DNA of 64,000 nucleotides, taken from Natronorubrum tibetense GA33 (GTDB taxonomy: Archaea; Halobacteriota; Halobacteria; Halobacteriales; Natrialbaceae). The translations under genes were made by a program, and so were the position numbers. This document shows, piece by piece, positions 1 to 64,000 of this stretch. Where the stretch lies: the NCBI RefSeq assembly GCF_000383975.1, contig NZ_KB913017.1:2531527-2595526 (forward strand), written 5' to 3'. The notes under the pieces are model-generated. The model was not told where the DNA came from. It worked only from the letters and a program-made list of their open reading frames with translations, and searched no databases. Each line of letters opens with the position of its first letter. Position 1 is the stretch's first letter.

Positions 1-425
1 CCAGCCGTCAGGCCGCGCCTGTCGATCAGTCGGGCGCTACAGGCGGTGAGCTGTCCGGCGCTGACGATCGGGAAGATGATAAGAAACAGTAAGACCGAGA
101 GCACGATCGTCACGAGGATGAGCGCGGCTATTCCCGGTGTGAGCACTTGCTCGAAGACGGGTTCGAAGCCGCTCATCCACTCGTCGAACGCCTCCTGGTC
201 GGCCTCGGGATCCGGTGGCTGACTCTCGATTCCCTGTAAGTGGTCCTGAATCGTTGCGAGTCGGCCGGTGGTCTCGAGGTAGACGAATCCGATGGCGACC
301 GCAAGAAACGGAACGAGACGGACGATCGCGGGAACGGCAGCCCCGAGTACGTACCACGGGAGGAGATCCGACGGCCGGCGACGGAGCGCGGCGATAGCGG
401 CAGTGACCGAGTCAGAGAGGGACAT
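1..425 (-). CDS. Membrane protein of unknown function (3' end cut by window edge)
   Basis: The frame opens with ATG at 425 and stays open to base 1, giving at least 141 residues. A short basic N-terminus (LRRRPSD) is followed by a hydrophobic segment at about residues 25-50, an acidic loop (about 62-82) and a second strong hydrophobic segment at about 95-120. This looks like the start of a multi-pass haloarchaeal membrane protein of the DUF7544/DUF7847 kind, but I cannot assign the family with certainty. Function is unknown. The next gene upstream (528-806) lies on the same strand about 100 bases away and is also a small membrane protein. Confidence 0.7.
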   Translation of the reverse strand, partial: MSLSDSVTAAIAALRRRPSDLLPWYVLGAAVPAIVRLVPFLAVAIGFVYLETTGRLATIQDHLQGIESQPPDPEADQEAFDEWMSGFEPVFEQVLTPGIAALILVTIVLSVLLFLIIFPIVSAGQLTACSARLIDRRGLTA

Positions 426-527
426 ACGGAGACATCGTTCGTCTATCAAATAAATGAACCTCTATCGGTCGGGAGCGGAGAACATCGCGTTACGGCACCG
501 CCGAGAGGCCACTCGTCGACCCGCTGC

Positions 528-806
528 TCAGTTGAACGTTCGGTCGTCGAACGTATCGCTCGAGTCGTCCTCCGAACTCCCACCCGAGAGCCGCGGAGTG
601 AACCCCCCGGTGAGGATAACGGAGACGACGACCAGTGCGGCCGAGAGGACGACGAAATCCGCGCTCGGATCGTAGCCCGCGAGACCGGCACCGGTCGAAA
701 CGACGAAGATTGCGACGGTGAAGACGATGGTCGCAAGGAGTCCGATGACGACGATTCCGACGACGCTGGCCAGCAGCCCCCTCAGTATGCGGCGAATCGA
801 TGACAT
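528..806 (-). CDS. Small two-helix membrane protein, hypothetical
   Basis: This is a 92-residue protein with two hydrophobic segments (about residues 9-37 and 48-66) joined by a short polar loop, followed by an acidic, serine-rich tail ending in DDRTFN. The N-terminal MSSIRRILRG is basic, which fits a cytoplasmic N-terminus. The acidic tail is typical of haloarchaeal proteins. No catalytic motif is visible and I do not recognise the family. It lies upstream of another membrane protein on the same strand and could share its transcript. Confidence 0.6.
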   Translation of the reverse strand: MSSIRRILRGLLASVVGIVVIGLLATIVFTVAIFVVSTGAGLAGYDPSADFVVLSAALVVVSVILTGGFTPRLSGGSSEDDSSDTFDDRTFN

Positions 807-885
807 TCGTTGCAGCCGGATTATCCTCGAGCGAACGTAATCATTGTGACATCGGCCTCGAGTCGATACTACCGTATTTGTCCGC

Positions 886-1074
886 TTACGATCTGCCGAG
901 GAGATCCCGCAGTTGCGGTACCCGCTCGACGATCGGGTGCTGTTCGATGCAGCGGTCCACGCCGAGGATCCGGCCGGCCGCCAGTGCGCCCAGCGTCAGG
1001 AAAGCGTCGGCGTACAGGCGCTGATGGTGCCACTGTATGGTGGGGTTTATATGTCGATTCGGTGACTCCGCCAT
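886..1074 (-). pseudogene. Possible C-terminal remnant of a DoxX-like membrane protein
   Basis: The frame gives 62 residues from an ATG at 1074. Only the last 45 or so look protein-like: one hydrophobic helix (ADAFLTLGALAAGRILGVD) and a tail (VERVPQLRDLLGRS) resembling the last helix and tail of haloarchaeal DoxX-type proteins, which normally have four helices. The first three helices are absent. The putative start overlaps the promoter of the divergent rhodanese/MBL gene. It could be a decayed gene end or a real one-helix protein; the DoxX comparison is from memory. Confidence 0.35.
1047..1053 (+). promoter_or_regulatory. Archaeal TATA box for the rhodanese/MBL gene
   Basis: TTTATAT sits about 60 bases before the ATG at 1112 and about 25 bases before an in-frame ATG at 1073. 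Transcription would start near 1073-1077. The mRNA is then either leaderless from 1073 or has a leader of roughly 35 bases to the ATG at 1112. Confidence 0.5.
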
Positions 1075-1111
1075 GCTGAACCTTACGTCGCGCGGCGGCG
1101 TACGGACGAAT

Positions 1112-2257
1112 ATGGTTACGACGCTCTCTGCGGATCGACTCGCGGAACTCATCGACGACGACGCGGCGTTCACCCTCGTCGATACCCGTCCCGAAGACAG
1201 CTACGAGGCCTGGCACATCTCCGGGGCGCTGCACTTCCCGTTCGGTCCCGAGGAGGAACTGGACGGCCGCCTCGAGGAGTTCGAGGATCTGGTCGGCGAC
1301 GCCGACCGCGTGATCACCATCTGCGCGAAGGCAATCTCTTCCGGGAATCTGGCGACCCAACTCGAGTCGGCCACCGACGCCTACGACGTTCATATCGTCG
1401 ACGGCGGGATGAAGGGGTGGAGCGGCGTCTACAACCACGTCGAGATCGACGCCGGCGGCAACGCACCGACGATCGTCCAGATCCAGCGGCGCGCCAAGGG
1501 CTGTCTGGGATACGTTGTCGGCTGCGAGTCGACGGGTGAGGCCGTCGTCGTCGATCCGACCGGAGATGTCGACGAGTTCGAGATCGCCGCCGAAGAGGCC
1601 GGACTCTCGATTACGGGCGTGATCGACACGCACGTCCACGCCGATCATATCTCCGGCGGTCGCGACCTCGCCGATCGGCTCGAGGTGCCCTACTACCTCG
1701 GTGAGCGCGCCACGGAACGCGGCGTCGAGGTTTCGTTCACGCCGCTCGAGCGAAACGAGGTACTCCAGGTGGGCGAACGAGAGGTCAAGGCCGTCGTCAC
1801 GCCGGGGCACACGAGCGAGATGCTCACCCTGCTCGTCGACGACGCGGCGCTGCTGACCGCCGATACGCTGCACACGGAGTCGGTGGGCCGGACGGAACTC
1901 GAATTCAGTGAAGACGAGGGCGAAAGGGGCGCTCGCATGCTCTACGAGTCGGTCCATCGAACCCTGCTGGCCGAACCGGAGGGAATCACCGTCCTGCCGG
2001 GTCACGTCACTGTCACTGCCGACGGCGAGTTCGAACACGGCACACCGGGCGAACCGATCGCGACGACCGTTCGCGACGCGCGGACGGGGATCGACCTGCT
2101 CGGACTCGAGGAGGACGCCTTTGTCGAACGCATGGCCGACGCCGGCGAGAAGCCCGCGAACTACGAGAAGATCATCGACCTGAACCGTGGGGTAACGGAG
2201 AGCCCGCCGGAAGAGCGGACGGAACTCGAGTTGGGGCCGAACAACTGCTCGGCCTGA
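1112..2257 (+). CDS. Rhodanese-MBL fold fusion hydrolase (persulfide dioxygenase-like)
   Basis: The protein has 381 residues. Residues 1-110 form a rhodanese domain with a single active-site cysteine (C71 in the loop CAKAISSG). Residues about 120-300 form a metallo-beta-lactamase domain with the metal motif HVHADH (174-179) and a later GH in TPGHTS. Proteins of this order usually handle sulfane sulfur, for example glutathione-type persulfide oxidation; haloarchaea use other thiols, so the substrate is unknown. The start at 1112 is chosen because the rhodanese fold begins at once (VTTLSADRLAELI); in-frame starts at 1037 and 1073 would add a non-conserved leader. The enzyme is probably cytoplasmic. 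Confidence 0.85.
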   Translation: MVTTLSADRLAELIDDDAAFTLVDTRPEDSYEAWHISGALHFPFGPEEELDGRLEEFEDLVGDADRVITICAKAISSGNLATQLESATDAYDVHIVDGGMKGWSGVYNHVEIDAGGNAPTIVQIQRRAKGCLGYVVGCESTGEAVVVDPTGDVDEFEIAAEEAGLSITGVIDTHVHADHISGGRDLADRLEVPYYLGERATERGVEVSFTPLERNEVLQVGEREVKAVVTPGHTSEMLTLLVDDAALLTADTLHTESVGRTELEFSEDEGERGARMLYESVHRTLLAEPEGITVLPGHVTVTADGEFEHGTPGEPIATTVRDARTGIDLLGLEEDAFVERMADAGEKPANYEKIIDLNRGVTESPPEERTELELGPNNCSA

Positions 2258-2368
2258 GTTTTCATCGACCTGAGGCGTCGATGACGGCGATCAACGGCAC
2301 CGAACGGTCGACTTTCCTGAGAACGGATTATATACGATAGTGACATAGTATATCACAGTGAACGATTC

Positions 2369-2554
2369 GTGCAGATAACCGCAATACGACAGGTCGAATG
2401 TCCGGTGTGTACGTCCCGGACGACCGTTTCAATCCGCCGCGACGATGTCGAAGCGATATCCAATCCTTCCGTCGCGGCGTTCGGTGAGCAGACGAAAGTG
2501 ACCTGCTCGAACGGACACATCTACTGGGTACAACTCTCCAATGGTAGCCACTGA
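2369..2554 (+). CDS. Small zinc-ribbon-like protein
   Basis: The product is a 61-residue protein with a CPVC pair near residue 11 and a second CSNGH near residue 47, enough to bind one zinc ion. It starts at GTG 2369. A TATA-like AGTATATC about 20 bases upstream suggests an almost leaderless transcript. Small CPxC zinc proteins are abundant in haloarchaea and often lack a known role. Its last codons and stop (SH, TGA) lie inside the left end of the palindromic repeat at 2544-2619, so the repeat may have supplied the present C-terminus. Confidence 0.65.
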   Translation: MQITAIRQVECPVCTSRTTVSIRRDDVEAISNPSVAAFGEQTKVTCSNGHIYWVQLSNGSH

Positions 2555-2619
2555 AACGATATCCACACCGATTGCAACGCCGTCCTGCGATCGCGGTGTC
2601 CAGTTCTTTCAGTGGCTAC
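2544..2619. repeat. Palindrome-ended repeat element, copy 1
   Basis: The outer 13 bases GTAGCCACTGAAA (2544-2556) are repeated exactly inverted as TTTCAGTGGCTAC (2607-2619). The interior shares the stretch around GCAACGCCGTCCTGCGA with copy 2 at 18457-18523. The 76 bp unit has no coding capacity. It could be a miniature mobile element without its transposase or a folded RNA/terminator-like element. It overlaps the 3' end of the zinc-protein gene. Confidence 0.7.
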
Positions 2620-2673
2620 TACAGTTCCCCTTTTTCAGGTCCCCGTTGAAACGACACGAAGAGCGCCGCTGCA

Positions 2674-2997
2674 TCACCGCGAGTAAGTCTCGAGTCTGAC
2701 GATTTGGCCGTCCGCACACTCGAAGAAATCCGCGAACTCGAACAGCACTCGCTCGCCGTCGAGGACGCGTCCGTGGGCCGCGGCCCGTTCTCCGTCGGAG
2801 ATCACCGCCTCGAGTTCGTGGCTGGTGTCGGGATTCGGCCGATCTTCGCGCATGAACTGGACAAACGATTCGCGGTCCTCGAACGTGCGGTCGGGCCGGC
2901 GCTGGACAAAATCGGCGGCGAGAACCTCCTCGAAGGCGTCGTACTCGTGGTCGTCGAGCGCGTCGTAGTACCGCCGGGCGAGGCTGGCCGGGTCCAT
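2674..2997 (-). CDS. NTF2/SnoaL-like fold protein
   Basis: The protein has 107 residues. The N-terminal helix pattern (ASLARRYYDALDDHEYDAFE) followed by DFVQRRPDRTFEDRESFVQFM, and a C-terminal sheet ending FADFFECADGQIVRLETYSR, is typical of the cone-shaped SnoaL/NTF2 family. Such proteins act as small-molecule isomerases or hydrolases, or as binding partners. No specific catalytic set can be assigned. It lies divergent to the Rieske gene with about 170 bases between starts. Confidence 0.8.
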   Translation of the reverse strand: MDPASLARRYYDALDDHEYDAFEEVLAADFVQRRPDRTFEDRESFVQFMREDRPNPDTSHELEAVISDGERAAAHGRVLDGERVLFEFADFFECADGQIVRLETYSR

Positions 2998-3165
2998 GGT
3001 CGCATGGTTTCGGCGCGAGCGCCAAAAACGTGGTACTTCGGCCGTCCCGTTGCCGAATCGGCGCGCGAACGCGCTCGGGCGACCGCGATCAGCTCGAGTT
3101 ATCAGACTTCATACTGGAACGTAGTTCAGCGAACGCTTACACCGCCTCGTGTCAACAACCTTCGC

Positions 3166-4977
3166 ATGGCAACGACGGATGACTTTCGAGCGGCCGTAGC
3201 GCTGGACGAACTCGAGGAGACCGGACGCGAACTGGTGAGTATCGACGGCACGCCGCTAGCCCTGTTCTCCCACGAGGGCGAGGTGCGGGCCGTGAACAAC
3301 CGCTGTCCGCACATGGGGTTCCCGCTGGTCGAGGGCACCGTCGACGACGGCATCCTCACCTGTCACTGGCACCACGCGCGGTTCGAACTCTCCTGTGGCG
3401 ACACCTTCGACCCGTGGGCCGACGACGTCCGGACGTATCCCACCGAGATCCGGGACGGCACCGTCTACGTGAACCCGAACCCGCCCCGCGAGCTGCCGCC
3501 GGACGAACACTGGGCCGAGCGCCTCGAGACCGGTCTCGAGGAGACCCTCCGACTCGTCGTTGCGAAGTCGACGATCGGCCTGCTCGATGCGGGCGTGGGG
3601 TATCGAGAGCCGATGGGGACGACGCTCGAGTTCGGTACTCGATACCGGGAATCGGGCTGGGGATCCGGACTGACGATTCTGGGCTGCATGGCGAACGTAA
3701 TCGACGACCTCCAACCCGAGGACCGAAAGCGAGCGCTGTACACCGGCGTCCGCCACGTCGCGAGTGACTGCGCGGGCGAACCGCCCCACTTCGACCAGCC
3801 GTCGTTTTCGACCGAGGATGTCGCCTTCGACCGCCTAAAATCGTGGTTTCGAGACTGCGTCGAGGTTCGGGACCGTGACGGGGCGGAACGCTGTCTTCGC
3901 ACTGCGGTCGCGTCGGGCCGGTCCGAGGCCGAACTCGCCGAACTGATCGTCGCCGGCGCGACCGATCACCCCTACCTCTCGACCGGCCACGTCCTCGATT
4001 TCGCCAATACGGCCTTCGAGAGCCTCGAACACGCCGGCTGGGACCACGCCGACCAGGCGCTCGCGAGCCTCGTCGAACCGCTCGTCACCGCCAGCCGCAG
4101 CGACGAGCGGTCCTCCTGGCGACAGCCGGTGGATCTGGTCGCGCTGCTCGAGGACGTCTACGGCGGCGACGTGAGCGAGACGAGCGGTCTCGAGGAACTC
4201 GTGCAGGAAGGCGCGGACGAAACGTGGGCCGTTCCGGACGGCTTTCAGGACACCGTGCTCGGTGACGATCCCGAAGCCATTGTCGACGCGCTCGCCGACG
4301 CCGTCCGGGAGGGAGCGACGGGCGAAGCACTCGCCGCCGAAGTCGCCCACGCCGCGGCCACGCGCGTCGCCCAGTTCGGCACCGCGAACGAGTTCAGCGA
4401 CTGGAACACCGTCCATCATACGTTCACGTACGCGAACGCGGCCCACCAGTTCGCCCGCCGGACGGACGCCGTCGAGTGCTATCGCAGTGTCTTCGACGCT
4501 GCACTCAACGTCTACCTCGATCGATTCCTCAACACCCCGCCCGCGCCGATTCCGGCGGTTGGCGAGAACGAGACTGGCCGCAAACCGGACGCGATCCGCG
4601 AGGATCTACTGGAGACGTTCGACACCGAAGGCGAGGTGAACGAGGCCGGACGACTCGTCGCCGAGTTCTTCGACTGCGACGGCGAGGCCGCGGCGCTGAA
4701 ACGCACACTCGGTCACGGACTCCTGCGCGAAGATTCGGGCTTTCACACGTTACAGAACCTCGAGGCGGCGTTCCGGCAGTTCGATCTCGCAGATTCGGGC
4801 GAGGGTGACAACGGTTCCGGAACAGCCGTCGAAAGCGAGCGGCGGCGGCGCGTGCCGATGATCGCAACCGCTCGCTATATGGCGGCACACTTCCCGACGC
4901 GTCGGGAGGCCGAACAGACGTTCACCATCGCCTCGCGGCTCAACCGCGGCGAGACGATTCACGAAGCAAACGAGTAG
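3166..4977 (+). CDS. Rieske [2Fe-2S] protein with large uncharacterised helical domain
   Basis: The protein has 603 residues from ATG 3166. Residues 8-108 form a Rieske ferredoxin domain: CPHMG (C47, H49) and CHWHH (C66, H69) supply the two Cys and two His cluster ligands. Residues about 115-603 form a mostly helical region with repeated conserved-looking His/Asp/Trp patches (for example DWNTVHHTFTYANAAHQ), resembling no oxygenase catalytic domain I know. There is no signal peptide, so it is likely cytoplasmic. A Rieske oxygenase alpha subunit would carry a 2-His-1-carboxylate iron site in a helix-grip fold, which I cannot identify here. An open frame from 2704 would add 154 residues of non-conserved sequence overlapping the opposite gene, so it was not used. 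Confidence 0.8.
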   Translation: MATTDDFRAAVALDELEETGRELVSIDGTPLALFSHEGEVRAVNNRCPHMGFPLVEGTVDDGILTCHWHHARFELSCGDTFDPWADDVRTYPTEIRDGTVYVNPNPPRELPPDEHWAERLETGLEETLRLVVAKSTIGLLDAGVGYREPMGTTLEFGTRYRESGWGSGLTILGCMANVIDDLQPEDRKRALYTGVRHVASDCAGEPPHFDQPSFSTEDVAFDRLKSWFRDCVEVRDRDGAERCLRTAVASGRSEAELAELIVAGATDHPYLSTGHVLDFANTAFESLEHAGWDHADQALASLVEPLVTASRSDERSSWRQPVDLVALLEDVYGGDVSETSGLEELVQEGADETWAVPDGFQDTVLGDDPEAIVDALADAVREGATGEALAAEVAHAAATRVAQFGTANEFSDWNTVHHTFTYANAAHQFARRTDAVECYRSVFDAALNVYLDRFLNTPPAPIPAVGENETGRKPDAIREDLLETFDTEGEVNEAGRLVAEFFDCDGEAAALKRTLGHGLLREDSGFHTLQNLEAAFRQFDLADSGEGDNGSGTAVESERRRRVPMIATARYMAAHFPTRREAEQTFTIASRLNRGETIHEANE

Positions 4978-5021
4978 TCGTCCAGGACCTCGGTCGCCCG
5001 GAAAATCGATCCGTCGGGACC

Positions 5022-6350
5022 TCAGTCGCTCCCGATCGATCCGCCGCCGTCGGGGCCGTATCGCGAGTCGTCGTCGTACCGGACGCACTTCGCGGTCTGA
5101 TCCGGCTCGACCTGATAGGTCTCGACCGTCCCGCGCTCGCAGGGGGTCGCGAACTCGGTCTCGAGGCGCTCTCGAGCCGCTTTGCGGTCGCCCACGGTCG
5201 CCGTCTCGAGCACGTCCGCGAGGACTCGCTCGGCGTCGGGATCCGTTAGCTGGGAGGGGATATCGTAGGAGTCGCGGATCGCCTCGGGGGTCTCGTCGGC
5301 CGTGTCGTCGACTAGCGTCACGTCCTCGGCCAGCAGGTCGTGGCGGAAGTTCGCGACCGCCCGCCAGTGGTCCTGGTCCATCTCGTACCCCTCCGGCTGG
5401 ACGAGTTTCGGACAGCGCGGGTGGAATCGACAGCCGCTCGGGACGTCGACGGGATCCGGAACCTCGCCGACGAGTTCGATTTTCTCGCGTTCCTCGGTGG
5501 GGTCGATCCGCGGCACCGAGGAGACCAGCGCCTGCGTGTAGGGGTGTTTCGGATCGTTGATAATTTGATCCGCCGGTCCGACCTCGACCAGTTCGCCCAG
5601 ATACATGATGCCGATCCGGTCGCACATGTGCTTGAGCAAAGAGAGGTCGTGACTGATGTAGACCGCCGTCAGCCCCAGCTCCGTCTGCAGTTCCTTGAAC
5701 AGATCGAGGATGCTCGCCCTGATCGAGACGTCGAGCATGCTCGCCGGTTCGTCGGCCAGCAGGAACGACGGCTCGAGGGCCAGCGCGCGAGCGATCCCGA
5801 CGCGCTGTCGTTCGCCGCCGCTCAGTTCGTCCGGATACTCGTGGGCGTAGGCGTCGGCCGGGCGCAAGCCGGCCTGCTCGATCGTTTCGTAGACCCGCGC
5901 GTCGCGCTCTTCGGCAGTACCGATACCGTGGACGTCTAGGGGCTCTTTGACCCACTCGTAGACGGTGAACCGGGGATTGATCGACTTGTACGGGTCCTGG
6001 TGGATGATCTGCGCTTCCCGACGGAACTGGTTGAGTTCGCTGCCGGTCGCGTCGGTGATCTCCGTCCCGTCGAAGCGGATCTTCCCGCCCGTCGGCTCGA
6101 TCAGCCTGATCGCGCTCTTGCCGAGCGTCGTCTTCCCGCAGCCGGACTCGCCGGCGAGACCGAACGCCTCTCCCTCGCGAATTCCGAGGGAAACGCCGTC
6201 GACGGCCTTGACCGCCTTGTTCGTCTCGCCGTGAAGGATACGCGAGACGAGACCGGTGTTGACGGGGAAGTGTTTCTCGAGATTCTCGACCTCGAGTTTG
6301 AACGTTTCGTCCGTCTCGGCCGCCGAGTCGTACTCGAGGGCGTCAGTCAT
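5022..6350 (-). CDS. Peptide ABC transporter ATP-binding protein (DppF/OppF type)
   Basis: The protein has 442 residues. Walker A is GESGCGKTTLGKS, the signature is LSGGERQRVGIAR and Walker B ends LLADEPASMLD. The C-terminal oligopeptide-importer domain follows with CRFHPRCP. It energises uptake of peptides with its partner ATPase encoded just upstream, overlapping by 8 bases. The last roughly 120 residues extend past the usual family end and hold extra acidic sequence. It is the last gene of the five-gene minus-strand operon running from 11112 to 5022. Confidence 0.93.
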   Translation of the reverse strand: MTDALEYDSAAETDETFKLEVENLEKHFPVNTGLVSRILHGETNKAVKAVDGVSLGIREGEAFGLAGESGCGKTTLGKSAIRLIEPTGGKIRFDGTEITDATGSELNQFRREAQIIHQDPYKSINPRFTVYEWVKEPLDVHGIGTAEERDARVYETIEQAGLRPADAYAHEYPDELSGGERQRVGIARALALEPSFLLADEPASMLDVSIRASILDLFKELQTELGLTAVYISHDLSLLKHMCDRIGIMYLGELVEVGPADQIINDPKHPYTQALVSSVPRIDPTEEREKIELVGEVPDPVDVPSGCRFHPRCPKLVQPEGYEMDQDHWRAVANFRHDLLAEDVTLVDDTADETPEAIRDSYDIPSQLTDPDAERVLADVLETATVGDRKAARERLETEFATPCERGTVETYQVEPDQTAKCVRYDDDSRYGPDGGGSIGSD

Positions 6351-7419
6351 CGGACTCCACCTCCGCGGCGGCTCGATCCGACTCGAACTCGTCCGGACGG
6401 CCGAGGTCCTGCTCGCGCCAGGTTTCTTTCTTGCCGGCCTCCGCCTGCAGATGTTCTATCTCGTCGGCGCGGTGGCACTCGACCTCGTGGCCGTTTCCGT
6501 ACGATTCGGGCTCCGGTGTCACCTCCCAGCACGCCTCCTCTGCGAACGGGCAACGCGGAGCGAACCGGCAGCCCTCGCCCGGATCGACGAGCTCCGGGGG
6601 CGTGCCCGGGATGGAGATGAGTTCCTGATCGTCGTCGCTGATGTCCGGGAACGCGTTTCGGAGACCGAGCGTGTAGGGGTGTCGAGGATTCGTGATGATC
6701 GTCTCGGCGTCGGCGACTTCGATGACGCGACCGCCGTAGACCACGGCGATGCGGTCGCAGGTCTCGCTGACGACCGACATGTCGTGGGTGATCATGATCA
6801 TCGCGCTGTTCAGCTCTTCTTGCATCTCCTTGATGGTTTCGAGGATGCGATCCTGGATCACCACGTCCAGCGCCGTCGTCGGCTCGTCCGCAAGCACGAG
6901 CGACGGCGAGAGCGCGAGCGCGAGCGCGATCATTGCCCGCTGGGCCATCCCGCCGGAGAACTGGTGGGGATAGTCGTCGACGCGATCGGGCTCGATCCCG
7001 AGGTCGTCGAACAGCGTCCGCGCCCGCTCTCGAGCCTCGGCTTTCGACGTGCCGTCCTCGTGATAGCGGATGACCTGTACGATCTGCTGGCCGACGGTGT
7101 AGACGGGATCGAAGCCGTTCATCGCGTTCTGCGGGATCATCGAAATTTCCGACCAGCGGATCTGTTTGCGCAGCTCCGAGTCAGTGAGATCCGTGATTTC
7201 GGTGCCGTCGAACTCGACGGAGCCGTCGACGATCTCGGCGTTGTCGGACAACAGGCGGATGATCGATTTGGCGAGCGTCGTCTTTCCGCTGCCGCTCTCG
7301 CCGACCAAACCGACGGTCTCGCCCCTGTCGATCGAAAGCGACACGTCGTCGGTCGCACGGACCCAGCCGTCCTCGGCCCGATAGTACGTCTTCAGATTGG
7401 TGATATCGAGTAGTGTCAT
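6343..7419 (-). CDS. Peptide ABC transporter ATP-binding protein (DppD/OppD type)
   Basis: This 358-residue protein starts at ATG 7419; the open frame continues upstream to 7581 but there overlaps the permease gene. Walker A is GESGSGKTTLAKS, the signature is FSGGMAQRAMIA, Walker B ends LVLADEPTTALD and the H-loop is MITHDMS. The C-terminal CRFAPRCPF matches the oligopeptide ATPase C-terminal domain. It overlaps the upstream permease by 4 bases and the downstream ATPase by 8 bases, which suggests translational coupling. It acts on the inner face of the membrane. Confidence 0.93.
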   Translation of the reverse strand: MTLLDITNLKTYYRAEDGWVRATDDVSLSIDRGETVGLVGESGSGKTTLAKSIIRLLSDNAEIVDGSVEFDGTEITDLTDSELRKQIRWSEISMIPQNAMNGFDPVYTVGQQIVQVIRYHEDGTSKAEARERARTLFDDLGIEPDRVDDYPHQFSGGMAQRAMIALALALSPSLVLADEPTTALDVVIQDRILETIKEMQEELNSAMIMITHDMSVVSETCDRIAVVYGGRVIEVADAETIITNPRHPYTLGLRNAFPDISDDDQELISIPGTPPELVDPGEGCRFAPRCPFAEEACWEVTPEPESYGNGHEVECHRADEIEHLQAEAGKKETWREQDLGRPDEFESDRAAAEVESDD

Positions 7420-8384
7420 TCTTGATGCCTGAGTTCGGGACTGACCACTTTCTCGAGGGTGCGGCCGATGAAGAACACCGACATCACGAACAGCATGATG
7501 CAGATGCCCGGTGGGAAGACCCACCACCACGCCTGACGGATCGCGTCGGCGTTGTACACCTCGTAGATCATCTCGCCCCACGAGAGCATGTTCGGATCAC
7601 CGAAGCCGAGGAACGCGAGGCTGGCTTCGGCGATGACCGCCCATCCGACCGCGAAGGCCGCATAGAGGAACGCGAGTGGCAACACGTTCGGGAGGATGTG
7701 ACGGTACATGATCCGACCGTGACCGGCGCCGATCGCCTGCGCGCTCTCGACGTACGGCCGTTGTTTGTGGCTCAATACCTGCGACCGAATCACCCGCGCC
7801 GTCGACCGCCACAGGATCAACACGATCGCGATGATGATGTTGACGATGCTGCTCCCGAGGATCGCCACGAGGACGATAGCGAAGGGCAGGAACGGAACGC
7901 CGTAGACGATGTCGGTAATCCGCATCAGCACGTCGTCGATCCAGCCGCCGAAGTAGGCGCTGATGAGCCCGACGTTCGTGCCGATGAACACCGCCATGAA
8001 CGCGGCGATGCTGCCGACGATCAGCGTCACTCGCGTCCCGACCAGCAGCTGCGAGAGGACGTCGCGTCCCATGTTCGTCGTCCCGAGCGGGTGTGTCGTC
8101 GACGGCCCCTCGAGTCGCAGCGCGCTGTTGTCTGCGGCGCGGTTGATCTCGCCAGGATCGTGCGGTGCGAGCGAGAACGGCTGGACCGTAATCGTGTAGT
8201 TCAGGACGTCGACGGCGATCGGTCGCGCGAAGATGCCGATGAAGACGAACGTACACAGGATCAGGAGACCTGTCTGCCCGAGTCGATCGCCCTCGAAGAC
8301 GGCGAATTTCTCGCGCAGGTAGTCGTAGCCACCCGCGATGCGGTTCGCGATTTCGTCCGTCGGACGGCGTGTTTTCGTACTCAT
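7416..8384 (-). CDS. Peptide ABC transporter permease (DppC type)
   Basis: The protein has 322 residues with a long N-terminal cytoplasmic and first-helix region, then a periplasmic-type loop (SALRLEGPSTTHPLGTTNMG, typical of DppC) and a five-helix permease core. The PLGTT and GRDVLS segments are hallmarks of the DppC/OppC family. The EAA-like coupling segment lies near AIGAGHGRIMYRHILPN. It overlaps the neighbouring genes by 4 bases on each side. Confidence 0.92.
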   Translation of the reverse strand: MSTKTRRPTDEIANRIAGGYDYLREKFAVFEGDRLGQTGLLILCTFVFIGIFARPIAVDVLNYTITVQPFSLAPHDPGEINRAADNSALRLEGPSTTHPLGTTNMGRDVLSQLLVGTRVTLIVGSIAAFMAVFIGTNVGLISAYFGGWIDDVLMRITDIVYGVPFLPFAIVLVAILGSSIVNIIIAIVLILWRSTARVIRSQVLSHKQRPYVESAQAIGAGHGRIMYRHILPNVLPLAFLYAAFAVGWAVIAEASLAFLGFGDPNMLSWGEMIYEVYNADAIRQAWWWVFPPGICIMLFVMSVFFIGRTLEKVVSPELRHQE

Positions 8385-9361
8385 TCGTATTCCACCCGCG
8401 GATCGAGATAGACGTACGCCAGGTCAGCGACGAAGTTCATGATGATCACGACCGATCCCATGAGGAAGAACGCCGCCATCGCGACCGGGTAGTCGTTGCT
8501 GTTTACCGCGCGAACCATCTCGCGGCCCATTCCGGGCCAGTTGAACACCGTCTCGATGATGATCGAGCCGCCCATTGCCGTCCCCGTCGCGATCGCCATG
8601 ACCGTGACGAGCGGCAGGACCGAGTTCCGAGCGGCGTGCTTGTAGAGCACCGTCCGTTCGGGCAGTCCCTCCGCCTTCTTGATCTCGATGAAGTCCGCGT
8701 TGAGGACGTCCAGCATCGTGTTCCGCATCAGCAGCGCCGGGGTCGCCATGAAGTAGATCGCCCCCGTCAGCGCCGGCAGGAACATGTGCCGGAGGAAGTC
8801 GACCGAGCCGTACCGGGCGACGAAGCCGCCGCCGAGTTCGCCGCCGGTCGTGCGCATCCCGCTCGAGGGGAACCAGCCGAGCCAGAAGACGAAGACGGAC
8901 AGGAGAACGATTCCGATCCAGAACTCCGGCGAGGATCGCGCGACGAGAGTCGCGACGATGCTCGTCCGCTCGAACCGAGAGCCGCGCCACCAGCCCATGA
9001 GGGCACCCAGCAGGATACCGATCAGGTAGGCGATGACGAGCGAGGTCCCCATCAGAACGATCGTGTTCATAAACCGGACGACGATGATGTCTATCACCGG
9101 TTCCCGGTAAATGAACGACTCGCCGAAGTCGCCGCTGAGCAGCTGCGTGATGTAGTCGACGTACTGGATATGCATCGGTTGATCCAGTCCGAGTTCGGCG
9201 ATCCGTTGCTCGCGTTGCTCCGGCGTCATCCCGTCCATGAGGAACATCGCTGTCGGGTCGCCGGGCATCATTCGGAAGAGAACGAACAGCAGCGTAAAGA
9301 ACGCCCAAAACGTCACGATAAGCTGGAGGAACCGCCTGACGACGTACGCTCTCAGTCCCAT
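8381..9361 (-). CDS. Peptide ABC transporter permease (DppB type)
   Basis: The protein has 326 residues. The family start (VVRRFLQLIVTFWAFFTLLF) and the MMPGDP motif mark DppB/OppB permeases, which form one half of the membrane channel. Six hydrophobic segments are visible. The coupling helix lies around KAEGLPERTVLYKHAARNS. It is the first permease after the binding-protein gene, and its stop overlaps the start of the DppC-type gene. Confidence 0.92.
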   Translation of the reverse strand: MGLRAYVVRRFLQLIVTFWAFFTLLFVLFRMMPGDPTAMFLMDGMTPEQREQRIAELGLDQPMHIQYVDYITQLLSGDFGESFIYREPVIDIIVVRFMNTIVLMGTSLVIAYLIGILLGALMGWWRGSRFERTSIVATLVARSSPEFWIGIVLLSVFVFWLGWFPSSGMRTTGGELGGGFVARYGSVDFLRHMFLPALTGAIYFMATPALLMRNTMLDVLNADFIEIKKAEGLPERTVLYKHAARNSVLPLVTVMAIATGTAMGGSIIIETVFNWPGMGREMVRAVNSNDYPVAMAAFFLMGSVVIIMNFVADLAYVYLDPRVEYE

Positions 9362-9447
9362 CGCTCACCCCCGGACCTGTCGGCCGCCGCTAGTGATCTC
9401 ATATGTGCTCGTTGAAATATAATCATAGTCGGTCGCGTCAGTTCTGG

Positions 9448-11112
9448 TTACTGATCTGCACCGTAGTGGAGGCGGTTGCTGTCGTCCCAGCCGAAGCCGG
9501 CGTCGGCTAGCTCGTGGAATGCCGCGTCGGTGTCGAGGGTGAACTGCTCGACATCCGGGTTGTGCCACGCTTCGACGTGTTCCGAGATCGTCGAGTGAGT
9601 GACCGTCCCCATGCCGTCGCGAATGAGGTCGACGTAGTCCTGTTTCGGGACGCAGTAGGAGAGCGCTCGTCGGACGTGCGCCTGGTCGAACGGTTCTCGT
9701 CGCGTGTTGTACGCGATTTTCAGGTGCCCGATGTCCTGGAACTCCGCGAGACCGAAGTCGTCGTCGTCGTCGAACTCGTCGACGCGGTTCGGTTCCGGAA
9801 CCGCGCCGACGAAGTCGATTTGCCCGGACTCGAGGTCGCCCATGAGCTGGGACTCGTCGGCGCCCGGAACGCGGATGAAGTAGTCGGCGTTTGGCGGTTC
9901 GAAGTGATCGTCGAAGGCGGAGAGCTGCAGTTCCGACTGGCGCTCCCAGTCCTCGAACTGGAACGGACCGCTGCCGACGTAGTCTTCGTCCTCGTAATCG
10001 ACGGGATCGTCGACGTCACCCCAGATGTGTTCCGGGAAGAGGTAGACCTGTGCGAGAACGTTCGCCGTGAACGGCGCGAACGCTTCGGCCAGGTGGAACG
10101 TGATCTCGTTGCCGCTCGTATCGATCTCCTCGACGGAGTCGAGCAGTGCGCCGTACGTCGGCGAATCCGCAAACAGCTCGAACGAGAACTCGACGTCGTC
10201 GATCGTGACGTCCTCGCCGTCGTGCCAGGTCATACCGTCACGAATCTCGACGGTGATCGTCTGTCCGCCGTCCTCGATGACGGGATCGTCCGCCGCGGCC
10301 CACGCGGTCGGCGTCCCCTCGTCAGTGATCCGGAAGAGGCGATCGTAGATGAGTCGGACCATCTGTCGGTCCGGCGTCGCCATGTCCTGCATCGGGTTCA
10401 GCGAGATGATCTCCGAGGGGTAGCCCATTCGGACCGTGTCGTCCTCGGTTGGCTCCATCGACGTGATGTTCCAGAAGGAGTTGAGTCCCTCGCCGATCGT
10501 CGGCGTCGCGTTCGACACGCGAGCGCTGCTGTAGGGGTGGTAGCCGCCCTCGTTCGCGACCCACGTCCGCGGCTGCTCCTCCGAGAGGATTTGCTGGGCC
10601 TCGAACACCGTCTCGCGCCGTTCGTCTTCGTCGTACTGCGTGACCTGCAGTTCGGCGAGTTCGTCGTAGTCGGGGTTGTCGTATCCCGGCGTGTTGCGTC
10701 CACCCTCGACGCCGTTGCTCGAGTGGTGCATGTCGTAAATGAACGTGTGCGGATCGATCCGCTCCGGCGTTCCACCCCAGCCGAGAATCGAGGCGTCGAA
10801 ATCCTGCTCGACGACCCCCTGCTGGACGTGCGGGTCGAACTCGAGTTCTTCCATGTCGACCTCGAATCCGACGTGTTCCCAGTTTTCGGCCACCATACCA
10901 GCCAGTTCGTTTCGGCTCGAGTTCACACCGGCCGTCGGTGCGAGGAACTGGATCGGTTCGACCTCGTCCGCGAGTTCGTCGGCTCCATCGACGGGACGGT
11001 CGACGTCGTCGTCGCTGCTGATACAGCCTGCCGTCGCCATAGTTGCCCCAACGACACCCGCTGTGCCGACTGATTTTAAAAAGTCACGCCGCCGTGTGTT
11101 TCCACCTAACAT
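9448..11112 (-). CDS. Peptide ABC transporter substrate-binding lipoprotein
   Basis: The protein has 554 residues. The N-terminus carries a twin-arginine signal (RRRDFLKSVG) and a lipobox ending TAGC, so it is exported folded and lipid-anchored at about C30. The rest follows the SBP family 5 (DppA/OppA) pattern: an early conserved block near the first lobe, a central block with TWHDGEDVTIDDVEFSFE, and a C-terminal lobe. It captures peptides outside the cell and passes them to the permeases encoded downstream. It is the first gene of the operon. Confidence 0.92.
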   Translation of the reverse strand: MLGGNTRRRDFLKSVGTAGVVGATMATAGCISSDDDVDRPVDGADELADEVEPIQFLAPTAGVNSSRNELAGMVAENWEHVGFEVDMEELEFDPHVQQGVVEQDFDASILGWGGTPERIDPHTFIYDMHHSSNGVEGGRNTPGYDNPDYDELAELQVTQYDEDERRETVFEAQQILSEEQPRTWVANEGGYHPYSSARVSNATPTIGEGLNSFWNITSMEPTEDDTVRMGYPSEIISLNPMQDMATPDRQMVRLIYDRLFRITDEGTPTAWAAADDPVIEDGGQTITVEIRDGMTWHDGEDVTIDDVEFSFELFADSPTYGALLDSVEEIDTSGNEITFHLAEAFAPFTANVLAQVYLFPEHIWGDVDDPVDYEDEDYVGSGPFQFEDWERQSELQLSAFDDHFEPPNADYFIRVPGADESQLMGDLESGQIDFVGAVPEPNRVDEFDDDDDFGLAEFQDIGHLKIAYNTRREPFDQAHVRRALSYCVPKQDYVDLIRDGMGTVTHSTISEHVEAWHNPDVEQFTLDTDAAFHELADAGFGWDDSNRLHYGADQ

Positions 11113-11137
11113 ATACCCTTCGAGGTTAGATTAGGAA

Positions 11138-11146
11138 TATATAAAC
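11138..11146 (-). promoter_or_regulatory. TATA box of the peptide importer operon
   Basis: Read on the minus strand this is TTTATATAT, centred about 30 bases before the ATG at 11112. The spacing predicts a nearly leaderless transcript. The surrounding 11113-11300 segment is distinctly AT-rich. Confidence 0.6.
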
Positions 11147-11357
11147 TTTATGGAATGGCACTATTTTCACTATCAAGAAACGTATACCATCGACAGATCA
11201 TTGCGGTAAAATTGTATTTGTGTCATTCTGTTCAACAATAGACCGGATAGTACAGGTATGTTAACTTAGTCATTTAACAGTTATCAGTGGCGACCGTTGG
11301 TGTGTGTACGGAGCACATCTCAGGGGCGGCGTCGCTCATCGACCGGTTTCGAGCCCC

Positions 11358-11365
11358 TTTTTTAT
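11358..11365 (+). promoter_or_regulatory. TATA box of the tsr3 gene
   Basis: TTTTTATA lies centred about 26 bases before GTG 11387. This supports a leaderless mRNA and decides the start against the longer open frame from 11297. Confidence 0.65.
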
Positions 11366-11386
11366 ACGCACGGCCACTCCAGAGGT

Positions 11387-11917
11387 GTGGAGTGCCACGT
11401 CTACTACGAGGGTGACGACGACCCGAAGAAGTGCACCGCGCGTCGCCTCGAGAAGTTCGATAAGGCCACCCTCTACCGACGGATGGAACAGGTGCCCTAC
11501 GGCGTCGTTCTCAACCCCCACGCCGACCAGGCGCTCTCGCCGGCCGACGTCGAGGACGGACTCGGAACGGTCGTCGCGCTCGACTGCTCGTGGGAGTCCG
11601 CCGAAGCCGCCTCGTTCCGAATGAACGGCGTCCATCGGGCACTCCCCTTTCTCGTCGCCGCGAATCCGGTCAACTACGGCCGGCCGTTCCGGCTCACCAC
11701 CGTCGAGGCGCTCGCCGCCGCCTGCTGCATCTTCGACGCGTACGAGCGCGCTGAAGACCTCCTCGAGCCGTTCCGCTGGGGCGAGACCTTCCTCACGCTC
11801 AACGAGGAACCCCTGCGCCGCTACAGCGAGTGTGCCGACTCGAGCGAGATCGTCGCGGTCCAAGACGACTATCTGGCCGACGAGGACGCCGATGGAGAGG
11901 AACTGACCGACGGGTAG
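11387..11917 (+). CDS. tsr3: 16S rRNA aminocarboxypropyltransferase Tsr3 (DUF367)
   Basis: The protein has 176 residues from GTG 11387. Tsr3 transfers the aminocarboxypropyl group of S-adenosylmethionine to a hypermodified small-subunit rRNA uridine. The family start ([20 protein letters not shown]) is exact in style, and later blocks ([44 protein letters not shown]) match the known fold. The upstream open frame is excluded by the TATA box at 11358-11365. The acidic C-terminal tail ends in a tandem duplication that continues past the stop. Confidence 0.9.
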
Positions 11918-11986
11918 TCTGTCGACGAACTGACCGACGAGGACGTCGATGGGAAGGTACTGTCCGACGAGTACCTGCCACCGACG
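11873..11986 (+). repeat. In-frame 57 bp tandem duplication across the tsr3 stop codon
   Basis: Two units, 11873-11929 and 11930-11986, share most of their first 43 bases. The first encodes the acidic tsr3 tail ([14 protein letters not shown]) and its TAG. The second would encode a close copy of that tail (LTDEDVDGKVLSDE) but lies after the stop. The 57-base period equals 19 codons. Confidence 0.7.
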
Positions 11987-12150
11987 GGAACGGTCGGAAC
12001 GATGTCGACCGCACACTTCTCACGGCTGCGGTGCAGATGGTCTTCTACACGGGTTAGCCCTTATAGACGGGTTTTACGGCTGATTTCTCGTGTCCGTCCC
12101 ACGCGAGCATCGGAGCTGTCGGCCGGTTTCGGGACCACGGGACCACAGCG

Positions 12151-12157
12151 GTTATAT
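12151..12157 (+). promoter_or_regulatory. TATA box of rpl40e
   Basis: TTATATG is centred about 26 bases before ATG 12180, which predicts a leaderless ribosomal protein mRNA. Confidence 0.65.
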
Positions 12158-12179
12158 GTGCGACCAGCTAACGACCGAT

Positions 12180-12329
12180 ATGGCCAGTTTCGACGCCGCG
12201 GAAAAACGAACGCTCGAGAAGATGATCTGCATGCGCTGTAACGCCCGTAACTCTCAGAAAGCCAAGCGCTGTCGCAAGTGCGGCTACGCGAAGCTTCGAC
12301 CGAAAGCGAAAGAGGCTCGCGCCGCATAA
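12180..12329 (+). CDS. rpl40e: 50S ribosomal protein L40e
   Basis: This is a 49-residue, lysine/arginine-rich protein with a C4 zinc site: CMRC (C17, C20) and CRKCG (about C31, C34). The sequence around ICMRCNARN and [15 protein letters not shown] is the archaeal L40e signature. It is a component of the large ribosomal subunit. The start at 12180 fits both the family length and the TATA box at 12151. An open frame back to 12090 is a false extension. Confidence 0.95.
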
Positions 12330-12384
12330 TCAATCCGGTCGCAAACGAGTTCTCGAGCCGATCCAATATCGTCCAGCGAGGGCT

Positions 12385-12813
12385 TTAGTCGGTTGAAAAC
12401 GGTGTTTCTTCGATTTCGGCACAGCTGTCGAGCAGCGTCGTGAGCCGGGTGGACGGCTGTCGATAGCGAACCGTCCCGCTTCGGCGGTCGTACTCGACGA
12501 TATCCCTCGCCGTAAGCCTCGGCAGATCGACGTGCATCAGGGCCAGTCTCGTCTCTTCGATTCGCTCGTCGATATCCGTGGTGGGATCGGGTTCGTCGGT
12601 GACGAGCCTCGCCAACTCGTCGACGGTGGTGACCTCGAGTTCGCGTAAATAGTAGAGTGCGTGCCGTCGGCGGTGCGTAGCGAGGAGATTCAGCAGCTGA
12701 TCCACCCCTTCTCGATCGCGACCGTCACTGGCACCACCATCGGTTCGGATTCTGCAGTCGGCTGTATCGCTCCCGTATGCGATATCCGAAACGACCCCCA
12801 CGTCGTTAGACAT
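12385..12813 (-). CDS. DUF7344-like winged-helix protein
   Basis: The protein has 142 residues from ATG 12813. The block VDQLLNLLATHRRRHALYYL followed by VTTVDELARLV is the haloarchaeal ArsR-like winged-helix pattern. The block LALMHVDLPRLTARDIVEYD is its wing region. It is likely a DNA-binding regulator with an unknown target. A TTG at 12825 would add four residues. It is convergent with rpl40e. Confidence 0.75.
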   Translation of the reverse strand: MSNDVGVVSDIAYGSDTADCRIRTDGGASDGRDREGVDQLLNLLATHRRRHALYYLRELEVTTVDELARLVTDEPDPTTDIDERIEETRLALMHVDLPRLTARDIVEYDRRSGTVRYRQPSTRLTTLLDSCAEIEETPFSTD

Positions 12814-12926
12814 ACGACTAGACAATTACTATAGCAAATTAGCTGTTATGGCCGGCAGGCGACCACTCCACAAGCATATGAGATCAAACACCGCGGCACT
12901 CGAAAGAATGGCCGCCGTCCGCGTTG

Positions 12927-12983
12927 CTACTCGTCGGAATACTTCGGCTCCCGTTTCTCAGCCCGCCCGAGCGCCGTCTCAGA
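12927..12983 (-). repeat. Duplicated 3' end of the downstream MBL hydrolase gene
   Basis: Bases 12932-12977 repeat 13096-13141 exactly (46 bp), and near-identity continues to about 12983. Read on the minus strand, the copy encodes the same C-terminal residues (TALGRAEKREPKYSD) followed by its own in-frame stop; the last residue is Glu instead of Gly. The two copies are 164 bases apart and the sequence between them has no gene. Confidence 0.8.
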
Positions 12984-13090
12984 CCCACCTTTTTCTCGTC
13001 GGGTTCGCGTCGCGATGCTCGCTCACCGCTTCTCGAAAAATCTGGACCAAAAATCCGCTCGCTCCCGTCGGTCGCTCGCGGCACGATTAC

Positions 13091-13702
13091 CTAACCGTCG
13101 GAATACTTCGGCTCCCGTTTCTCAGCCCGCCCGAGCGCCGTTTCGACCACGTCCCTTACGTCGCCGTGGAAGACGTCGCCGTGGCCCGCGTACAGGTGTT
13201 CGATGTTCTCGGGCATGGCCTCGAGCAGGTCCCGAATGCTCTCGATGAGCCGGTCGCGGGATTGGCCGGCCATATCGGTGCGACCGAAGCTCCCGTAGTC
13301 GAATGCGCCATCGTCGTGGACGACGACGTCGCCCGAGAACAGCGCGCTTTCGGAGACGAACGAGACGTGGTCGTCAGCGTGTCCGGGCGTGTAGACCGCG
13401 TCGAACGACTCGCCGCCGATCGGAACCGCGTCGCCGTCCGCGATTTCGTGGGTCCGCGTGGGGTGGTCGTCGTAGGCGTACACGTCGGGATCGAACGCGT
13501 CGACGACGGCCTCGAGTTGGGCGACGTGATCGCCGTGTTGGTGGGTCATGACGACGGTGTCGACGTCGTCGGTGTGAGACCGAATTTCGTCGACGACGCC
13601 GTCCCAGGCACCGGCGTCGACCAGCGTGGTTTCCTCACCGACTACCAGGAACGCGTTGCAGGTGAACGTCTCCGCCGCCTCCGTGACGTGATGGACCTCC
13701 AT
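13091..13702 (-). CDS. MBL-fold metallo-hydrolase
   Basis: The protein has 203 residues from ATG 13702. The metal-binding signature is HQHGDH (THQHGDHVAQ), with later ligands in TPGHADDH, FSGDVVVHDD and YAGHGD. This is a single-domain metallo-beta-lactamase fold of the glyoxalase II-like type; the substrate cannot be told from sequence. The open frame continues upstream to 13858 but that part is not family-like. The last 15 codons are duplicated downstream at 12927-12983. Confidence 0.85.
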   Translation of the reverse strand: MEVHHVTEAAETFTCNAFLVVGEETTLVDAGAWDGVVDEIRSHTDDVDTVVMTHQHGDHVAQLEAVVDAFDPDVYAYDDHPTRTHEIADGDAVPIGGESFDAVYTPGHADDHVSFVSESALFSGDVVVHDDGAFDYGSFGRTDMAGQSRDRLIESIRDLLEAMPENIEHLYAGHGDVFHGDVRDVVETALGRAEKREPKYSDG

Positions 13703-13863
13703 AGACGACGACTCGAGGGCCGGCCCCAAAATGGTGCCGTCCGAGGAAGACCACGACACTATCCGGACCCCGTCGGAGTCACCACTGAACTCGTCTCGAC
13801 GCGGTTTCGATCCGCTCGAGTGACCGTCCCGACTCGGATCCTCGCGAGAACTGAGCAACCACG

Positions 13864-13874
13864 AAATTTTTTAG
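13864..13874 (+). promoter_or_regulatory. TATA-like element for the DUF5786-DUF99 pair
   Basis: AAATTTTTTAG is centred about 30 bases before ATG 13899, at the distance expected for a leaderless or near-leaderless transcript. Confidence 0.5.
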
Positions 13875-13898
13875 CCGGAAGGTCGTAGATGACTCCGT

Positions 13899-14069
13899 AT
13901 GGGATTCGGGAGCTACGACGAATCCGAGCAACAGGAAGTCGACGCTGATTTTGACGACGACACGGTACAATCCGGTGAGAACAGCCACGATGGATCGATC
14001 GAGTTCGAGAACGGCGCCTCCAGCGACGAGTTGCTCGATCGACTTCAGGAGATCAAAGACGAGGACTGA
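13899..14069 (+). CDS. DUF5786 family small acidic protein
   Basis: This is a 56-residue, strongly acidic protein. The start MGFGSYDESEQQE and the end DELLDRLQEIKDED match the small haloarchaeal DUF5786 family, whose function is unknown. It is too short for most gene tracks. Its stop overlaps the start of the DUF99 gene (TGATG), so the two are almost certainly co-transcribed and translationally coupled. Confidence 0.8.
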   Translation: MGFGSYDESEQQEVDADFDDDTVQSGENSHDGSIEFENGASSDELLDRLQEIKDED

Positions 14070-14641
14070 TGAAGCCCGGGGTGCGGGCGCTGGGCGTTGC
14101 CGAATCGGTTCGCGGTGACGCGAATCGCGACCGAAGCACGCTTGCCGGTGCAGTCGTCCGCGCCGACCGCGTTATGGACGGACTCGCATACCGTTCGTGC
14201 ACCGTCGGCGGCACCGACGCGACCGACGCCGTGGTGGCGCTCCTCGAGGACCTCGGTCGGCCCGACGTGCGGTACGTACTGCTCGGCGCCATCGCCCCCG
14301 CCTGGTACAATCTCCTCGATCTCGCTCGAATTCGGGAGGCTGCCGGCCGGCCAGTGATCGCCGTCACGTTCGAAGCGAGCGACGGTCTCGAGGGCGGTCT
14401 CCGCGACGCCTTCTCGGACGCTGCCCTCGAGCAGCGCCTCGAGACTTATCGGTCCCTGCCCGAGCGACGAGCGCTGTCGGTCAACGACGAGACCGTCTAC
14501 GTGCGACACGTCGGCTGCGATGCCGAGACGGCCGACGAGGTCGTCCGGGCGTTCACGCCCGAGGGCGGCCGGCCGGAGCCGATTCGGGTCGCGAGGGTCG
14601 CGGCTCGAGCGGGGGATACGTATCTCGACTCACTCGAGTAA
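14069..14641 (+). CDS. DUF99 (UPF0215) family protein
   Basis: The protein has 190 residues. The opening KPGVRALGVAES, the central DATDAVVALLEDLGRPDVRY followed by LLGAIAPAWYNLLDL, and PVIAVTFE are characteristic of DUF99, an archaeal family related to endonuclease V-like folds. Function is unknown; a nucleic-acid role is only suggested by fold. It overlaps the DUF5786 stop. Confidence 0.88.
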   Translation: MKPGVRALGVAESVRGDANRDRSTLAGAVVRADRVMDGLAYRSCTVGGTDATDAVVALLEDLGRPDVRYVLLGAIAPAWYNLLDLARIREAAGRPVIAVTFEASDGLEGGLRDAFSDAALEQRLETYRSLPERRALSVNDETVYVRHVGCDAETADEVVRAFTPEGGRPEPIRVARVAARAGDTYLDSLE

Positions 14642-14747
14642 CTCGCTTGGCGTCGCTCGACCGACCGTCGCGGACCGGTAGCAGCCTTATCGACCTATTG
14701 CCGAGCGAAAGCGGATTGTACCCTGTTGGGAGCTGTATATCCCGTGA

Positions 14748-14799
14748 GACCGATACCTCAGACCGATATCCCAGACCGATATCCCAGACCGATACCAAC
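14748..14799. repeat. Four 13 bp tandem repeats upstream of the uracil-DNA glycosylase gene
   Basis: Four consecutive 13-base units start with GACCGATA at 14748, 14761, 14774 and 14787. The middle two are identical (GACCGATATCCCA). They end about 47 bases before ATG 14846, a suitable place for a repeated operator, but they could be simple slippage repeats. Confidence 0.75.
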
Positions 14800-14845
14800 A
14801 ACTGCGACCCGAAAGACGTAGTAGTCGCCCGTTTGATCCTCCGAT

Positions 14846-15454
14846 ATGGGAACGATGGACGAGTCAGGGCTCTGTGTCAGCGAGTGTTCGCGCTGTCCGG
14901 CGCTCGTGGACTCTCGCAGCCGGATCGTCAACGGAACCGGGCCCGAGGACGCCGACATGCTGTTCGTCGGCGAAGGGCCGGGGGCACAGGAGGACAGCGA
15001 GGGCGAACCCTTCGTCGGTCGAAGCGGCTCCGTTCTCGACGACGGGCTCCGGAGCGTCGGCCTGATTCGTGAGGACGTTCGAATCACCAACTGCGTTCGT
15101 TGTCGGCCGCCGGAGAACCGCGATCCAACGACCGAGGAACTCGAGAACTGCCGCGGCTACCTCGAGCGGGAGATCGACCTCCTCGACCCGGAGATTATCG
15201 TTACGCTGGGAAAAGTGCCCAGCGAGCACCTGCTGGGGCGGTCGGTGGCGGTGACGAAAGAAGCGGGCTCGATCGAGGAGGTTCGGATCGACGGGACGCC
15301 GCGGCGCGTGCTGCTCTGTGTCCATCCGGCGGCGACGCTGTACGATCGAAGCCAGGAGGACACGTTCACCGAGGCGCTCGAGCGAGCCGCGTCCCTCGCC
15401 GGCGTCGACGGGAGCGACGGCGGAAGCGGGCAAACCCGACTCGACGGCTTTTGA
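14846..15454 (+). CDS. Family 4 uracil-DNA glycosylase
   Basis: The protein has 202 residues. It removes uracil from DNA, arising from cytosine deamination, at the start of base excision repair. Motif A is GEGPGAQED with GEPFVG, and the C-terminal motif is HPAA. Cysteines at 14 and 17 (CSRC) and the later pair in TNCVRCRPPENR fit the [4Fe-4S] cluster of family 4. The start could also be the Met at residue 4. The 13 bp tandem repeats lie just upstream. Confidence 0.92.
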   Translation: MGTMDESGLCVSECSRCPALVDSRSRIVNGTGPEDADMLFVGEGPGAQEDSEGEPFVGRSGSVLDDGLRSVGLIREDVRITNCVRCRPPENRDPTTEELENCRGYLEREIDLLDPEIIVTLGKVPSEHLLGRSVAVTKEAGSIEEVRIDGTPRRVLLCVHPAATLYDRSQEDTFTEALERAASLAGVDGSDGGSGQTRLDGF

Positions 15455-15617
15455 GACCGTGTTCGGATAGCAGCGGGCTATTCTCAGTGCTATCGAGACG
15501 AGTTGACGATCGACGCTGCCGACGAGATCGACGGTGCTATCGAGACGGAACCGCCGAGCTGTGGCGAACACTGCGCGGATGGAAACCCACTTGCCGCTCG
15601 GCTTCCCATCTCCAGCT

Positions 15618-16268
15618 ATGAACGCGACCCAGCAATCTCTCGCGTCCGTCGTCATCGTCGACTACGGACTGGGGAACCTGCGCAGCGTCACCCGCGGTCT
15701 CGAGCGTGCGGGTGCCGACGTCGAAATCACCGACGATGTCGAGGCCTTTGCCGCGGCCGACGGAGTCGTCCTCCCCGGCGTCGGTGCGTTCCGCGAGGGC
15801 GTCGAGAACGCCGATCCGCTTCGGGAGGATCTCCTCGAGGTCGCCGAGTCCGGAACCCCGCTGTTCGGTATCTGCCTCGGCATGCAGATGCTGCTGACGA
15901 CCAGTGAGGAGGGTGAGAACGACGGTGAGTCGGCCGTGCAGGGACTGGACCTGATTCCGGGCACCAACGTCCGATTCGCGGAGGGCCAGAAAGTGCCCCA
16001 CATGGGCTGGAACGAACTGAACGTCGAGCGTGACCACCCCTTGGTCGAGGGCGTGGATGGAGAGTACGCCTACTTCGTCCACTCCTACTACGCCATGCCC
16101 GACGACGACGATGCGACGGTAGCGACGACCGACTACGAACGCGAGTTCCCGTCGATCGTCGCGAACGAGGCGGGGAACGTCTTCGGTACCCAGTTTCACC
16201 CCGAAAAGAGCGGCGAGACGGGCCTACAGATTCTGCGGAATTTCGTCGAAATCTGCGCTGAGGAGTGA
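15618..16268 (+). CDS. hisH: Imidazole glycerol phosphate synthase subunit HisH
   Basis: The protein has 216 residues from ATG 15618. HisH is the glutaminase half of the enzyme that makes imidazole glycerol phosphate in histidine synthesis; ammonia passes to HisF. The start (VVIVDYGLGNLRSV), LPGVGAFREG, the nucleophile motif GICLGMQ and the His/Glu pair in FHPEKSG are all present. No other his genes are adjacent. Open sequence back to 15534 is not family-like. Confidence 0.95.
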   Translation: MNATQQSLASVVIVDYGLGNLRSVTRGLERAGADVEITDDVEAFAAADGVVLPGVGAFREGVENADPLREDLLEVAESGTPLFGICLGMQMLLTTSEEGENDGESAVQGLDLIPGTNVRFAEGQKVPHMGWNELNVERDHPLVEGVDGEYAYFVHSYYAMPDDDDATVATTDYEREFPSIVANEAGNVFGTQFHPEKSGETGLQILRNFVEICAEE

Positions 16269-16380
16269 TTTTAGCCTCCGGTTTCAGCTTACGGGGCGGC
16301 TCGGATCCGTGAGGGACGTGTTTTCTCGAGGGTGATTGTCTCGAGAGCACGATTCATCGGGACGGATCCCGTCTGGAGAC

Positions 16381-16402
16381 ACACCCCACGGTGCCGCTGT
16401 AT
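16381..16402 (-). repeat. ORB-like box, inverted copy
   Basis: Read on the minus strand this is ATACAGCGGCACCGTGGGGT, in opposite orientation to the array beginning at 16694. It forms the left border of the predicted origin. Confidence 0.75.
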
Positions 16403-16469
16403 AGGTGCGAGAGATCGTTCCTGCGTCCCGTATTCGACGGGATCGGCGGAAACCGTCGGAACCGTTCTC

Positions 16470-16515
16470 GAACGTATACCCTTCTCAGAACGTCACTACT
16501 AAATACTAGTCCTGT
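16470..16515. other. Candidate DNA unwinding element
   Basis: This patch, including TACTAAATACTAGT, is clearly more AT-rich than its surroundings. It lies between the inverted box (16381) and the first direct box (16694), where haloarchaeal origins are expected to melt. No repeat or gene is present. Confidence 0.45.
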
Positions 16516-16693
16516 GTCACCGACCACTGAGAGTATTGCACGCGGAGCGACGGCGTCGGTTTTGAACGCGGATTCGCCGCTCGAGTCGAACTGAACCGCT
16601 CTCTACTTCCGTTTGTATCCTGCCGTGACGAACGCTCCTCCCGGTTTTCCACGTTCCAGTGGGAAGTTCAACAACCCACAGTCCTCCGCACTG

Positions 16694-17201
16694 ATACAGC
16701 GGCACTCCGGGGTGTGTGACCCACTATACAGCGGCATCGAGGGGTGTGAAACTATCGGCTCGGCTGCTATAGAACCCCACTCGTGCTTATACAGCGGAAT
16801 TGTGGTTTCGCCGCGACCGTTTCCGACTTTCCTCGCATATCTCTCGTGGTTCGTCCGGGAGTCAGGGACGTTGAAACCAGTAGTACACCGGAATCGTCCC
16901 ATCACGATACAGCGGCACTCCGGGGTTGTTCCTCCCACAATTTCGCCCTACCACGACTGCTATCGCGACGATACAGCGGCACTCCGGGGTTGTCGCCGAA
17001 CCGATACAGCGGAACCGTGGGGTCCGATGCGGTCATTGGCAGACGGCTACTGTACAGCGGAATTGTGGGGTTGGATAGCACTGATACAGCGGAAACGAGG
17101 GGTTCGACAGAACTAATACAGCGGCATCGAGGGGTGTGCTTTACGGTCTTGAGGGGGGAAAGAGCATTGATTGCACGCTATACAGCGGCAACCAGGTTCC
17201 G
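16694..17201 (+). repeat. Array of direct ORB-like boxes
   Basis: Direct copies start at 16694, 16726, 16789, 16907, 16971, 17004, 17052, 17084, 17116 and 17180. Most read ATACAGCGG then C or A, A, four variable bases and GGGGT. The copies at 16789 and 17180 have lost the G-string (GGTTT, AGGTT). The pairs 16907/16971 and 16726/17116 are identical over about 22 bases. The bases between copies are unrelated, unlike a simple tandem array. Confidence 0.85.
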
Positions 17202-17241
17202 AACAGTTAAGTCACGGCTATGTGATGTGCGTGATAGCTGA

Positions 17242-18441
17242 ATGTCGGATTCGATGGACTACTTCGGAAGCGAGAACGAGATCTTTCAGAACAAAGAACT
17301 GCTGCAGGTCTCACACCTCCCCGACGGCGACCGCATCATCGGTCGCGAGGACGAACTGACGAACCTCGCGAACGCGATCAAGCCGGCGACGCGGGGTAAC
17401 ACGCCGAACAATGTCCTCGTCTACGGCAAGACGGGAACCGGGAAGTCGCTGTGCTCGAAGTTTATCACGAACCAGGCCGTCGAACGCGCGAAACGAGACG
17501 ACGTGACGATCGGCGTCGCCTACGTCGATTGCTTGCAGGAGTCGACGGAGACGCAGGCCGTCCAGTCCGCCGGTCACCAACTCAACGAACAGGATGCGAC
17601 GGGAATTTCGATCCCCCACTCGGGTCTGAGCACGGCCGAGTACTACCGCCGACTGTGGCAGATCGTCGACAACCGGTACGACGTCGCGCTCATCATCTTG
17701 GACGAGGTCGACAAGATCGAGGACGACGATATCCTGATGCAACTCTCGAGAGCGGTCGAGTCCGGGAAACTCACCGAGAGCACGGTCGGTGTCATCGGCA
17801 TCTCGAACAAAGTTCGGTACAAGGACTCGCTGGACGAGCGCATCAAATCCAGCCTTTGCGAGCGCGAGTACGTCTTCTCGCCGTACGACGCGACCCAGAT
17901 CCGAGAGATCCTGCGCTCGCGCGCCGACGCGTTCCACGAGGGCGTCCTCGAGGACGGCGTCGTTCCCCGGGTCGCCGCGCTCGCGGCCCGCGAACACGGC
18001 GACGCGCGGAAGGCGATCGACATCCTCCGCTTTGCCGGCGAGATCGCCGAGGAAAACGACCTCGAGCGCGTTACTGAGGACTGCGTCGATCAGGCACACG
18101 AGCGCGAGGAGACCAGCCGACTCGCCGAACTCATCTCAAAAAGTCCGAGCCACGCGAAACTCGTCCTCGAGGCCATGGCATTGCGCACCCAGCAGACGGG
18201 AAACGACGACGCGCCGGTGACGACCAACGAGGTGTACGACCTCTACAAACGGCTCTGCGAGCGAGACCAGTCCGAACACCTGAAGCTCCGCCGCGTCAGG
18301 GATATCCTCTCGGAACTCGAGTTCCTCTCGATCATCGACCAGGAGCGCAAGTGGGCCGGGAAGGGGAAGGGCAACTACATGGAAAACCGGCTGATCGACG
18401 ATCCGGAGGTTATCATCGCGGCCTGTAACGAGTCCGATTAG
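17242..18441 (+). CDS. Orc1/Cdc6 family replication initiator
   Basis: The protein has 399 residues. Walker A is GKTGTGKS, Walker B is IILDEVDKI and sensor 1 lies in VIGISNKV. The arginine-rich sensor 2 region is near EHGDARKAIDILR. The C-terminal winged helix (TTNEVYDLYKRLC to KGNYMENRLI) binds ORB DNA. It should recognise the box array immediately upstream and load the MCM helicase. Haloarchaea carry many Orc1/Cdc6 paralogs; the N-terminus here (MDYFGSENEIFQNKELLQ) differs from my recollection of the main oriC1 initiator, so this may be a secondary chromosomal origin. Confidence 0.92.
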   Translation: MSDSMDYFGSENEIFQNKELLQVSHLPDGDRIIGREDELTNLANAIKPATRGNTPNNVLVYGKTGTGKSLCSKFITNQAVERAKRDDVTIGVAYVDCLQESTETQAVQSAGHQLNEQDATGISIPHSGLSTAEYYRRLWQIVDNRYDVALIILDEVDKIEDDDILMQLSRAVESGKLTESTVGVIGISNKVRYKDSLDERIKSSLCEREYVFSPYDATQIREILRSRADAFHEGVLEDGVVPRVAALAAREHGDARKAIDILRFAGEIAEENDLERVTEDCVDQAHEREETSRLAELISKSPSHAKLVLEAMALRTQQTGNDDAPVTTNEVYDLYKRLCERDQSEHLKLRRVRDILSELEFLSIIDQERKWAGKGKGNYMENRLIDDPEVIIAACNESD

Positions 18442-18456
18442 CGCGATCGATACTGC

Positions 18457-18523
18457 CCACTGAAACGAGGTATAGTAGATCACAACGCTGTCCTGCGAAC
18501 AGGCGTGCAGTGACGTTCAGTGG
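18457..18523. repeat. Palindrome-ended repeat element, copy 2
   Basis: CCACTGAA at 18457 and TTCAGTGG at 18516-18523 form the inverted ends. The interior shares GTCCTGCGA and flanking bases with copy 1 (2544-2619). It sits just after the orc1/cdc6 stop and before the AT-rich lipoprotein gene. The inverted ends here are shorter (8-9 bases) than in copy 1. Confidence 0.65.
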
Positions 18524-18589
18524 CTACTATCGTCGTCCGCCAGTCGTTTCGGAAGCGCACGGATCGTGGTCAAATACAGGTGCCAATTC

Positions 18590-19030
18590 CTACGGGCACG
18601 TCTCTAAACTCCCAATCGCAAAATGAACGTCATGCTGTTCAGGGATTACTGATGCCGAAAAACAATCACTGTCTCCCCAGTCTGAAAACATTTCATTGAC
18701 ATCATCAGAAGAAATACTGTTTTCCATTTCGCCATCGTTTATCGAAACTGAGACGACGTACTCAGCCACCTCGCCCATCCACTCTTTCCGGATTTCTATA
18801 TTCCCTGCTGGTCCATTAGCAGTCCCACTGAGTTCATGCTTTTCACGATATACTCTGCTGTCGTCCTTCTCGACGGCAATCGTTGCCTCGAGTTCATCTT
18901 CAAGCATATTGGTCATTTTTACCTCCCCCAAAGGCACTTGAGAGGAACTCTGGAAAGAAATATCACCGATGCAGCCACTACTAGTTGAAATGATTACGGC
19001 TGATGAAGCGATGAGCGCACGTCGGTGCAT
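18590..19030 (-). CDS. Hypothetical lipoprotein, AT-rich gene
   Basis: The protein has 146 residues from ATG 19030. A short basic start (MHRRALIASSAV) and hydrophobic stretch lead to a lipobox ending SSGC, so it is likely an exported lipid-anchored protein. The mature part has no motif I recognise and includes a late cysteine pair (SDCFSAS and a terminal ETCP). The gene uses noticeably more A/T-ending codons than its neighbours, which suggests recent transfer. A TATA box (19052-19059) supports this start. Confidence 0.7.
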   Translation of the reverse strand: MHRRALIASSAVIISTSSGCIGDISFQSSSQVPLGEVKMTNMLEDELEATIAVEKDDSRVYREKHELSGTANGPAGNIEIRKEWMGEVAEYVVSVSINDGEMENSISSDDVNEMFSDWGDSDCFSASVIPEQHDVHFAIGSLETCP

Positions 19031-19051
19031 AAGAACTAGGGTTCCCCTTTT

Positions 19052-19059
19052 GGTATAGG
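19052..19059 (-). promoter_or_regulatory. TATA box of the AT-rich lipoprotein gene
   Basis: Read on the minus strand this is CCTATACC, centred about 26 bases before ATG 19030, predicting a leaderless mRNA. Confidence 0.5.
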
Positions 19060-19250
19060 TTTTTCCAAGCGGAATCATGTGCTAAATAGATGGAGTTTCG
19101 CGGCCTGGTCGCGCCCACGAGTCGCCGACCGGTGAGTCTCCCCAACAGTGAGCTACCTACGAGCAACCTACAAGAAGATCGTACACCGTCAACGACACCA
19201 GAACATTCGTTCCAGTCCTCGAGGGTGCGGCCGGTTGTCAAAGTTGGAGG

Positions 19251-19607
19251 CTACAATAGCTCCCGAACCTCGGAGTACCACATATCGTGATAGTCGACGT
19301 GTCCAACCCGACGGGCGATGGCGACGGCCAGCGCGTGCCAGCACTGCTCGGTCGGATCGTCGGCGTCGAGATTGTACTCGCTGTCCTTGCAGGTACAGCC
19401 GCCGTCCTCGACGATGTACTCGTCGTCGTAGCCGACGACGATCGTGAAATCGCGGTAGGCCTTCACCCGGTTCTCCCCAACGGCTTCGATGGCGCGGACC
19501 CCACGGTCGCCGTGGATCTGGGAGATCTGCTCGACGACTTCGGGCGTCAACTCCCCCGTCTCCTCGAGGTCTGCCTGCCATCGCTCGACTGGGTTGGCCT
19601 CCGGCAC
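19251..19607 (-). CDS. SWIM-like zinc-finger protein
   Basis: The product has 118 residues and starts at GTG 19607, since no ATG is available before the conserved part. The central block GGCTCKDSEYN, then EQCWHALAVAIA, gives a CxC-x(n)-CxH pattern typical of SWIM zinc fingers, which mediate DNA or protein contacts. The N-terminal half (ERWQADLEETGELTPEVVEQ) is helical. The open frame upstream to 19922 overlaps the amidotransferase gene and is not coding. A TTTACA-like element about 27 bases before the GTG fits a leaderless start. Confidence 0.75.
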   Translation of the reverse strand: MPEANPVERWQADLEETGELTPEVVEQISQIHGDRGVRAIEAVGENRVKAYRDFTIVVGYDDEYIVEDGGCTCKDSEYNLDADDPTEQCWHALAVAIARRVGHVDYHDMWYSEVRELL

Positions 19608-19729
19608 GACCGGAACTGTGTCCCCAACTGTAAAGTCGGTTTGGTTGTTCGGCCGGTTCCCTCGGAAGATCGGCGCCTCGAGTGACAGTACTCGTGACCG
19701 TTCGACGAACGGGCGCGTCGATCGTCGAC

Positions 19730-20593
19730 TCAGGACGACGGACTCGAGTCGACCGATGATTCGGCAGCCGACTCCGTCGTCGCGAGGTCGGCGTCGACGG
19801 TGGTCTCGATACCGGTATCGACGCCAGCAGTAACCCCGGCCTCGGTGGCTCCCTCGAGTCGAACGGTGCGCTGTTCGCGAACGTACTCGAGGAAGTTGTC
19901 GAAGAGCCGTTTGGCTTCGCAAGCGGCCTCGTAACTCTCGGCGTCGATCCCCTCGAGGACGGCCTCGATCCGTTCGGTCTCGAGGTCGCCTTCCTTCCCC
20001 TCCGTGACCTCTGTTGCCGTCGTCGTGTCGTACTCGGGGTGAAACTGAACCCCGTAGACGCGGTCTCGCTGGAAGCCGTGGATGCCGTACTCGTTTCTGG
20101 CGAACACGGTCGCGCCCGGCGGGGCCTCGGCGACGCGATCGGAGTGTGTGGTGAAGACGGTAAAGCGCTCGTCGACGCCGGTCAGCAGCCGGTTCGACCC
20201 GTCCTGTTCGACGGTTCGGTAGCCGATCTCGTACTCGCCCATTCCCTCGACGCGGCCGCCGAGGACGTCCGCGAGTAGCTGATGGCCGTAACAGACGCCC
20301 AGAAACGGCAGTCCGGCCTCGACGGCCTCACCGACCCACTCCTTCAGGGCACCGATCCACGGCTCGTCCCAGTAGACGGAGGCGCTCGAGCCGGTGACGA
20401 CGCAGGCGTCGAACGCAAACGTCTCGGGGAGATCGCCCGAGGGACAGTGAAACTCGACGAGGTCGGCGTCGAGTTCGCGTTCGAAGTTTCGCTGGGTCGT
20501 TCCGCGTTTGTGTGCGGCGTTCAACAGGGCGATTCGCAATCGGCCCGTTCGCTCGTTCGAATCGGTTGGCTCGGCGGTTGACGGATCAGTCAC
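19730..20593 (-). CDS. Class I glutamine amidotransferase-like protein
   Basis: The protein has 287 residues. The nucleophile elbow GVCYGHQLLADVLGG holds the catalytic Cys, and the triad His/Glu lie in VQFHPEY. The domain resembles stand-alone GMP synthase-type glutaminases; the ammonia acceptor or true substrate is unknown. The C-terminal about 60 residues are a low-complexity Thr/Ala/Ser/Asp tail outside the fold. It may be transcribed with the SWIM-like gene downstream. Confidence 0.85.
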   Translation of the reverse strand: MTDPSTAEPTDSNERTGRLRIALLNAAHKRGTTQRNFERELDADLVEFHCPSGDLPETFAFDACVVTGSSASVYWDEPWIGALKEWVGEAVEAGLPFLGVCYGHQLLADVLGGRVEGMGEYEIGYRTVEQDGSNRLLTGVDERFTVFTTHSDRVAEAPPGATVFARNEYGIHGFQRDRVYGVQFHPEYDTTTATEVTEGKEGDLETERIEAVLEGIDAESYEAACEAKRLFDNFLEYVREQRTVRLEGATEAGVTAGVDTGIETTVDADLATTESAAESSVDSSPSS

Positions 20594-20935
20594 GAGACAC
20601 TCCGCTCCGTGAAATCGGGCGTGTTCGAGGAATCAAGCGTTCGTAGATCGTGGTATGTCAAAGGCACCCAAGGCATCGATATACGAACAGAAGGGCTGCC
20701 GGATACAAAGAGTTTTCTAACGAGTGAGTCTGTTAGGGACAGATTTCACCAACCATCCGAGTATTTCTGCGGCGCTCGCTGGACAGATGTCTCTCACCGA
20801 TCCGGTCGAACCAACACCGCCAAACTGCAGGCATGTTGCCGTAAGCGCCGACTACTCCATGCGCGATGCAGTTCAAGGCGAATGGTGATAGTGGAAAAAA
20901 CGGTTCCCAATCGAGAGCGGCAGTCTCTCGGAGCG
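20594..20935. other. Intergenic stretch without a supported gene
   Basis: This is 342 bases between the amidotransferase start and the next lipoprotein stop. Only a 21-codon ATG frame (20655) and a weak CTAAC/GTTAG inverted pair near 20717-20735 are present. Neither is convincing. The left part should contain the amidotransferase promoter. Confidence 0.6.
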
Positions 20936-21373
20936 TTATTCGTCTTCGCCGTCTTCGTCGTCGTCCGCCGTATCGGGCGTCGCACCGTCGAGAACGACCG
21001 AAACCGTCTCGTCGTCTTCCTCCAGCGTGACCGTCTCTTCGACGGTTTCGAACTCATCGTCGACGCTCTCGAGGGTGATCGTGTACTCACCCTCGTACAT
21101 GAGGGATGCCATGAGCTGACCGTCATCGATGTCGTCGTGATAGTTCGAGGTGTAGTCCTCCTCCTCGCTTTCCATCGTCACTTCGACGCCGGAGGAGACG
21201 GGATCGCCGTCCTCGTTCTCCAGTTCAAGCGTGAGAGCACCGGGATCTTCCGGTTCGAACAGTTCCGAATCGTCGTCCGCTGAATCGTCGTCGGAACACC
21301 CTGCAAGACCGATCGTCACTGCACCTGTGAGAGCGACACCAAATCGACGGCGGCTAAGCGATTGTCGGACCAT
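20936..21373 (-). CDS. Tat-exported acidic lipoprotein
   Basis: The protein has 145 residues. [11 protein letters not shown] is a twin-arginine signal and LAGC the lipobox. The mature protein is very acidic, with a middle region ([20 protein letters not shown] to [20 protein letters not shown]) that reads like a small beta-sandwich of the carboxypeptidase-regulatory/PEGA-like kind. It is probably an external surface protein; function is unknown. Confidence 0.8.
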
Positions 21374-21562
21374 ATCACCTCCGAGCCCTCAGGCACTGAT
21401 AAATGTTCAGATATCCTGAACTATCGGGTATTGGTATCACGAATCGGGCGAGGAGTTACCACAGGGAATGAGGTCCACAGGCCACTCGCTCGAGGAAGCG
21501 GTCTCGGTCCACGGACGCGCGGAGACCACACCGTTTTTCGCAGTCGGCCGCCGACAGCCGGT

Positions 21563-22684
21563 ATGCGCGTCACCGAGGGCGGGGTCGAACTCGAGGTCCC
21601 CGGCGAACAGACCGAGGGCGTCGAGGAGTCGGTGTTCTACAACCCGCGACAGGAGTTGAACCGGGATCTGACGATCGCCGCGCTGCGGGCCTTTCGCGAA
21701 CGCGAGAACCGCGCCGAGTCGTATCTCGACGCGATGACTGCGAGCGGCATCCGCGGCGTTCGAGCGGCCGACGATGGCTGGCGGGCGACCTGCTGTGATA
21801 TCGACGAGGACGCCGCCGACCTCGCGCGGGCGAATCTCGAGCGAAACGGCCTCGAGAACGGCTCGCGGGTCGAACACCGCAACGTCAACGCCCTCATGCA
21901 CGAGTCGAAGTTCGACGTGATCGATCTCGATCCCTACGGGACGCCGATGCCCTTCGCCGACGCGGCCTTCGCACGCTGTCGGGATCTGGTTTGCGTGACG
22001 GCGACTGATACCGCGCCGCTCTGTGGGGCCCATTTCAACAGCGGCGTCCGCTCTTACTCCGCCGTTCCCAGAAACACCGACTACCACACCGAGATGGGCG
22101 TGCGGATCCTCCTCTCTGCGCTCGCCCGTAGCGCCGCCCGCTTCGATGTCGGCGTCGAACCGATCTTCACCCACGCGACGAGCCACTACGTCCGCACCTA
22201 CCTCGAACTCGAGCGCAAGCCGACGGCGGCCGACGCTGCCCTCGAGCAGCTGGGTCACCTCTCGCACTGCGAGGACTGTCTCCACCGCGAGGCCGAGTAC
22301 GGTATGACCGCGAATCCCCTCGAGACCTGCCCCAACTGCGGGAGCGAGCGAATCCTCGTCGCCGGTCCGATCTGGCTCGGTCCGTACCGCGACCGCGAGT
22401 TCACCGCCGAAATCCGCGAGCAGATCCCCGATGCGTTCGGGACCGCAGAAAAGGCCCGCGACCTCTGCGAGACGCTCGAGGCGGAACTCGACGTACCGAC
22501 CTACTACGATCAGCACAAACTGGCCAAGAGCTGGGGGCTGCCGGCCAACGCGATGGACGACTTTTTGGCCGATCTTCGGGACGCTGGATACGAAGCCTCG
22601 TTCACCCACTACGGCGGCACGACGTTCAAATCGAACGCGAGCGTCGCTGAAATCTTCGAGGCGACCGAAGCCAATCTCGAGTGA
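21563..22684 (+). CDS. trm1: tRNA (guanine(26)-N2)-dimethyltransferase Trm1
   Basis: The protein has 373 residues from ATG 21563. Trm1 dimethylates G26 of tRNA using S-adenosylmethionine. The opening [11 protein letters not shown] with [20 protein letters not shown], the SAM-binding ASGIRGVRA, the catalytic-type DLDPYGTP, and the zinc finger ([11 protein letters not shown] plus CPNCGSE) are all family hallmarks. The longer frame from 21362 is rejected because it would add a non-conserved leader crossing the lipoprotein promoter. Confidence 0.95.
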
Positions 22685-22699
22685 ACGAGCCGAGGTCGG

Positions 22700-22813
22700 C
22701 TACAGCCGATCGAGTCCGCACTCGGGCGACGGACTCTCGAGTTTCGACGTGTTCTTCATCCCGAGTTCCCCACAAAAGTGGCGGCACCTGAGGTCCCGGG
22801 CGGATATCGACAC
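22700..22813 (-). CDS. Putative 37-residue zinc microprotein
   Basis: From GTG 22813 the frame encodes 37 residues containing CRHFCGELG (C10, H12, C14) and PSPECGLDRL (C32). The Cys/His spacing and the compact length look like a small haloarchaeal zinc protein. It converges on trm1 with a 15-base gap. It is too short for standard gene finding, and the start codon is uncertain. I do not know a named family. Confidence 0.45.
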   Translation of the reverse strand: MSISARDLRCRHFCGELGMKNTSKLESPSPECGLDRL

Positions 22814-22887
22814 GATTCGATTGCCTTCAGTCTGCAGGCCTGTGCCACACCACCGCATATTGTGCTGGCCGCGGACAGTTCCGAGAC

Positions 22888-24204
22888 GTGATCAACCGAA
22901 GACAGGGTCTCGAGTTCGCGACCGCCGTCGTGGGGCTCGCACAGAGCCAACAGCTGACGCTGTTGGCGGCTGGTGTCGCCTTCTACGGATTCATCTCGCT
23001 CGTCCCGCTGATGTTGCTCGGACTGGGGATCGCCGCCTCGATCGGCGGGGAAGCCCTCGCGAACCAGCTGACGGCCGCGGCCAGCGACGTCCTCACGCCG
23101 TCGGCCCAGGAGATACTCGCCGACACGGTCCTCGACGATACCGGGCGGCAGGGAGCCACCGTCTTCGGTGCGCTGGGACTGCTGTGGGGCTCGAGTCGGG
23201 TCCTCCGCGGGCTCGATCGAGCCTTTTCGCAGATTTACGGCACCGCGGCCTCGAAGTCGTTCGTCGACACCCTCTGGGACGCGATGATCGTCTTCCTCGT
23301 GATCACCCTCGGCCTCATGCTCGTCGCCGGACTCGAGTTGCTCATTCGGTTCGTCCCGTTTCTCGGCGTGAGCGTCGTCGGTCCGATCCTCGTCGTGCTC
23401 GGCTTGATGGTGACGTTTCTGCCGCTGTATATCGTCTTTCCGGACGCGAACGTCGGTCTTCGGGAGGCCATCCCCGGAACGATCGTCGCCGCGGTCGGCT
23501 GGTTCGTCCTGAGTCGCACGTTCGGACTGTACGCCGCTGTCGCCGGCGATTACGCCGTCTACGGGGCGCTCGGGGCTGTCTTTCTCGTGTTAATTTGGCT
23601 GTACGTCGGCGCGATCATCCTCGTCTTCGGGGCCGTCGTCAACGCGGTCCTCGCCGACCGTGAAGTGGATCGGCAGCTACAAAGTCCCGGCGCACGACAG
23701 TTTTCGACAGAAGCGATGACCGACGACGCCACGGGTGCCGACGAGGGGGCGACGGAGGACCAGGCAGGGACGGGTGCGCAAACGGCGACTACGGGCTCGA
23801 GTGCCCGACAGAGCGCCCGGACTCGAGACCGATCCGACGACCCCGAAGCGCTTCGCGAGGAGATCGAGCGCCTTCGCGATCGGGTCGAGTCGTTCGAGGA
23901 GGGCGTCGAACGCCGGACCGTCAAGAAGGAGTCCCTCGAGAGCGAACTCAAACGCTACGTCCGACGCAAGTACCGACGCGGCCACGCCCGCGACTGGGGG
24001 CCGTACCTCGTCCTACTGTACGGAACCGCGATGTCCATCGCGGCGTTTTACTTCCTCTCGGGCGGTTGGGCCATCCTGGCGATGTTCGTCGTCTGGACCT
24101 CCACGCTTGGCGTCTACGCCCTGATGGTGCTGTTCGGCTTCGGAATCTCGGTGTTCGGGATCCCTGGCCGGATTCGCGACGCGATCGGCGACCGACGCTC
24201 CTGA
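22888..24204 (+). CDS. YihY/BrkB family membrane protein
   Basis: The protein has 438 residues from GTG 22888. About six hydrophobic segments fill residues 20-260. Family blocks include LTLLAAGVAFYGFISLVPL, LLWGSSRVLRGLDRAFSQIYG and YGALGAVFLVLIWLYVGAII. A charged, coiled-coil-like region (EALREEIERLRDRVESFEEG) follows, then two further C-terminal helices; this tail is longer than in bacterial YihY. The family is often labelled RNase BN in error; the true role is unknown. Confidence 0.88.
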   Translation: MINRRQGLEFATAVVGLAQSQQLTLLAAGVAFYGFISLVPLMLLGLGIAASIGGEALANQLTAAASDVLTPSAQEILADTVLDDTGRQGATVFGALGLLWGSSRVLRGLDRAFSQIYGTAASKSFVDTLWDAMIVFLVITLGLMLVAGLELLIRFVPFLGVSVVGPILVVLGLMVTFLPLYIVFPDANVGLREAIPGTIVAAVGWFVLSRTFGLYAAVAGDYAVYGALGAVFLVLIWLYVGAIILVFGAVVNAVLADREVDRQLQSPGARQFSTEAMTDDATGADEGATEDQAGTGAQTATTGSSARQSARTRDRSDDPEALREEIERLRDRVESFEEGVERRTVKKESLESELKRYVRRKYRRGHARDWGPYLVLLYGTAMSIAAFYFLSGGWAILAMFVVWTSTLGVYALMVLFGFGISVFGIPGRIRDAIGDRRS

Positions 24205-24278
24205 AACGGCCGACACCCGCACACCCGTTTTGCAATCTCGGCCACCTTTTGCCACCTCGTTCACCCTCGCTCGACCCC

Positions 24279-24300
24279 ATCACGAGCCGCTGCTCGTGAT
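24279..24300. terminator. Perfect hairpin between convergent genes
   Basis: ATCACGAGC and GCTCGTGAT (9 bp stem, 4-base loop) lie between the BrkB stop and the end of the hydrolase pseudogene. Neither side has a clear T-run, so a terminator role is only suggested by position. Confidence 0.35.
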
Positions 24301-24316
24301 CTCGAGCAGCAGTTCC

Positions 24317-25114
24317 TTACTGCGTCGGGACGACCCGCTGTTGGACGAAGTTTCGAACGCGAGACGTGTACGTCTCCGCGCGGTGGAGGTTACAGATGTG
24401 GCCGACGTCCGCGAGTACCTCGATGCGTCCGTCCGTGGCCGCGGCGGCGTGGTCGCGCTCGCCCCGGCGCATGATCTTGTCGTTTTCGCCGTTGAGGATC
24501 AGCGTTGGTCCGGGATAGGTCGAGAGTTTCGCGCGGAAGTCGACACCTGCGATGTCCGGCCCCGCGTCGCCGAACTATTTCGGGTAGATTCCGGCCTCGA
24601 TGATCTCCCGTTTGACGTCCTCGGGGAGATCGCGATTGTTCACCCACCGTTGCCCGAGTCGTTCGACAATACGCTTACTGATATCGGGTTTCGTCGCGAG
24701 TCGAGAAATCGACCCGGTAGCGCGCGTGAGCGTCTCCATGCCGCCGATCGGGTTCGCGCTGGAACCCGAGAGCACTAGTCCGTCGACGTTGTCTGGCTGT
24801 CGGTAGGCGTACTCCGTCGCGACGTAGCCGCCCAGCGAGAGGCCGACCAGTACCGCACTCCCGTCTGTGTACTCCTCGATCACGTCCTCGAGGAGATCGA
24901 TCGCGGGATCCATCCGGAACGTCTCGTTCGAGCGAACGCCGTGGCCCGGCAGGTCCGGGGCGACGACCCGGTACTCGTCGGAAAGTCCCCGAGTCTGGGG
25001 CAGCCACATCTTTCGCGTGAACATCGCGCCGTGGACGAACACGATCGATTGGCCGTCTTCGGGACCCGCAACGTCGATACCCGCGATTTCGTCGTCACCG
25101 CCGCGTCTGGACAT
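24317..25114 (-). pseudogene. Alpha/beta hydrolase interrupted by one in-frame amber stop
   Basis: The frame from ATG 25114 encodes a standard alpha/beta hydrolase: VFVHGAM oxyanion region, nucleophile elbow GLSLGGY. At codon 180 (bases 24577-24575) there is a TAG after IYPK. Beyond it the same frame continues for 85 codons with the expected acid (LNGENDK) and histidine (DVGHICN), then stops at TAA 24317. The full product would be 265 residues. Everything else is intact, so the mutation looks recent: a single CAG-to-TAG change would suffice. A truncated 179-residue product would lack two triad residues. Confidence 0.85.
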
Positions 25115-25342
25115 AGCCGTCCTATCACGGGATGTAACTTAGTGTCCGCCCCGGAATCCACAGCGCTCGCGAGAGACGACTTCGAGCGCCCAACCTCGGG
25201 ACTCGTCGGTACCAGAACCGGTATCCGTCGTGCGGTTTCGAGAACGCGTGACCGATCGAATACTGCGCGGTCTCGACGATGCGTGGTCGTCGTCAGGAAC
25301 GCGGCGACGACCTCGTCCCCTCCCTCGATTCTTCGTACTATC

Positions 25343-25864
25343 TCACTCGCGGTCGTCGGTGTCCGACTCTTCGTCGCGACCGGACCGGCCCTCGCTGCGC
25401 CCCTCCTCGAGGTCGACGGCAGCGTCGGTCGACCGGTGATCGTCGTCCGGTTCGACGGCGGCGTCCGTCCGAGAACTGGTGTCACCGGGATTGAACTCGG
25501 CCTCCGGCTCCTGTCCCGCCAGCTCGGTCGGATCGGCCTCGAGACCGCGATCCGTTTTCGGCTCACCGACTGAGTCCGGCTCGTCTCGAAGCTCCTCGGC
25601 GTTGGCCGCGACGTCTTCCGTTGGGAGCCCACCCTCGAGTCGGACGGCGTCGTCGGTGATCTCGCGAACGGCGTCGCTGCTCAGCGGCTGGGTCTCTTCG
25701 GCGACGCTGTCCCACCCGATCGAGGATTTGACCGAGTCGACGACGCCCGTCTCTGGCCTGACGTGGGCGATATCGCCCTCGACCGACGTGACGACGCCGA
25801 TCTCCTCGTCGGCGTCGTTTACGACGGGTTTGCTGACCTCGTCGTTCGTAAACAGACCACACAT
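25343..25864 (-). CDS. PRC-barrel-like domain protein with acidic tail
   Basis: The protein has 173 residues. The start MCGLFTNDEVSKPVVNDADE followed by IGVVTSVEGDIAHVRPE is a PRC-barrel-like beta domain, which usually mediates protein contacts. After VREITDDAVRLE (about residue 75) comes a long acidic, low-complexity tail. It is a paralog of the protein at 26042-26638, with the same MC-x-F-T start and the same xVREIxDxxVxL ending, but without membrane helices. Confidence 0.75.
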   Translation of the reverse strand: MCGLFTNDEVSKPVVNDADEEIGVVTSVEGDIAHVRPETGVVDSVKSSIGWDSVAEETQPLSSDAVREITDDAVRLEGGLPTEDVAANAEELRDEPDSVGEPKTDRGLEADPTELAGQEPEAEFNPGDTSSRTDAAVEPDDDHRSTDAAVDLEEGRSEGRSGRDEESDTDDRE

Positions 25865-26041
25865 ATCTGGTCTTACTTCCCGTCGAGATAAGCCGGTGGT
25901 GCCTGCAATCGTCAGGGAGTCGAGTGTTCGCGGAACGGGCCAAACCGTCCCGGTATTGCGGACGCTCGAGGCTGCTCGTAACGTCCGTTCGTCCTCGCAA
26001 ACTGCGTCAAAAACGTGACCGATGGTGTTCGAGTCGGGCGT

Positions 26042-26638
26042 TCAGTGATCGAGACCGGGTTCCATGTAGACCGCCATGACGAGCGCGACGACTCCGAAGA
26101 ACCCAACCAGCATGAGACCGGCCGCGCCGGAGATGATGTTCAGTTCCGGACCGACGGCGAGCAGGCTCGTCTCCTCGTACCCGGCCCAACCGAACGCAAG
26201 CGCAAGAAGGAACAGGACACCCGAGACGACCGCGGCGCCGATCTGGAAGCGAGTGTTGAACGGACCGATGCCGCCCGACTCGCCGGTTGACTCGGTCGCG
26301 GTGGCCGTCGATCCGGCCGCGGATTCGCTCCCGTCGCCGGCTCCGGCCGTCGATCCGTCAGCCGACTCAGTCGCCGTTGGGGTCGCCGACTCCGCCCTCG
26401 AGAACCCCTCTGCGAGGTGGACGCGCGTGTCGGAGATTTCTCGAACGTCGCTCTCGTCGAGGATGAACGGACCGCCGATCTCGCCCCAGTCGAAGCGGGC
26501 CTTGAGCTGGTCGACGACGTCGGGTGCCGGTTCGACGTGGGCGCCCTCCGATTCGATCGAGGCGACCGTTCCGATCACCTTTCCGTCGGTTCGTTCGACG
26601 GGCTTACCGACATCATCGTCGGTGAAAGTCGCACACAT
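26042..26638 (-). CDS. PRC-barrel-like protein with two C-terminal membrane helices
   Basis: The protein has 198 residues from ATG 26638. Residues 1-78 match the PRC-barrel-like paralog at 25343 (MCATFTDDDVGKPVERTDGK). A Thr/Ser/Ala-rich linker follows. Two hydrophobic segments (FQIGAAVVSGVLFLLALAFG and LNIISGAAGLMLVGFFGVVA) end the protein. It is probably a membrane-bound version of the same adaptor domain. The open frame to 27991 runs antisense to the GGQ gene and is ignored. Confidence 0.78.
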   Translation of the reverse strand: MCATFTDDDVGKPVERTDGKVIGTVASIESEGAHVEPAPDVVDQLKARFDWGEIGGPFILDESDVREISDTRVHLAEGFSRAESATPTATESADGSTAGAGDGSESAAGSTATATESTGESGGIGPFNTRFQIGAAVVSGVLFLLALAFGWAGYEETSLLAVGPELNIISGAAGLMLVGFFGVVALVMAVYMEPGLDH

Positions 26639-26784
26639 TAGTAATTCCACGGCCGGGAAAGCCCGTAAACCCTCTGATTCGTCCGCGCTGTTATCGGGCC
26701 ACTGACGGTGAATTTCGACGCTACTGACGGGTAACGCCCGTGGCTGTACACTGCGCCACGAGCCGGTCGACGACGACCGAACTA

Positions 26785-27864
26785 TCACTCGGTCGGGAAC
26801 CGTAACAGCGCACCCATGCCGTCGAACGCTTCGTCGAAGCGGTTCCCATCGGGGAAATCGTCCGGGACGACGACGGTTTCCCCGCCCTGTTCTTCCGTTC
26901 GGTTGCCGAACTCCTGGAGGTCGGGTCCCTCGAGTGCTGTCGAGAGCAACAGCGTTTCGACGGCGTCGTACTCGAGCGCGTCGTCGACCTCGTCGTGACC
27001 GTAGGCGACGGGTTCGTCGTCGTTTCCGATCCGCTCGAAGAATTCGTCGAGCGTCTCTCGGACGCCCTCTCGGTCCCGTTCCTCGATCGCCTCCTGACCC
27101 TTCTCCGCGAGTTGCTGGAGCCCCTGCTGGCTCGAGTATTCGACGGCGAACTCGCCGACGATTCGGTCCTCGAGTCGGTGGTCCAGGTCGGCTTCCTCCT
27201 GGAAGGTTTCGATGGTGCCCGTCGTCCCGCCCAGGAGGACGCCGTCGACGGGGTCGTCGCCGAGGAACTGCCGCTCGGCGCGCTCGGCGACCTCGTCGAA
27301 GAACTCGCGTTTTTGGCGCTCGCGGTCGCGTTCGAACCGCTCGGCGGACTGACCCCCGGCGCTCGATTTCCCGGGGACCTCGCTCTCGAAGGTATCGATC
27401 GGTTCGACACCCTCGTCGTCGAGCAGCCCCAACGCGGCCCCGCCGCGTTCGACCACCAGCAGGCCGTGGATCGATTCGGGTTCGGTGATCGCCTCGAGCG
27501 GCTCGAGGTCGAACTCGTTGGCGTGGCGGTAGACCGAGTTGTCGATGGGAACCGGCAGGTCGTCGAAGACCGACGTGAGCAGGTCGCCGTCGGCGGCCCC
27601 GGCGTAGATCGCGAGGCCGTTTTCTGGAACCTCGTCGTACTTGTTCAATAGACTCCGAACGCTCTCTACGGCGTCGGTGAGCGGTTTCGGGAACGACTGC
27701 TCGTCGAGTTGGCTCGCTTCCGCGTAGTCGGTTTCGACGGGCTGGCGGGCTTCGCCGATCGATTCGTCGGGTGGAACGGCGAGCGTAATGAGGATGTCGC
27801 GGTCGGCCGAGGCCGAGGAGAGTCGATCGAGTCGGTCGTGGAGTTCGTAGTCCGAGAGTGACAT
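26785..27864 (-). CDS. GGQ-containing release-factor-like protein (baeRF/Vms1 type)
   Basis: The protein has 359 residues from ATG 27864. The architecture follows aRF1/eRF1-like proteins without a codon-recognition domain: an N-terminal alpha/beta region, then a central domain with the GGQ tripeptide (170-172, in GKSSAGGQSAERFERDRE) and a C-terminal L7Ae-like/eRF1 domain 3 with LEYDAVETLLLS. The GGQ segment hydrolyses peptidyl-tRNA esters in true release factors. Vms1-type enzymes release stalled nascent chains from split ribosomes; this is inferred here. Its neighbours are the two PRC-barrel-like genes. Confidence 0.8.
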   Translation of the reverse strand: MSLSDYELHDRLDRLSSASADRDILITLAVPPDESIGEARQPVETDYAEASQLDEQSFPKPLTDAVESVRSLLNKYDEVPENGLAIYAGAADGDLLTSVFDDLPVPIDNSVYRHANEFDLEPLEAITEPESIHGLLVVERGGAALGLLDDEGVEPIDTFESEVPGKSSAGGQSAERFERDRERQKREFFDEVAERAERQFLGDDPVDGVLLGGTTGTIETFQEEADLDHRLEDRIVGEFAVEYSSQQGLQQLAEKGQEAIEERDREGVRETLDEFFERIGNDDEPVAYGHDEVDDALEYDAVETLLLSTALEGPDLQEFGNRTEEQGGETVVVPDDFPDGNRFDEAFDGMGALLRFPTE

Positions 27865-28054
27865 TGATATCGTGTTCGTGAATTTGGAAGTGAGTGCCGG
27901 GCCTGCGGCGAAAGCGGTGCGTCGCAAGGCCGGCGAGCACGTCTGTTACGAGGAGTGTCCGGTTGAGCGACCGGCCGGCGCACTCAAGCAAAACGGGTGG
28001 CTCGAGTCGCGGTGTTCGTCGCCGGTAGCGATCACGTCGACGCTCGAGCGAGGA

Positions 28055-29230
28055 TCAGTACGTCCGCGGCGGTCGCTCGAGAATTTCGAAGATCTCCCGC
28101 GCTCGATACTCCCGGTTGCGCTCCTTTCCGGTCGTCTCCTCGAGGATTCCGTCCTCCTCGAGTCGGTCGAGTGCCCGATAGGCGGTTGGACTGGCGACAT
28201 CCAGTAACTCTTCGACGACGGCTGCAGTGAGATACGGTTGGTCGAAGAGTTTGCACGCGAGTCGCGCGTACGTGGCAGAGTCGTCGCCGTATTCGGCTTT
28301 GTACTCCCGTTGCAGGGTGTGCAACTCCTGTGATCGCAACAGCGTCTCCTCCGCCTGCTGGCGGATTCCCGTCACGAAAAAGTCGATCCAGGCCTCCCAC
28401 TCGCCGTACTTGCGGACGGCGTCCATGCGGTCGACGTACGTCTGCTTGTAGCGATTGAAATACTCGCTGAGATAGAGTGTCGGCCGCTCGAGATAGCCGT
28501 CGTCGTACAACTGGAGCGTGACGAGCAGCCGTCCCAGGCGGCCGTTCCCGTCTCCGTACGGGTGAATCGTCTCAAACTGGTAGTGGGTGAGCGCGATATC
28601 GACGAGCGGATGATAGCTCCCGCCGGTTCGAACGTACGTCAGGAGGGCGTCCATGGGCCCGTCGACGGCGCTCGGAACGGGCGGAACGAACTCGCCTAAG
28701 TGATTCGGAACCGTCTTGAACGCGCCGATGGTGTCCGTCTCCCGTCGGTCGTCCGGAACGCCGCCGAGGAGCGTTTCGTGGAGGGTGTGGAGAAGATCGA
28801 TCGAGATTCCGTCTCCGCGCTCGAGCGCCTCGATCCCGTCCTCGAGGGCCCGCTCGTAGTTGAGAACTTCCTGCACGTCTTTCGTTTCGTCCGCCGCCGG
28901 AGCCGTCTCAGCGTCCGATCCGCCAGCGTCGAGCGATCGGGTCTCGTAACTGTAGAGCGCGTTGTAGTCGATATCGGCTCCCTCGATCTCGGACGACTCC
29001 ATCGCTTCCTTCCGGAGCAACGAGGTGTACAGAACGGGGGCGAAATCAGTTGTTAGACCGAATCCACTGAGCTTTCCGAGCCAGAAGGTCGCCTCCGAGA
29101 GCGTCTCGTAGAACTCTGTAGCGAGTTGCAATTCGGTACTCGGGGGGAGCGGATCCGGACTATAGTACGGCCGCTGTCCGTACGGGACGAGTCGACCCGG
29201 CGCATCGTCAGATAACTCTCGCAGCACCAT
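28055..29230 (-). CDS. Fic family protein (putative AMPylase) with C-terminal winged helix
   Basis: The protein has 391 residues. The catalytic motif HPYGDGNGRLGR (223-234) matches HPFx(D/E)GNGRxxR, so it should transfer AMP or a related group from a nucleotide. The autoinhibitory motif SSEIEG (79-84) lies N-terminal, making it a class II Fic. Residues about 335-391 form a winged helix (TAAVVEELLDVASPTAYRAL), suggesting DNA binding. It is monocistronic, and no antitoxin is adjacent, in keeping with the internal inhibitory helix. Targets are unknown. Confidence 0.9.
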   Translation of the reverse strand: MVLRELSDDAPGRLVPYGQRPYYSPDPLPPSTELQLATEFYETLSEATFWLGKLSGFGLTTDFAPVLYTSLLRKEAMESSEIEGADIDYNALYSYETRSLDAGGSDAETAPAADETKDVQEVLNYERALEDGIEALERGDGISIDLLHTLHETLLGGVPDDRRETDTIGAFKTVPNHLGEFVPPVPSAVDGPMDALLTYVRTGGSYHPLVDIALTHYQFETIHPYGDGNGRLGRLLVTLQLYDDGYLERPTLYLSEYFNRYKQTYVDRMDAVRKYGEWEAWIDFFVTGIRQQAEETLLRSQELHTLQREYKAEYGDDSATYARLACKLFDQPYLTAAVVEELLDVASPTAYRALDRLEEDGILEETTGKERNREYRAREIFEILERPPRTY

Positions 29231-29510
29231 TCGTAACTACGAACCTATACGAACTCTAAGTAGTTAAATCTATCTTACTGAATATAACTAAGGGGTGGTA
29301 TAATCGGAGTCGCATTCATTTTGTACCATCTAACGAGAATACGTCCGTTCCGGATAGCAGACGGTTACGAACGAGTAGTCGCTTCGTAGCTGCGACGTTT
29401 CGATACGCGATCTGATGGATTCGAACCATTTCAAGGGTGAAAACAACTAGTGGGCGACCACTCTGCCAACGAGATTGACCCCTCATGGTAAGAGATAGAC
29501 TAGGTGTCGA

Positions 29511-30497
29511 TCAGTCGGATCGGTAGCCGCGCGGTTCCTCCCTCGCTGCCGACTCTTCGACAGCCGGCGTGCTGACGACCCACTCGGGCAGCAGCGACCG
29601 AACGTCGCTCGACTCGCTGCCGATGACGGCGAAGCCGGCGAAGATCGTCAGGAAGCCGACGACCGCGAGGGGAGCGATGGTCTCGCCGAGCAGCGCCCAG
29701 CCGCCGAGCGTCGAGACGACCGGGACGACGTAGAAGACCAGGTTGGCCTGGGTCGCGCCGGTCGACTCGAGCAGTCCGAAGTAGGCGATGTAGGCGAGGA
29801 CGCCCGCGACGAGGCTGACGTAGGCGAGTGCGACGAGCGCTTCCGTCGTCCACGCGATCGATCCCATCGACTCGCCGGTCGACCAGGCGAGTCCGTGACT
29901 GAGCGCCGCGGCGATGGGCAGTCCCCACGCGATGCGGACGGTGCTCGAGAGCGTGGCGTTCGCACCGGAGCGCCGGATGAGCACAGCCCCCAGGGCGGCG
30001 CTTGCGGCACCCGCAAAGAGGATTGCGCGGCCGAGCGCGTCGCCGCCGACCAGCATCGCGGGGTCGGGGCTGACCACGAGCGCGACGCCGAAGAGACCGA
30101 GGACCATCCCGAACGCGCCGCGAGTCGAGAGGCGTTCGTTCGAGAGGAGCACGGCCGCAAAGACCGGCGTCAGAATCGGGTTGAGGCTGAAGACGATCGC
30201 CCCGACCGCACTGGTGGCGTACTGCTGGCCGACGAACAGGAGCGCGTTCGAGAGACCGATCACGAGCCCGCCGGTCGCGACGATGCCGACCACGTCGCCG
30301 CGCGTTCGGGGGCGAAGCTCCTCGAACGAGGCGGTGAGCGCGACGTAGCCCAGCATGACGAGGGCCGCGATGTCGAACCGGATCGCCACGAACAGCAGCG
30401 GCGGGAAGTACTCGAGTCCGGCTTTCGCGGCGACGAACGTCCCCCCGAAGAAGACACTCGAGAGGACGAAGAAGACGAGGGTGCGGCGGTCGATCAC
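29511..30497 (-). CDS. EamA/DMT-family transporter
   Basis: The protein has 328 residues from GTG 30497, with ten hydrophobic segments in two EamA repeats (first near FFVLSSVFFGGTFVAAKAGL, second near AILFAGAASAALGAVLI). The family exports small metabolites; the substrate is unknown. An ATG at 30599 in frame would add 34 residues, but it lies only about 20 bases from the TATA-like AAATATTTT, so the shorter start is preferred. It is divergent from a regulator that probably controls it. Confidence 0.85.
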   Translation of the reverse strand: MIDRRTLVFFVLSSVFFGGTFVAAKAGLEYFPPLLFVAIRFDIAALVMLGYVALTASFEELRPRTRGDVVGIVATGGLVIGLSNALLFVGQQYATSAVGAIVFSLNPILTPVFAAVLLSNERLSTRGAFGMVLGLFGVALVVSPDPAMLVGGDALGRAILFAGAASAALGAVLIRRSGANATLSSTVRIAWGLPIAAALSHGLAWSTGESMGSIAWTTEALVALAYVSLVAGVLAYIAYFGLLESTGATQANLVFYVVPVVSTLGGWALLGETIAPLAVVGFLTIFAGFAVIGSESSDVRSLLPEWVVSTPAVEESAAREEPRGYRSD

Positions 30498-30612
30498 GGC
30501 CTCACCTCGGTTCGGCTTGCGCCCGACGAGTCCCCGGCGTGGGATCGACGGGGTGTGGAGGGATAGAACATCTTGTCTCGACAAAGGTGCCCGAGCCATA
30601 TAGTTTAATTCA

Positions 30613-30714
30613 GAAAATATTTCACGGTAGGATAGGAAATCGTACCGAGAAACCCGAACTCACCGGGAAACCAGCTACCGTTCGTGCTATCCTGTCGTAT
30701 CGTGAAATTATTTC
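30613..30714. promoter_or_regulatory. Inverted operator pair in the divergent EamA/regulator promoter
   Basis: The left arm (30613-30636) reads GAAAATATTTCACGGTAGG then ATAGG. The right arm (30686-30714), reversed, reads GAAATAATTTCACGATACGA then CAGGATAGC. The arms share TTTCACG-x-TA and GGATAG and overlap the likely TATA elements of both genes, about 50 bases apart. This looks like a dyad bound by the adjacent regulator. Confidence 0.6.
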
Positions 30715-31554
30715 ATGGTGCGAAAGCACTATCAGGGACCGGCCGAACACACCCGTATGGAATCGGCACTCGAGGAGATCGAGTTCCTCGCGCTCTCGGC
30801 GAACCGCGTCGAGGTGTTGGGACTGCTCTCGGCGGGTGGGCACACCCGAAACGAACTGGCAGCGGAGACGGGGGCATCACAGGCCACGCTCGGACGGATT
30901 CTGAGCGACTTCCGAGAGCGGTCGTGGATCGACCGCGAGGGCAGCGAGTACGTCGCGACGGCGACCGGCCGACTCGTCGCGTCGGGCTTTACCGACCTCC
31001 GGGAGATCATCGAGACCGAACAGCGCCTCCGCGGGGTCGTCGAGTACCTGCCGACCGCCGAGATGACGTTCGACCTGAAGCGGCTCTCCGACGCGACCAT
31101 CACGATGCCGACGCAGACGCGGCCGAACGCGCCGCTGTCGCGCCTGCTCGAGTTGCTCGAGACCGCCGACGAGGTGTGGACGGTCTCACACGCGTTCAAC
31201 GAACAGACCCTGACGGTCGTTCAGGAACGCGCCGAAGCCGACGAGCAGACGTTTAGAGGCGTCTTTTCCCGGAGCGCGATCGACGCGCTCGCGGCCGACA
31301 CGGAGCTTCGGGACCGACTCGAGACGCTGCTCGCGGCCGACGACGCCTCGGTTCGGGTCCGTGAGGGGACCGTGCCGCTCGCGGTCATGCTTCTCGACGA
31401 GGTCGTCTACATGCTCGTTCGGGACGAGCAGGGCGTCTTGCGCGCTTCGATCGACACCGACGACGAGGTCGTTCGCTCGTGGGCGCGGGAGACGGTCGAG
31501 GACTACTGGGAGCGCGCCGAGGCGCTCGAGGACGCCGGCGTGTCCCTCGAGTGA
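30715..31554 (+). CDS. Winged-helix regulator with FilR1-like sensor domain
   Basis: The protein has 279 residues. An N-terminal HTH (NRVEVLGLLSAGGHTRNELA, then GASQATLGRILSDFRERSWI) is followed by a middle/C-terminal domain (PLSRLLELLETADEVWTVSH to PLAVMLLDEVVYMLVRDEQG) like the FilR1-type sensor of archaeal regulators. ATG 30715 sits inside the operator arm, so the in-frame ATG at 30757 (MESALEEIEFLALS) is an equally good start. It probably controls itself and the divergent EamA transporter. Confidence 0.82.
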   Translation: MVRKHYQGPAEHTRMESALEEIEFLALSANRVEVLGLLSAGGHTRNELAAETGASQATLGRILSDFRERSWIDREGSEYVATATGRLVASGFTDLREIIETEQRLRGVVEYLPTAEMTFDLKRLSDATITMPTQTRPNAPLSRLLELLETADEVWTVSHAFNEQTLTVVQERAEADEQTFRGVFSRSAIDALAADTELRDRLETLLAADDASVRVREGTVPLAVMLLDEVVYMLVRDEQGVLRASIDTDDEVVRSWARETVEDYWERAEALEDAGVSLE

Positions 31555-31587
31555 ACCCGGTGCAAGTCGAAAATACGATATGATCGA

Positions 31588-33186
31588 TCAGCGTCGGTCC
31601 GCTCGAATGTAGTCGACCGCTTTCTCGGCGATCATCGTCGTCGGCGCGTCCGTGTTTCCGCTCGTGATCGTCGGCATGATCGAGGCGTCGACGACGCGCA
31701 GACGTTCGAGCCCGCGGACCCGCAGGCGGTCGTCCACGACGGCCATCTCGTCGTCACCCATCTTGCAGGTTCCGACGGGGTGATAGAGAGTTTCGGCGGT
31801 TTCGCGGATGTACTCGGTCAGTTCCGCATCGGTCTCTACGTCCGACCCCGGCAACACCTCCTCGCCGCGATAGTCGTCGAACGGCTCGGCCTGCAGGATC
31901 TCTCGGACCAGTTTGATCCCCTCGAGCAGAACCTCGAGGTCGTCGCCCTCGGTCAGATACTGGGGGTCGATGGCAGGCTCGCCGAAGGGGTCGGCCGAGC
32001 GGAGGGAGATTCGGCCGCGGCTGTCGGGCCGCAGGCGGAGCGCGCCGAGCGAAAATCCGTGACCCTCTGGGTTGTCGAACCCGTGTTCGACGAAGTATGT
32101 CGGCCCAAAGTGGAACTGGATCTGGGGTACCTCGGCGTCCTCGGAAACGGTCGTGAATCCACCGGCCTCCGCGATGTTCGAGGTCAGTGGGCCGTTTTTC
32201 CGGAGCAGATATCTGAGCGTGTTCCACAGCGAGTCCGCGTCGGCCAGCGTAACCGGCTTCGTCGACTCGAAGTTGACGCCGACCTGCAGGTGATCCTGGA
32301 GGTTTCGGCCGACGCCAGGGAGGTCCGCGACGACGGGGATATCGTGCTCGCCAAGGTGGCCGGCCGGACCGACGCCGGAGCACAGGAGGAGGTGGGGCGA
32401 GTTGATCGCACCGGCTGACAGGATGACCTCCTCGGTCGCGTCGACCGTCGCGGAACGACCGGTGGCGTCGTCGCGGGCGTAGTCGACGCCGACGGCTTCG
32501 CGGCCGTCGAACCGAACGTTGGTCACTCGCGCACCGGTCACTGCGGTCAGATTCGGTCGCTCGAGAACCGGTTTCAGGTACGCGTCCGCCGCGCTGTGTC
32601 GTTTTCCGTCCTTCTGTGTCACCTGGTAGTAGCCGACGCCAGCCTGGTCGTCGGCGTTGAAGTTCTCGTTGTACGGGAGTCCGACCGACTGCCCGGCTTC
32701 GAGAAACGCTTCGGTGAGTTCGTTCGGCGACCGGAGGTCGGTCACGTTTCGCGGGCCGCCGATCGCGTGGTAGTCCGATGGACCGCGCTCGTTGTGTTCG
32801 GCGCGTTTGAAGTACGGCAGCACGTCCTCGTACGTCCAGCCCTCGTTACCCAGTTCGGTCCAGTGGTCGTAGTCCTCGGGCTGGCCGCGCACGTAGATCA
32901 TCGCGTTGATCGAACTCGAGCCGCCCAGTGTCTTCCCGCGGGGCCAGTACAGTTCCCGGTCGTGCAGTTCCGACTGGGGCTCCGTGTAGTACGCCCAGTC
33001 GACCGCCGACTCGAACAGTTCCGAGAACGCCGCCGGAACGCCGATCTCTCGGTTCTCGTCGGGGTCGCCGGCCTCGAGCAACAGCACCTCGGCGTCGCCG
33101 CCGGCCGACAATCTGTTCGCGAGCACGCAGCCGGCCGGTCCCGCGCCGACGATCACGTAGTCGTAGGATCTCCCGTCCTCGGACAT
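31588..33186 (-). CDS. GMC-family FAD oxidoreductase (choline dehydrogenase-like)
   Basis: The protein has 532 residues. The FAD-binding start is YDYVIVGAGPAGCVLANRLS. The GMC signatures GKTLGGSSSINAMIYVRG and GAINSPHLLLCSGVGP are present, and the C-terminal catalytic His-Asn type block lies in YHPVGTCKMG and SGNTDAPTTMIAEK. It oxidises an alcohol, with choline the nearest textbook substrate, but the substrate is not shown. A TATA box at 33213-33222 supports the start. There is no betaine aldehyde dehydrogenase nearby. Confidence 0.9.
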   Translation of the reverse strand: MSEDGRSYDYVIVGAGPAGCVLANRLSAGGDAEVLLLEAGDPDENREIGVPAAFSELFESAVDWAYYTEPQSELHDRELYWPRGKTLGGSSSINAMIYVRGQPEDYDHWTELGNEGWTYEDVLPYFKRAEHNERGPSDYHAIGGPRNVTDLRSPNELTEAFLEAGQSVGLPYNENFNADDQAGVGYYQVTQKDGKRHSAADAYLKPVLERPNLTAVTGARVTNVRFDGREAVGVDYARDDATGRSATVDATEEVILSAGAINSPHLLLCSGVGPAGHLGEHDIPVVADLPGVGRNLQDHLQVGVNFESTKPVTLADADSLWNTLRYLLRKNGPLTSNIAEAGGFTTVSEDAEVPQIQFHFGPTYFVEHGFDNPEGHGFSLGALRLRPDSRGRISLRSADPFGEPAIDPQYLTEGDDLEVLLEGIKLVREILQAEPFDDYRGEEVLPGSDVETDAELTEYIRETAETLYHPVGTCKMGDDEMAVVDDRLRVRGLERLRVVDASIMPTITSGNTDAPTTMIAEKAVDYIRADRR

Positions 33187-33212
33187 GTTGGGTTATCACA
33201 TAGCACGGGGGT

Positions 33213-33222
33213 GGTATAGTCG
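33213..33222 (-). promoter_or_regulatory. TATA box of the GMC oxidoreductase gene
   Basis: Read on the minus strand this is CGACTATACC, centred about 30 bases before ATG 33186, which predicts a leaderless mRNA. Confidence 0.5.
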
Positions 33223-33376
33223 TGTCCCCGAATCGCGCGAACGGATAGCGGTTCTCCGCGCACGTTGGCGTTACGTTCACGCTGGCCGACTCGAAAACCC
33301 AGCAATTGGAAAGTCTAGGCTGTCATCGGTATTTTCCGAAACAGCTATTCACGGTCGCTAACAGGTTTCGGTATCG

Positions 33377-34444
33377 ATGGCCGTTTTTCCACACGGCACC
33401 AGCCCGCGCGTCGCGGTCGTTCCGATCGGTGATCCACCAGCTACCGCGTGTGACGCCGTCGCCGAAACGCTCCGCGAAACGTTCGAGTTGGCGGTTCCGA
33501 TCCGGCGGACGATCGAGGCCCCACCCGTAGCGGAGTCGGACGACGCCAACGCGGAGCCGTTCCTCGAGTACGTCCGAGACGAGACCGAAGACATCGACCT
33601 CGCTGTCGGCGTGACCGACGCCGCGCTCCGACAACACGCCTACGAACCGCCGCTGTTCGGCGTCGGTCTCGAGTTCGGCACTGTCGGCGTCGTCTCGACG
33701 GCTCGCTTGCTCGAGGGGGACGAGCCGTCCGCACTCGAATGCGACCGGCTGGCGAAGGAGACGCTCTCGGTCGCCGGGACGACGTTCGGGTTACGAACGT
33801 ACCTGCACGACGGCAGCGATACCGATGACTACGGTGAGGCCAAGAGCGGCGGGAACGACGAGGAGCCGTGCGTCGTCGCACCCGGAGACGCGCTTTTCCA
33901 GCTCGACGGGACGCCGGCGACCTACTGCGACGACTGCTGGGACGCGCTTGCAAACGAGTCCCCGTTTTTCGAACCGCCCCGACCCGACGCCTGGGCCATC
34001 CGGCCGCGCGGCGAGGAGACGTTGACGGTCGCAGACCGGTGGGCAAACGGCGAGCGGCGGTGGCGAGAGTATCCGCTGATGGCGGTCGGACTCGTCGTGG
34101 TCGCGGCCAGACCGATCGGAACACGAATCCGATCGGTTCTCGGGTGGCTGCCACGTCCCGGCACGATTTCGGCCCGTCGAGTCCCCCAGCCCGTTCACAC
34201 GATCTATCGGATCGTTCGGTTCTGGACGAACGTGTTCTACTATCTGAGCTGTGTCCTCGTCTGGCTGTACGCGCTCGTGACTGTCCACGACTGGCTCCTC
34301 GGTCCGGAGTACTCGACGCCCGCTCTCGTCGCCGTACTGGGAGGCGGTCTTGTCGCCGGAATCGTCACGGCCCTCTTCCTCAAAGCGATTGCAGCGGGTT
34401 TCTACGACGGTATTCGAGGCGTTCCCGCCGAGGACGCGCACTGA
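33377..34444 (+). CDS. Archaemetzincin-like protein with erased active site, fused to membrane helices
   Basis: The protein has 355 residues. Residues 10-195 follow the archaemetzincin fold: VAVVPIGD start, GTVGVVSTARL, then KETLSVAGTTFGLRTY (127-142), where active family members have KEVVHEIGHTFGLEHC-like sequence. All three zinc-binding His and the catalytic Glu are replaced (S131, V132, T135, T141). Structural-zinc cysteines C165, C184 and C187 persist (CVV, YCDDC). Residues 230-345 add hydrophobic segments around 233-245, 284-304 and 313-338. It is probably a membrane-tethered pseudoprotease that binds rather than cuts. The alignment was done by eye. Confidence 0.7.
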   Translation: MAVFPHGTSPRVAVVPIGDPPATACDAVAETLRETFELAVPIRRTIEAPPVAESDDANAEPFLEYVRDETEDIDLAVGVTDAALRQHAYEPPLFGVGLEFGTVGVVSTARLLEGDEPSALECDRLAKETLSVAGTTFGLRTYLHDGSDTDDYGEAKSGGNDEEPCVVAPGDALFQLDGTPATYCDDCWDALANESPFFEPPRPDAWAIRPRGEETLTVADRWANGERRWREYPLMAVGLVVVAARPIGTRIRSVLGWLPRPGTISARRVPQPVHTIYRIVRFWTNVFYYLSCVLVWLYALVTVHDWLLGPEYSTPALVAVLGGGLVAGIVTALFLKAIAAGFYDGIRGVPAEDAH

Positions 34445-34469
34445 CTGGGTGCCGAGAAGCTGTACTGAC

Positions 34470-35252
34470 TCAGGCACCGAGAACGAACTGGGCGATCCCG
34501 GTCAGCCAGAGGAAGGCCGCGAGGCCGATCGTGGCCTTCACGACACCGAGTGAGGCGTGTCTGGTCAGCGCGCGCCGGCGCTCCTCGAGCAGCGTGTCCG
34601 GCGATTTGTCCGAGAGAAACCCGTTGCCGTTCTCGTCGGCGGTAACGAGAACCGTCTTGCCCTCGCGGGAGTCGGCCCGCTCCGCATCCGGGACGGCTCG
34701 TCCGTAGACGAACACCTCGTCGTCTGGTGCGAGGTACTCGTAGGCGAACTCCCGGTCGCGATCCATCCCCTGATTGGGTAGATCGTTCGCCGCTGCAAAG
34801 TCCGCGAGGTCGGGTGGAAGGTGTTCGTGACTGGCGATCTCCACGGACCACCGACGGCTATCGGAGAGATCCAGTCGCAGGCTCGAGGCGTCGACGCGAA
34901 CGTGGTAGTCGTCGACGCCCTCGGTGTCGCGCTCCAGAACGAACGGGGGTGCGACCCGCCGGTCCACGTGAGCAGGTTCGATCTTGTTGGTGTCGTCGAC
35001 CGACAGTTCGTAGACGAGTGCCCGCTCTCGGCCGCCGAACGGGAGCCGATCCAGCCGATGATCGGGACGCGCCGTCCCGGCGATGGCGGTCTTTCCGAGC
35101 GCGATCGAATCGGGAGCCGAGGTGGGTCGATCGGCGATGACGGTGCGCTCTTCGTATCGATCGAAGCCGGACTGGACGCTCGAGAGCCCGGACACGACCA
35201 GTCCCGCCGACCCGATTACCAGCGCGGCGTAGACGATGAGCCCGCCCAGCAT
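34470..35252 (-). CDS. GIDE-domain membrane protein
   Basis: The protein has 260 residues with an N-terminal membrane helix (LIVYAALVIGSAGLVVSGLS), a long soluble region (about 40-215) and a C-terminal helix pair near VKATIGLAAFLWLTGIAQFV. The soluble block (IAGTARPDHRLDRLPFGGRE, LVYELSVDD, FVLERDTEGVDDYHVRVDAS) is like the GIDE domain of MUL1-type proteins, which lack a RING in prokaryotes. It starts 3 bases after the LemA stop, a pairing also seen in bacteria. Confidence 0.75.
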   Translation of the reverse strand: MLGGLIVYAALVIGSAGLVVSGLSSVQSGFDRYEERTVIADRPTSAPDSIALGKTAIAGTARPDHRLDRLPFGGRERALVYELSVDDTNKIEPAHVDRRVAPPFVLERDTEGVDDYHVRVDASSLRLDLSDSRRWSVEIASHEHLPPDLADFAAANDLPNQGMDRDREFAYEYLAPDDEVFVYGRAVPDAERADSREGKTVLVTADENGNGFLSDKSPDTLLEERRRALTRHASLGVVKATIGLAAFLWLTGIAQFVLGA

Positions 35253-35255
35253 GGC

Positions 35256-35846
35256 TCAGGCCGACCGAACGCCGAGCCGCTCGCCGACCTCGACTCCCTC
35301 GTGAGCACGGTAGGACGCCACGAACGGCTCTCTCCGGGTGAGACCGTGATAGTTCGCGAAGACGGACTCCGGGAACGTATAGCACAACGTGTTGTAGGTC
35401 GCAACGGCCTCGTTGTACTGTTCGCGCCGATCCTCCAGTCGCTGCTCGAGACGCGTGATCGACGTCGAGAGTTCGTCGAACCGCTCGTTCGACGCCAGCT
35501 CCGGGTGTTCGTCCGAGAGCGTGTAAACTTCCTGTGTCGTTTCTCGCAGCGAGACCGCTACGGTGGCGACCTCCTCGGGCGACTGGGCCTCGACGATCCC
35601 TTCGCGCGCGTCGACGATACCGGCGAGCAGGTCTCGTTCGTGGGAGACGTGTTCGTTCGTCAGATCGATCAGCTGCTCGAGTTCGGCCTGTCGCCGCTCG
35701 AGGAGCACCTCGATATCGGCCCAGGTTTTCTCACAGTTCTCGTGGGCTTCCATGAGTCGCGCCTGCGACCGTCCGAGATATCGGACGACACTGTAGGCCA
35801 CGACGAGGGCCGCGAACCCGACGATTACCAGCCAGAACAGACTCAT
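35256..35846 (-). CDS. LemA family protein
   Basis: The protein has 196 residues from ATG 35846. One N-terminal membrane helix (SLFWLVIVGFAALVVAYSVV) precedes a long coiled-coil region (ENCEKTWADIEVLLERRQAE, then LEQRLEDRREQYNEAVATYN), ending in ESVFANYHGLTRREPFVASY, all as in LemA. LemA proteins are membrane-anchored helical bundles of unknown function. The gene is co-transcribed with the GIDE gene. Confidence 0.9.
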   Translation of the reverse strand: MSLFWLVIVGFAALVVAYSVVRYLGRSQARLMEAHENCEKTWADIEVLLERRQAELEQLIDLTNEHVSHERDLLAGIVDAREGIVEAQSPEEVATVAVSLRETTQEVYTLSDEHPELASNERFDELSTSITRLEQRLEDRREQYNEAVATYNTLCYTFPESVFANYHGLTRREPFVASYRAHEGVEVGERLGVRSA

Positions 35847-35873
35847 GCCTTTCCCGATAGTTCTTCTGTGGTG

Positions 35874-35882
35874 AATTATACG
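35874..35882 (-). promoter_or_regulatory. TATA box of the lemA-GIDE operon
   Basis: Read on the minus strand this is CGTATAATT, centred about 31 bases before ATG 35846. Confidence 0.55.
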
Positions 35883-36052
35883 TTTCGTCACCAGGCTGGA
35901 AGCCCGTCCTGAGAGGCCCGGAGATACGAGCGTCCGACGATCGGTTCGTCTCGTCGTCCGATATCGCTGTCCCGGCCCGAAACCGCCACAAGCATCGCTG
36001 CCTCGGCTCGGAACCGCCACAGGCGTGGTGGTGTTTTTGCTTCGTGGATCGA

Positions 36053-37702
36053 TCAACCGTCGCTCGGTGTCTCGAAGTGGCCGCGACCGCGCTCGACGAA
36101 CTCCTCGCGAGAGATCTCGCCCTCGAGCAGCGCCTCGAGGTCCTCGCCGACGCGCTCGGCGGCGATCGTATCGGGATAGATAACCCCCGCAGCACCCCGA
36201 TCGAGGAACTCGTCGGCGGTCTCGGTCGAGTCGACGCGGACGACCCGCGGAACGTCCGCGTCGAGGTCGATGACCGCCTCGCTCCGGTCGTGTTCCGGCG
36301 TCAGCGAGACGACGAGCGCGGCGTCTTCGAGCCGCGCCAGCTCCCAGACGTCTTCGTTCGACACGTCGCCGTAGACGTAGTTGTCACACTCGTCGCGGAT
36401 CTCCTCGAACAGGACGGGGTTGTCCTCGACGACGAGCGTCGGCCGATCGAGGAACGAGCACGCGTCGAGGACCTGCCGACCGCCGTGTTCGAAGTCGACG
36501 ATGATGACGTGGCCCTCGAGGCCCTCGGAGACGCTCGTTCGATCGCCGAGGGACTCTCCGAGCAGTCGAACGGCCCCATTGTCGCGCAGCCAGCGATTGA
36601 TCGCGCCCGCGTGACGACCCGTGTACGTCGCGACGATCATCGTGATGGCGGCCGCGAGGACGATTGCGTCGAAGACCGGGGGTGTGATCTGACCGGCCGC
36701 GAACGCCTCGAGCGCGATGAAGAGGCTGAAGATACTCACCTGATCGAGCGTGAGACCGGTCATGACCGCCGTTCGACCGTCGAACCCGCTTCTGAGCAGG
36801 ATGAACGCGACGAGCAGCGGGTTGAGGATCAGGACCGCGACGACCAACGTGAGGGTGTACCCGATCGTCTCGAGCGTCGGAATCGTCAGCAACGCGCCGA
36901 GCGTGACGAAGAAGATCGGCGAGAAGAAGTCCTCTAAGTCGTCGACGGTATCGACTAACTCGAGCGAGTGAGGGTAGTCGTCGGCGATGGCGATGCCGGC
37001 GGCGAACGCGCCGACGACAATCGAGAGGTCGGCCGCCTCGGCGAGCGCGATGAACCCGACGACGAAGGAGATGCCGAGCAGCATCATCACCTCCGGGTCG
37101 CCCTGGAGTCGGGCGGTCAGCCGGTGGAAGAGGAGATAGCGAATCCCGAGTGCCAGGACGAACAGCCCGCCACCGACCGCGACCTGCTCCCAGGCGGGAG
37201 CCGCCGCGTAGACGAACGCGCTCAGCCCGAGTACGACCAGCACGCCGAGGAGGTCCTCCGTGAAGTGGATCGACTCCGCCAGCCGTTCGTACGTCGGCCG
37301 GGCGCCGTTCTCGTCGTCCAGATAGCTGGTCGCCACGAGGGACGAACTCAACGCGGCGGCGATGCCCAGGTAGCCGGCGTTCAACGGGTCGAGCCCGAAC
37401 GCGAGGCCGAGACTGAACGTTAGTGCACCCACGATCGACGCCTGCAGGAGGCCGACGGTGACGCTGATCCGTCCGGTCGACCGGAACGCCTCCACGTCGA
37501 CGTGGATCCCGAAGAGGAAGACGAGGAAGGCGATCCCCCACTGTGCGAGGTCGAGCAGCTGTGTTTCGTCTATCACCGCCCCAGCCAGCGCTCCCGCGAG
37601 CAGGTAAAACGGGATCACCGACAGCCCCTTCTGGGCGGCAACGAGCAGCAAGACAGCTGCGAGGACGAAGATGAGCGTCAGCGCGAACAGGATCTCATAC
37701 AT
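36053..37702 (-). CDS. CPA2-type cation:proton antiporter with TrkA-N domain (second of pair)
   Basis: The protein has 549 residues from ATG 37702. Residues 1-385 form 12-13 membrane helices of the CPA2 (KefB/Na+-H+ exchanger) fold, with the unwound-helix region near ADLSIVVGAFAAGIAIADDY. Residues about 400-520 form a TrkA-N (RCK-type) nucleotide-binding domain (GHVIIVDFEHGGRQVLDAC), which lacks the classic GxGxxG. It overlaps the upstream antiporter gene by 8 bases. Confidence 0.88.
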   Translation of the reverse strand: MYEILFALTLIFVLAAVLLLVAAQKGLSVIPFYLLAGALAGAVIDETQLLDLAQWGIAFLVFLFGIHVDVEAFRSTGRISVTVGLLQASIVGALTFSLGLAFGLDPLNAGYLGIAAALSSSLVATSYLDDENGARPTYERLAESIHFTEDLLGVLVVLGLSAFVYAAAPAWEQVAVGGGLFVLALGIRYLLFHRLTARLQGDPEVMMLLGISFVVGFIALAEAADLSIVVGAFAAGIAIADDYPHSLELVDTVDDLEDFFSPIFFVTLGALLTIPTLETIGYTLTLVVAVLILNPLLVAFILLRSGFDGRTAVMTGLTLDQVSIFSLFIALEAFAAGQITPPVFDAIVLAAAITMIVATYTGRHAGAINRWLRDNGAVRLLGESLGDRTSVSEGLEGHVIIVDFEHGGRQVLDACSFLDRPTLVVEDNPVLFEEIRDECDNYVYGDVSNEDVWELARLEDAALVVSLTPEHDRSEAVIDLDADVPRVVRVDSTETADEFLDRGAAGVIYPDTIAAERVGEDLEALLEGEISREEFVERGRGHFETPSDG

Positions 37703-39494
37703 CGGTATCACCTCCGGTCGCGTCGGCGTCGTCCGATCGGTTCGAGCCACCGGACCCGGCCGCGTCGCCGGGGTCGTACCGTACGTCTTGGCTACCGAGG
37801 TCGACCGTCTCGTCCGCCCGCTGCGAGCGGTCGCGAGCCCGTGCGTTCAATTCCTCGAGCCGGCGTTCGAACGCCTCGCGGTCGTCGATCGTCTCGAGTA
37901 AGTTCGCGAGTTCGTCGCCGACGATCCCCCGTTCGAGGACGACGTAGTCGGCCCCGTGCTCGAGGAGCGCCGCCGCCTCGTCCTCGGTCGTTGCGGTGAC
38001 GATCGAGAGCGCGTCGGGGCTGTCCTCGACTAGACGGAGGGTGACGTCTGCTCGCTGCGCGACGCTGACGAGCACCTCGGCCCCGGAGAGGTTCGCCTCC
38101 TGTCGGATATCGCCGTGTCTGGCGTTGCCGAAGATGAAGCCGTGTTCGCCGTCCATCAGTTCCCCGACGTACTCGGCGCGGTCCTCGACGAAGACGACCT
38201 CGTCGACGTCGTCCTCGAGAACCGCCGCGAGTCCGCCCGAGAGCCGGCTGTAGCCGACGATCACCGCGTGATCAGCGTACTCGACCGGCTGCGCCTCGAC
38301 GGTGTCCTCGCGCTCGAGTCGCTCGAGATACGGTCTGACATACGCGTAGATCTGGCGGTTGTAAATGACATAGTACGTCGAGATGGGCATCGTGATCAGC
38401 GCCATCAGGCTGAGGAAGCCGAGGATCCCCTCCTCGATGAATCCCTGATCGACCGCGAGCGCGCCAAGTACCAGCGAGAACTCGCTGACCTGGAGCATCG
38501 AGATCGTGCCGAGGAAGGAGGTCTCGATATCGAAGCGCTGGCTGTAGAACAGCCCGAAGACGATGCAGAAGTTGATCACGATCAGGAGGAACGCCGCGGC
38601 GACCGCCTCTTGCCAGTAGGCCAGCAGCTGGCCGACTTCCATCTGGAGGGCGATGCTCGCGAAGAAGATCGCGATGAAGAAGTTCGTCGCCGGGCGCATT
38701 CGCTCCTTGAGCTCCGTGCTGTAGGGAAGCTGTGCGAGCGCGAGGCCCGCGAGGAACGCACCGATCTCGATAGAGAGATCGAGGCTCTCGGCGGCGAAAA
38801 TGAAGAGAAACGCCCAGGCGATGCCGACGGTGAAGAGGGTGCTCTTGTTGGCGGCGCTGGCCCGGAGCAACGCCGGAAGGAGGTAGTTGCTCGCGAGGTA
38901 GGCGACGACGCCGATGACGCCCATCAGGAGGAGGACGCGACCGATGCTAAACGCGATCTCGCCGACGTTGTCGACGGCGCCGACGGCGAGAATCGCGAGC
39001 GCCATGACGAGGTAGATGTCCTGAAAGATGAGGATCCCGACGTCGACCTTCCCGTACAGTTCTTTCAGGTCGTCCTTGTCCCCGAGCACTTTGACGATGA
39101 TCGGCGTCGCACCGAACGTCGTCGCGAGCGCGATCATCAGCGACTGATAGAGCGTGAAGCCGAGCAAGAGGGCGACGCCCGTCGACGCGATCGCCTGCAA
39201 CACGGCCTGTCCGAGCGCGATCGCCCCGACGGGGCGCATGATCTCTCGAATGTCGTCGAATCGCATCTCGATGCCCAGCAAGAAGAGGAGAAAGCCGAGA
39301 CCGAGTTCGGCGACGATCTCGATCAACTGGTCCTCGGCCACGATCCCGAGGCCGATCGGCCCGACGATGACTCCTGTCAGGACGTAGGCGACGATCGTCG
39401 GCTGCTTGGTCAGTCTGGCGGCGTAGCTGAGGACGGCCGCAGCCACGATGAGCAACGCGAAATCCGTTGCCAGTGCGATTCCCCCGAGAGACAT
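37695..39494 (-). CDS. CPA2-type cation:proton antiporter with TrkA-N domain (first of pair)
   Basis: The protein has 599 residues. CPA2 core helices fill residues 8-385 (TKQPTIVAYVLTGVIVGPIG, LSIEIGAFLAGLALAQLPYS). Residues 410-530 form a TrkA-N domain with HAVIVGYSRLSGGLAAVLED. An acidic, glycine-rich tail (about 560-599) is unusual. It exchanges protons for K+ or Na+ across the membrane; the ion is not shown. The pair probably comes from a tandem duplication and may form a heterodimer. Confidence 0.9.
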   Translation of the reverse strand: MSLGGIALATDFALLIVAAAVLSYAARLTKQPTIVAYVLTGVIVGPIGLGIVAEDQLIEIVAELGLGFLLFLLGIEMRFDDIREIMRPVGAIALGQAVLQAIASTGVALLLGFTLYQSLMIALATTFGATPIIVKVLGDKDDLKELYGKVDVGILIFQDIYLVMALAILAVGAVDNVGEIAFSIGRVLLLMGVIGVVAYLASNYLLPALLRASAANKSTLFTVGIAWAFLFIFAAESLDLSIEIGAFLAGLALAQLPYSTELKERMRPATNFFIAIFFASIALQMEVGQLLAYWQEAVAAAFLLIVINFCIVFGLFYSQRFDIETSFLGTISMLQVSEFSLVLGALAVDQGFIEEGILGFLSLMALITMPISTYYVIYNRQIYAYVRPYLERLEREDTVEAQPVEYADHAVIVGYSRLSGGLAAVLEDDVDEVVFVEDRAEYVGELMDGEHGFIFGNARHGDIRQEANLSGAEVLVSVAQRADVTLRLVEDSPDALSIVTATTEDEAAALLEHGADYVVLERGIVGDELANLLETIDDREAFERRLEELNARARDRSQRADETVDLGSQDVRYDPGDAAGSGGSNRSDDADATGGDTDV

Positions 39495-39632
39495 TGTCCA
39501 ACTGATATCGTACTTGCGACGACTCGACGCCGTTCAAAACGGGATACCCGATACTGTCGGAAAAGCGTTGGCGCTGCACATATCTCGCGTGAAAACTGGA
39601 ATACAGTAGCCCGTATCCCGCTGCCGCGGCGT

Positions 39633-40973
39633 CTACGCCGCGCGCGGGAAGTTGTCGATCGTCTCCGCGCGGAACGCCTCCTCGTCGAACTCGTACTCAC
39701 CGTCGAGGAACTCGAGGACCTGCTGTGTGTCCTGAAGCGCGTTTTTCAGACACGTCGACGCGCCGGGCGACGGCGTGATGTTGAAGATGATGTCGTCGCC
39801 GACGAGTTTCGCCTCGCCCATATCGAGGGACTTCGTCTTCGTGTCGACGATCTGGGGACGGACGCCACCGTACCCTTTGGCGCGCTGAATATCCTCGAGT
39901 TCGACGCTCGGGACGACCTTCTGGACGTGGGGAAGGAACTGCCGCGGGCCGACCTCCGGGACGTCGTAGATGAGGTTTCGCAGCACGTACGGCAGGAGGA
40001 TCCGATCGGAGAGAATGTTCCCGTAGCTGAGAAACGCCGACGCGTTCAGCCCGAACACGTCGAGGAAGTCCTTCACGGTCGAGATTCGGCCGCGCTCGAG
40101 CGTCGGAACGAGTTTCGCGGTCGGTCCGAACCGGGTAACGCTGGGGTCGTGAACGTCGGCATCGCCGTGAACCGCGGCGAACGGCAGTTTCTTCATCTGT
40201 AGCGTGTAGACCTTCCCGTTCAGGAGATCGTCCGCGAGGAAGAAGCTCCCGGCGATGGGGAGCAACACCTTGTCCTGCCCGTAGCCGAGTTCCTTCGCGA
40301 TCTGGAGGCTGTGCGAGCCGGCCGCGACGACGGTCGTGTCACAGTCGAACCGTCCGTTGTTCGTCTCGATCGTGTAGCCGTCAAGCGTAGGCGTGATATC
40401 TTTGACTTCGGTTCCGGTGAAGACGTCGACGTTCGGTTCCTCGTCAGCCTGCTCGACGAGCGAGCGCGTCGTCTCGCCGTAGTCGACGACGTAGCCGTCC
40501 GCGGTCTGCAGCGCGAGCATCTCCTTTGCGGGATCGCGGCCCTCGACGACCTTCGGTTCGATCTCCGCGATCTCTTCGCGGCCGATCGCTCGAAGTTTCG
40601 GGAAGAGGTCGCCGAACCCTTCTTCCTCGTACCGGCGCTCGAGTTGGTCGACCTCCTCGTCGCCGACCCCGAGCACCATCTTGCTCCGTTTGTCGTGCAT
40701 CTCCCGGTCGGGGTCGTGATTCTCCAGGTAGCCCGCGAGGAGCTCCGCTCCTTCTTTGACGTCTTCGGCCTTCTCGAGCGTGTAGTTCGTCTCGATATCT
40801 CCGAAGTGGAGCGTCTGGGAGTTGTTCGTGTGATCCGTGTTGATCGCTGCGACCGACGGCTCCTTTTCGACCAACGCGATGGAGTCAATATCGGAGAACT
40901 TTGCCGTCGTGTACAGAAGGGAGGCCCCACTGATCCCGCCACCGACGATAACGAGGTCGTATTTGCCAGACAT
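39633..40973 (-). CDS. FAD-dependent malate:quinone oxidoreductase-like enzyme
   Basis: The protein has 446 residues from ATG 40973. The FAD motif is YDLVIVGGGISGASLLYTTA, followed by the Mqo-type ALVEKEPSVAAINTDHTNNS. C-terminal blocks include GGVRPQIVDTKTKSLDMGEA and NITPSPGASTCLKNALQD, as in malate:quinone oxidoreductases. It should pass electrons from malate to menaquinone at the membrane face. The open frame above 40973 is not family-like. Confidence 0.88.
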   Translation of the reverse strand: MSGKYDLVIVGGGISGASLLYTTAKFSDIDSIALVEKEPSVAAINTDHTNNSQTLHFGDIETNYTLEKAEDVKEGAELLAGYLENHDPDREMHDKRSKMVLGVGDEEVDQLERRYEEEGFGDLFPKLRAIGREEIAEIEPKVVEGRDPAKEMLALQTADGYVVDYGETTRSLVEQADEEPNVDVFTGTEVKDITPTLDGYTIETNNGRFDCDTTVVAAGSHSLQIAKELGYGQDKVLLPIAGSFFLADDLLNGKVYTLQMKKLPFAAVHGDADVHDPSVTRFGPTAKLVPTLERGRISTVKDFLDVFGLNASAFLSYGNILSDRILLPYVLRNLIYDVPEVGPRQFLPHVQKVVPSVELEDIQRAKGYGGVRPQIVDTKTKSLDMGEAKLVGDDIIFNITPSPGASTCLKNALQDTQQVLEFLDGEYEFDEEAFRAETIDNFPRAA

Positions 40974-41162
40974 GATTGGTTCTACTATATACCCTACCCG
41001 AACCTCACGACTCCGCACAGATAACTCATATTTTTTCGAGCGGGTTTTCGATAATCGACGAACGGGGTATCGACAGCACTCTTTTCGACAATTCGAGTCG
41101 GGCAAAATAGCCCCGGTAGATAGGTCGGAGGACGGGGTGTTGGCCGCGTTCGCGCTCGTCGA

Positions 41163-42044
41163 TCAGCGAACGTCCGAACTCGAGGCGCGAGAGAGCAGAT
41201 AGACGGCCACTCCGCCGAACGCGACGCCCAGTCCCGCGAGGACGGCGACGGCGGGGACGATCGTGTTGAACGCGCCGTCGAACGCCGTCACGTCGAGGAC
41301 GGTCGTCACGTCTTCGTCGAGCATGATCGCACGCGCCGCGTCGACGCCGTACGTGACGGGATTGATCCGGGCGAACGTCTGGATCCAGTTCGGCAGCACC
41401 TCAAGCGGGAGAAAGGCACTCGAGAGGAACAACAGCGGGAACTGTAACAGGTTCGCGCCGATGATCGTCGACTCCTGATCCCGGGTCAAGACGGCGAGGG
41501 TGTTCGAGAACGCGATAAACCAGAGCGAAAACACGATTCCGACGGCGATGATTCCGAGGGCACCGACGACTCCCGTCGTAATCTCCGCGCCCAGAAGGAC
41601 ACCCAGACCGAGAATGATTGCTATCTGCAGGGCGATACGGAACACTTCGGCGAGCGTCTTTCCGACGAAAACCGCGGTTCGGTTCATCGGCGAGACGAGC
41701 ACCTTCTCGAACATGCCGTTCTCGATGTCGTTGACAAGCCCGATCCCGGAGGTGACCGCCGACGCGAGCGCGACCTGGATCGCGATGGCCGGCACGAGGA
41801 AGGTGGTGTAGTCGACGCCCGGGCCCAGCCCCTCACTTACCGCACCGCCGGCCACATTGCCGAACACCTCCGTGAACAATACGAGGAAGATGAACGGCTG
41901 TGCGAGCGAGACGACGAGGACGAACGGGTTTCGGACGGCCTTCAGGTTCCAGCGCTTGAAGTTGACCCAGACGTCCCCGGCGAACGTGTTGGACGAGCGC
42001 GGAACCGAATCCCGCTCCGACCGCGGAGTTGTCGGAGCGCTCAC
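41163..42044 (-). CDS. ABC-2 type transporter permease (DrrB-like)
   Basis: The protein has 293 residues with six hydrophobic segments. The family pattern WVNFKRWNLKAVRNPFVLVV at the start and LLFLSSAFLPLEVLPNWIQT in the fifth-helix region mark ABC-2 exporter permeases. It overlaps the ATPase gene by 4 bases. The pair exports lipids, drugs or other hydrophobic molecules; the substrate is unknown. Confidence 0.9.
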   Translation of the reverse strand: MSAPTTPRSERDSVPRSSNTFAGDVWVNFKRWNLKAVRNPFVLVVSLAQPFIFLVLFTEVFGNVAGGAVSEGLGPGVDYTTFLVPAIAIQVALASAVTSGIGLVNDIENGMFEKVLVSPMNRTAVFVGKTLAEVFRIALQIAIILGLGVLLGAEITTGVVGALGIIAVGIVFSLWFIAFSNTLAVLTRDQESTIIGANLLQFPLLFLSSAFLPLEVLPNWIQTFARINPVTYGVDAARAIMLDEDVTTVLDVTAFDGAFNTIVPAVAVLAGLGVAFGGVAVYLLSRASSSDVR

Positions 42045-43153
42045 GACGCGTCCTCCCTTCCAGCGGCAGCTTCCGTCCCGACGGTCCCGGCAGTATCGAC
42101 GCCACCGGCTGTCGACTCGGTATCGACACGTTCGCCGGTGATCGCGAGGAACACGTCGTCCAGCGTCGGCGCGCGAACGTTGAATCCGGTGACTGTCAGT
42201 CCCGCGTCCCGAAGCGCAACGAGGAGATCCGTTCCCGACTCACGGGCCGTTTCTGCGGTGACGCTGATCCCTGTTTCGGTCTCCTCGACGGTCGCGTCGT
42301 CGAAGGCCTCGAACTCTCCGGCGATCTCGACGGCCCGCGTTTTGGCATCCTCGCCGTCTTGTAACTCGATATCGAGCACGTCGCCGCCGACCTGCCGTTT
42401 CAACTCGTCCGGCGAGCCGTCGGCGACGATCCCGCCGTCGAGGATCACCGCCAGCCGCTCGCAGAGCTGATCGGCTTCCTCTAGGTACTGCGTCGTCAGG
42501 AACACAGTCGTTCCACGCTCGTTGATTCGCCGAAAGTACTCCCACAGTCGATTGCGCGCCTTCGGATCGAGCCCGGTGGTCGGCTCGTCGAGAAAGACGA
42601 GCGGCGGCCGGTGAACCAGCGCCGTCGCGGCGTCGAGGCGCTTTTTCATCCCGCCGGAGAACCCCTCCGAGCGTTTGTCGGCGACGGCCGTGAGGTCGAC
42701 GAGATCGAGCAGTTCGGCGGTTCGGTCGTCGCGTTCGCCGCGCGGAACGCCGTAGGCCTCACACGCGAACCGGATATTTTCCTCGGCGGTAAGTTCCGGA
42801 TCGATACTCGTCTCCTGGGCCATGTAGCCGATCGACTCGCGGATCTTCCGCGGCTCCGTTCGGACGTCGAATCCGTTGACTCGCACCTCGCCGGCCGTCG
42901 GCGAGAGGAGCGTCGCGAGAACCTTGATCGCCGTCGTCTTGCCCGCGCCGTTAGGTCCTAAAAACCCGAAGAACTCGCCGTCGTCGACCGTCAGATCGAC
43001 GCCGTCGACCGCCGTCGTCCCGTCGCCGTAGGTCAACTCGAGTTCGTCGATCTCGATGGATGGGGCCGTCGGCGGCGTCGTTCGGTCCATCGCTCCCTGT
43101 TGTGACTGCTCGCACTGGGTTTCAGCATCCGCTACTGATCGGTCGTTCGACAT
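42041..43153 (-). CDS. ABC-2 type transporter ATPase (DrrA-like)
   Basis: The protein has 370 residues. Walker A is GPNGAGKTTAIK, the signature is FSGGMKKRLDAA, Walker B ends LVFLDEPTTGLD and the H-loop region is LTTQYLEEADQL. The C-terminal VRAPTLDDVFLAITGE is the DrrA-type end. The first 30 residues are a variable leader; an internal Met at residue 22 is an alternative start. It drives the permease encoded directly downstream. Confidence 0.93.
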   Translation of the reverse strand: MSNDRSVADAETQCEQSQQGAMDRTTPPTAPSIEIDELELTYGDGTTAVDGVDLTVDDGEFFGFLGPNGAGKTTAIKVLATLLSPTAGEVRVNGFDVRTEPRKIRESIGYMAQETSIDPELTAEENIRFACEAYGVPRGERDDRTAELLDLVDLTAVADKRSEGFSGGMKKRLDAATALVHRPPLVFLDEPTTGLDPKARNRLWEYFRRINERGTTVFLTTQYLEEADQLCERLAVILDGGIVADGSPDELKRQVGGDVLDIELQDGEDAKTRAVEIAGEFEAFDDATVEETETGISVTAETARESGTDLLVALRDAGLTVTGFNVRAPTLDDVFLAITGERVDTESTAGGVDTAGTVGTEAAAGREDAS

Positions 43154-43252
43154 AGCGTCGGTACGGGATCTGACCTGAAATACGCCCCCCTTCGAAATCG
43201 GGGAGTCGCTACGAAAATCGAAGCGTTAGAGTTCGTACGTTATCGCCCATCG

Positions 43253-43877
43253 ATGGAGGTGGCCGAACACCGGGAAGATCGATCGGGCTTTTTCGGTCGG
43301 CGCGTACTCGACTCGCGGCGGCACCTCGTCGTACGCGGTTCGCTCGACCAACACGGTCCCGTTTCACGACGACCGAGTGCGAGTCGTTGCGGGCAATGTC
43401 TACACTGGCGACGGCGTTCTCGACGCGGTCCGGGGCGCGGACGCGGTCGTGAGCGTCCTCGGACAGGGAGAGGACTCGCCGACCGATCTCCTGTCCGTCG
43501 CCGGCGAGAACATCAGTCGCGCGATGGCCGAGACCGGCGTCTCGAGATTCGTGACGCTCGTCGGTGCAGGGGTCCGTGAGGACGGCGAATCGGTCTCGCT
43601 CGGCGGCAAAATGATGGGGGTCCTGCTGAAGTTACTCGCTCGAGTCGTCCTCGAGGACGCTGAATCTCACGTCGAACACGTCCGGGCGACGGACCTGGAC
43701 TGGACGGTCGTCCGCGTCCCTCGACTCGGCGAGGGCGACCCGTCGGGGGAGTACCGGGCCGGCGACGTCGACCTCGGATTCGAGGCGATCGACCGAGCCG
43801 ACGTCGCCCGGTTTATCCTCGATAGCCTCGAGAACGACGAGTACAGCCGACGAATGCCGAAGGTGGGGCCTGCGTAG
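43253..43877 (+). pseudogene. NmrA-like NAD(P)-binding protein with broken N-terminus
   Basis: From about 43329 the frame encodes a normal NmrA/SDR-like protein: YAVRSTNTVPFHDDRVRVVA, then LDAVRGADAVVSVLGQGE, MAETGVSRFVTLVGAG, DLDWTVVRVPRL. The first beta-alpha unit with its glycine-rich nucleotide motif should precede it, but the DNA there is scrambled: ATG 43253 starts MEVA in a different frame from the rest. A GTG at 43377 could express a 166-residue stump lacking the cofactor loop. The simplest reading is a frameshifted, decaying gene. Confidence 0.6.
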
Positions 43878-43924
43878 CACGCCCCCTCGGCCCATCGTCT
43901 CCTCGAGTCGCCGGGAGGCCCCTT

Positions 43925-44030
43925 TCACGCTCGAGTCGTCGGTAACGCCACGAAGAACGTCGATCCCTCTCCGGACGCTGAGTCGACCCGGATCTTACCG
44001 TCGCGTCGGTCGACGACGAGTACACAGCGG
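43925..44030 (-). pseudogene. C-terminal fragment of a histidine kinase ATPase domain
   Basis: On the minus strand the frame ending at 43925 reads DGKIRVDSASGEGSTFFVAL then PTTRA and a stop. The G-x-GSTFFVxLP pattern is the last strand of HATPase_c in archaeal sensor kinases. Upstream (towards 44100) there is no N, G1 or G2 box and no start, so only the last 30 or so codons of an ancient kinase gene remain. Confidence 0.45.
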
Positions 44031-44131
44031 TTGGCATCAGCGACGCGCTCGCTGCGACACGAGTCGAGACCCCAGTCTCAGCATCCGGATGGGTCCGACG
44101 AGCGTTTACGTGTTCGCCGATGATGTGAAAC

Positions 44132-44761
44132 GTGGATTCGAAGGTAGTTAGTCGACGATGGGCGGAACGGTCCGGAGAGTACTCGCCAGAATATTACGCC
44201 TACTACGGGCCGAACGAGACGAGCGAGACCATCTGTGACACGCTCGAGCAGTTCGTCGACCGAGACGCGTCTATCCTCGAACTCGGCTGCAGTTCCGGTC
44301 GCCATCTCGCCCACCTGTACGAACACGGCTTCGAATCTCTCTCGGGAATCGACGTCAACAACGACGCGTTCGACGTGATGAGGGAGACGTACCCCGAACT
44401 CGCCGCCGAGGGAACGTTCTACCACGACCGGATCGAAGACGTCGTCGACGATTTCGAGGAGAACCAGTTCGACGTCGTCTACTCGGTTGAGACGCTTCAG
44501 CACCTGCATCCGGACGTCGAGTGGGTCTTCGAGGACCTCGCACGCATCACCGACGACCTCCTCATCACGGTCGAGAACGAAGGGGAAAACGAGAGCGAGC
44601 CGGCGCAGTCGGCCGACCCCGACGTGACCTACGTCAACGACGAGTTCCCCCTGTATCACCGCAACTGGAACCAGGTGTTCACCGAGTTCGCGTTCGACGA
44701 GGTCGACGCGGAATCGGGCAAGCGGGATACCGTCCGAACGTTCCGCTCGACGGCGGAGTGA
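44132..44761 (+). CDS. Class I SAM-dependent methyltransferase
   Basis: The protein has 209 residues from GTG 44132. Motif I is ILELGCSSGRHLAHL, motif II follows at SGIDVNNDAFD, and the post-motif block FDVVYSVETLQHLH is typical. The substrate is unknown. A TTTACG element about 27 bases upstream supports a leaderless GTG start. Confidence 0.85.
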   Translation: MDSKVVSRRWAERSGEYSPEYYAYYGPNETSETICDTLEQFVDRDASILELGCSSGRHLAHLYEHGFESLSGIDVNNDAFDVMRETYPELAAEGTFYHDRIEDVVDDFEENQFDVVYSVETLQHLHPDVEWVFEDLARITDDLLITVENEGENESEPAQSADPDVTYVNDEFPLYHRNWNQVFTEFAFDEVDAESGKRDTVRTFRSTAE

Positions 44762-44927
44762 GCTAACCGCGTTCGGCGTAGTCGTCCGCGCCGAACGGGG
44801 TCTCTGACTCGTGAGGCGTCCGCCTTCAACTTGTGACGCGTCTGTCCGCCGGCTGACCGGTGTGGCCGGTTCCACCCGCGATAGTCGGATGGGGCGTCTA
44901 CTCCGCGTACGGCTCCCAGCGGGTGAA

Positions 44928-44933
44928 CTTATT
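44928..44933 (+). promoter_or_regulatory. TATA-like element of the PPOX gene
   Basis: CTTATT is centred about 27 bases before ATG 44958, which decides this start over the longer open frame from 44811. Confidence 0.5.
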
Positions 44934-44957
44934 CGGCTGCCGTGCGAACGAACGATT

Positions 44958-45413
44958 ATGACTGAGTACCGCGGAACCTGGGACGCAGACGAGGTCGAGG
45001 GGTTTCTCCGCGAGGCGACGATCCCGATTCGACTCGCCACCCATCGGCCGGACGGCTCGCTGTGGCTCGTAACGCTATGGTATCGCTATCGAGACGGCGT
45101 ACTCGAGTGTGCGACGCAGTCGACCGCGGACGTGGTGGGCTTTCTCCGCAACGATCCGGATGTCGCGTTCGACATCTCGACGAATCAGATCCCCTACCGC
45201 GGAATCAGGGGGAACGGTACCGTCACGATCTCGGCCGACGACGGCACGCCCGTTCTGCGCGACCTCGTCGATCGCTATCTCGAGAGCGATGACTCCTCGC
45301 TCGCCAGGTGGTTGCTCTCGGACGAGCGCGAGGAGGTCTGTCTTCGACTCGAGCCGCGGGAGATCTACAGCTGGGACTTCAGCGATCGGATGGGTGGGAC
45401 CACCGACGAGTAG
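44958..45413 (+). CDS. Pyridoxamine 5'-phosphate oxidase-fold protein
   Basis: The protein has 151 residues from ATG 44958. The split-barrel pattern TIPIRLATHRPDGSLWLVTL then WYRYRDGVLECATQS and RNDPDVAFDIS is the PPOX/FMN-binding fold. Such proteins bind flavin or F420; the reaction is unknown. A second PPOX-fold gene lies at 53604. Confidence 0.85.
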   Translation: MTEYRGTWDADEVEGFLREATIPIRLATHRPDGSLWLVTLWYRYRDGVLECATQSTADVVGFLRNDPDVAFDISTNQIPYRGIRGNGTVTISADDGTPVLRDLVDRYLESDDSSLARWLLSDEREEVCLRLEPREIYSWDFSDRMGGTTDE

Positions 45414-45762
45414 GTCGAATTCGTCGGCTCGGTTTCGGAGACGTGTTCCCCGATTGTGGTGTACGCAGTGATTTCCAGCCGCTGCGATATCGAGATGCGG
45501 GTCGATGCGAGTAGCGCTCGTCGGTGCCTCGACTTTTTGCGGTTGCATTCGAGTCGGTAGCGCCTCGATAACAACGGTTGTGCGGGTACTCCGATGTGGG
45601 TGTGCAGTGCGCGCGGCGGATTCCGTGTCCTTTGGTAAAATGACCCAAACAGCTACGTTCGAAACTCACCTATCTCTACAGCAGGGAAATGCCACGCCAG
45701 CCGTACGCGATGGCCGGCACGCACCGGTCGGAAAGCCGACGTTAGAGCCTATTGCCTGGTAG
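45414..45762. other. Intergenic stretch before the HTTM gene
   Basis: This is 349 bases with no convincing gene. A 40-codon frame from ATG 45640 ends exactly one codon before the HTTM start (TAG directly followed by ATG), which could be a leader peptide, but its sequence has no family features. The segment must hold the HTTM promoter. Confidence 0.5.
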
Positions 45763-47367
45763 ATGATTCGAACCATACTCGTTCTCTTCGCGGCGCTCTC
45801 GACCCGCGTTCGAGAGCGGTTGCGGAATCCTACCTACATCGACCCGGAATGGGTCCGGATCGATACGCGATCACTGGCCGTCTTTCGTATCGTCGCGGGA
45901 GCGCTCATCATCGCGGATATCTTGCTCCGCTCGCGAAACTTCGGGTTCTTCTACACCGAAGACGGCGTCGTTCCGCAGTCGCTGGCGATGGAGCTATCAG
46001 CCGACAACGCCTTTTCCGTCTACTACCTCACGACTGATTCGACGATCATCGCGGCCCTGTTCGTCGTGCAAGTCCTGGTCGCGCTCCAACTCATCGTCGG
46101 CTACAAGACGACGCTCGCGACTATCTTCTCCTTCCTGCTCGTCATCTCGCTGGACCACCACAACCCGTTAGTGCTCAGCTACGCGGACGTGCTTTTCCGG
46201 CTGTTGTTGTTCTGGGCTATCTTCCTCCCGCTCGGGGAACGGTGGTCCGTCGACGCCCTCCACGCCGAATCGGACGCGCGCGCCGGCATCACGAGTCTCG
46301 CCTCCGCCGCGATACTGGCCCAGATCGTCTACATGTACTTCCACAACGGCTACCACAAGACGGAGTCCGAACTGTGGACCGGCGGGGAGGCGACCCCCCT
46401 GATCATGGGGCTCGACAACACGACGTTCCTCCTCGGCGAGTTCACGCGGAACGTCCCAACGCTCCTCCAGTACGGCGGACTGACGTGGTATTACATGCTG
46501 CTCTTCTCGTGGCTCCTCTTGCTCCTCCGCGGACGGGCCCGAACGCTTCTCGTCGCGATGTTCATCGGCGGCCACGCCTCGTTCGCCATCACGGTCCGGA
46601 TCGGCGCGTTTCCGTACGTCTCGATGATGGGGCTGGTACTCTTCTTACAGATGTCGTTTTGGGACGATTTGTCCGCCGTACGTCGTTCCGTCCCCGTCGA
46701 CAGCGGCCGGTTCGCGTCGCCTCGAGGCGAACTCGAGCGACTCGGCTCTCGGTTCCCGAAGGTCGAATTCGACTCCAAAACCCGGAGACGGATCACGTCG
46801 GGTCTCTCGACGCTCGTGCTGGCGCTCGCGATCGTGTCGGTCCTGGTGATTCCGGTGGTGTCACATCTGCCAATCGCCGGCTTTGTCGACGACGAGGACG
46901 GTCCCAAGGAGCGAGTCGACGACACCGCGGCGATCATCGGCGTCGATCAGCCGGAGTGGAGTGTCTTCGCCCCCCATCCGCGAACCTCCGACCGGTACTA
47001 CGTCTTCCCGGCGGCGACCGCAGACGGCGATTCGATCGACGTTTACAACGATCGGGCGGTCACGTACGAACGGCCGTACGAAGAACTCCAGCAACAGTTC
47101 GGGACGTACCGGGAACGGTTCTACATGAACAGCGTCAGGAGCGGCGGTCCCGACGACGTCGTCTCGGCGACGCTCGCGGACCATCTCTGTGAGACGTGGC
47201 AGGACGACCACGGCGAGGAACTCACGCAGGTCAACATGTACGTCGTCGTCGAGGACGTGACGCTCGAAACGATCGACGAGCCGGCGGATCGCGACAGGGA
47301 AATATACCCGATCTACGCCCACGGCTGCGGCGACAACAAGCCGCGTGAGATCGCGCCGCCTGAGTGA
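45763..47367 (+). CDS. HTTM domain membrane protein (vitamin K carboxylase-like)
   Basis: The protein has 534 residues. Residues 30-330 hold the horizontally transferred transmembrane (HTTM) domain: SLAVFRIVAGALIIADILLR, DHHNPLVLSYADVLFRLLLF, WAIFLPLGERWSVDA, YFHNGYHKTESELW. A single helix near 345-370 leads to a soluble C-terminal domain. HTTM proteins include gamma-glutamyl carboxylase relatives; bacterial and archaeal forms are uncharacterised. The stop of a small upstream frame abuts the ATG. Confidence 0.85.
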   Translation: MIRTILVLFAALSTRVRERLRNPTYIDPEWVRIDTRSLAVFRIVAGALIIADILLRSRNFGFFYTEDGVVPQSLAMELSADNAFSVYYLTTDSTIIAALFVVQVLVALQLIVGYKTTLATIFSFLLVISLDHHNPLVLSYADVLFRLLLFWAIFLPLGERWSVDALHAESDARAGITSLASAAILAQIVYMYFHNGYHKTESELWTGGEATPLIMGLDNTTFLLGEFTRNVPTLLQYGGLTWYYMLLFSWLLLLLRGRARTLLVAMFIGGHASFAITVRIGAFPYVSMMGLVLFLQMSFWDDLSAVRRSVPVDSGRFASPRGELERLGSRFPKVEFDSKTRRRITSGLSTLVLALAIVSVLVIPVVSHLPIAGFVDDEDGPKERVDDTAAIIGVDQPEWSVFAPHPRTSDRYYVFPAATADGDSIDVYNDRAVTYERPYEELQQQFGTYRERFYMNSVRSGGPDDVVSATLADHLCETWQDDHGEELTQVNMYVVVEDVTLETIDEPADRDREIYPIYAHGCGDNKPREIAPPE

Positions 47368-47499
47368 TGGGTATCGGCGATCGCTGCTCGAGGATTAGGG
47401 TCGACACGCTTGCTCCCGGCTGGTACGTGGACTCGATCTCGCTCTCGACGAGCCCCCAGAAACGGACCGATTCTTGTGCGTTCGCAGACCAACGTGCGT

Positions 47500-48291
47500 A
47501 TGGACGCGCCATCACTCGAGTTCCCGCCGGTCGGCCTCGGAACCATGGGTATCGACGATCCCGCGGTAATCGAGACCGCACTCGAACTGGGCTATCGCCA
47601 CCTCGACACCGCACAGATCTACGAGAACGAGTCCGTCGTCGGCGAGGGGCTTGCCCGCGCGCTCGAGTCGAACGCCGTCGACCGGGACGATGTCACCGTC
47701 GCGACGAAAGTCTGGGCCGACAGCCTCGCACCCGAGGACGTCCGCCGGACGACGCGCGAGAGCCGCGAGCGACTGGGCCTCGAGACCGTCGACCTCATCT
47801 ACGTCCACCGCCCGATCGACACCTACGATCCCGAAAGGACGCTTCCCGCCTTCGACGACCTCGTCGCCGATGGATTCACCCGTCACGTCGGGGTGAGCAA
47901 CTTCACCGTAGACGAACTCGAGCGGGCGCGAGAGATCCTCGACGAACCGATCGCGGCCCATCAGGTCGAGTACCATCCGCTGTTCCAGCCCGAGGGCCTG
48001 CTCGAGCACGCCCGCGAGCACGGCTACCCACTGGTCGGGTACGCGCCGCTCTCCGGTGGCCGCGTTCGCGACGTTGAGGCGGTCGCTGAGGTCGCGGCAA
48101 AACACGACACGACGCCCGAAGCGGTCGCGCTCGCATGGCTAGCGTCGAAGGAGGGGCTCGTGACGATTCCGAAGGCGAGCAGTCGGGCTCATCTCGAGGC
48201 GAATCTCGAGGCAGTCGAGTTGGAACTCGAATCCGCGGATATTGGGCGGATTGACGGTCTCGAGCGGGAAGAGGAGCTGTTTCCGGAGTGA
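47500..48291 (+). CDS. Aldo/keto reductase
   Basis: The protein has 263 residues from ATG 47500. The catalytic Asp/Tyr/Lys are visible in GYRHLDTAQIYENE and VATKV; the His is in YVHRPID. NADPH-binding blocks are VGVSNF, HQVEYHPL and TIPKASSRAHLEANL. It reduces aldehydes or ketones in the cytoplasm. The open frame back to 47410 has no family sequence. Several archaeal AKRs of this group accept xylose or methylglyoxal, but no substrate can be named here. Confidence 0.92.
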   Translation: MDAPSLEFPPVGLGTMGIDDPAVIETALELGYRHLDTAQIYENESVVGEGLARALESNAVDRDDVTVATKVWADSLAPEDVRRTTRESRERLGLETVDLIYVHRPIDTYDPERTLPAFDDLVADGFTRHVGVSNFTVDELERAREILDEPIAAHQVEYHPLFQPEGLLEHAREHGYPLVGYAPLSGGRVRDVEAVAEVAAKHDTTPEAVALAWLASKEGLVTIPKASSRAHLEANLEAVELELESADIGRIDGLEREEELFPE

Positions 48292-48558
48292 ATTCGTTCT
48301 CGAGGCCGGTGGCCGTGTCTGGTCGGTCTCGGCGAACGCCGACTCCGAACCGGGTCGAGCCAGTAGAGAGACGAACGGAAGATACTGATCGGTCGCAACC
48401 AATCGATAGACCAGGCCCACGGCGAGATTCGGATTCGCCTTCGACCAGGGTGGAGTTGCCGTGCTGCGTCGATCCGTCGGGACGGACGGCTGTTCGACGG
48501 TGAATGTCGACTTCCCGCAGCAGTATCGATCTATTTGGATTCGGACTTCTTCTCGCCA

Positions 48559-50883
48559 CTACACATCGTTGCTCAGACTGGCAAGTACGACATCGAGAGC
48601 AGCTAGAAGGCGGTCTGCGTGTTCCTTCTCGAACACGAGCGGAGGGCGGATCTTCAACACGTTATCGTGCTTCCCGGACGTACCGACGAGGATTCGACGT
48701 TGCCGAAGTCGATTGACGACTTCCGTCGCTTCGTCAGTTGCTGGCGTCCACGTCTCTCGGTCGGAGACGAGTTCCACACCGACCATGAGTCCGCTCCGTC
48801 GAATCTCGCCGATACGTTCGTACTTCGTAGCCAACTCCGATAGGCCGGAGTGGAGATACTCGCCGACTTCGGCGGCCTGTCTCAGAACCTGTTCGTTTTC
48901 GAGAACGTCGAGGACTGTGAGGGCCGCGACGGACGATACCGGATTTCCGCCGAACGTGCTGAATATGCCGGAGCCATCACGGAGCGTCGACAGGATCTCA
49001 GATCGCGTCACGACGGCGGCAACGGGGTAGCCGTTCCCCATCGGTTTGCCCATCGTGACGATGTCCGGAACGATGTCTGCCTCCTGAAATCCCCACGTGT
49101 TCGAAGCGGTTCGCCCGAACCCTGCCTGTACCTCGTCGGCGATGATCAAGCCGTCCCTCTCGCGCACGCGATCGGTCATCTCGGTTAGGTGCTCGCCATT
49201 CGGAGGAAAAATCCCGGTGCTCGTAAACAGCGGATCGAACATGAACGCAGCGGCCCCTACGTTTCGGCTTTCGAGCGCATCCAGCGCACCGATCATCGGT
49301 TCTGAACGTTCGGTCGTTTCGATCCAGTGGTGACTTGATCGCTGGACTGGCGGTGCGACAGTTTCGACGTGGGCCGGCCGGTTGCCGTCCGGCCAGTACT
49401 TCGGCGACAGCGACGCCGTCGATTCCGTAATGCCGTGGTATGCGTGATCAGCGACGATAGCCCCGTCGCGTCCCGTCGCAGCGGTCGCCAGTCGCCAGGC
49501 GATATCGTTCGCCTCGCTTCCCGAGTTGACTAACAACACCCGGTCGAGCTCGTCGGGCATCGTCTCCAACAGTCGTTCGGAAAGCGTGGTAACTGCTTCG
49601 TGCAAGTACCGCGTGTTCGTCGTCAACGTCCGAGTTTGTCCGGCAACGGCCGCCGCGACGTCGCGGTTTCCGTGGCCGAGGACCTGTACGTTGTTGTACG
49701 CGTCGAGGTAGCGGCGACCGTCCTGATCGAACAGCCAGACACCGTCGCCAGCGGCGAAGTGTACGGGATCGCGATAAAAAAGCGGTGCCGGCCCGAGAAC
49801 CTCGCGGCGACGCGAGCGCAGGTCGGACGTATCGGCCCGCTGGTACGGAACGTCTCCTTCCAGGGCGGCGGCTCGCAGCAGTCGCCCGATCACATCCGGA
49901 CCGGTTTCATCGAGCGCGATCAACGAATCCCACACTTCGGCGACGTCGGTGGTGTTGTGTTCGTAATTCGCACCTTCCCGTACGTGCATGATCCCCCTGA
50001 CGGCGAGTCGTCCCAATACGAGATCGGGCAGCAGCCGAAGTTCGTCCTCCTCGAGCGGCGTAACGGTCACGTATCCTCTGACTATGGACTGGGCCGCCGA
50101 CAGCGGATCGTCCCGGCGGGGCAGGACGTTCGCAAGCACGACGGCGAGGTCGCAGACGAGCGCCGTGTAGGTGAGATCACCGAAGTCCGTGATTCCACTC
50201 ACTCGGTTGTCGTCGTCGAACAGCACGTTGTTCAGCCCGAGGTCGTTGTGCACGACCTGGGCCCGAAGTGAATCGAAGACCGGGTCTACGTTCGCTTCGA
50301 AACGGTCGAGAACGCGTTCGGCGGTGGCGCGTCGCCGCTCGTCGTCGATCTGCTCGAGCATCGCGTGGAAATCGGAGGCGTACCGAAGATCCCAGAGTAC
50401 GTCGTACCTCGCGTCCGGATGGAAAAAGCCCCGTAGCGCCTTCCCCATCGTTGCGACGCACTCACCGTACGCGAACAGCGCGTCGCGTGAAAGCTCCCCG
50501 GGCGAGGGACTCCGCCCTGGAACGAACGAGTACAGTTGCACAAAGTAGCTGTCGCCGTCCTCGGTGACCGTGGTCCACGGCTCTCCATCAGTTGTCGGAA
50601 TGGGTTCCATTACCGGCAGGTCGAGATCGGCCCGATGTACGTGCTGAATTGCCTGCGTTCGGAGGTCGATCACGCCACGGTCGTCCGCTGAATTGAATAT
50701 TTTGAGGACGAATGCGTCATCGCTATCCGTATCGATACGGAAGTTCTGATCCCGCTCACCGCCCAGTTTCGTCGCCGTTCCGGATTCTCCGAAGGCACGA
50801 TCGGCGATCTTCGACGCTTTGGCGGCATCGATTGGCGGCGGGTCAGTCACGATCGGTTCGGAGCCGCGTATTTCGTCGATCAT
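48559..50883 (-). CDS. APH-type kinase fused to class III aminotransferase/phospho-lyase
   Basis: The protein has 774 residues from ATG 50883, preceded by GGTGG; a GTG at 50916 is the alternative. Residues 15-320 form an aminoglycoside-phosphotransferase-type kinase: catalytic loop VVHNDLGLNNVL and metal motif ITDFGD. Residues about 350-770 form a class III PLP enzyme: NSGSEANDIAWRLA, IIADEVQAGFGRT and the PLP lysine in VTMGKPMGNGYP. Kinase plus PLP phospho-lyase is the known logic of hydroxylysine and phosphoethanolamine breakdown. Here both steps sit in one chain, so a phosphorylate-then-eliminate reaction on an amino alcohol is the inferred role. Confidence 0.82.
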   Translation of the reverse strand: MIDEIRGSEPIVTDPPPIDAAKASKIADRAFGESGTATKLGGERDQNFRIDTDSDDAFVLKIFNSADDRGVIDLRTQAIQHVHRADLDLPVMEPIPTTDGEPWTTVTEDGDSYFVQLYSFVPGRSPSPGELSRDALFAYGECVATMGKALRGFFHPDARYDVLWDLRYASDFHAMLEQIDDERRRATAERVLDRFEANVDPVFDSLRAQVVHNDLGLNNVLFDDDNRVSGITDFGDLTYTALVCDLAVVLANVLPRRDDPLSAAQSIVRGYVTVTPLEEDELRLLPDLVLGRLAVRGIMHVREGANYEHNTTDVAEVWDSLIALDETGPDVIGRLLRAAALEGDVPYQRADTSDLRSRRREVLGPAPLFYRDPVHFAAGDGVWLFDQDGRRYLDAYNNVQVLGHGNRDVAAAVAGQTRTLTTNTRYLHEAVTTLSERLLETMPDELDRVLLVNSGSEANDIAWRLATAATGRDGAIVADHAYHGITESTASLSPKYWPDGNRPAHVETVAPPVQRSSHHWIETTERSEPMIGALDALESRNVGAAAFMFDPLFTSTGIFPPNGEHLTEMTDRVRERDGLIIADEVQAGFGRTASNTWGFQEADIVPDIVTMGKPMGNGYPVAAVVTRSEILSTLRDGSGIFSTFGGNPVSSVAALTVLDVLENEQVLRQAAEVGEYLHSGLSELATKYERIGEIRRSGLMVGVELVSDRETWTPATDEATEVVNRLRQRRILVGTSGKHDNVLKIRPPLVFEKEHADRLLAALDVVLASLSNDV

Positions 50884-51353
50884 CTCACGGCCACCTTTCG
50901 ACCGGAATTCATACACCGAACTGCTCCGAGTGGGCTGTTAAACATTTCGTGCAGCAGAACATCCAGTGTCCTCGAGATGTCGCTGCTGTCCGTCTCGTCG
51001 ACGGCGACCCGCAACGGCTCAGTCGTCGATGGGACGTAATTCCAGCGGAAGCCGTCGACGAATCGACTCCTGCTAGCCGAGTCGCAGCGGGATCGATCTC
51101 AGCACTACTGGATTACGTCCACTCTTGTGATGAGTTCGTTATCGCATGCATTTTTATGTTGTTCACCAACAGGACGAGGGTTCCGACCGCTCTTGATCAA
51201 CCGTATAGAATCACGTATTAGAATGAGGCCTCGGCACTCGAACAGGAACGACTTACATATACCGCGATATCATACCCAAAGAACCGCCACCAGAGAGCAA
51301 CTTCCAGCTGTCATTATACTCTGGTATAACGTCTATCTATATGCTGCTTTCGC

Positions 51354-51578
51354 ATGTCCGAAGTACCACTAGCACCACGGCGAGCAAGTGACGAAGTCAG
51401 AAACCTATCCGAAGACACGGCGGGTCTCGAGGTGTAGTGCTATCGTCAACGTACGGGTGAATGGATGAAAGAAGCTGAAGAACAGGGCTGTAGTCTCAGC
51501 CAGTACATCGACGATCTAACCCAAGAAGCTCGAGGGCACCGCCAAGATTGTGATATTTCAGTTGAGATAGAGTACTAA
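51354..51578 (+). pseudogene. Small AT-rich gene interrupted by an amber codon
   Basis: ATG 51354 opens MSEVPLAPRRASDEVRNLSE, then TAG at codon 28 (51435-51437), after which the same frame continues to TAA 51576 as a helical, charged protein (GEWMKEAEEQGCSLSQYIDD). Full length would be 75 codons. Small proteins of this style sit near haloarchaeal plasmid or virus modules, but I cannot name the family. An internal ATG at 51466 could still make 37 residues. Confidence 0.5.
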
Positions 51579-51591
51579 GCCCCTGATTCTA

Positions 51592-51747
51592 TCAGCTCGC
51601 GTCTTCCAGCTCTTTACCCGGAATCTCTTCGGTAGGAACGACTGCTAACTTCGAATCGTCTTCCTGTACCGTTTTATAATGGGACGGGAGTGGGGACGGA
51701 TTTAACCGGCGGTGTCGGGTAGTTCGAAATCAGTCTCTTCTGTACCT
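51592..51747 (-). pseudogene. Unassigned C-terminal gene fragment
   Basis: The minus-strand frame ending at 51592 reads LNPSPLPSHYKTVQEDDSKL then AVVPTEEIPGKELEDAS and a stop. It has protein-like composition and a natural acidic end, but no start codon; an in-frame TGA lies just upstream near 51748. It looks like the tail of a lost gene next to the aquaporin gene. Confidence 0.35.
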
Positions 51748-51775
51748 CGTCGCGGATTCGATTCGTAGAGATCAA

Positions 51776-52525
51776 CTACGATTCCATGGCGAACTCGTCG
51801 AGGACGGTATCGTCGCTGGATTTCGGTTTCGCCCTGTCGAGGGGCGTCGGTCGCGGCCAGAGGTAGCGCCACATGAGGCCCGCAACGATCCCGCCGAGCG
51901 TCGAGGCGACAATGAACATGACGGCGTCGAACGGCTGGATTCCCGCGATGCCCGAAGTGAAGATGCGGGCGAGGGCGACCTGTGGGTTCAGAAACGCCGT
52001 CGAGGCCGTTCCGATGATCCCCATGCCGACAGTAAAGCCCACCGCGAGACCGATCCACTCGCTGTTCTGGCGAATCATGGAGATGACGACCGACGCGAGC
52101 AACACAGTCCCGAGGAACTCGGCAACCCAGGTGGACGCGGGCCGTTCAACGGCGGAGATGGCGAACACCTCCCATCCGATCGTGCTCACGAACGTAAGTC
52201 CCGCGAGACCGGCGCCGACGAGGCCGCCAAGGAACTGAACTGGAATGTACTGCCGCGCGGTCTTCTGGTCCACGTCCCCGGTCACCAGTAGGGCGATGGT
52301 GACCGCCGGGTTCACGTGAGCACCGCTGATCGGCTTGAGCATCTGCACGACGACGAACAGCCAGCCAGCCGTCGCCAGCCCGATGAACAACACGCCGATA
52401 CTCGGACTCGCCCCCAGCATTCCGTCGGCGAGCAGTCCTGACGACACGAGGACGAAAACGAGCGTCGCAGATCCGAAAAGCTCCGCGACGAGTTTCTGTT
52501 TGGTAGTGAAATCGTTGCTAGTCAT
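51776..52525 (-). CDS. MIP-family channel (aquaporin-like) with altered second pore motif
   Basis: The protein has 249 residues and six hydrophobic segments with two half-helices, as in aquaporins. The first pore motif is intact: SGAHVNPAVT (N72-A74). The second is AFLNPQVALARIF (N180-Q182): Ala becomes Gln, and the position after it, normally the selectivity-filter Arg of NPAR, is Val. Such changes usually widen or alter selectivity away from strict water. It could carry glycerol, another small solute or a gas. It is not in an operon. Confidence 0.85.
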   Translation of the reverse strand: MTSNDFTTKQKLVAELFGSATLVFVLVSSGLLADGMLGASPSIGVLFIGLATAGWLFVVVQMLKPISGAHVNPAVTIALLVTGDVDQKTARQYIPVQFLGGLVGAGLAGLTFVSTIGWEVFAISAVERPASTWVAEFLGTVLLASVVISMIRQNSEWIGLAVGFTVGMGIIGTASTAFLNPQVALARIFTSGIAGIQPFDAVMFIVASTLGGIVAGLMWRYLWPRPTPLDRAKPKSSDDTVLDEFAMES

Positions 52526-52991
52526 CAGCTATCATGGAGGCCTCGATTGTATATATTCACATCCCCTAACCGCCGGACAGCGGCACTATCCACCTTTTTG
52601 GACGCTCCTCAAATCGAATTATCGGACTGGAGAACGTCACGCTCTCGAGAACGGATACGCGGTGGCTGTTCCGGCGGCTGGTCGCTGTCGTGCTCGACGA
52701 CGGAATTCGGTATGATCCTGTTTCTCCCACCGTCTACGTCGAGGACAGCAGATATGGCATCTCTTCGCGTAGACGCACAGAACTTTGCACCGACTTGTCG
52801 AGACGTTAGGCCGAACAGAACGGAATGGGCGTGTTAATCGATGGCCTCGGCACTCATAGGGCTCGTCACCACCGGGTGCCGAGTCCGGCTCGGAGCGAGT
52901 GAATCGTCATCGGCCACTCGAGCATAGCGCACTCTCTCAAAAGACGGTTTGGATTGCTCGAGCGGGGTCGGATACCGGTGTAGCTGATTCG
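52526..52991. other. Intergenic stretch without a supported gene
   Basis: This is 466 bases between the aquaporin start and the next small gene. Open frames here have no protein-like features. The 52526-52570 part is AT-rich and should carry the aquaporin promoter (TGTATATATTC near 52545). Confidence 0.55.
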
Positions 52992-53201
52992 TTACGACCC
53001 GTTTGCGAACGCGGCGTTGAACTCGTCGATCAGGTTCTCGAGTCGAGCTCGATTCTGATTCGAAAACGTTTGCGGGGCGCGGTCGGTGGCCGTCCGCGGG
53101 TCCGTCGTAGGGGTCGTCGTTTCGGCGGGGGTCGCTCGAGTTCGATTCGTTGGTCGGTCGTGCTGTCGTTCGGTCCGGGTTTGTAAGTGTTGTGTGCTCA
53201 T
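52992..53201 (-). CDS. Hypothetical small Thr/Arg-rich protein
   Basis: This is a 69-residue frame from ATG 53201. The first 45 residues are rich in Thr, Arg and Pro and probably disordered. The end (NRARLENLIDEFNAAFANGS) is a good amphipathic helix. A GTG at 53304 in another frame offers a 156-residue alternative with a GGAGG 10 bases upstream, but its sequence looks random. No family is recognised. Confidence 0.4.
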   Translation of the reverse strand: MSTQHLQTRTERQHDRPTNRTRATPAETTTPTTDPRTATDRAPQTFSNQNRARLENLIDEFNAAFANGS

Positions 53202-53320
53202 GTCGGTCGGATGGGGTTGTGTCGTCGGAAGGCGGTACTGGGGACTCGTCGGAGAGAGGGGGCGAGTTTACGCTACTACGTGTACGACCGACATCTGTAC
53301 TCACCCCTACAGGCTCCTCC

Positions 53321-53330
53321 GTTATAAAAG
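53321..53330 (-). promoter_or_regulatory. TATA box upstream of the small Thr/Arg-rich gene
   Basis: GTTATAAAAG (minus strand CTTTTATAAC) predicts a minus-strand start near 53298, leaving a leader of about 97 bases before ATG 53201. It is close to symmetrical and could also fire rightwards. Confidence 0.4.
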
Positions 53331-53603
53331 TTCATGATAGATAATTCTGCCACCGGAACTCGCATGAAAGCAAGCCCAGAGGTAGCAATTGGCACAGTCG
53401 GCTCGAGACGACGATCCGGATGACGTGACGGCCACGGTACCGAACCGGAGACGCGAGCCTCCCCGTCTCGAGAGTCGAGGCAGCCTCACGGGCGCTCGGA
53501 TGCACACACGACTTGAGACGGTACGGGTGAGAGTACTCGAGGTACCGACACCTCGGCACCCTCATGGCAATCGCTTTTGTCGGTCGCCGTCGCCGTACTC
53601 GTC

Positions 53604-53990
53604 GTGACGGTTCCTCCAGAGGCTGAACGACTGCTCGAGAGCGAGCCGCTGATGGCTCACCTCGGGACCAGCGTCGACGAGCGGCCACACGTCGCTCCCG
53701 TCTGGTACCGCTACGCGGACGACGACACCGTCGAGATCGTGACGACGGGTCGGAAACTGGCGAACATCCGTGAAAACCCCCGCGTCGCCCTCTCCGTGCA
53801 GGCCGACGACGCGGGCCGGACGCGCTGGATGGTGACGCTGCTCGGGACGGCAACGGTCGTCGACGACGAGGACGAAACGGCCGGCGCACGCAGACGAATC
53901 AACGAGAAGTACGACGCCGAACCGGGAGCCTACGCGGAGAACACCCTCGTTCGAATCGACGTGGGTTCGGCGAGTTACCAGACGTATTAA
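53604..53990 (+). CDS. PPOX-fold protein (FMN/F420-binding)
   Basis: The protein has 128 residues from GTG 53604. PPEAERLLESEPLMAHLGTS, RPHVAPVWYRYADDDTVEIV and RENPRVALSVQADD mark the pyridoxamine-phosphate-oxidase-like split barrel found in many haloarchaeal F420/FMN enzymes. The start follows the family N-terminus; the open frame to 53577 adds nine hydrophobic residues. Confidence 0.85.
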   Translation: MTVPPEAERLLESEPLMAHLGTSVDERPHVAPVWYRYADDDTVEIVTTGRKLANIRENPRVALSVQADDAGRTRWMVTLLGTATVVDDEDETAGARRRINEKYDAEPGAYAENTLVRIDVGSASYQTY

Positions 53991-54061
53991 CGAGCGGAGC
54001 GAGTCGCCTCGAACTGGCTTCAGGTGTACGCTGGCATCGCGAACGGCCACTCCCGCGATTC

Positions 54062-54409
54062 CTACCGGTCCACTTCTTCGAGAACCGACTCGCCCGTGCC
54101 GGGTTTCGACTCCCACTCCCACTCGTCTTCGACTCTGAGACGCCCATCGCCGAGTCGTTCGACGGTACCGACTGAGTGGCCGGTGGCCGTTTCGCCGTCC
54201 TCGTTCAGTTGTACGTACCGAACGTCCCACTGTGTACCGTCGAACGTCCCGACCAAATGCCCGTCCACGATGTCGCCACCGGAGTAGGCGGCGTACACTC
54301 GCTTCCCCTCCTGTTCGAACTGGAACGTCGTCTCCGCGCTCACTTCTCCCGCGTCGTCGTTTGCGACTCCGACGAGCGTCCGTCCGTCCAGTGACAGTTC
54401 GTCTGCCAT
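54062..54409 (-). CDS. Small beta-barrel-like protein, often labelled N-acetylglutamate synthase
   Basis: The protein has 115 residues from ATG 54409. The regular strands (RTLVGVANDDAGEVSAETTF, YAAYSGGDIVDGHLVGTF, VRYVQLNEDGETATGHSVG, RLRVEDEWEWESKPG) suggest a lipocalin-like small barrel. Databases tend to call such haloarchaeal proteins N-acetylglutamate synthase, which the sequence does not support (no GNAT motif). Function is unknown. Confidence 0.75.
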   Translation of the reverse strand: MADELSLDGRTLVGVANDDAGEVSAETTFQFEQEGKRVYAAYSGGDIVDGHLVGTFDGTQWDVRYVQLNEDGETATGHSVGTVERLGDGRLRVEDEWEWESKPGTGESVLEEVDR

Positions 54410-54902
54410 ACACTCCCTGACTCGAGCGAGCGAATAGCAGTTACGGTCAACAACTTCGACCTCAGGGTTCGGGGTATCCGCCTCGATCGCCGATGAACTG
54501 GTCTCCCAGCGGTAGGCAACCGTCTCAACCAGCGTCGGCCACTCTCGACCGGGACAGTTCACGAAGTCCCGGATGGACCGTATCGATCGGATGGCCCTCG
54601 AGTCGTTCGTCTCGTCCCCCACTCCGGTTCCCGGTCGTCCACTGAGGGGGCGTGGGTGAACTGACACCCCGTCGTCGCGACGTGGGCCGCATTCTCCGTG
54701 TGTGCGAAGACGAATCCAGACCCACGGTCGTGATCGTATCCTCGAAATGTCACTATCGCTCTCGAAATACGACAGTCGACGCCAGTAGGGGGAGGATACC
54801 AACTGCAACCGTCGCTACTGCGTCCTGTGCTGTGATCCGCCCGTCCGTATGTGCTGGATTACGAATACCGCGTTCGTCCTGTGAGTAGTCGAGTAACAGA
54901 CA
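54410..54902. other. Intergenic stretch with possible decayed sequence
   Basis: These 493 bases hold no gene with family features. A minus-strand frame at 54753-54850 encodes one hydrophobic helix (AQDAVATVAVGILPLLASTV) and a stop, without a start codon, perhaps the end of a lost membrane protein. The right part should include the PadR promoter. Confidence 0.45.
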
Positions 54903-55172
54903 ATGGACGATCTGACCGGATTCCAACGAGACCTCCTGTACGTGATCGCCGGCGCCGACCAGCCCTCCGGGCAAACTGTAAAGGCCGAGATAGAATCGTA
55001 CTATCGTTCGGATATCAATCACGGTCGGTTGTATCCGAACCTGGACACGCTCGTCAACAAGGGCCTCGTCGACAAGGGCCAGCACGACAGACGAACGAAT
55101 TACTACGAGATTTCCGACGACGGCCGTCGATCGATCGACGAACGCCAGCAGTGGGAACAACAGTATGTCTGA
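54903..55172 (+). CDS. PadR family transcriptional regulator
   Basis: The protein has 89 residues. The winged helix GFQRDLLYVIAGADQPSGQT, YPNLDTLVNKGLVDKG and TNYYEISDDGRRSIDER is the short haloarchaeal PadR form without the C-terminal dimer domain. It probably represses a nearby or distant gene in response to stress; the target is unknown. Confidence 0.88.
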   Translation: MDDLTGFQRDLLYVIAGADQPSGQTVKAEIESYYRSDINHGRLYPNLDTLVNKGLVDKGQHDRRTNYYEISDDGRRSIDERQQWEQQYV

Positions 55173-55220
55173 TCGGTAACGCGTCCGTCGACCCGACCGC
55201 ACGTCCAGCGTCGCCGCACA

Positions 55221-56273
55221 CTACTGGTTTTCGAGTCGTTCGAGCGCAGCAGCGACCACGAGCGGCAGCGTGATCGTCGCGTCGGCGTAAACCGAGACGT
55301 TCTCGGCGTCTTTCTCGAGTTTTCCCCACGACCGGGCTTCGTCGAGCGTCGCGCCGGAAAGCCCGCCCGTTTGTTTGGGGTCCATCGTCAACTGCACGCC
55401 GTAATCGTACGCCCCAGGGGTGACGAGCATCGTCTGCAGGGTGAAGTTCTTGGGCACGCCGCCGCCGACGACGAACGCGCCGGCCTCGTCGGTGTCGAAC
55501 GCGATGTCGGTAAGCGGCGTCATATCCGAAAGCGCGTCGAGCGAGAACGGGCCGGTCTGGGAGTACATCCAGGCCTGCAGGCCGAGCACCGAGTCCTGGA
55601 CGGCGGGACAGTAGATCGGGACGTCGTTCTCGTAGGCCGCCGCGGCGATGCCCGGCGCTTCGTCGACATCGTCCCGTTCGTTCACCTCGGCGTTGGCTCG
55701 CCCCAACTCTTCGGTGAGCCGCTGGATCGAAACCGGCCCTGACTCGTCGCATTCGGCCTCGAGAACCGGAAACACCTCCTCGCGCAGGTGACTCTCGAAG
55801 TCGGCGAAGAACTCCTGTGGGAGGTAGACGTTGTAGATCCGATCGACTCCTTCGTCGCGCAGCGTTTCGTCGTGTTCGCGCTCCGTTTTCCCCTCCGCGT
55901 GGACCGCGCCGTGGTGGTGTTTGCCGCCGATGGCCTCGATAGCGTCGTGGGTGAGGTTCGCCCCGGTCGTGACGAGGACGTCGATGTGCCCCTCGCGGAT
56001 CAGGTCGGCGACGATCCGACGCATCCCAGTGGGAACCATCGCGCCCGCAAGCGAGAAGAAGACGGTCACGTCGTCGTCGAACATCGACTCGGTGATGGCG
56101 ACGGCCTCGTGAAGATCCGCCGCGCCGACGCCGGCGGTCCCGTACTCGTCGGCGAGTTCGCCGACCGTCATTCCGGCGCGAGCCTCGGCGTGGCCGATCG
56201 GATCGTGGGAAAACGTCTCGCGTTCGGGCTCGTGGTGTCCGTCCTCGGAATCGGTCGCATGGTCGTCACTCAT
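55221..56273 (-). CDS. dys: Deoxyhypusine synthase family protein
   Basis: The protein has 350 residues from ATG 56273. The catalytic lysine is in the family motif EARSWGKLEKDA (K318). NAD/substrate blocks are FFSLAGAMVPTGMRRIV, VTTGANLTHD, GGGVPKNFTLQT and YDYGVQLTMDPKQTGGLSGA. The enzyme moves the aminobutyl (or agmatine) group onto the aIF5A lysine. aIF5A is encoded at 62039, beside agmatinase. The open frame above 56273 has no family sequence. Confidence 0.93.
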   Translation of the reverse strand: MSDDHATDSEDGHHEPERETFSHDPIGHAEARAGMTVGELADEYGTAGVGAADLHEAVAITESMFDDDVTVFFSLAGAMVPTGMRRIVADLIREGHIDVLVTTGANLTHDAIEAIGGKHHHGAVHAEGKTEREHDETLRDEGVDRIYNVYLPQEFFADFESHLREEVFPVLEAECDESGPVSIQRLTEELGRANAEVNERDDVDEAPGIAAAAYENDVPIYCPAVQDSVLGLQAWMYSQTGPFSLDALSDMTPLTDIAFDTDEAGAFVVGGGVPKNFTLQTMLVTPGAYDYGVQLTMDPKQTGGLSGATLDEARSWGKLEKDAENVSVYADATITLPLVVAAALERLENQ

Positions 56274-56650
56274 GTCCTCGAGTCGGCCGGCCAGCGGTTT
56301 GAACGCCGCGATTTTGTGTGCCCACTTCGACTCGAACCGCACACAACGTCGGCGATAGACGGAGCTGCGGTCGCCGAACCTGAATCGAAAAAGCGAAGCG
56401 ATCTCTCCGGCGCGTTCCGGCGGGAGTGGACCCGTTCGACGGGTAGCGATCGACTCCGAGGGGGCGCAAACGTCGATCGGGTTGTTCGTCCGAAACGCGA
56501 TCCGACGGCCGCAGTCGTCCACCGACCACCGTCTCGAGAAGCCGCTCGATAGTAAACGGCCGGGTATGTACGCGGATCGTACCGTTCGTACACGGTCGTT
56601 TCTACGACGAACGGAGTCGCAGGCGGGGATAACAGCCGCGAGAAAGACGG
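56274..56650. other. Intergenic stretch upstream of dys
   Basis: No gene is supported in these 377 bases. An A/T-rich ACAAAATC element near 56312 (minus strand) is a weak TATA candidate for dys. Confidence 0.5.
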
Positions 56651-57418
56651 CTACAGTCCGGTCGGTTCCTCGAAGTAACTCGTCTCGAGGCCCCACCCTT
56701 CGACCAGATCCTGTAGCGCGCGGACGCCGAACGTCTCGGTGGCGTAGTGACCCGCGAGGAAGACGTGAATACCGGCCTCCCGAGCCTCATGATAGGCTTT
56801 TTGCTTCCCCTCGCCGGTGATCAGCGCGTCCGCGCCGACCGCTTCGGCTTCGGCCAGCCAGTCGGTGCCGCTGCCGGTGACGATGGCCACTTCCTCAATC
56901 TCGTCGGGGCCGAACTCGAGCACCCGAACGGGTCGACCGCCGGTCTCGAGGCCCGACTGCAGCCGTTCGCGGAGTCCGTCGACGGTGTCGGGCTCGACTG
57001 CAGTACCGCGCTGGCCGATGTACTCCGGCCCGAGCTCCCCAAAGGGGGCGCGGTCCTCGAGGTCGAGCACGTCGGCGACGCCGGCGGCGTTGCCCAGTTC
57101 TTGGTGGCCGTCCAGTGGGAGGTGCGAGACGTACAGCGCAAGGTCGTTCGAGAGCAGGGGCTCGATTCGGTCGTACGTTCGGCCGGTCACCCGGTCGAAG
57201 CCGCCCCACGAGAGGCCGTGGTGGGTGACGAGCGCGTCCGCGTCGGCCTCAACCGCACGCTCGAACGTCGCCCGGACGCCGTCGACGGCGAAGGCGACGT
57301 GCTCGACTTCGCCCTCGTCGGGGCCGACCTGCAGCCCGTTCGCGCTGGCGTCGAGGTCGGCGTAGTCGTCGGTGCGCAGTTCCTCGTCGAGTCGGTCGAC
57401 GAACGTAGCGAGCTCCAT
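56651..57418 (-). CDS. Nif3-like dinuclear metal centre protein (DUF34)
   Basis: The protein has 255 residues from ATG 57418. Metal ligands are in VTHHGLSWGG, YVSHLPLDGH, the ITGEGKQKAYHEARE block and GHYATETFGVRAL. The family forms hexameric rings and binds two metals; it may act on GTP-cyclohydrolase-like chemistry or be a metal handler, but the function is unproven. An in-frame ATG at 57526 would add 36 residues made largely of a 9-codon duplication, so 57418 is chosen. Confidence 0.9.
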   Translation of the reverse strand: MELATFVDRLDEELRTDDYADLDASANGLQVGPDEGEVEHVAFAVDGVRATFERAVEADADALVTHHGLSWGGFDRVTGRTYDRIEPLLSNDLALYVSHLPLDGHQELGNAAGVADVLDLEDRAPFGELGPEYIGQRGTAVEPDTVDGLRERLQSGLETGGRPVRVLEFGPDEIEEVAIVTGSGTDWLAEAEAVGADALITGEGKQKAYHEAREAGIHVFLAGHYATETFGVRALQDLVEGWGLETSYFEEPTGL

Positions 57419-57445
57419 GTCCCGGGGTTGTCCGGCAAGGTTCTT

Positions 57446-57490
57446 GTATTCGACTGGTTCCGCGTCGGCTCCGTATTCGACTGGTTCCGC
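57446..57490. repeat. 18 bp direct repeat, 27-base period
   Basis: GTATTCGACTGGTTCCGC occurs at 57446-57463 and 57473-57490. In the frame upstream of the Nif3 start it would encode AEPVEY twice. It is a minor duplication in the leader. Confidence 0.7.
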
Positions 57491-57572
57491 ACCGAGTTCG
57501 TCGTATCGAGTCCCGAGCGAGCACATGCGACCGGCACGGCAGACAACGGGGGGACCGAAACGGACCCGTTCC

Positions 57573-60023
57573 CTACATCAGGTAGAACAACGGGAACAGG
57601 AACACCCAGACGATGTCGACGAAGTGCCAGTAGAGTCCGAAGAACTCGACCGGCCGACTATCCTCGAGATAGGCGTCGACGCTTGCGATCCGGTAGAGCA
57701 TGAAGACGGCGATGAGCAGGCCGAAGAGCACGTGTAAGGCGTGCAGCCCCGTCGTGACGAAGTAGATCGTGTACTCGAGTCCGTACCACCAGTACTCGCC
57801 GTCGGCGAACTTCACGTTGTACTCGTACGCTTTGACGCCCATGAACGTCAGCCCGAGGAGGAGCGTCGCGCCCATCGCACCGAGGAGCCCGCTCTTGTGC
57901 TGGCGCTCGGCGAAGACGAGCGCGAGGACGACCGTGAAACTCGAGGTGAGCAACACGTAGGTGTTGAGCAGGCCGGGCCAGGCGGCGAACGGCACGGTCA
58001 CCCAGTCGTTCCAGCCCATGTGCAGTCGCATGAAGACGTACGCACCGATCACGGCCCCGAAGACGACGACGTCCGACGCCAGGAAGAACCAGACGCCCAG
58101 TTTCGTGTTGCCGACGCCCTCGAACGGCCAGCGCTCGGCGATTGCCATCTCGGGCGCGTTGAACTCCTCGCGTCCGTACTCGAAGAGCGTGTACGCGAGA
58201 ATCGCCAGACCGAGTACGGTGAGGATCGGATACAGCACGGTCGGCTCGGCGGCGGTGCTGGCGTCCTCGAGCCCGCGCGCCTGGGCGAACTCGAGCACGT
58301 ACGGCGTCAGTCCCGACAGCCCGAGGAAGAACACGAACATGCCGAGCCCGATGCCGAGCGGCCAGATGCTCGCGTGATCCGCGTGTTCGACCTGCCTCGT
58401 CTCCTCGGTTACCACGCCGCCGTCGGTCGTCGCCGACGCGTCGTCGACGAACTCGAGTCGGCCGCTGGCGTAGCTCGGTCGGCCGCCCCAGTTCTCGAGC
58501 GGTGGGGGCGAGGGAATCGTCCACTCGGCGGTGCGGGAGAACTCCCACGGGTTGTCGGGCGCCTCGGGACCCGAAAACCAACTCTTCGCGAACGTGTAGA
58601 ACATGATCAGGAACGACGCGCCCAGGACGAACGCCCCGACGGTCGCCAGCTGGTGGTAGAACTGCATCCCTCCGCCGTAGTCGAAGACGCGCCGCGGGGT
58701 CTCCCACGCGAGGAACATCGGGAAGTAAAGCAGGTTGAAGCCGATGAAGTAGACCGCGAAGTTGAGCTTGCCGAGCGTCTCGGAGTACATCTTCCCAGAG
58801 AGCTTCGGCCACCAGTAGTAGAGCCCGGCGATCAGCGCGGTGACCCCCGAAACCATCACGTAGTGGAAGTGCGCGACGACCCAGTAGGTGCCGCGGAACT
58901 CGTAGTCCAGTACGACCGCGCCGAGGAAGACCCCGGTGATGCCGCCGAGAATAAAGAGGACGAGCGCTCCCAGCGAGAAGAGAAACGGCGTCGTAAACCG
59001 AACCCGTCCCTTGACCATCGTGTAGATCAGCGCGAAGACCATCAGGTCGAAGGGCAGTGAGATCCCGATCGTCGTCGCCATGAACAGCGTCTTGATCTCG
59101 AGGTTGATCGTCGTCAGGAACATGTGGTGCATCCAGACCAGGAACGACTGAATGGCCACCAGCACCATCGAGATGATGACCCACTTCCGACCGACGAGTC
59201 GACGGCCAGTGAACGTCTGGAACGTCTCGAACATGATCCCCAGCGCGGGGAAGAAGACGATGTACACCTCCGGATGCCCGAAGAACCAGAACAGGTGCGC
59301 CCACAGCAGACTCGAGCCCTGATCGGTCGCCATGTACTGCGTGAGTAGGATTCGATCGCTCGCCTGCAACAGGAGGGCGGCGAGCAGCGCGGCGAACGCG
59401 AACAGCATCATCCAGACCGTCAGCAGCCACGACCAGGTGAACAGCGGCATGTTCCAGAGGCCGAGCCCCTCCGCCCGCGACCGATGAATCGTCGTGAGGA
59501 AGTTCACCGTTCCGATGGTGATCGAGAAGACGAACAGGATCAACGCGAGAATCGCCGCGTTGCCGCCGGTCGCCGCCTCCATCGCGGGCGTGTACATCGG
59601 CACGTTCAGCGGGGCGTACATCGTCCAGCCGCCCGCGAACGTCCGGCCCTGAAAGAACGACAGCCCGAACAGTAGCCCCGAAAAGAGGTAGAACCAGTAA
59701 CTCATCGCGTTCAGCCGCGGGAACGCGAGATCTTTCGCCCCGATCTGCAGCGGGACGAAGTAGTTCGCGAACCCGGTCGCAATCGGGGAGAGGAACCAGA
59801 ACACCATCAACAGCCCGTGGGCGGAGACGGCCTGATTGTACTCGCTGCCCGTGAGCAGCCCCGTTCCGCCCGGAACCCACAGCTGAATGCGGAATATCAG
59901 CGCGAGGACGCCGCCGAGCAGGAGGAAGAACATGGCCGTCGCCAGATAGAGAAGGCCGACGTCCTTGTGGTTCGTCGTGACGAGCCAGCGCTTGACTGAT
60001 GTCATCGGGGGCAGGTCGCTCAT
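57573..60023 (-). CDS. Cytochrome c oxidase subunit I+III fusion
   Basis: The protein has 816 residues from ATG 60023. Residues 1-540 form subunit I with 12 helices: low-spin haem His in AHGLLMVFW, CuB His/Tyr in [13 protein letters not shown], paired CuB His in [10 protein letters not shown], and both haem His in [12 protein letters not shown]. Residues 560-816 add subunit III-type helices ([37 protein letters not shown]). The fused enzyme reduces oxygen and pumps protons. No subunit II (CuA) gene is in the window, so it must lie elsewhere. Confidence 0.95.
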
Positions 60024-60199
60024 CGGAACCCCCCGTCGCGAGGACCGTTCGGGTCGTTTGGCAGTCGTCTCGCCGATAGACGAATCAAGGAACCCATATC
60101 GACGGTTTCCACACCTGAGTTCCGTATCAATGTGTGTGGCGCACACGCAAGGGGAACGACAACCCCAGACGGCCGACGCAGAGCGTCCTCGAGGGATCG

Positions 60200-60206
60200 A
60201 TTTACC
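60200..60206 (+). promoter_or_regulatory. TATA-like element of the acetamidase/formamidase gene
   Basis: ATTTACC is centred about 29 bases before ATG 60232, supporting a leaderless start. Confidence 0.5.
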
Positions 60207-60231
60207 ACCCTGCCGGCAGATAGCTTCGTGT

Positions 60232-61149
60232 ATGTCACGCGAGACGATCTCCCACGACGACGGAGCGATCTACGAGTTCACCCCCGATCTCGAGGCACTC
60301 GCGACGGTCGCCTCGGGTGCGGAACTGACGATCGAAACGAGAGATAGCTTGGACGGCGCAGTGTCCGCCGAATCGGACGTGATCGAGTCGGTCCCCGAGG
60401 AGGTCAACGCCGCAACGGGACCGATCGCGCTCGAGGATGCCGAACCCGGCGACGTGCTCCGGGTCGAGATCGAGGAGATACGAATCGCCGAGGAACACGG
60501 TCGCGTGATCACCATTGACGGTTTCGGCCTGCTCGACGGCCACGACGATATCGAGGCGCCGCGCACGCGGATGACACCGGTTTCGGCGGACGGCGAAACT
60601 CTCGAGTTCGACGACCTCGAGGTCCCGATCGACCCCGTCATCGGAACCATCGGCGTCGCACCCGCCTCGGAGTCGTACACGACGCTCGTCCCCCACGACC
60701 ACGGCGGCAACCTCGATACGACCGATATGACGGCGGGTAACGTCGCCTACTTCCCCGTCTTTCAGGAGGGCGCGATGCTCGCGATGGGCGACTGCAAGGC
60801 CGCGATGGCCGACGGCGAGATGTGCGGCACCGGAGCCGAAATCGCGACCGAGATCGACGTGACGCTCGAAGTGATCGACGGCGACGCGACCGACATCGAC
60901 CTCGAGCGCCCGTTGGTCGAGACGGACGACGCCTGGAAGACCATCGCGAGCGCGGAAACGCTCGAGGCGGCCTGCGAACTCGCGAACCGGGACGCGATCG
61001 AGTTGCTCGCAGCCGAACACGGTTTTGATCCGACGGACGCCTACCTGTTCTCGAGTCTGGTGGGTGGTCTCGAGATCAGTCAGGTCGTCGATCCGCTGGT
61101 GACGGTGCGCAACGCGGTGCCGAAGGCGTACCTGTCGTCGCCGTTTTGA
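60232..61149 (+). CDS. Acetamidase/formamidase family protein
   Basis: The protein has 305 residues from ATG 60232. [61 protein letters not shown] and [17 protein letters not shown] are the family core, with His/Asp metal ligands in the PHDHGGN segment. It hydrolyses formamide or acetamide to ammonia and an acid; haloarchaeal members may act on other small amides. The open frame to 59965 is rejected. Confidence 0.9.
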
Positions 61150-61175
61150 GCGAACGTCTCCGGGTGTAAGTGGCG

Positions 61176-62039
61176 CTACGTCCCCTCGTCGCCAGCCCGG
61201 TCAGCGTGTGAAAAGACGAACTCCCGAACCAGTTTCGCTGCCAGCGATGCGGCCTGCCCGTCGTCGCGGTCGTTGACCTCCACGACGTCGAACCCGCTTG
61301 CATGTGGGGCGACCTCGCGGACGATATCGCGCATCTCGCGGGACTCGAGTCCGAACGGCTCTGTCGTTCCCGTCCCCGGCGCGTACGCGGGATCGCCGGC
61401 GTCGATATCGACGCTCAGGTAGACGTCCCGGTCATCGCGCTCATCGAACGACCAGTCCGCGACGTCCTCTGGCGGGACGACGGTCACGTCGTCCTCGCTC
61501 GCACGGTTCCACTCCGGTTCGCTGCCCGTTCGGATACCGAGGAGGACGACCTCCTCGACCGACTCGACCTCGAGGATTCGCCGCATCACGGCGGCGTGGG
61601 ATAGCTCGTTCCCGTCGTAGGCTTCGTAGAGGTCGAGGTGGGCGTCGAGACAGACCACGATCTCGGGCTCGACTGCGCGTACGCCCGCGAGCGAGACGGT
61701 GTGCTCGCCGCCCAGCATCAGCGGGACGGCGTCGTCCCAGACGATATCGCGCAGGGTTCCGGTGAGGTACTCGAGATACGCTTCGGCATCGTCCCAGGCG
61801 CGGACATCACCATGGTCTTCGACGCCGAGGTCCGAGAAGTGCTGGCCCGTCCGGTGGTCGTAGTCGTCGAACGGTTCCGCAAAAGTCCGAATGCGACGGG
61901 GACCGAAGCGGGTCCCCGGTTGAAAGGTCGTCGAAACGTCCAGGGGCGCACCGACGACCACGAAGTTCGCGCCGCCACGGTCGGACGTACGTCCTCGCGC
62001 GTGGGAGTCCTCGCGTCCGTCGGTCGCCCCGGGAAACAT
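61176..62039 (-). CDS. speB: Agmatinase family protein (hypusine pathway)
   Basis: The protein has 287 residues. Manganese ligands are in LGGEHTVS, LDAHLDLYEAYDG and VDIDAGDPAYAPGTGTTEP, the ureohydrolase signature. The stop of aIF5A overlaps its start by one base, so the two are translationally coupled. In halophilic archaea the hypusine pathway is reported to use agmatine-derived intermediates and an agmatinase-like enzyme; this arrangement supports that role here. Confidence 0.92.
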   Translation of the reverse strand: MFPGATDGREDSHARGRTSDRGGANFVVVGAPLDVSTTFQPGTRFGPRRIRTFAEPFDDYDHRTGQHFSDLGVEDHGDVRAWDDAEAYLEYLTGTLRDIVWDDAVPLMLGGEHTVSLAGVRAVEPEIVVCLDAHLDLYEAYDGNELSHAAVMRRILEVESVEEVVLLGIRTGSEPEWNRASEDDVTVVPPEDVADWSFDERDDRDVYLSVDIDAGDPAYAPGTGTTEPFGLESREMRDIVREVAPHASGFDVVEVNDRDDGQAASLAAKLVREFVFSHADRAGDEGT

Positions 62040-62413
62040 TAGACGATCTTTCGCTGGTCTTCCATCTCGAGGTACTCGATGTTCTCGTCGGGGGAGACGT
62101 CGATGTCCTCGGGGATGCGCATCGTGAGCGTCTCGTACGTCTCGAGGTCCATGACCTGCATGTCGTTGCCGTCGACGGAGACGACCTGTCCGTTCTTCCG
62201 TTCGATGATCGGGACCCAGATCTTCGCGTCGACGGGCTGGGAGAGCGAGCGCTTCTTGCCGTCGAAGACGCCTGCGGCCTCGACTCGAGCCTTCGCGCTG
62301 CCGTGTTTGCCCGGCTTGGCCGTCGAGTAGGCGTTGATCTTACAGGCTGCGTCGTCGATCATGACGTAACTTCCTTCCTGGAGTTCGCGAACTTCGGTCT
62401 GCTGTTTCGCCAT
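62039..62413 (-). CDS. Translation initiation/elongation factor aIF5A
   Basis: The protein has 124 residues. The hypusine loop [14 protein letters not shown] is intact, with the modified lysine at about K36. The C-terminal OB-like domain follows ([17 protein letters not shown]). aIF5A relieves ribosome stalling at prolines and needs deoxyhypusination by the synthase encoded at 55221. It is upstream of, and overlaps, the agmatinase gene. Confidence 0.95.
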
Positions 62414-62613
62414 GTCCCGGCGTAATCAACCGACGGCCATAAACCGTTTGGAATGGACCCTGACCCGTGTTCAGTGTGCTAACACGTCCGAACCGTTCGA
62501 TACGGCCGGCATTTTGGGGGTGAGTTCTCTATGGCCGGTGTCGGGAGGGAACCGTTCGCAGGCAGCGGCCCTCGAGCGAAATCACTACTAGCTGGACGAC
62601 GAAGGCACGATCG

Positions 62614-63219
62614 ATGCCCGGCAGCCTCGTCGCCGTCCTCGGTGTCGTCGCCGCGCTCCTCTCCGGTCTCAGCATCGCCATGGTCGTTCGACACCGCAGG
62701 CGTCGGCACGCCCGACCCGAACTCGCGAACGCCCTCGACGACCGACTGGCCGACGCGATGGGTCCGGGAACCGGCTCTCACCTCGAGCGCTCGCCGGCCG
62801 TCCGTCGAATCGCCGTCGTTGATGTGGATGACGGGAGCCGCGACGAGTATCCGGGGGACGGCGATCGACAGGCGATCGTCCCGACTGTCCGCGTCGACTT
62901 CGAGACTACCGACGCGCCGGGGATGAAGCTCGTTCTGGAGTACGTCGCGGACGTGCTCGAGGCGATTCAGCCCGAACTCGAGGCGCGCAACGAGCGCGTC
63001 CACCGCTACGACATCGAGTTCACCTTCGGTCCCGGCGGGTTGATCGTCTCGGGGGAGTGTCGTCGTGTCTCCGTTGCACCGGAACTGGCCGATCGATTGC
63101 TCGAGGACGAGCGCTACGGCGCGTTCGAACTCCTGCGCGATGTCGAGCGTGCCGACCGAGACGACGATAGTCCAACCGTTCTGTGGGACGACTGCCGATC
63201 GTCGGCCGATCGTCACTGA
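62614..63219 (+). CDS. Membrane-anchored hypothetical protein
   Basis: The protein has 201 residues. An N-terminal helix (VAVLGVVAALLSGLSIAMVV) is followed by arginine-rich RHRRRRHARP and a soluble domain with beta/alpha pattern (TVRVDFETTDAPGMKLVLEY, RYDIEFTFGPGGLIVSGECR). I do not recognise the family. The soluble part probably faces the cytoplasm, judged from the positive charge after the helix. Confidence 0.65.
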   Translation: MPGSLVAVLGVVAALLSGLSIAMVVRHRRRRHARPELANALDDRLADAMGPGTGSHLERSPAVRRIAVVDVDDGSRDEYPGDGDRQAIVPTVRVDFETTDAPGMKLVLEYVADVLEAIQPELEARNERVHRYDIEFTFGPGGLIVSGECRRVSVAPELADRLLEDERYGAFELLRDVERADRDDDSPTVLWDDCRSSADRH

Positions 63220-63465
63220 TCGAGCGTGCTCGAGCCGAATTATCCCCGTGAGACTCCGACTGGCTCGTCGCTCAGTCGTATTTTCCCGTGAGGCCTGGGC
63301 TCACTCGTCGCTTCAGTCGTCTCTCTGTCGGTGACGGAACCGACCCGTCGCCCTAACTGTGACAAGAGCTAACACACTCCGGCGCGTAACGGTCGTGAGT
63401 GTTCTTCGGTCTCGAGTGCGAGACACGCGTCTCTCGAAGCGACGGACGCTCGGAGAGGTCCAGAG

Positions 63466-64000
63466 ATGGCAACGATTCACGAATCCGCGGAGATCGAGAC
63501 AGCAACGAAGGCCGAAGAGCAACAGGTCATCAATACCCTCGTGCTGGCGTTCAGTTCGGATCCGATGATGCGGTGGTTCTACCCGTCTACGAACGACTAT
63601 ATGGAGTATTTCCCGGAGTTCGTCAGGCTCTACGGCGGGAAGGCGTTCGACCACGGGACCGCCCACACCCTGCACGATTTCGCAGCGGCAGCCCTCTGGC
63701 TCCCGCCGGACGTGGACCCGGACGAAGATGCGTTGGTCGCGCTGTTTCAGGAAGCCCTGCCAGAAGAGCGCCTGGCGCACACATTTTCGGTCATGGAGCA
63801 ACTCGACGGCTACCATCCCACCGAGCCGTACTGGCACTTGCCGGTCATCGGCGTCGGCCCAACCCAACAGCGTCGGGGGTACGGATCGACACTGATGCAG
63901 TACGCACTCGAGACGTGCGACCGAGAGGGGGAAATCGCGTACCTCGAGTCGAGCAATCCCCTGAATATCTCGCTCTACGTCCGTCACGGATTCGAGATAC
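63466..64000 (+). CDS. GNAT family N-acetyltransferase (3' end cut by window edge)
   Basis: At least 178 residues run from ATG 63466; GGAG 11 bases upstream is a possible ribosome site. The acetyl-CoA motif is VGPTQQRRGYGSTLMQYALE and the C-terminal block is YLESSNPLNISLYVRHGFEI. The N-terminal part (TLVLAFSSDPMMRWFYP) resembles the GNAT group with a Phe/Trp-rich first helix. It acetylates an unknown amine. Confidence 0.88.
   Translation, partial: MATIHESAEIETATKAEEQQVINTLVLAFSSDPMMRWFYPSTNDYMEYFPEFVRLYGGKAFDHGTAHTLHDFAAAALWLPPDVDPDEDALVALFQEALPEERLAHTFSVMEQLDGYHPTEPYWHLPVIGVGPTQQRRGYGSTLMQYALETCDREGEIAYLESSNPLNISLYVRHGFEI

Follow-up and report, generated by a model that had tools for sequence, protein, structure and literature searches.

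A candidate orc1/cdc6-linked replication origin with a conserved box array and a G-less promoter box in Natronorubrum tibetense

Genes and boxes between hisH and orc1/cdc6

The window analysed is a stretch of 64,000 nucleotides of the Natronorubrum tibetense GA33 chromosome. Between hisH (15618–16268, + strand; a conserved upstream neighbour that provides context outside the origin) and an orc1/cdc6 initiator gene (17242–18441, + strand) it contains eleven boxes of about 20 bp with the form ATACAGCGG-N6-GGGGT. One is inverted (16383–16402) and ten are direct (16694–17199). Nine of the eleven match TACAGCGG-N6-GGGGT exactly; the two others, at 16789 and 17180, have GGTT where GGGG is expected, although their left half is retained. 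The count in the original prediction (at least nine near-perfect boxes and two degenerate ones) was therefore exactly right. The genome was also searched for further box clusters, as it had proposed: the exact pattern occurs nine times in 4.93 Mb, and all nine matches fall within one 0.8-kb stretch at this locus. The expectation from base composition is ~0.35 exact matches genome-wide and ~6e-5 in 860 bp. When up to two mismatches were allowed in the whole-genome pattern search, box counts equalled those of the reversed-pattern control.

The sole inverted ORB-like box, designated INV (16383–16402, − strand), reads ATACAGCGGCACCGTGGGGT, is followed by a GTGTGTCTC tail, and is found with 0–1 mismatch in all 30 relatives compared. 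Its partner is the first direct box, A (16694–16713), which carries the extended tail GGGGTGTGTG; the two are 84% complementary over 31 nt and the inverted pair is kept in the 30 relatives. Box B (16726–16745) is situated 32 bp past A, and box C (16789–16808), 63 bp past B, has the broken G-string GGTTT; both its position and the broken G-string are conserved in most relatives. Three middle boxes follow (16907–16926, 16971–16990 and 17004–17023), then a GTACAGCGG variant at −190 (17052–17071) and two boxes, at −158 (17084–17103) and −126 (17116–17135), whose positions are conserved. The last box, C2, at −62 (17180–17199), has an intact left half and a broken G-string (GGTTC), and abuts the orc promoter. 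All ten direct boxes are on the + strand.

The product of the 17242–18441 gene is an intact Orc1/Cdc6 protein of 399 amino acids (TIGR02928, 421 bits, with Cdc6_lid and Cdc6_C also above cut-off). It has an AAA+ domain with P-loop and Walker B, a lid, and a winged helix at its C terminus. Among solved structures the closest are 2v1u and 2qby, both of archaeal Orc1/Cdc6 proteins (Aeropyrum Orc1 and the Sulfolobus Orc1-1/Orc1-3 pair, respectively); the P-loop GKTGTGKS and the LDEVD, GLS and RRV stretches align with both. The presence of an initiator gene directly adjoining the array is thus confirmed. On the other side, two genes for DNA repair, one encoding endonuclease dU and the other a family 4 uracil-DNA glycosylase, are found just upstream of hisH (14069–16268, hisH included), and a family 4 uracil-DNA glycosylase is encoded near hisH in many relatives.

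Between INV and box A lies an element of 50–60 bp (TAAATAc...CTGTGT.A.cGtCCAtTgAg...TtGaACG) that is conserved in most relatives and is part of the presumed unwinding region. In the window it corresponds to 16489–16546 (+ strand; CACTACTAAATACTAGTCCTGTGTCACCGACCACTGAGAGTATTGCACG), with a profile match of E=2.8e-15, the window being among the profile's own rows. Its best-match identity exceeds the shuffled maximum in most relatives, and weak matches are present in several outgroup origins. The AT-rich patch of the original prediction is real though mild (63% AT over 30 bp at ~16.48–16.52 kb, in a genome of ~37% AT; 57–83% in relatives) and is covered by this element; a mildly AT-rich stretch, the presumed unwinding region, does lie between inverted ORBs. 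After the element, many relatives have a dyad that covaries (GAACGC/GCGTTC or GGACGA/TCGTCC; permutation p<0.0005, ignoring kinship) and is perhaps a site for another protein. In the window (16489–16570 for element and dyad together) the dyad is decayed, and for this reason it carries no weight in the case made here.

A layout shared among Natrialbaceae

The locus was compared with 30 named Natrialbaceae loci (79–99% identity). All share one plan, with the inverted box, spacings of 32 and 63 bp, and fixed positions near −158, −126 and −62. The inverted box is 565–1459 bp upstream of orc. Box A comes after the AT-rich stretch and has in common with the inverted box an extended GGGGTGTGT tail; box B follows ~32 bp after A and, in most loci, box C 63–64 bp further on, its G-string usually broken (GGTA or similar). 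The middle of the array is variable, with 0 to ~15 boxes in an arrangement that is not conserved, and the array closes with the boxes near −158 and −126, then C2 near −62. The number of direct boxes ranges from 5 to 20 per locus among these relatives; the largest array found, in Natrarchaeobius chitinivorans (L040), has 20, mostly 33–36 bp apart.

The sequences of the spacers between A, B and C diverge among relatives while the distances remain constant, a pattern suggesting that spacing is under selection. The 32- and 63-bp modules are near whole numbers of DNA turns, as are the spacings in outgroup loci (21–23, 42–45, 63 and 104 bp). Helical phasing was also considered as a general rule for the array; although strong in the 32/63-bp modules and in the outgroups, it is weak for the variable middle spacings and was for this reason not extended to the whole array.

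C2 is peculiar in that it keeps TACAGCGG and lacks GGGG in 34 of 34 Natrialbaceae loci. A broken G-string is found in 50 of the 231 other direct boxes of these loci, many of them box C. In outgroup loci, largely from megaplasmids (60–69% Orc1 identity), a count by eye gave 21 of 22 cases in which GGGG is missing from the box closest to the start codon. In N. tibetense itself, several orc paralogues (L012, L013, L016, L019 and L022; some start codons are uncertain) are preceded, at 50–110 bp, by copies of the left half of their own box that have no G-string. In relatives, C2 directly joins a conserved cgAACg.TTAAG motif, corresponding in the window to CGAACAGTTAAGTC (17200–17213, + strand), ~30–40 bp upstream of the start codon; it is presumably the BRE and TATA box of a leaderless or near-leaderless orc transcript. 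Compared with a close plasmid locus (pNVE414, L105), the locus of Natrinema versiforme JCM 10478 (L047) apparently misses ~130 bp, a gap that takes in the promoter-proximal box and the orc start. No earlier report of a G-less promoter box was found in the literature searched, most subscription journals being outside the reach of that search.

What is new here is the Natrialbaceae layout: the inverted box, the unwinding-region element, 32/63-bp modules at both ends and a promoter-proximal G-less box. G-string ORBs and dense ORB clusters were already known. The original prediction had set the box core apart from other haloarchaeal ORBs; the core is unusual, not unknown, because a close cousin, TAACAGCGGAAACAGTGGGGT, is printed for H. 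lacusprofundi and H. walsbyi (PMC3528665). The density of the direct cluster holds as counted, but it has a precedent in Haloarcula hispanica oriC2D, where 11 ORBs in 722 bp are proposed to titrate the initiator Cdc6E (PMC3936714).

Pairing of initiator and box

Among 293 genomes of the order, 63 sampled genomes belong to the family of the window. At an ortholog cut-off of ≥80% Orc1 identity, each of the 29 family genomes with this Orc1 has 2–9 exact boxes, and the 34 without it have 0–1 (co-occurrence with at least two boxes, 29/29 versus 0/34; Fisher p=1.3e-18, ignoring kinship). Outside the family, genomes with a 60–69% identical Orc1 mostly carry this box in clusters, which as a rule are close to orc.

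The genome also encodes ~13 further orc1/cdc6 paralogues, the closest 64% identical. At their loci the right half of the box is common (AACGnGGGGTG, or a longer G-run) and the left half differs (for example ACGACGG, TTTCACTCTG, CTCGTGAAA and TTACTACTCG). At the locus of the closest paralogue (L012, C1:3427983), near-cognate boxes are present (TTACA(T/C)CGGCACT(G/C)CGGGGTG), of which two are intact while several have no G-string, and cross-binding between the two initiators is therefore possible. At another paralogue (L014, replicon C3), about six direct ACGACGGAAACGnGGGGTG boxes lie past the gene, 1277–1492 bp from the start of the orc match, and resemble H. hispanica oriC2D.

Both the co-occurrence and the differing boxes at other orc paralogues support the specific initiator–box pair that had been suggested, and a dedicated initiator for ATACAGCGG-N6-GGGGT boxes is well supported at the level of sequence. 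In haloarchaea the ORB sequence is known to track the Orc family (PMC3528665) and origins depend on the co-located cdc6 (PMC3936714); here too, the box is specific to its Orc family.

Gene neighbourhood and phylogeny bear on where the pair came from. hisH is upstream in 23 of the 30 named Natrialbaceae loci, and all hisH-linked members, including the window, form one group in the tree (support 80/85, moderate). The group is placed among plasmid members from Natrinema versiforme, Natronosalvus and Natrononativus, and many more distant members of this Orc1 family are on megaplasmids. The tree and neighbourhood suggest, as their simplest reading, that a megaplasmid-type origin was captured once, next to hisH, within a single lineage of Natrialbaceae.

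Origin status and proposed working

We consider the locus a candidate orc1/cdc6-linked origin with its own initiator in a Natrialbaceae chromosome (probability roughly 0.8). As predicted, it has the anatomy of a haloarchaeal origin, with an AT-rich stretch between inverted G-string ORBs, beside orc1/cdc6, and this anatomy is conserved in the 30 relatives; the origin itself is still a predicted one. Together with one box sequence per Orc family, these features are shared with the orc/cdc6-adjacent origins of PMC3528665. The present locus differs from them in its ten direct boxes, all to one side, in modules fixed at 32/63 bp and in its conserved G-less boxes. The candidate is real and well delimited. 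It is ordinary in kind; what sets it apart is that the array is conserved and the promoter box G-less.

Similarity to H. hispanica oriC2-cdc6E/oriC2D lies in the many same-family ORBs within one intergenic region. However, oriC2D is downstream of cdc6E and the array of the window is upstream of orc, between the origin core and the promoter; downstream of orc the window has no boxes and the relatives have almost none. Megaplasmid origins from this Orc1 family (for example those of Haloarcula sinaiiensis pHsi540, Halorubrum and Haladaptatus) share the box (A/T)TACAGCGGCAAYG.GGGGT, a G-less box beside the orc promoter and, in many cases, an inverted pair ~300 bp apart. They differ in Orc1 identity (60–69%) and in having one to four inverted boxes and mostly few direct ones. 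In bacterial iteron plasmids, direct initiator-binding repeats beside the initiator gene are combined with a weaker variant at its promoter. The arrangement is the same and the initiator unrelated; the likeness is an analogy of working only.

As reviewed in PMC7776575, archaeal Orc1 proteins contact the left half of the box with the winged helix and the G-string with the AAA+ domain. Orc1 from the adjacent gene would bind the ATACAGCGG-N6-GGGGT boxes in this manner, and INV and box A, which flank the conserved AT-rich element, would mark the site of duplex opening and MCM loading. By analogy with oriC2D/Cdc6E, the remaining direct boxes may hold Orc1 and so limit initiation; we regard such titration as a conjecture with somewhat less than even odds. 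Once the array was filled, Orc1 could occupy the weak C2 site at the promoter and repress orc. This autoregulation, which we propose from position and sequence, is plausible but a little less probable than titration. That Orc1 proteins can regulate transcription is documented for Saccharolobus Orc1-2 (PMC9738581). A broader generalization is more tentative again: haloarchaeal Orc1/Cdc6 proteins of several Orc/ORB families might regulate their own synthesis through a conserved promoter ORB that has the winged-helix half and no G-string, and which together with the phased array would form an iteron-like circuit governing both the amount of initiator and the copy number.

Many relatives are without the pair (34 of the 63 family genomes have no ortholog), and the candidate origin is consequently not oriC1, which is expected in all haloarchaea. 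A link to the tested Natrinema J7 origins was also discarded: J7 primers did not match these loci and the sole genome with a J7 primer site (G159) has neither the Orc1 ortholog nor the boxes, which makes the J7 ARS results irrelevant to this candidate.

An origin may also be present and yet idle. Over half the family genomes sampled lack the pair, which indicates that it is dispensable and may be dormant, with initiator and boxes intact and other origins replicating the chromosome in normal growth. The many orc paralogues could carry replication, GC skew over the surrounding 400 kb was uninformative and did not turn at the candidate origin, and H. mediterranei oriC4 provides a precedent of an intact origin that is silent unless other origins are deleted (PMC4595724). 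Nevertheless, box sequences, spacings and protein are strongly conserved over 30 genomes, and some function is therefore under selection; we judge a dormant or decaying origin unlikely, though the most serious of the alternatives.

In another reading the array serves above all as a regulatory operator and a sink for Orc1, with initiation proper elsewhere. Most direct boxes are indeed placed on the orc side of the inverted pair, and the last of them abuts the promoter; oriC2D alone has no origin activity and reduces that of oriC2 (PMC3936714), and a transcription regulator of this kind exists in Saccharolobus Orc1-2. However, INV and box A with the conserved AT-rich element between them make up the core typical of origins, and outgroup loci have mainly that core and few direct boxes; we consider this reading improbable. 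Neutral expansion of the boxes by slippage, their number and spacing having no role, would agree with the range of 5 to 20 boxes and the unconserved middle, but hardly with end modules that hold 32 and 63 bp though the spacer sequence diverges, or with broken G-strings at fixed positions; we give it slightly less credence still. The preferred reading is accordingly that of a candidate origin with its own initiator.

The family appears to be a case of a megaplasmid-type origin that has settled in a chromosome, and it bears on how multi-origin archaea keep each initiator at the right level. The layout predicts that full boxes would store the initiator and that the G-less promoter box would read its excess, and the family offers a natural series of 5 to 20 boxes with which to probe what box number does.
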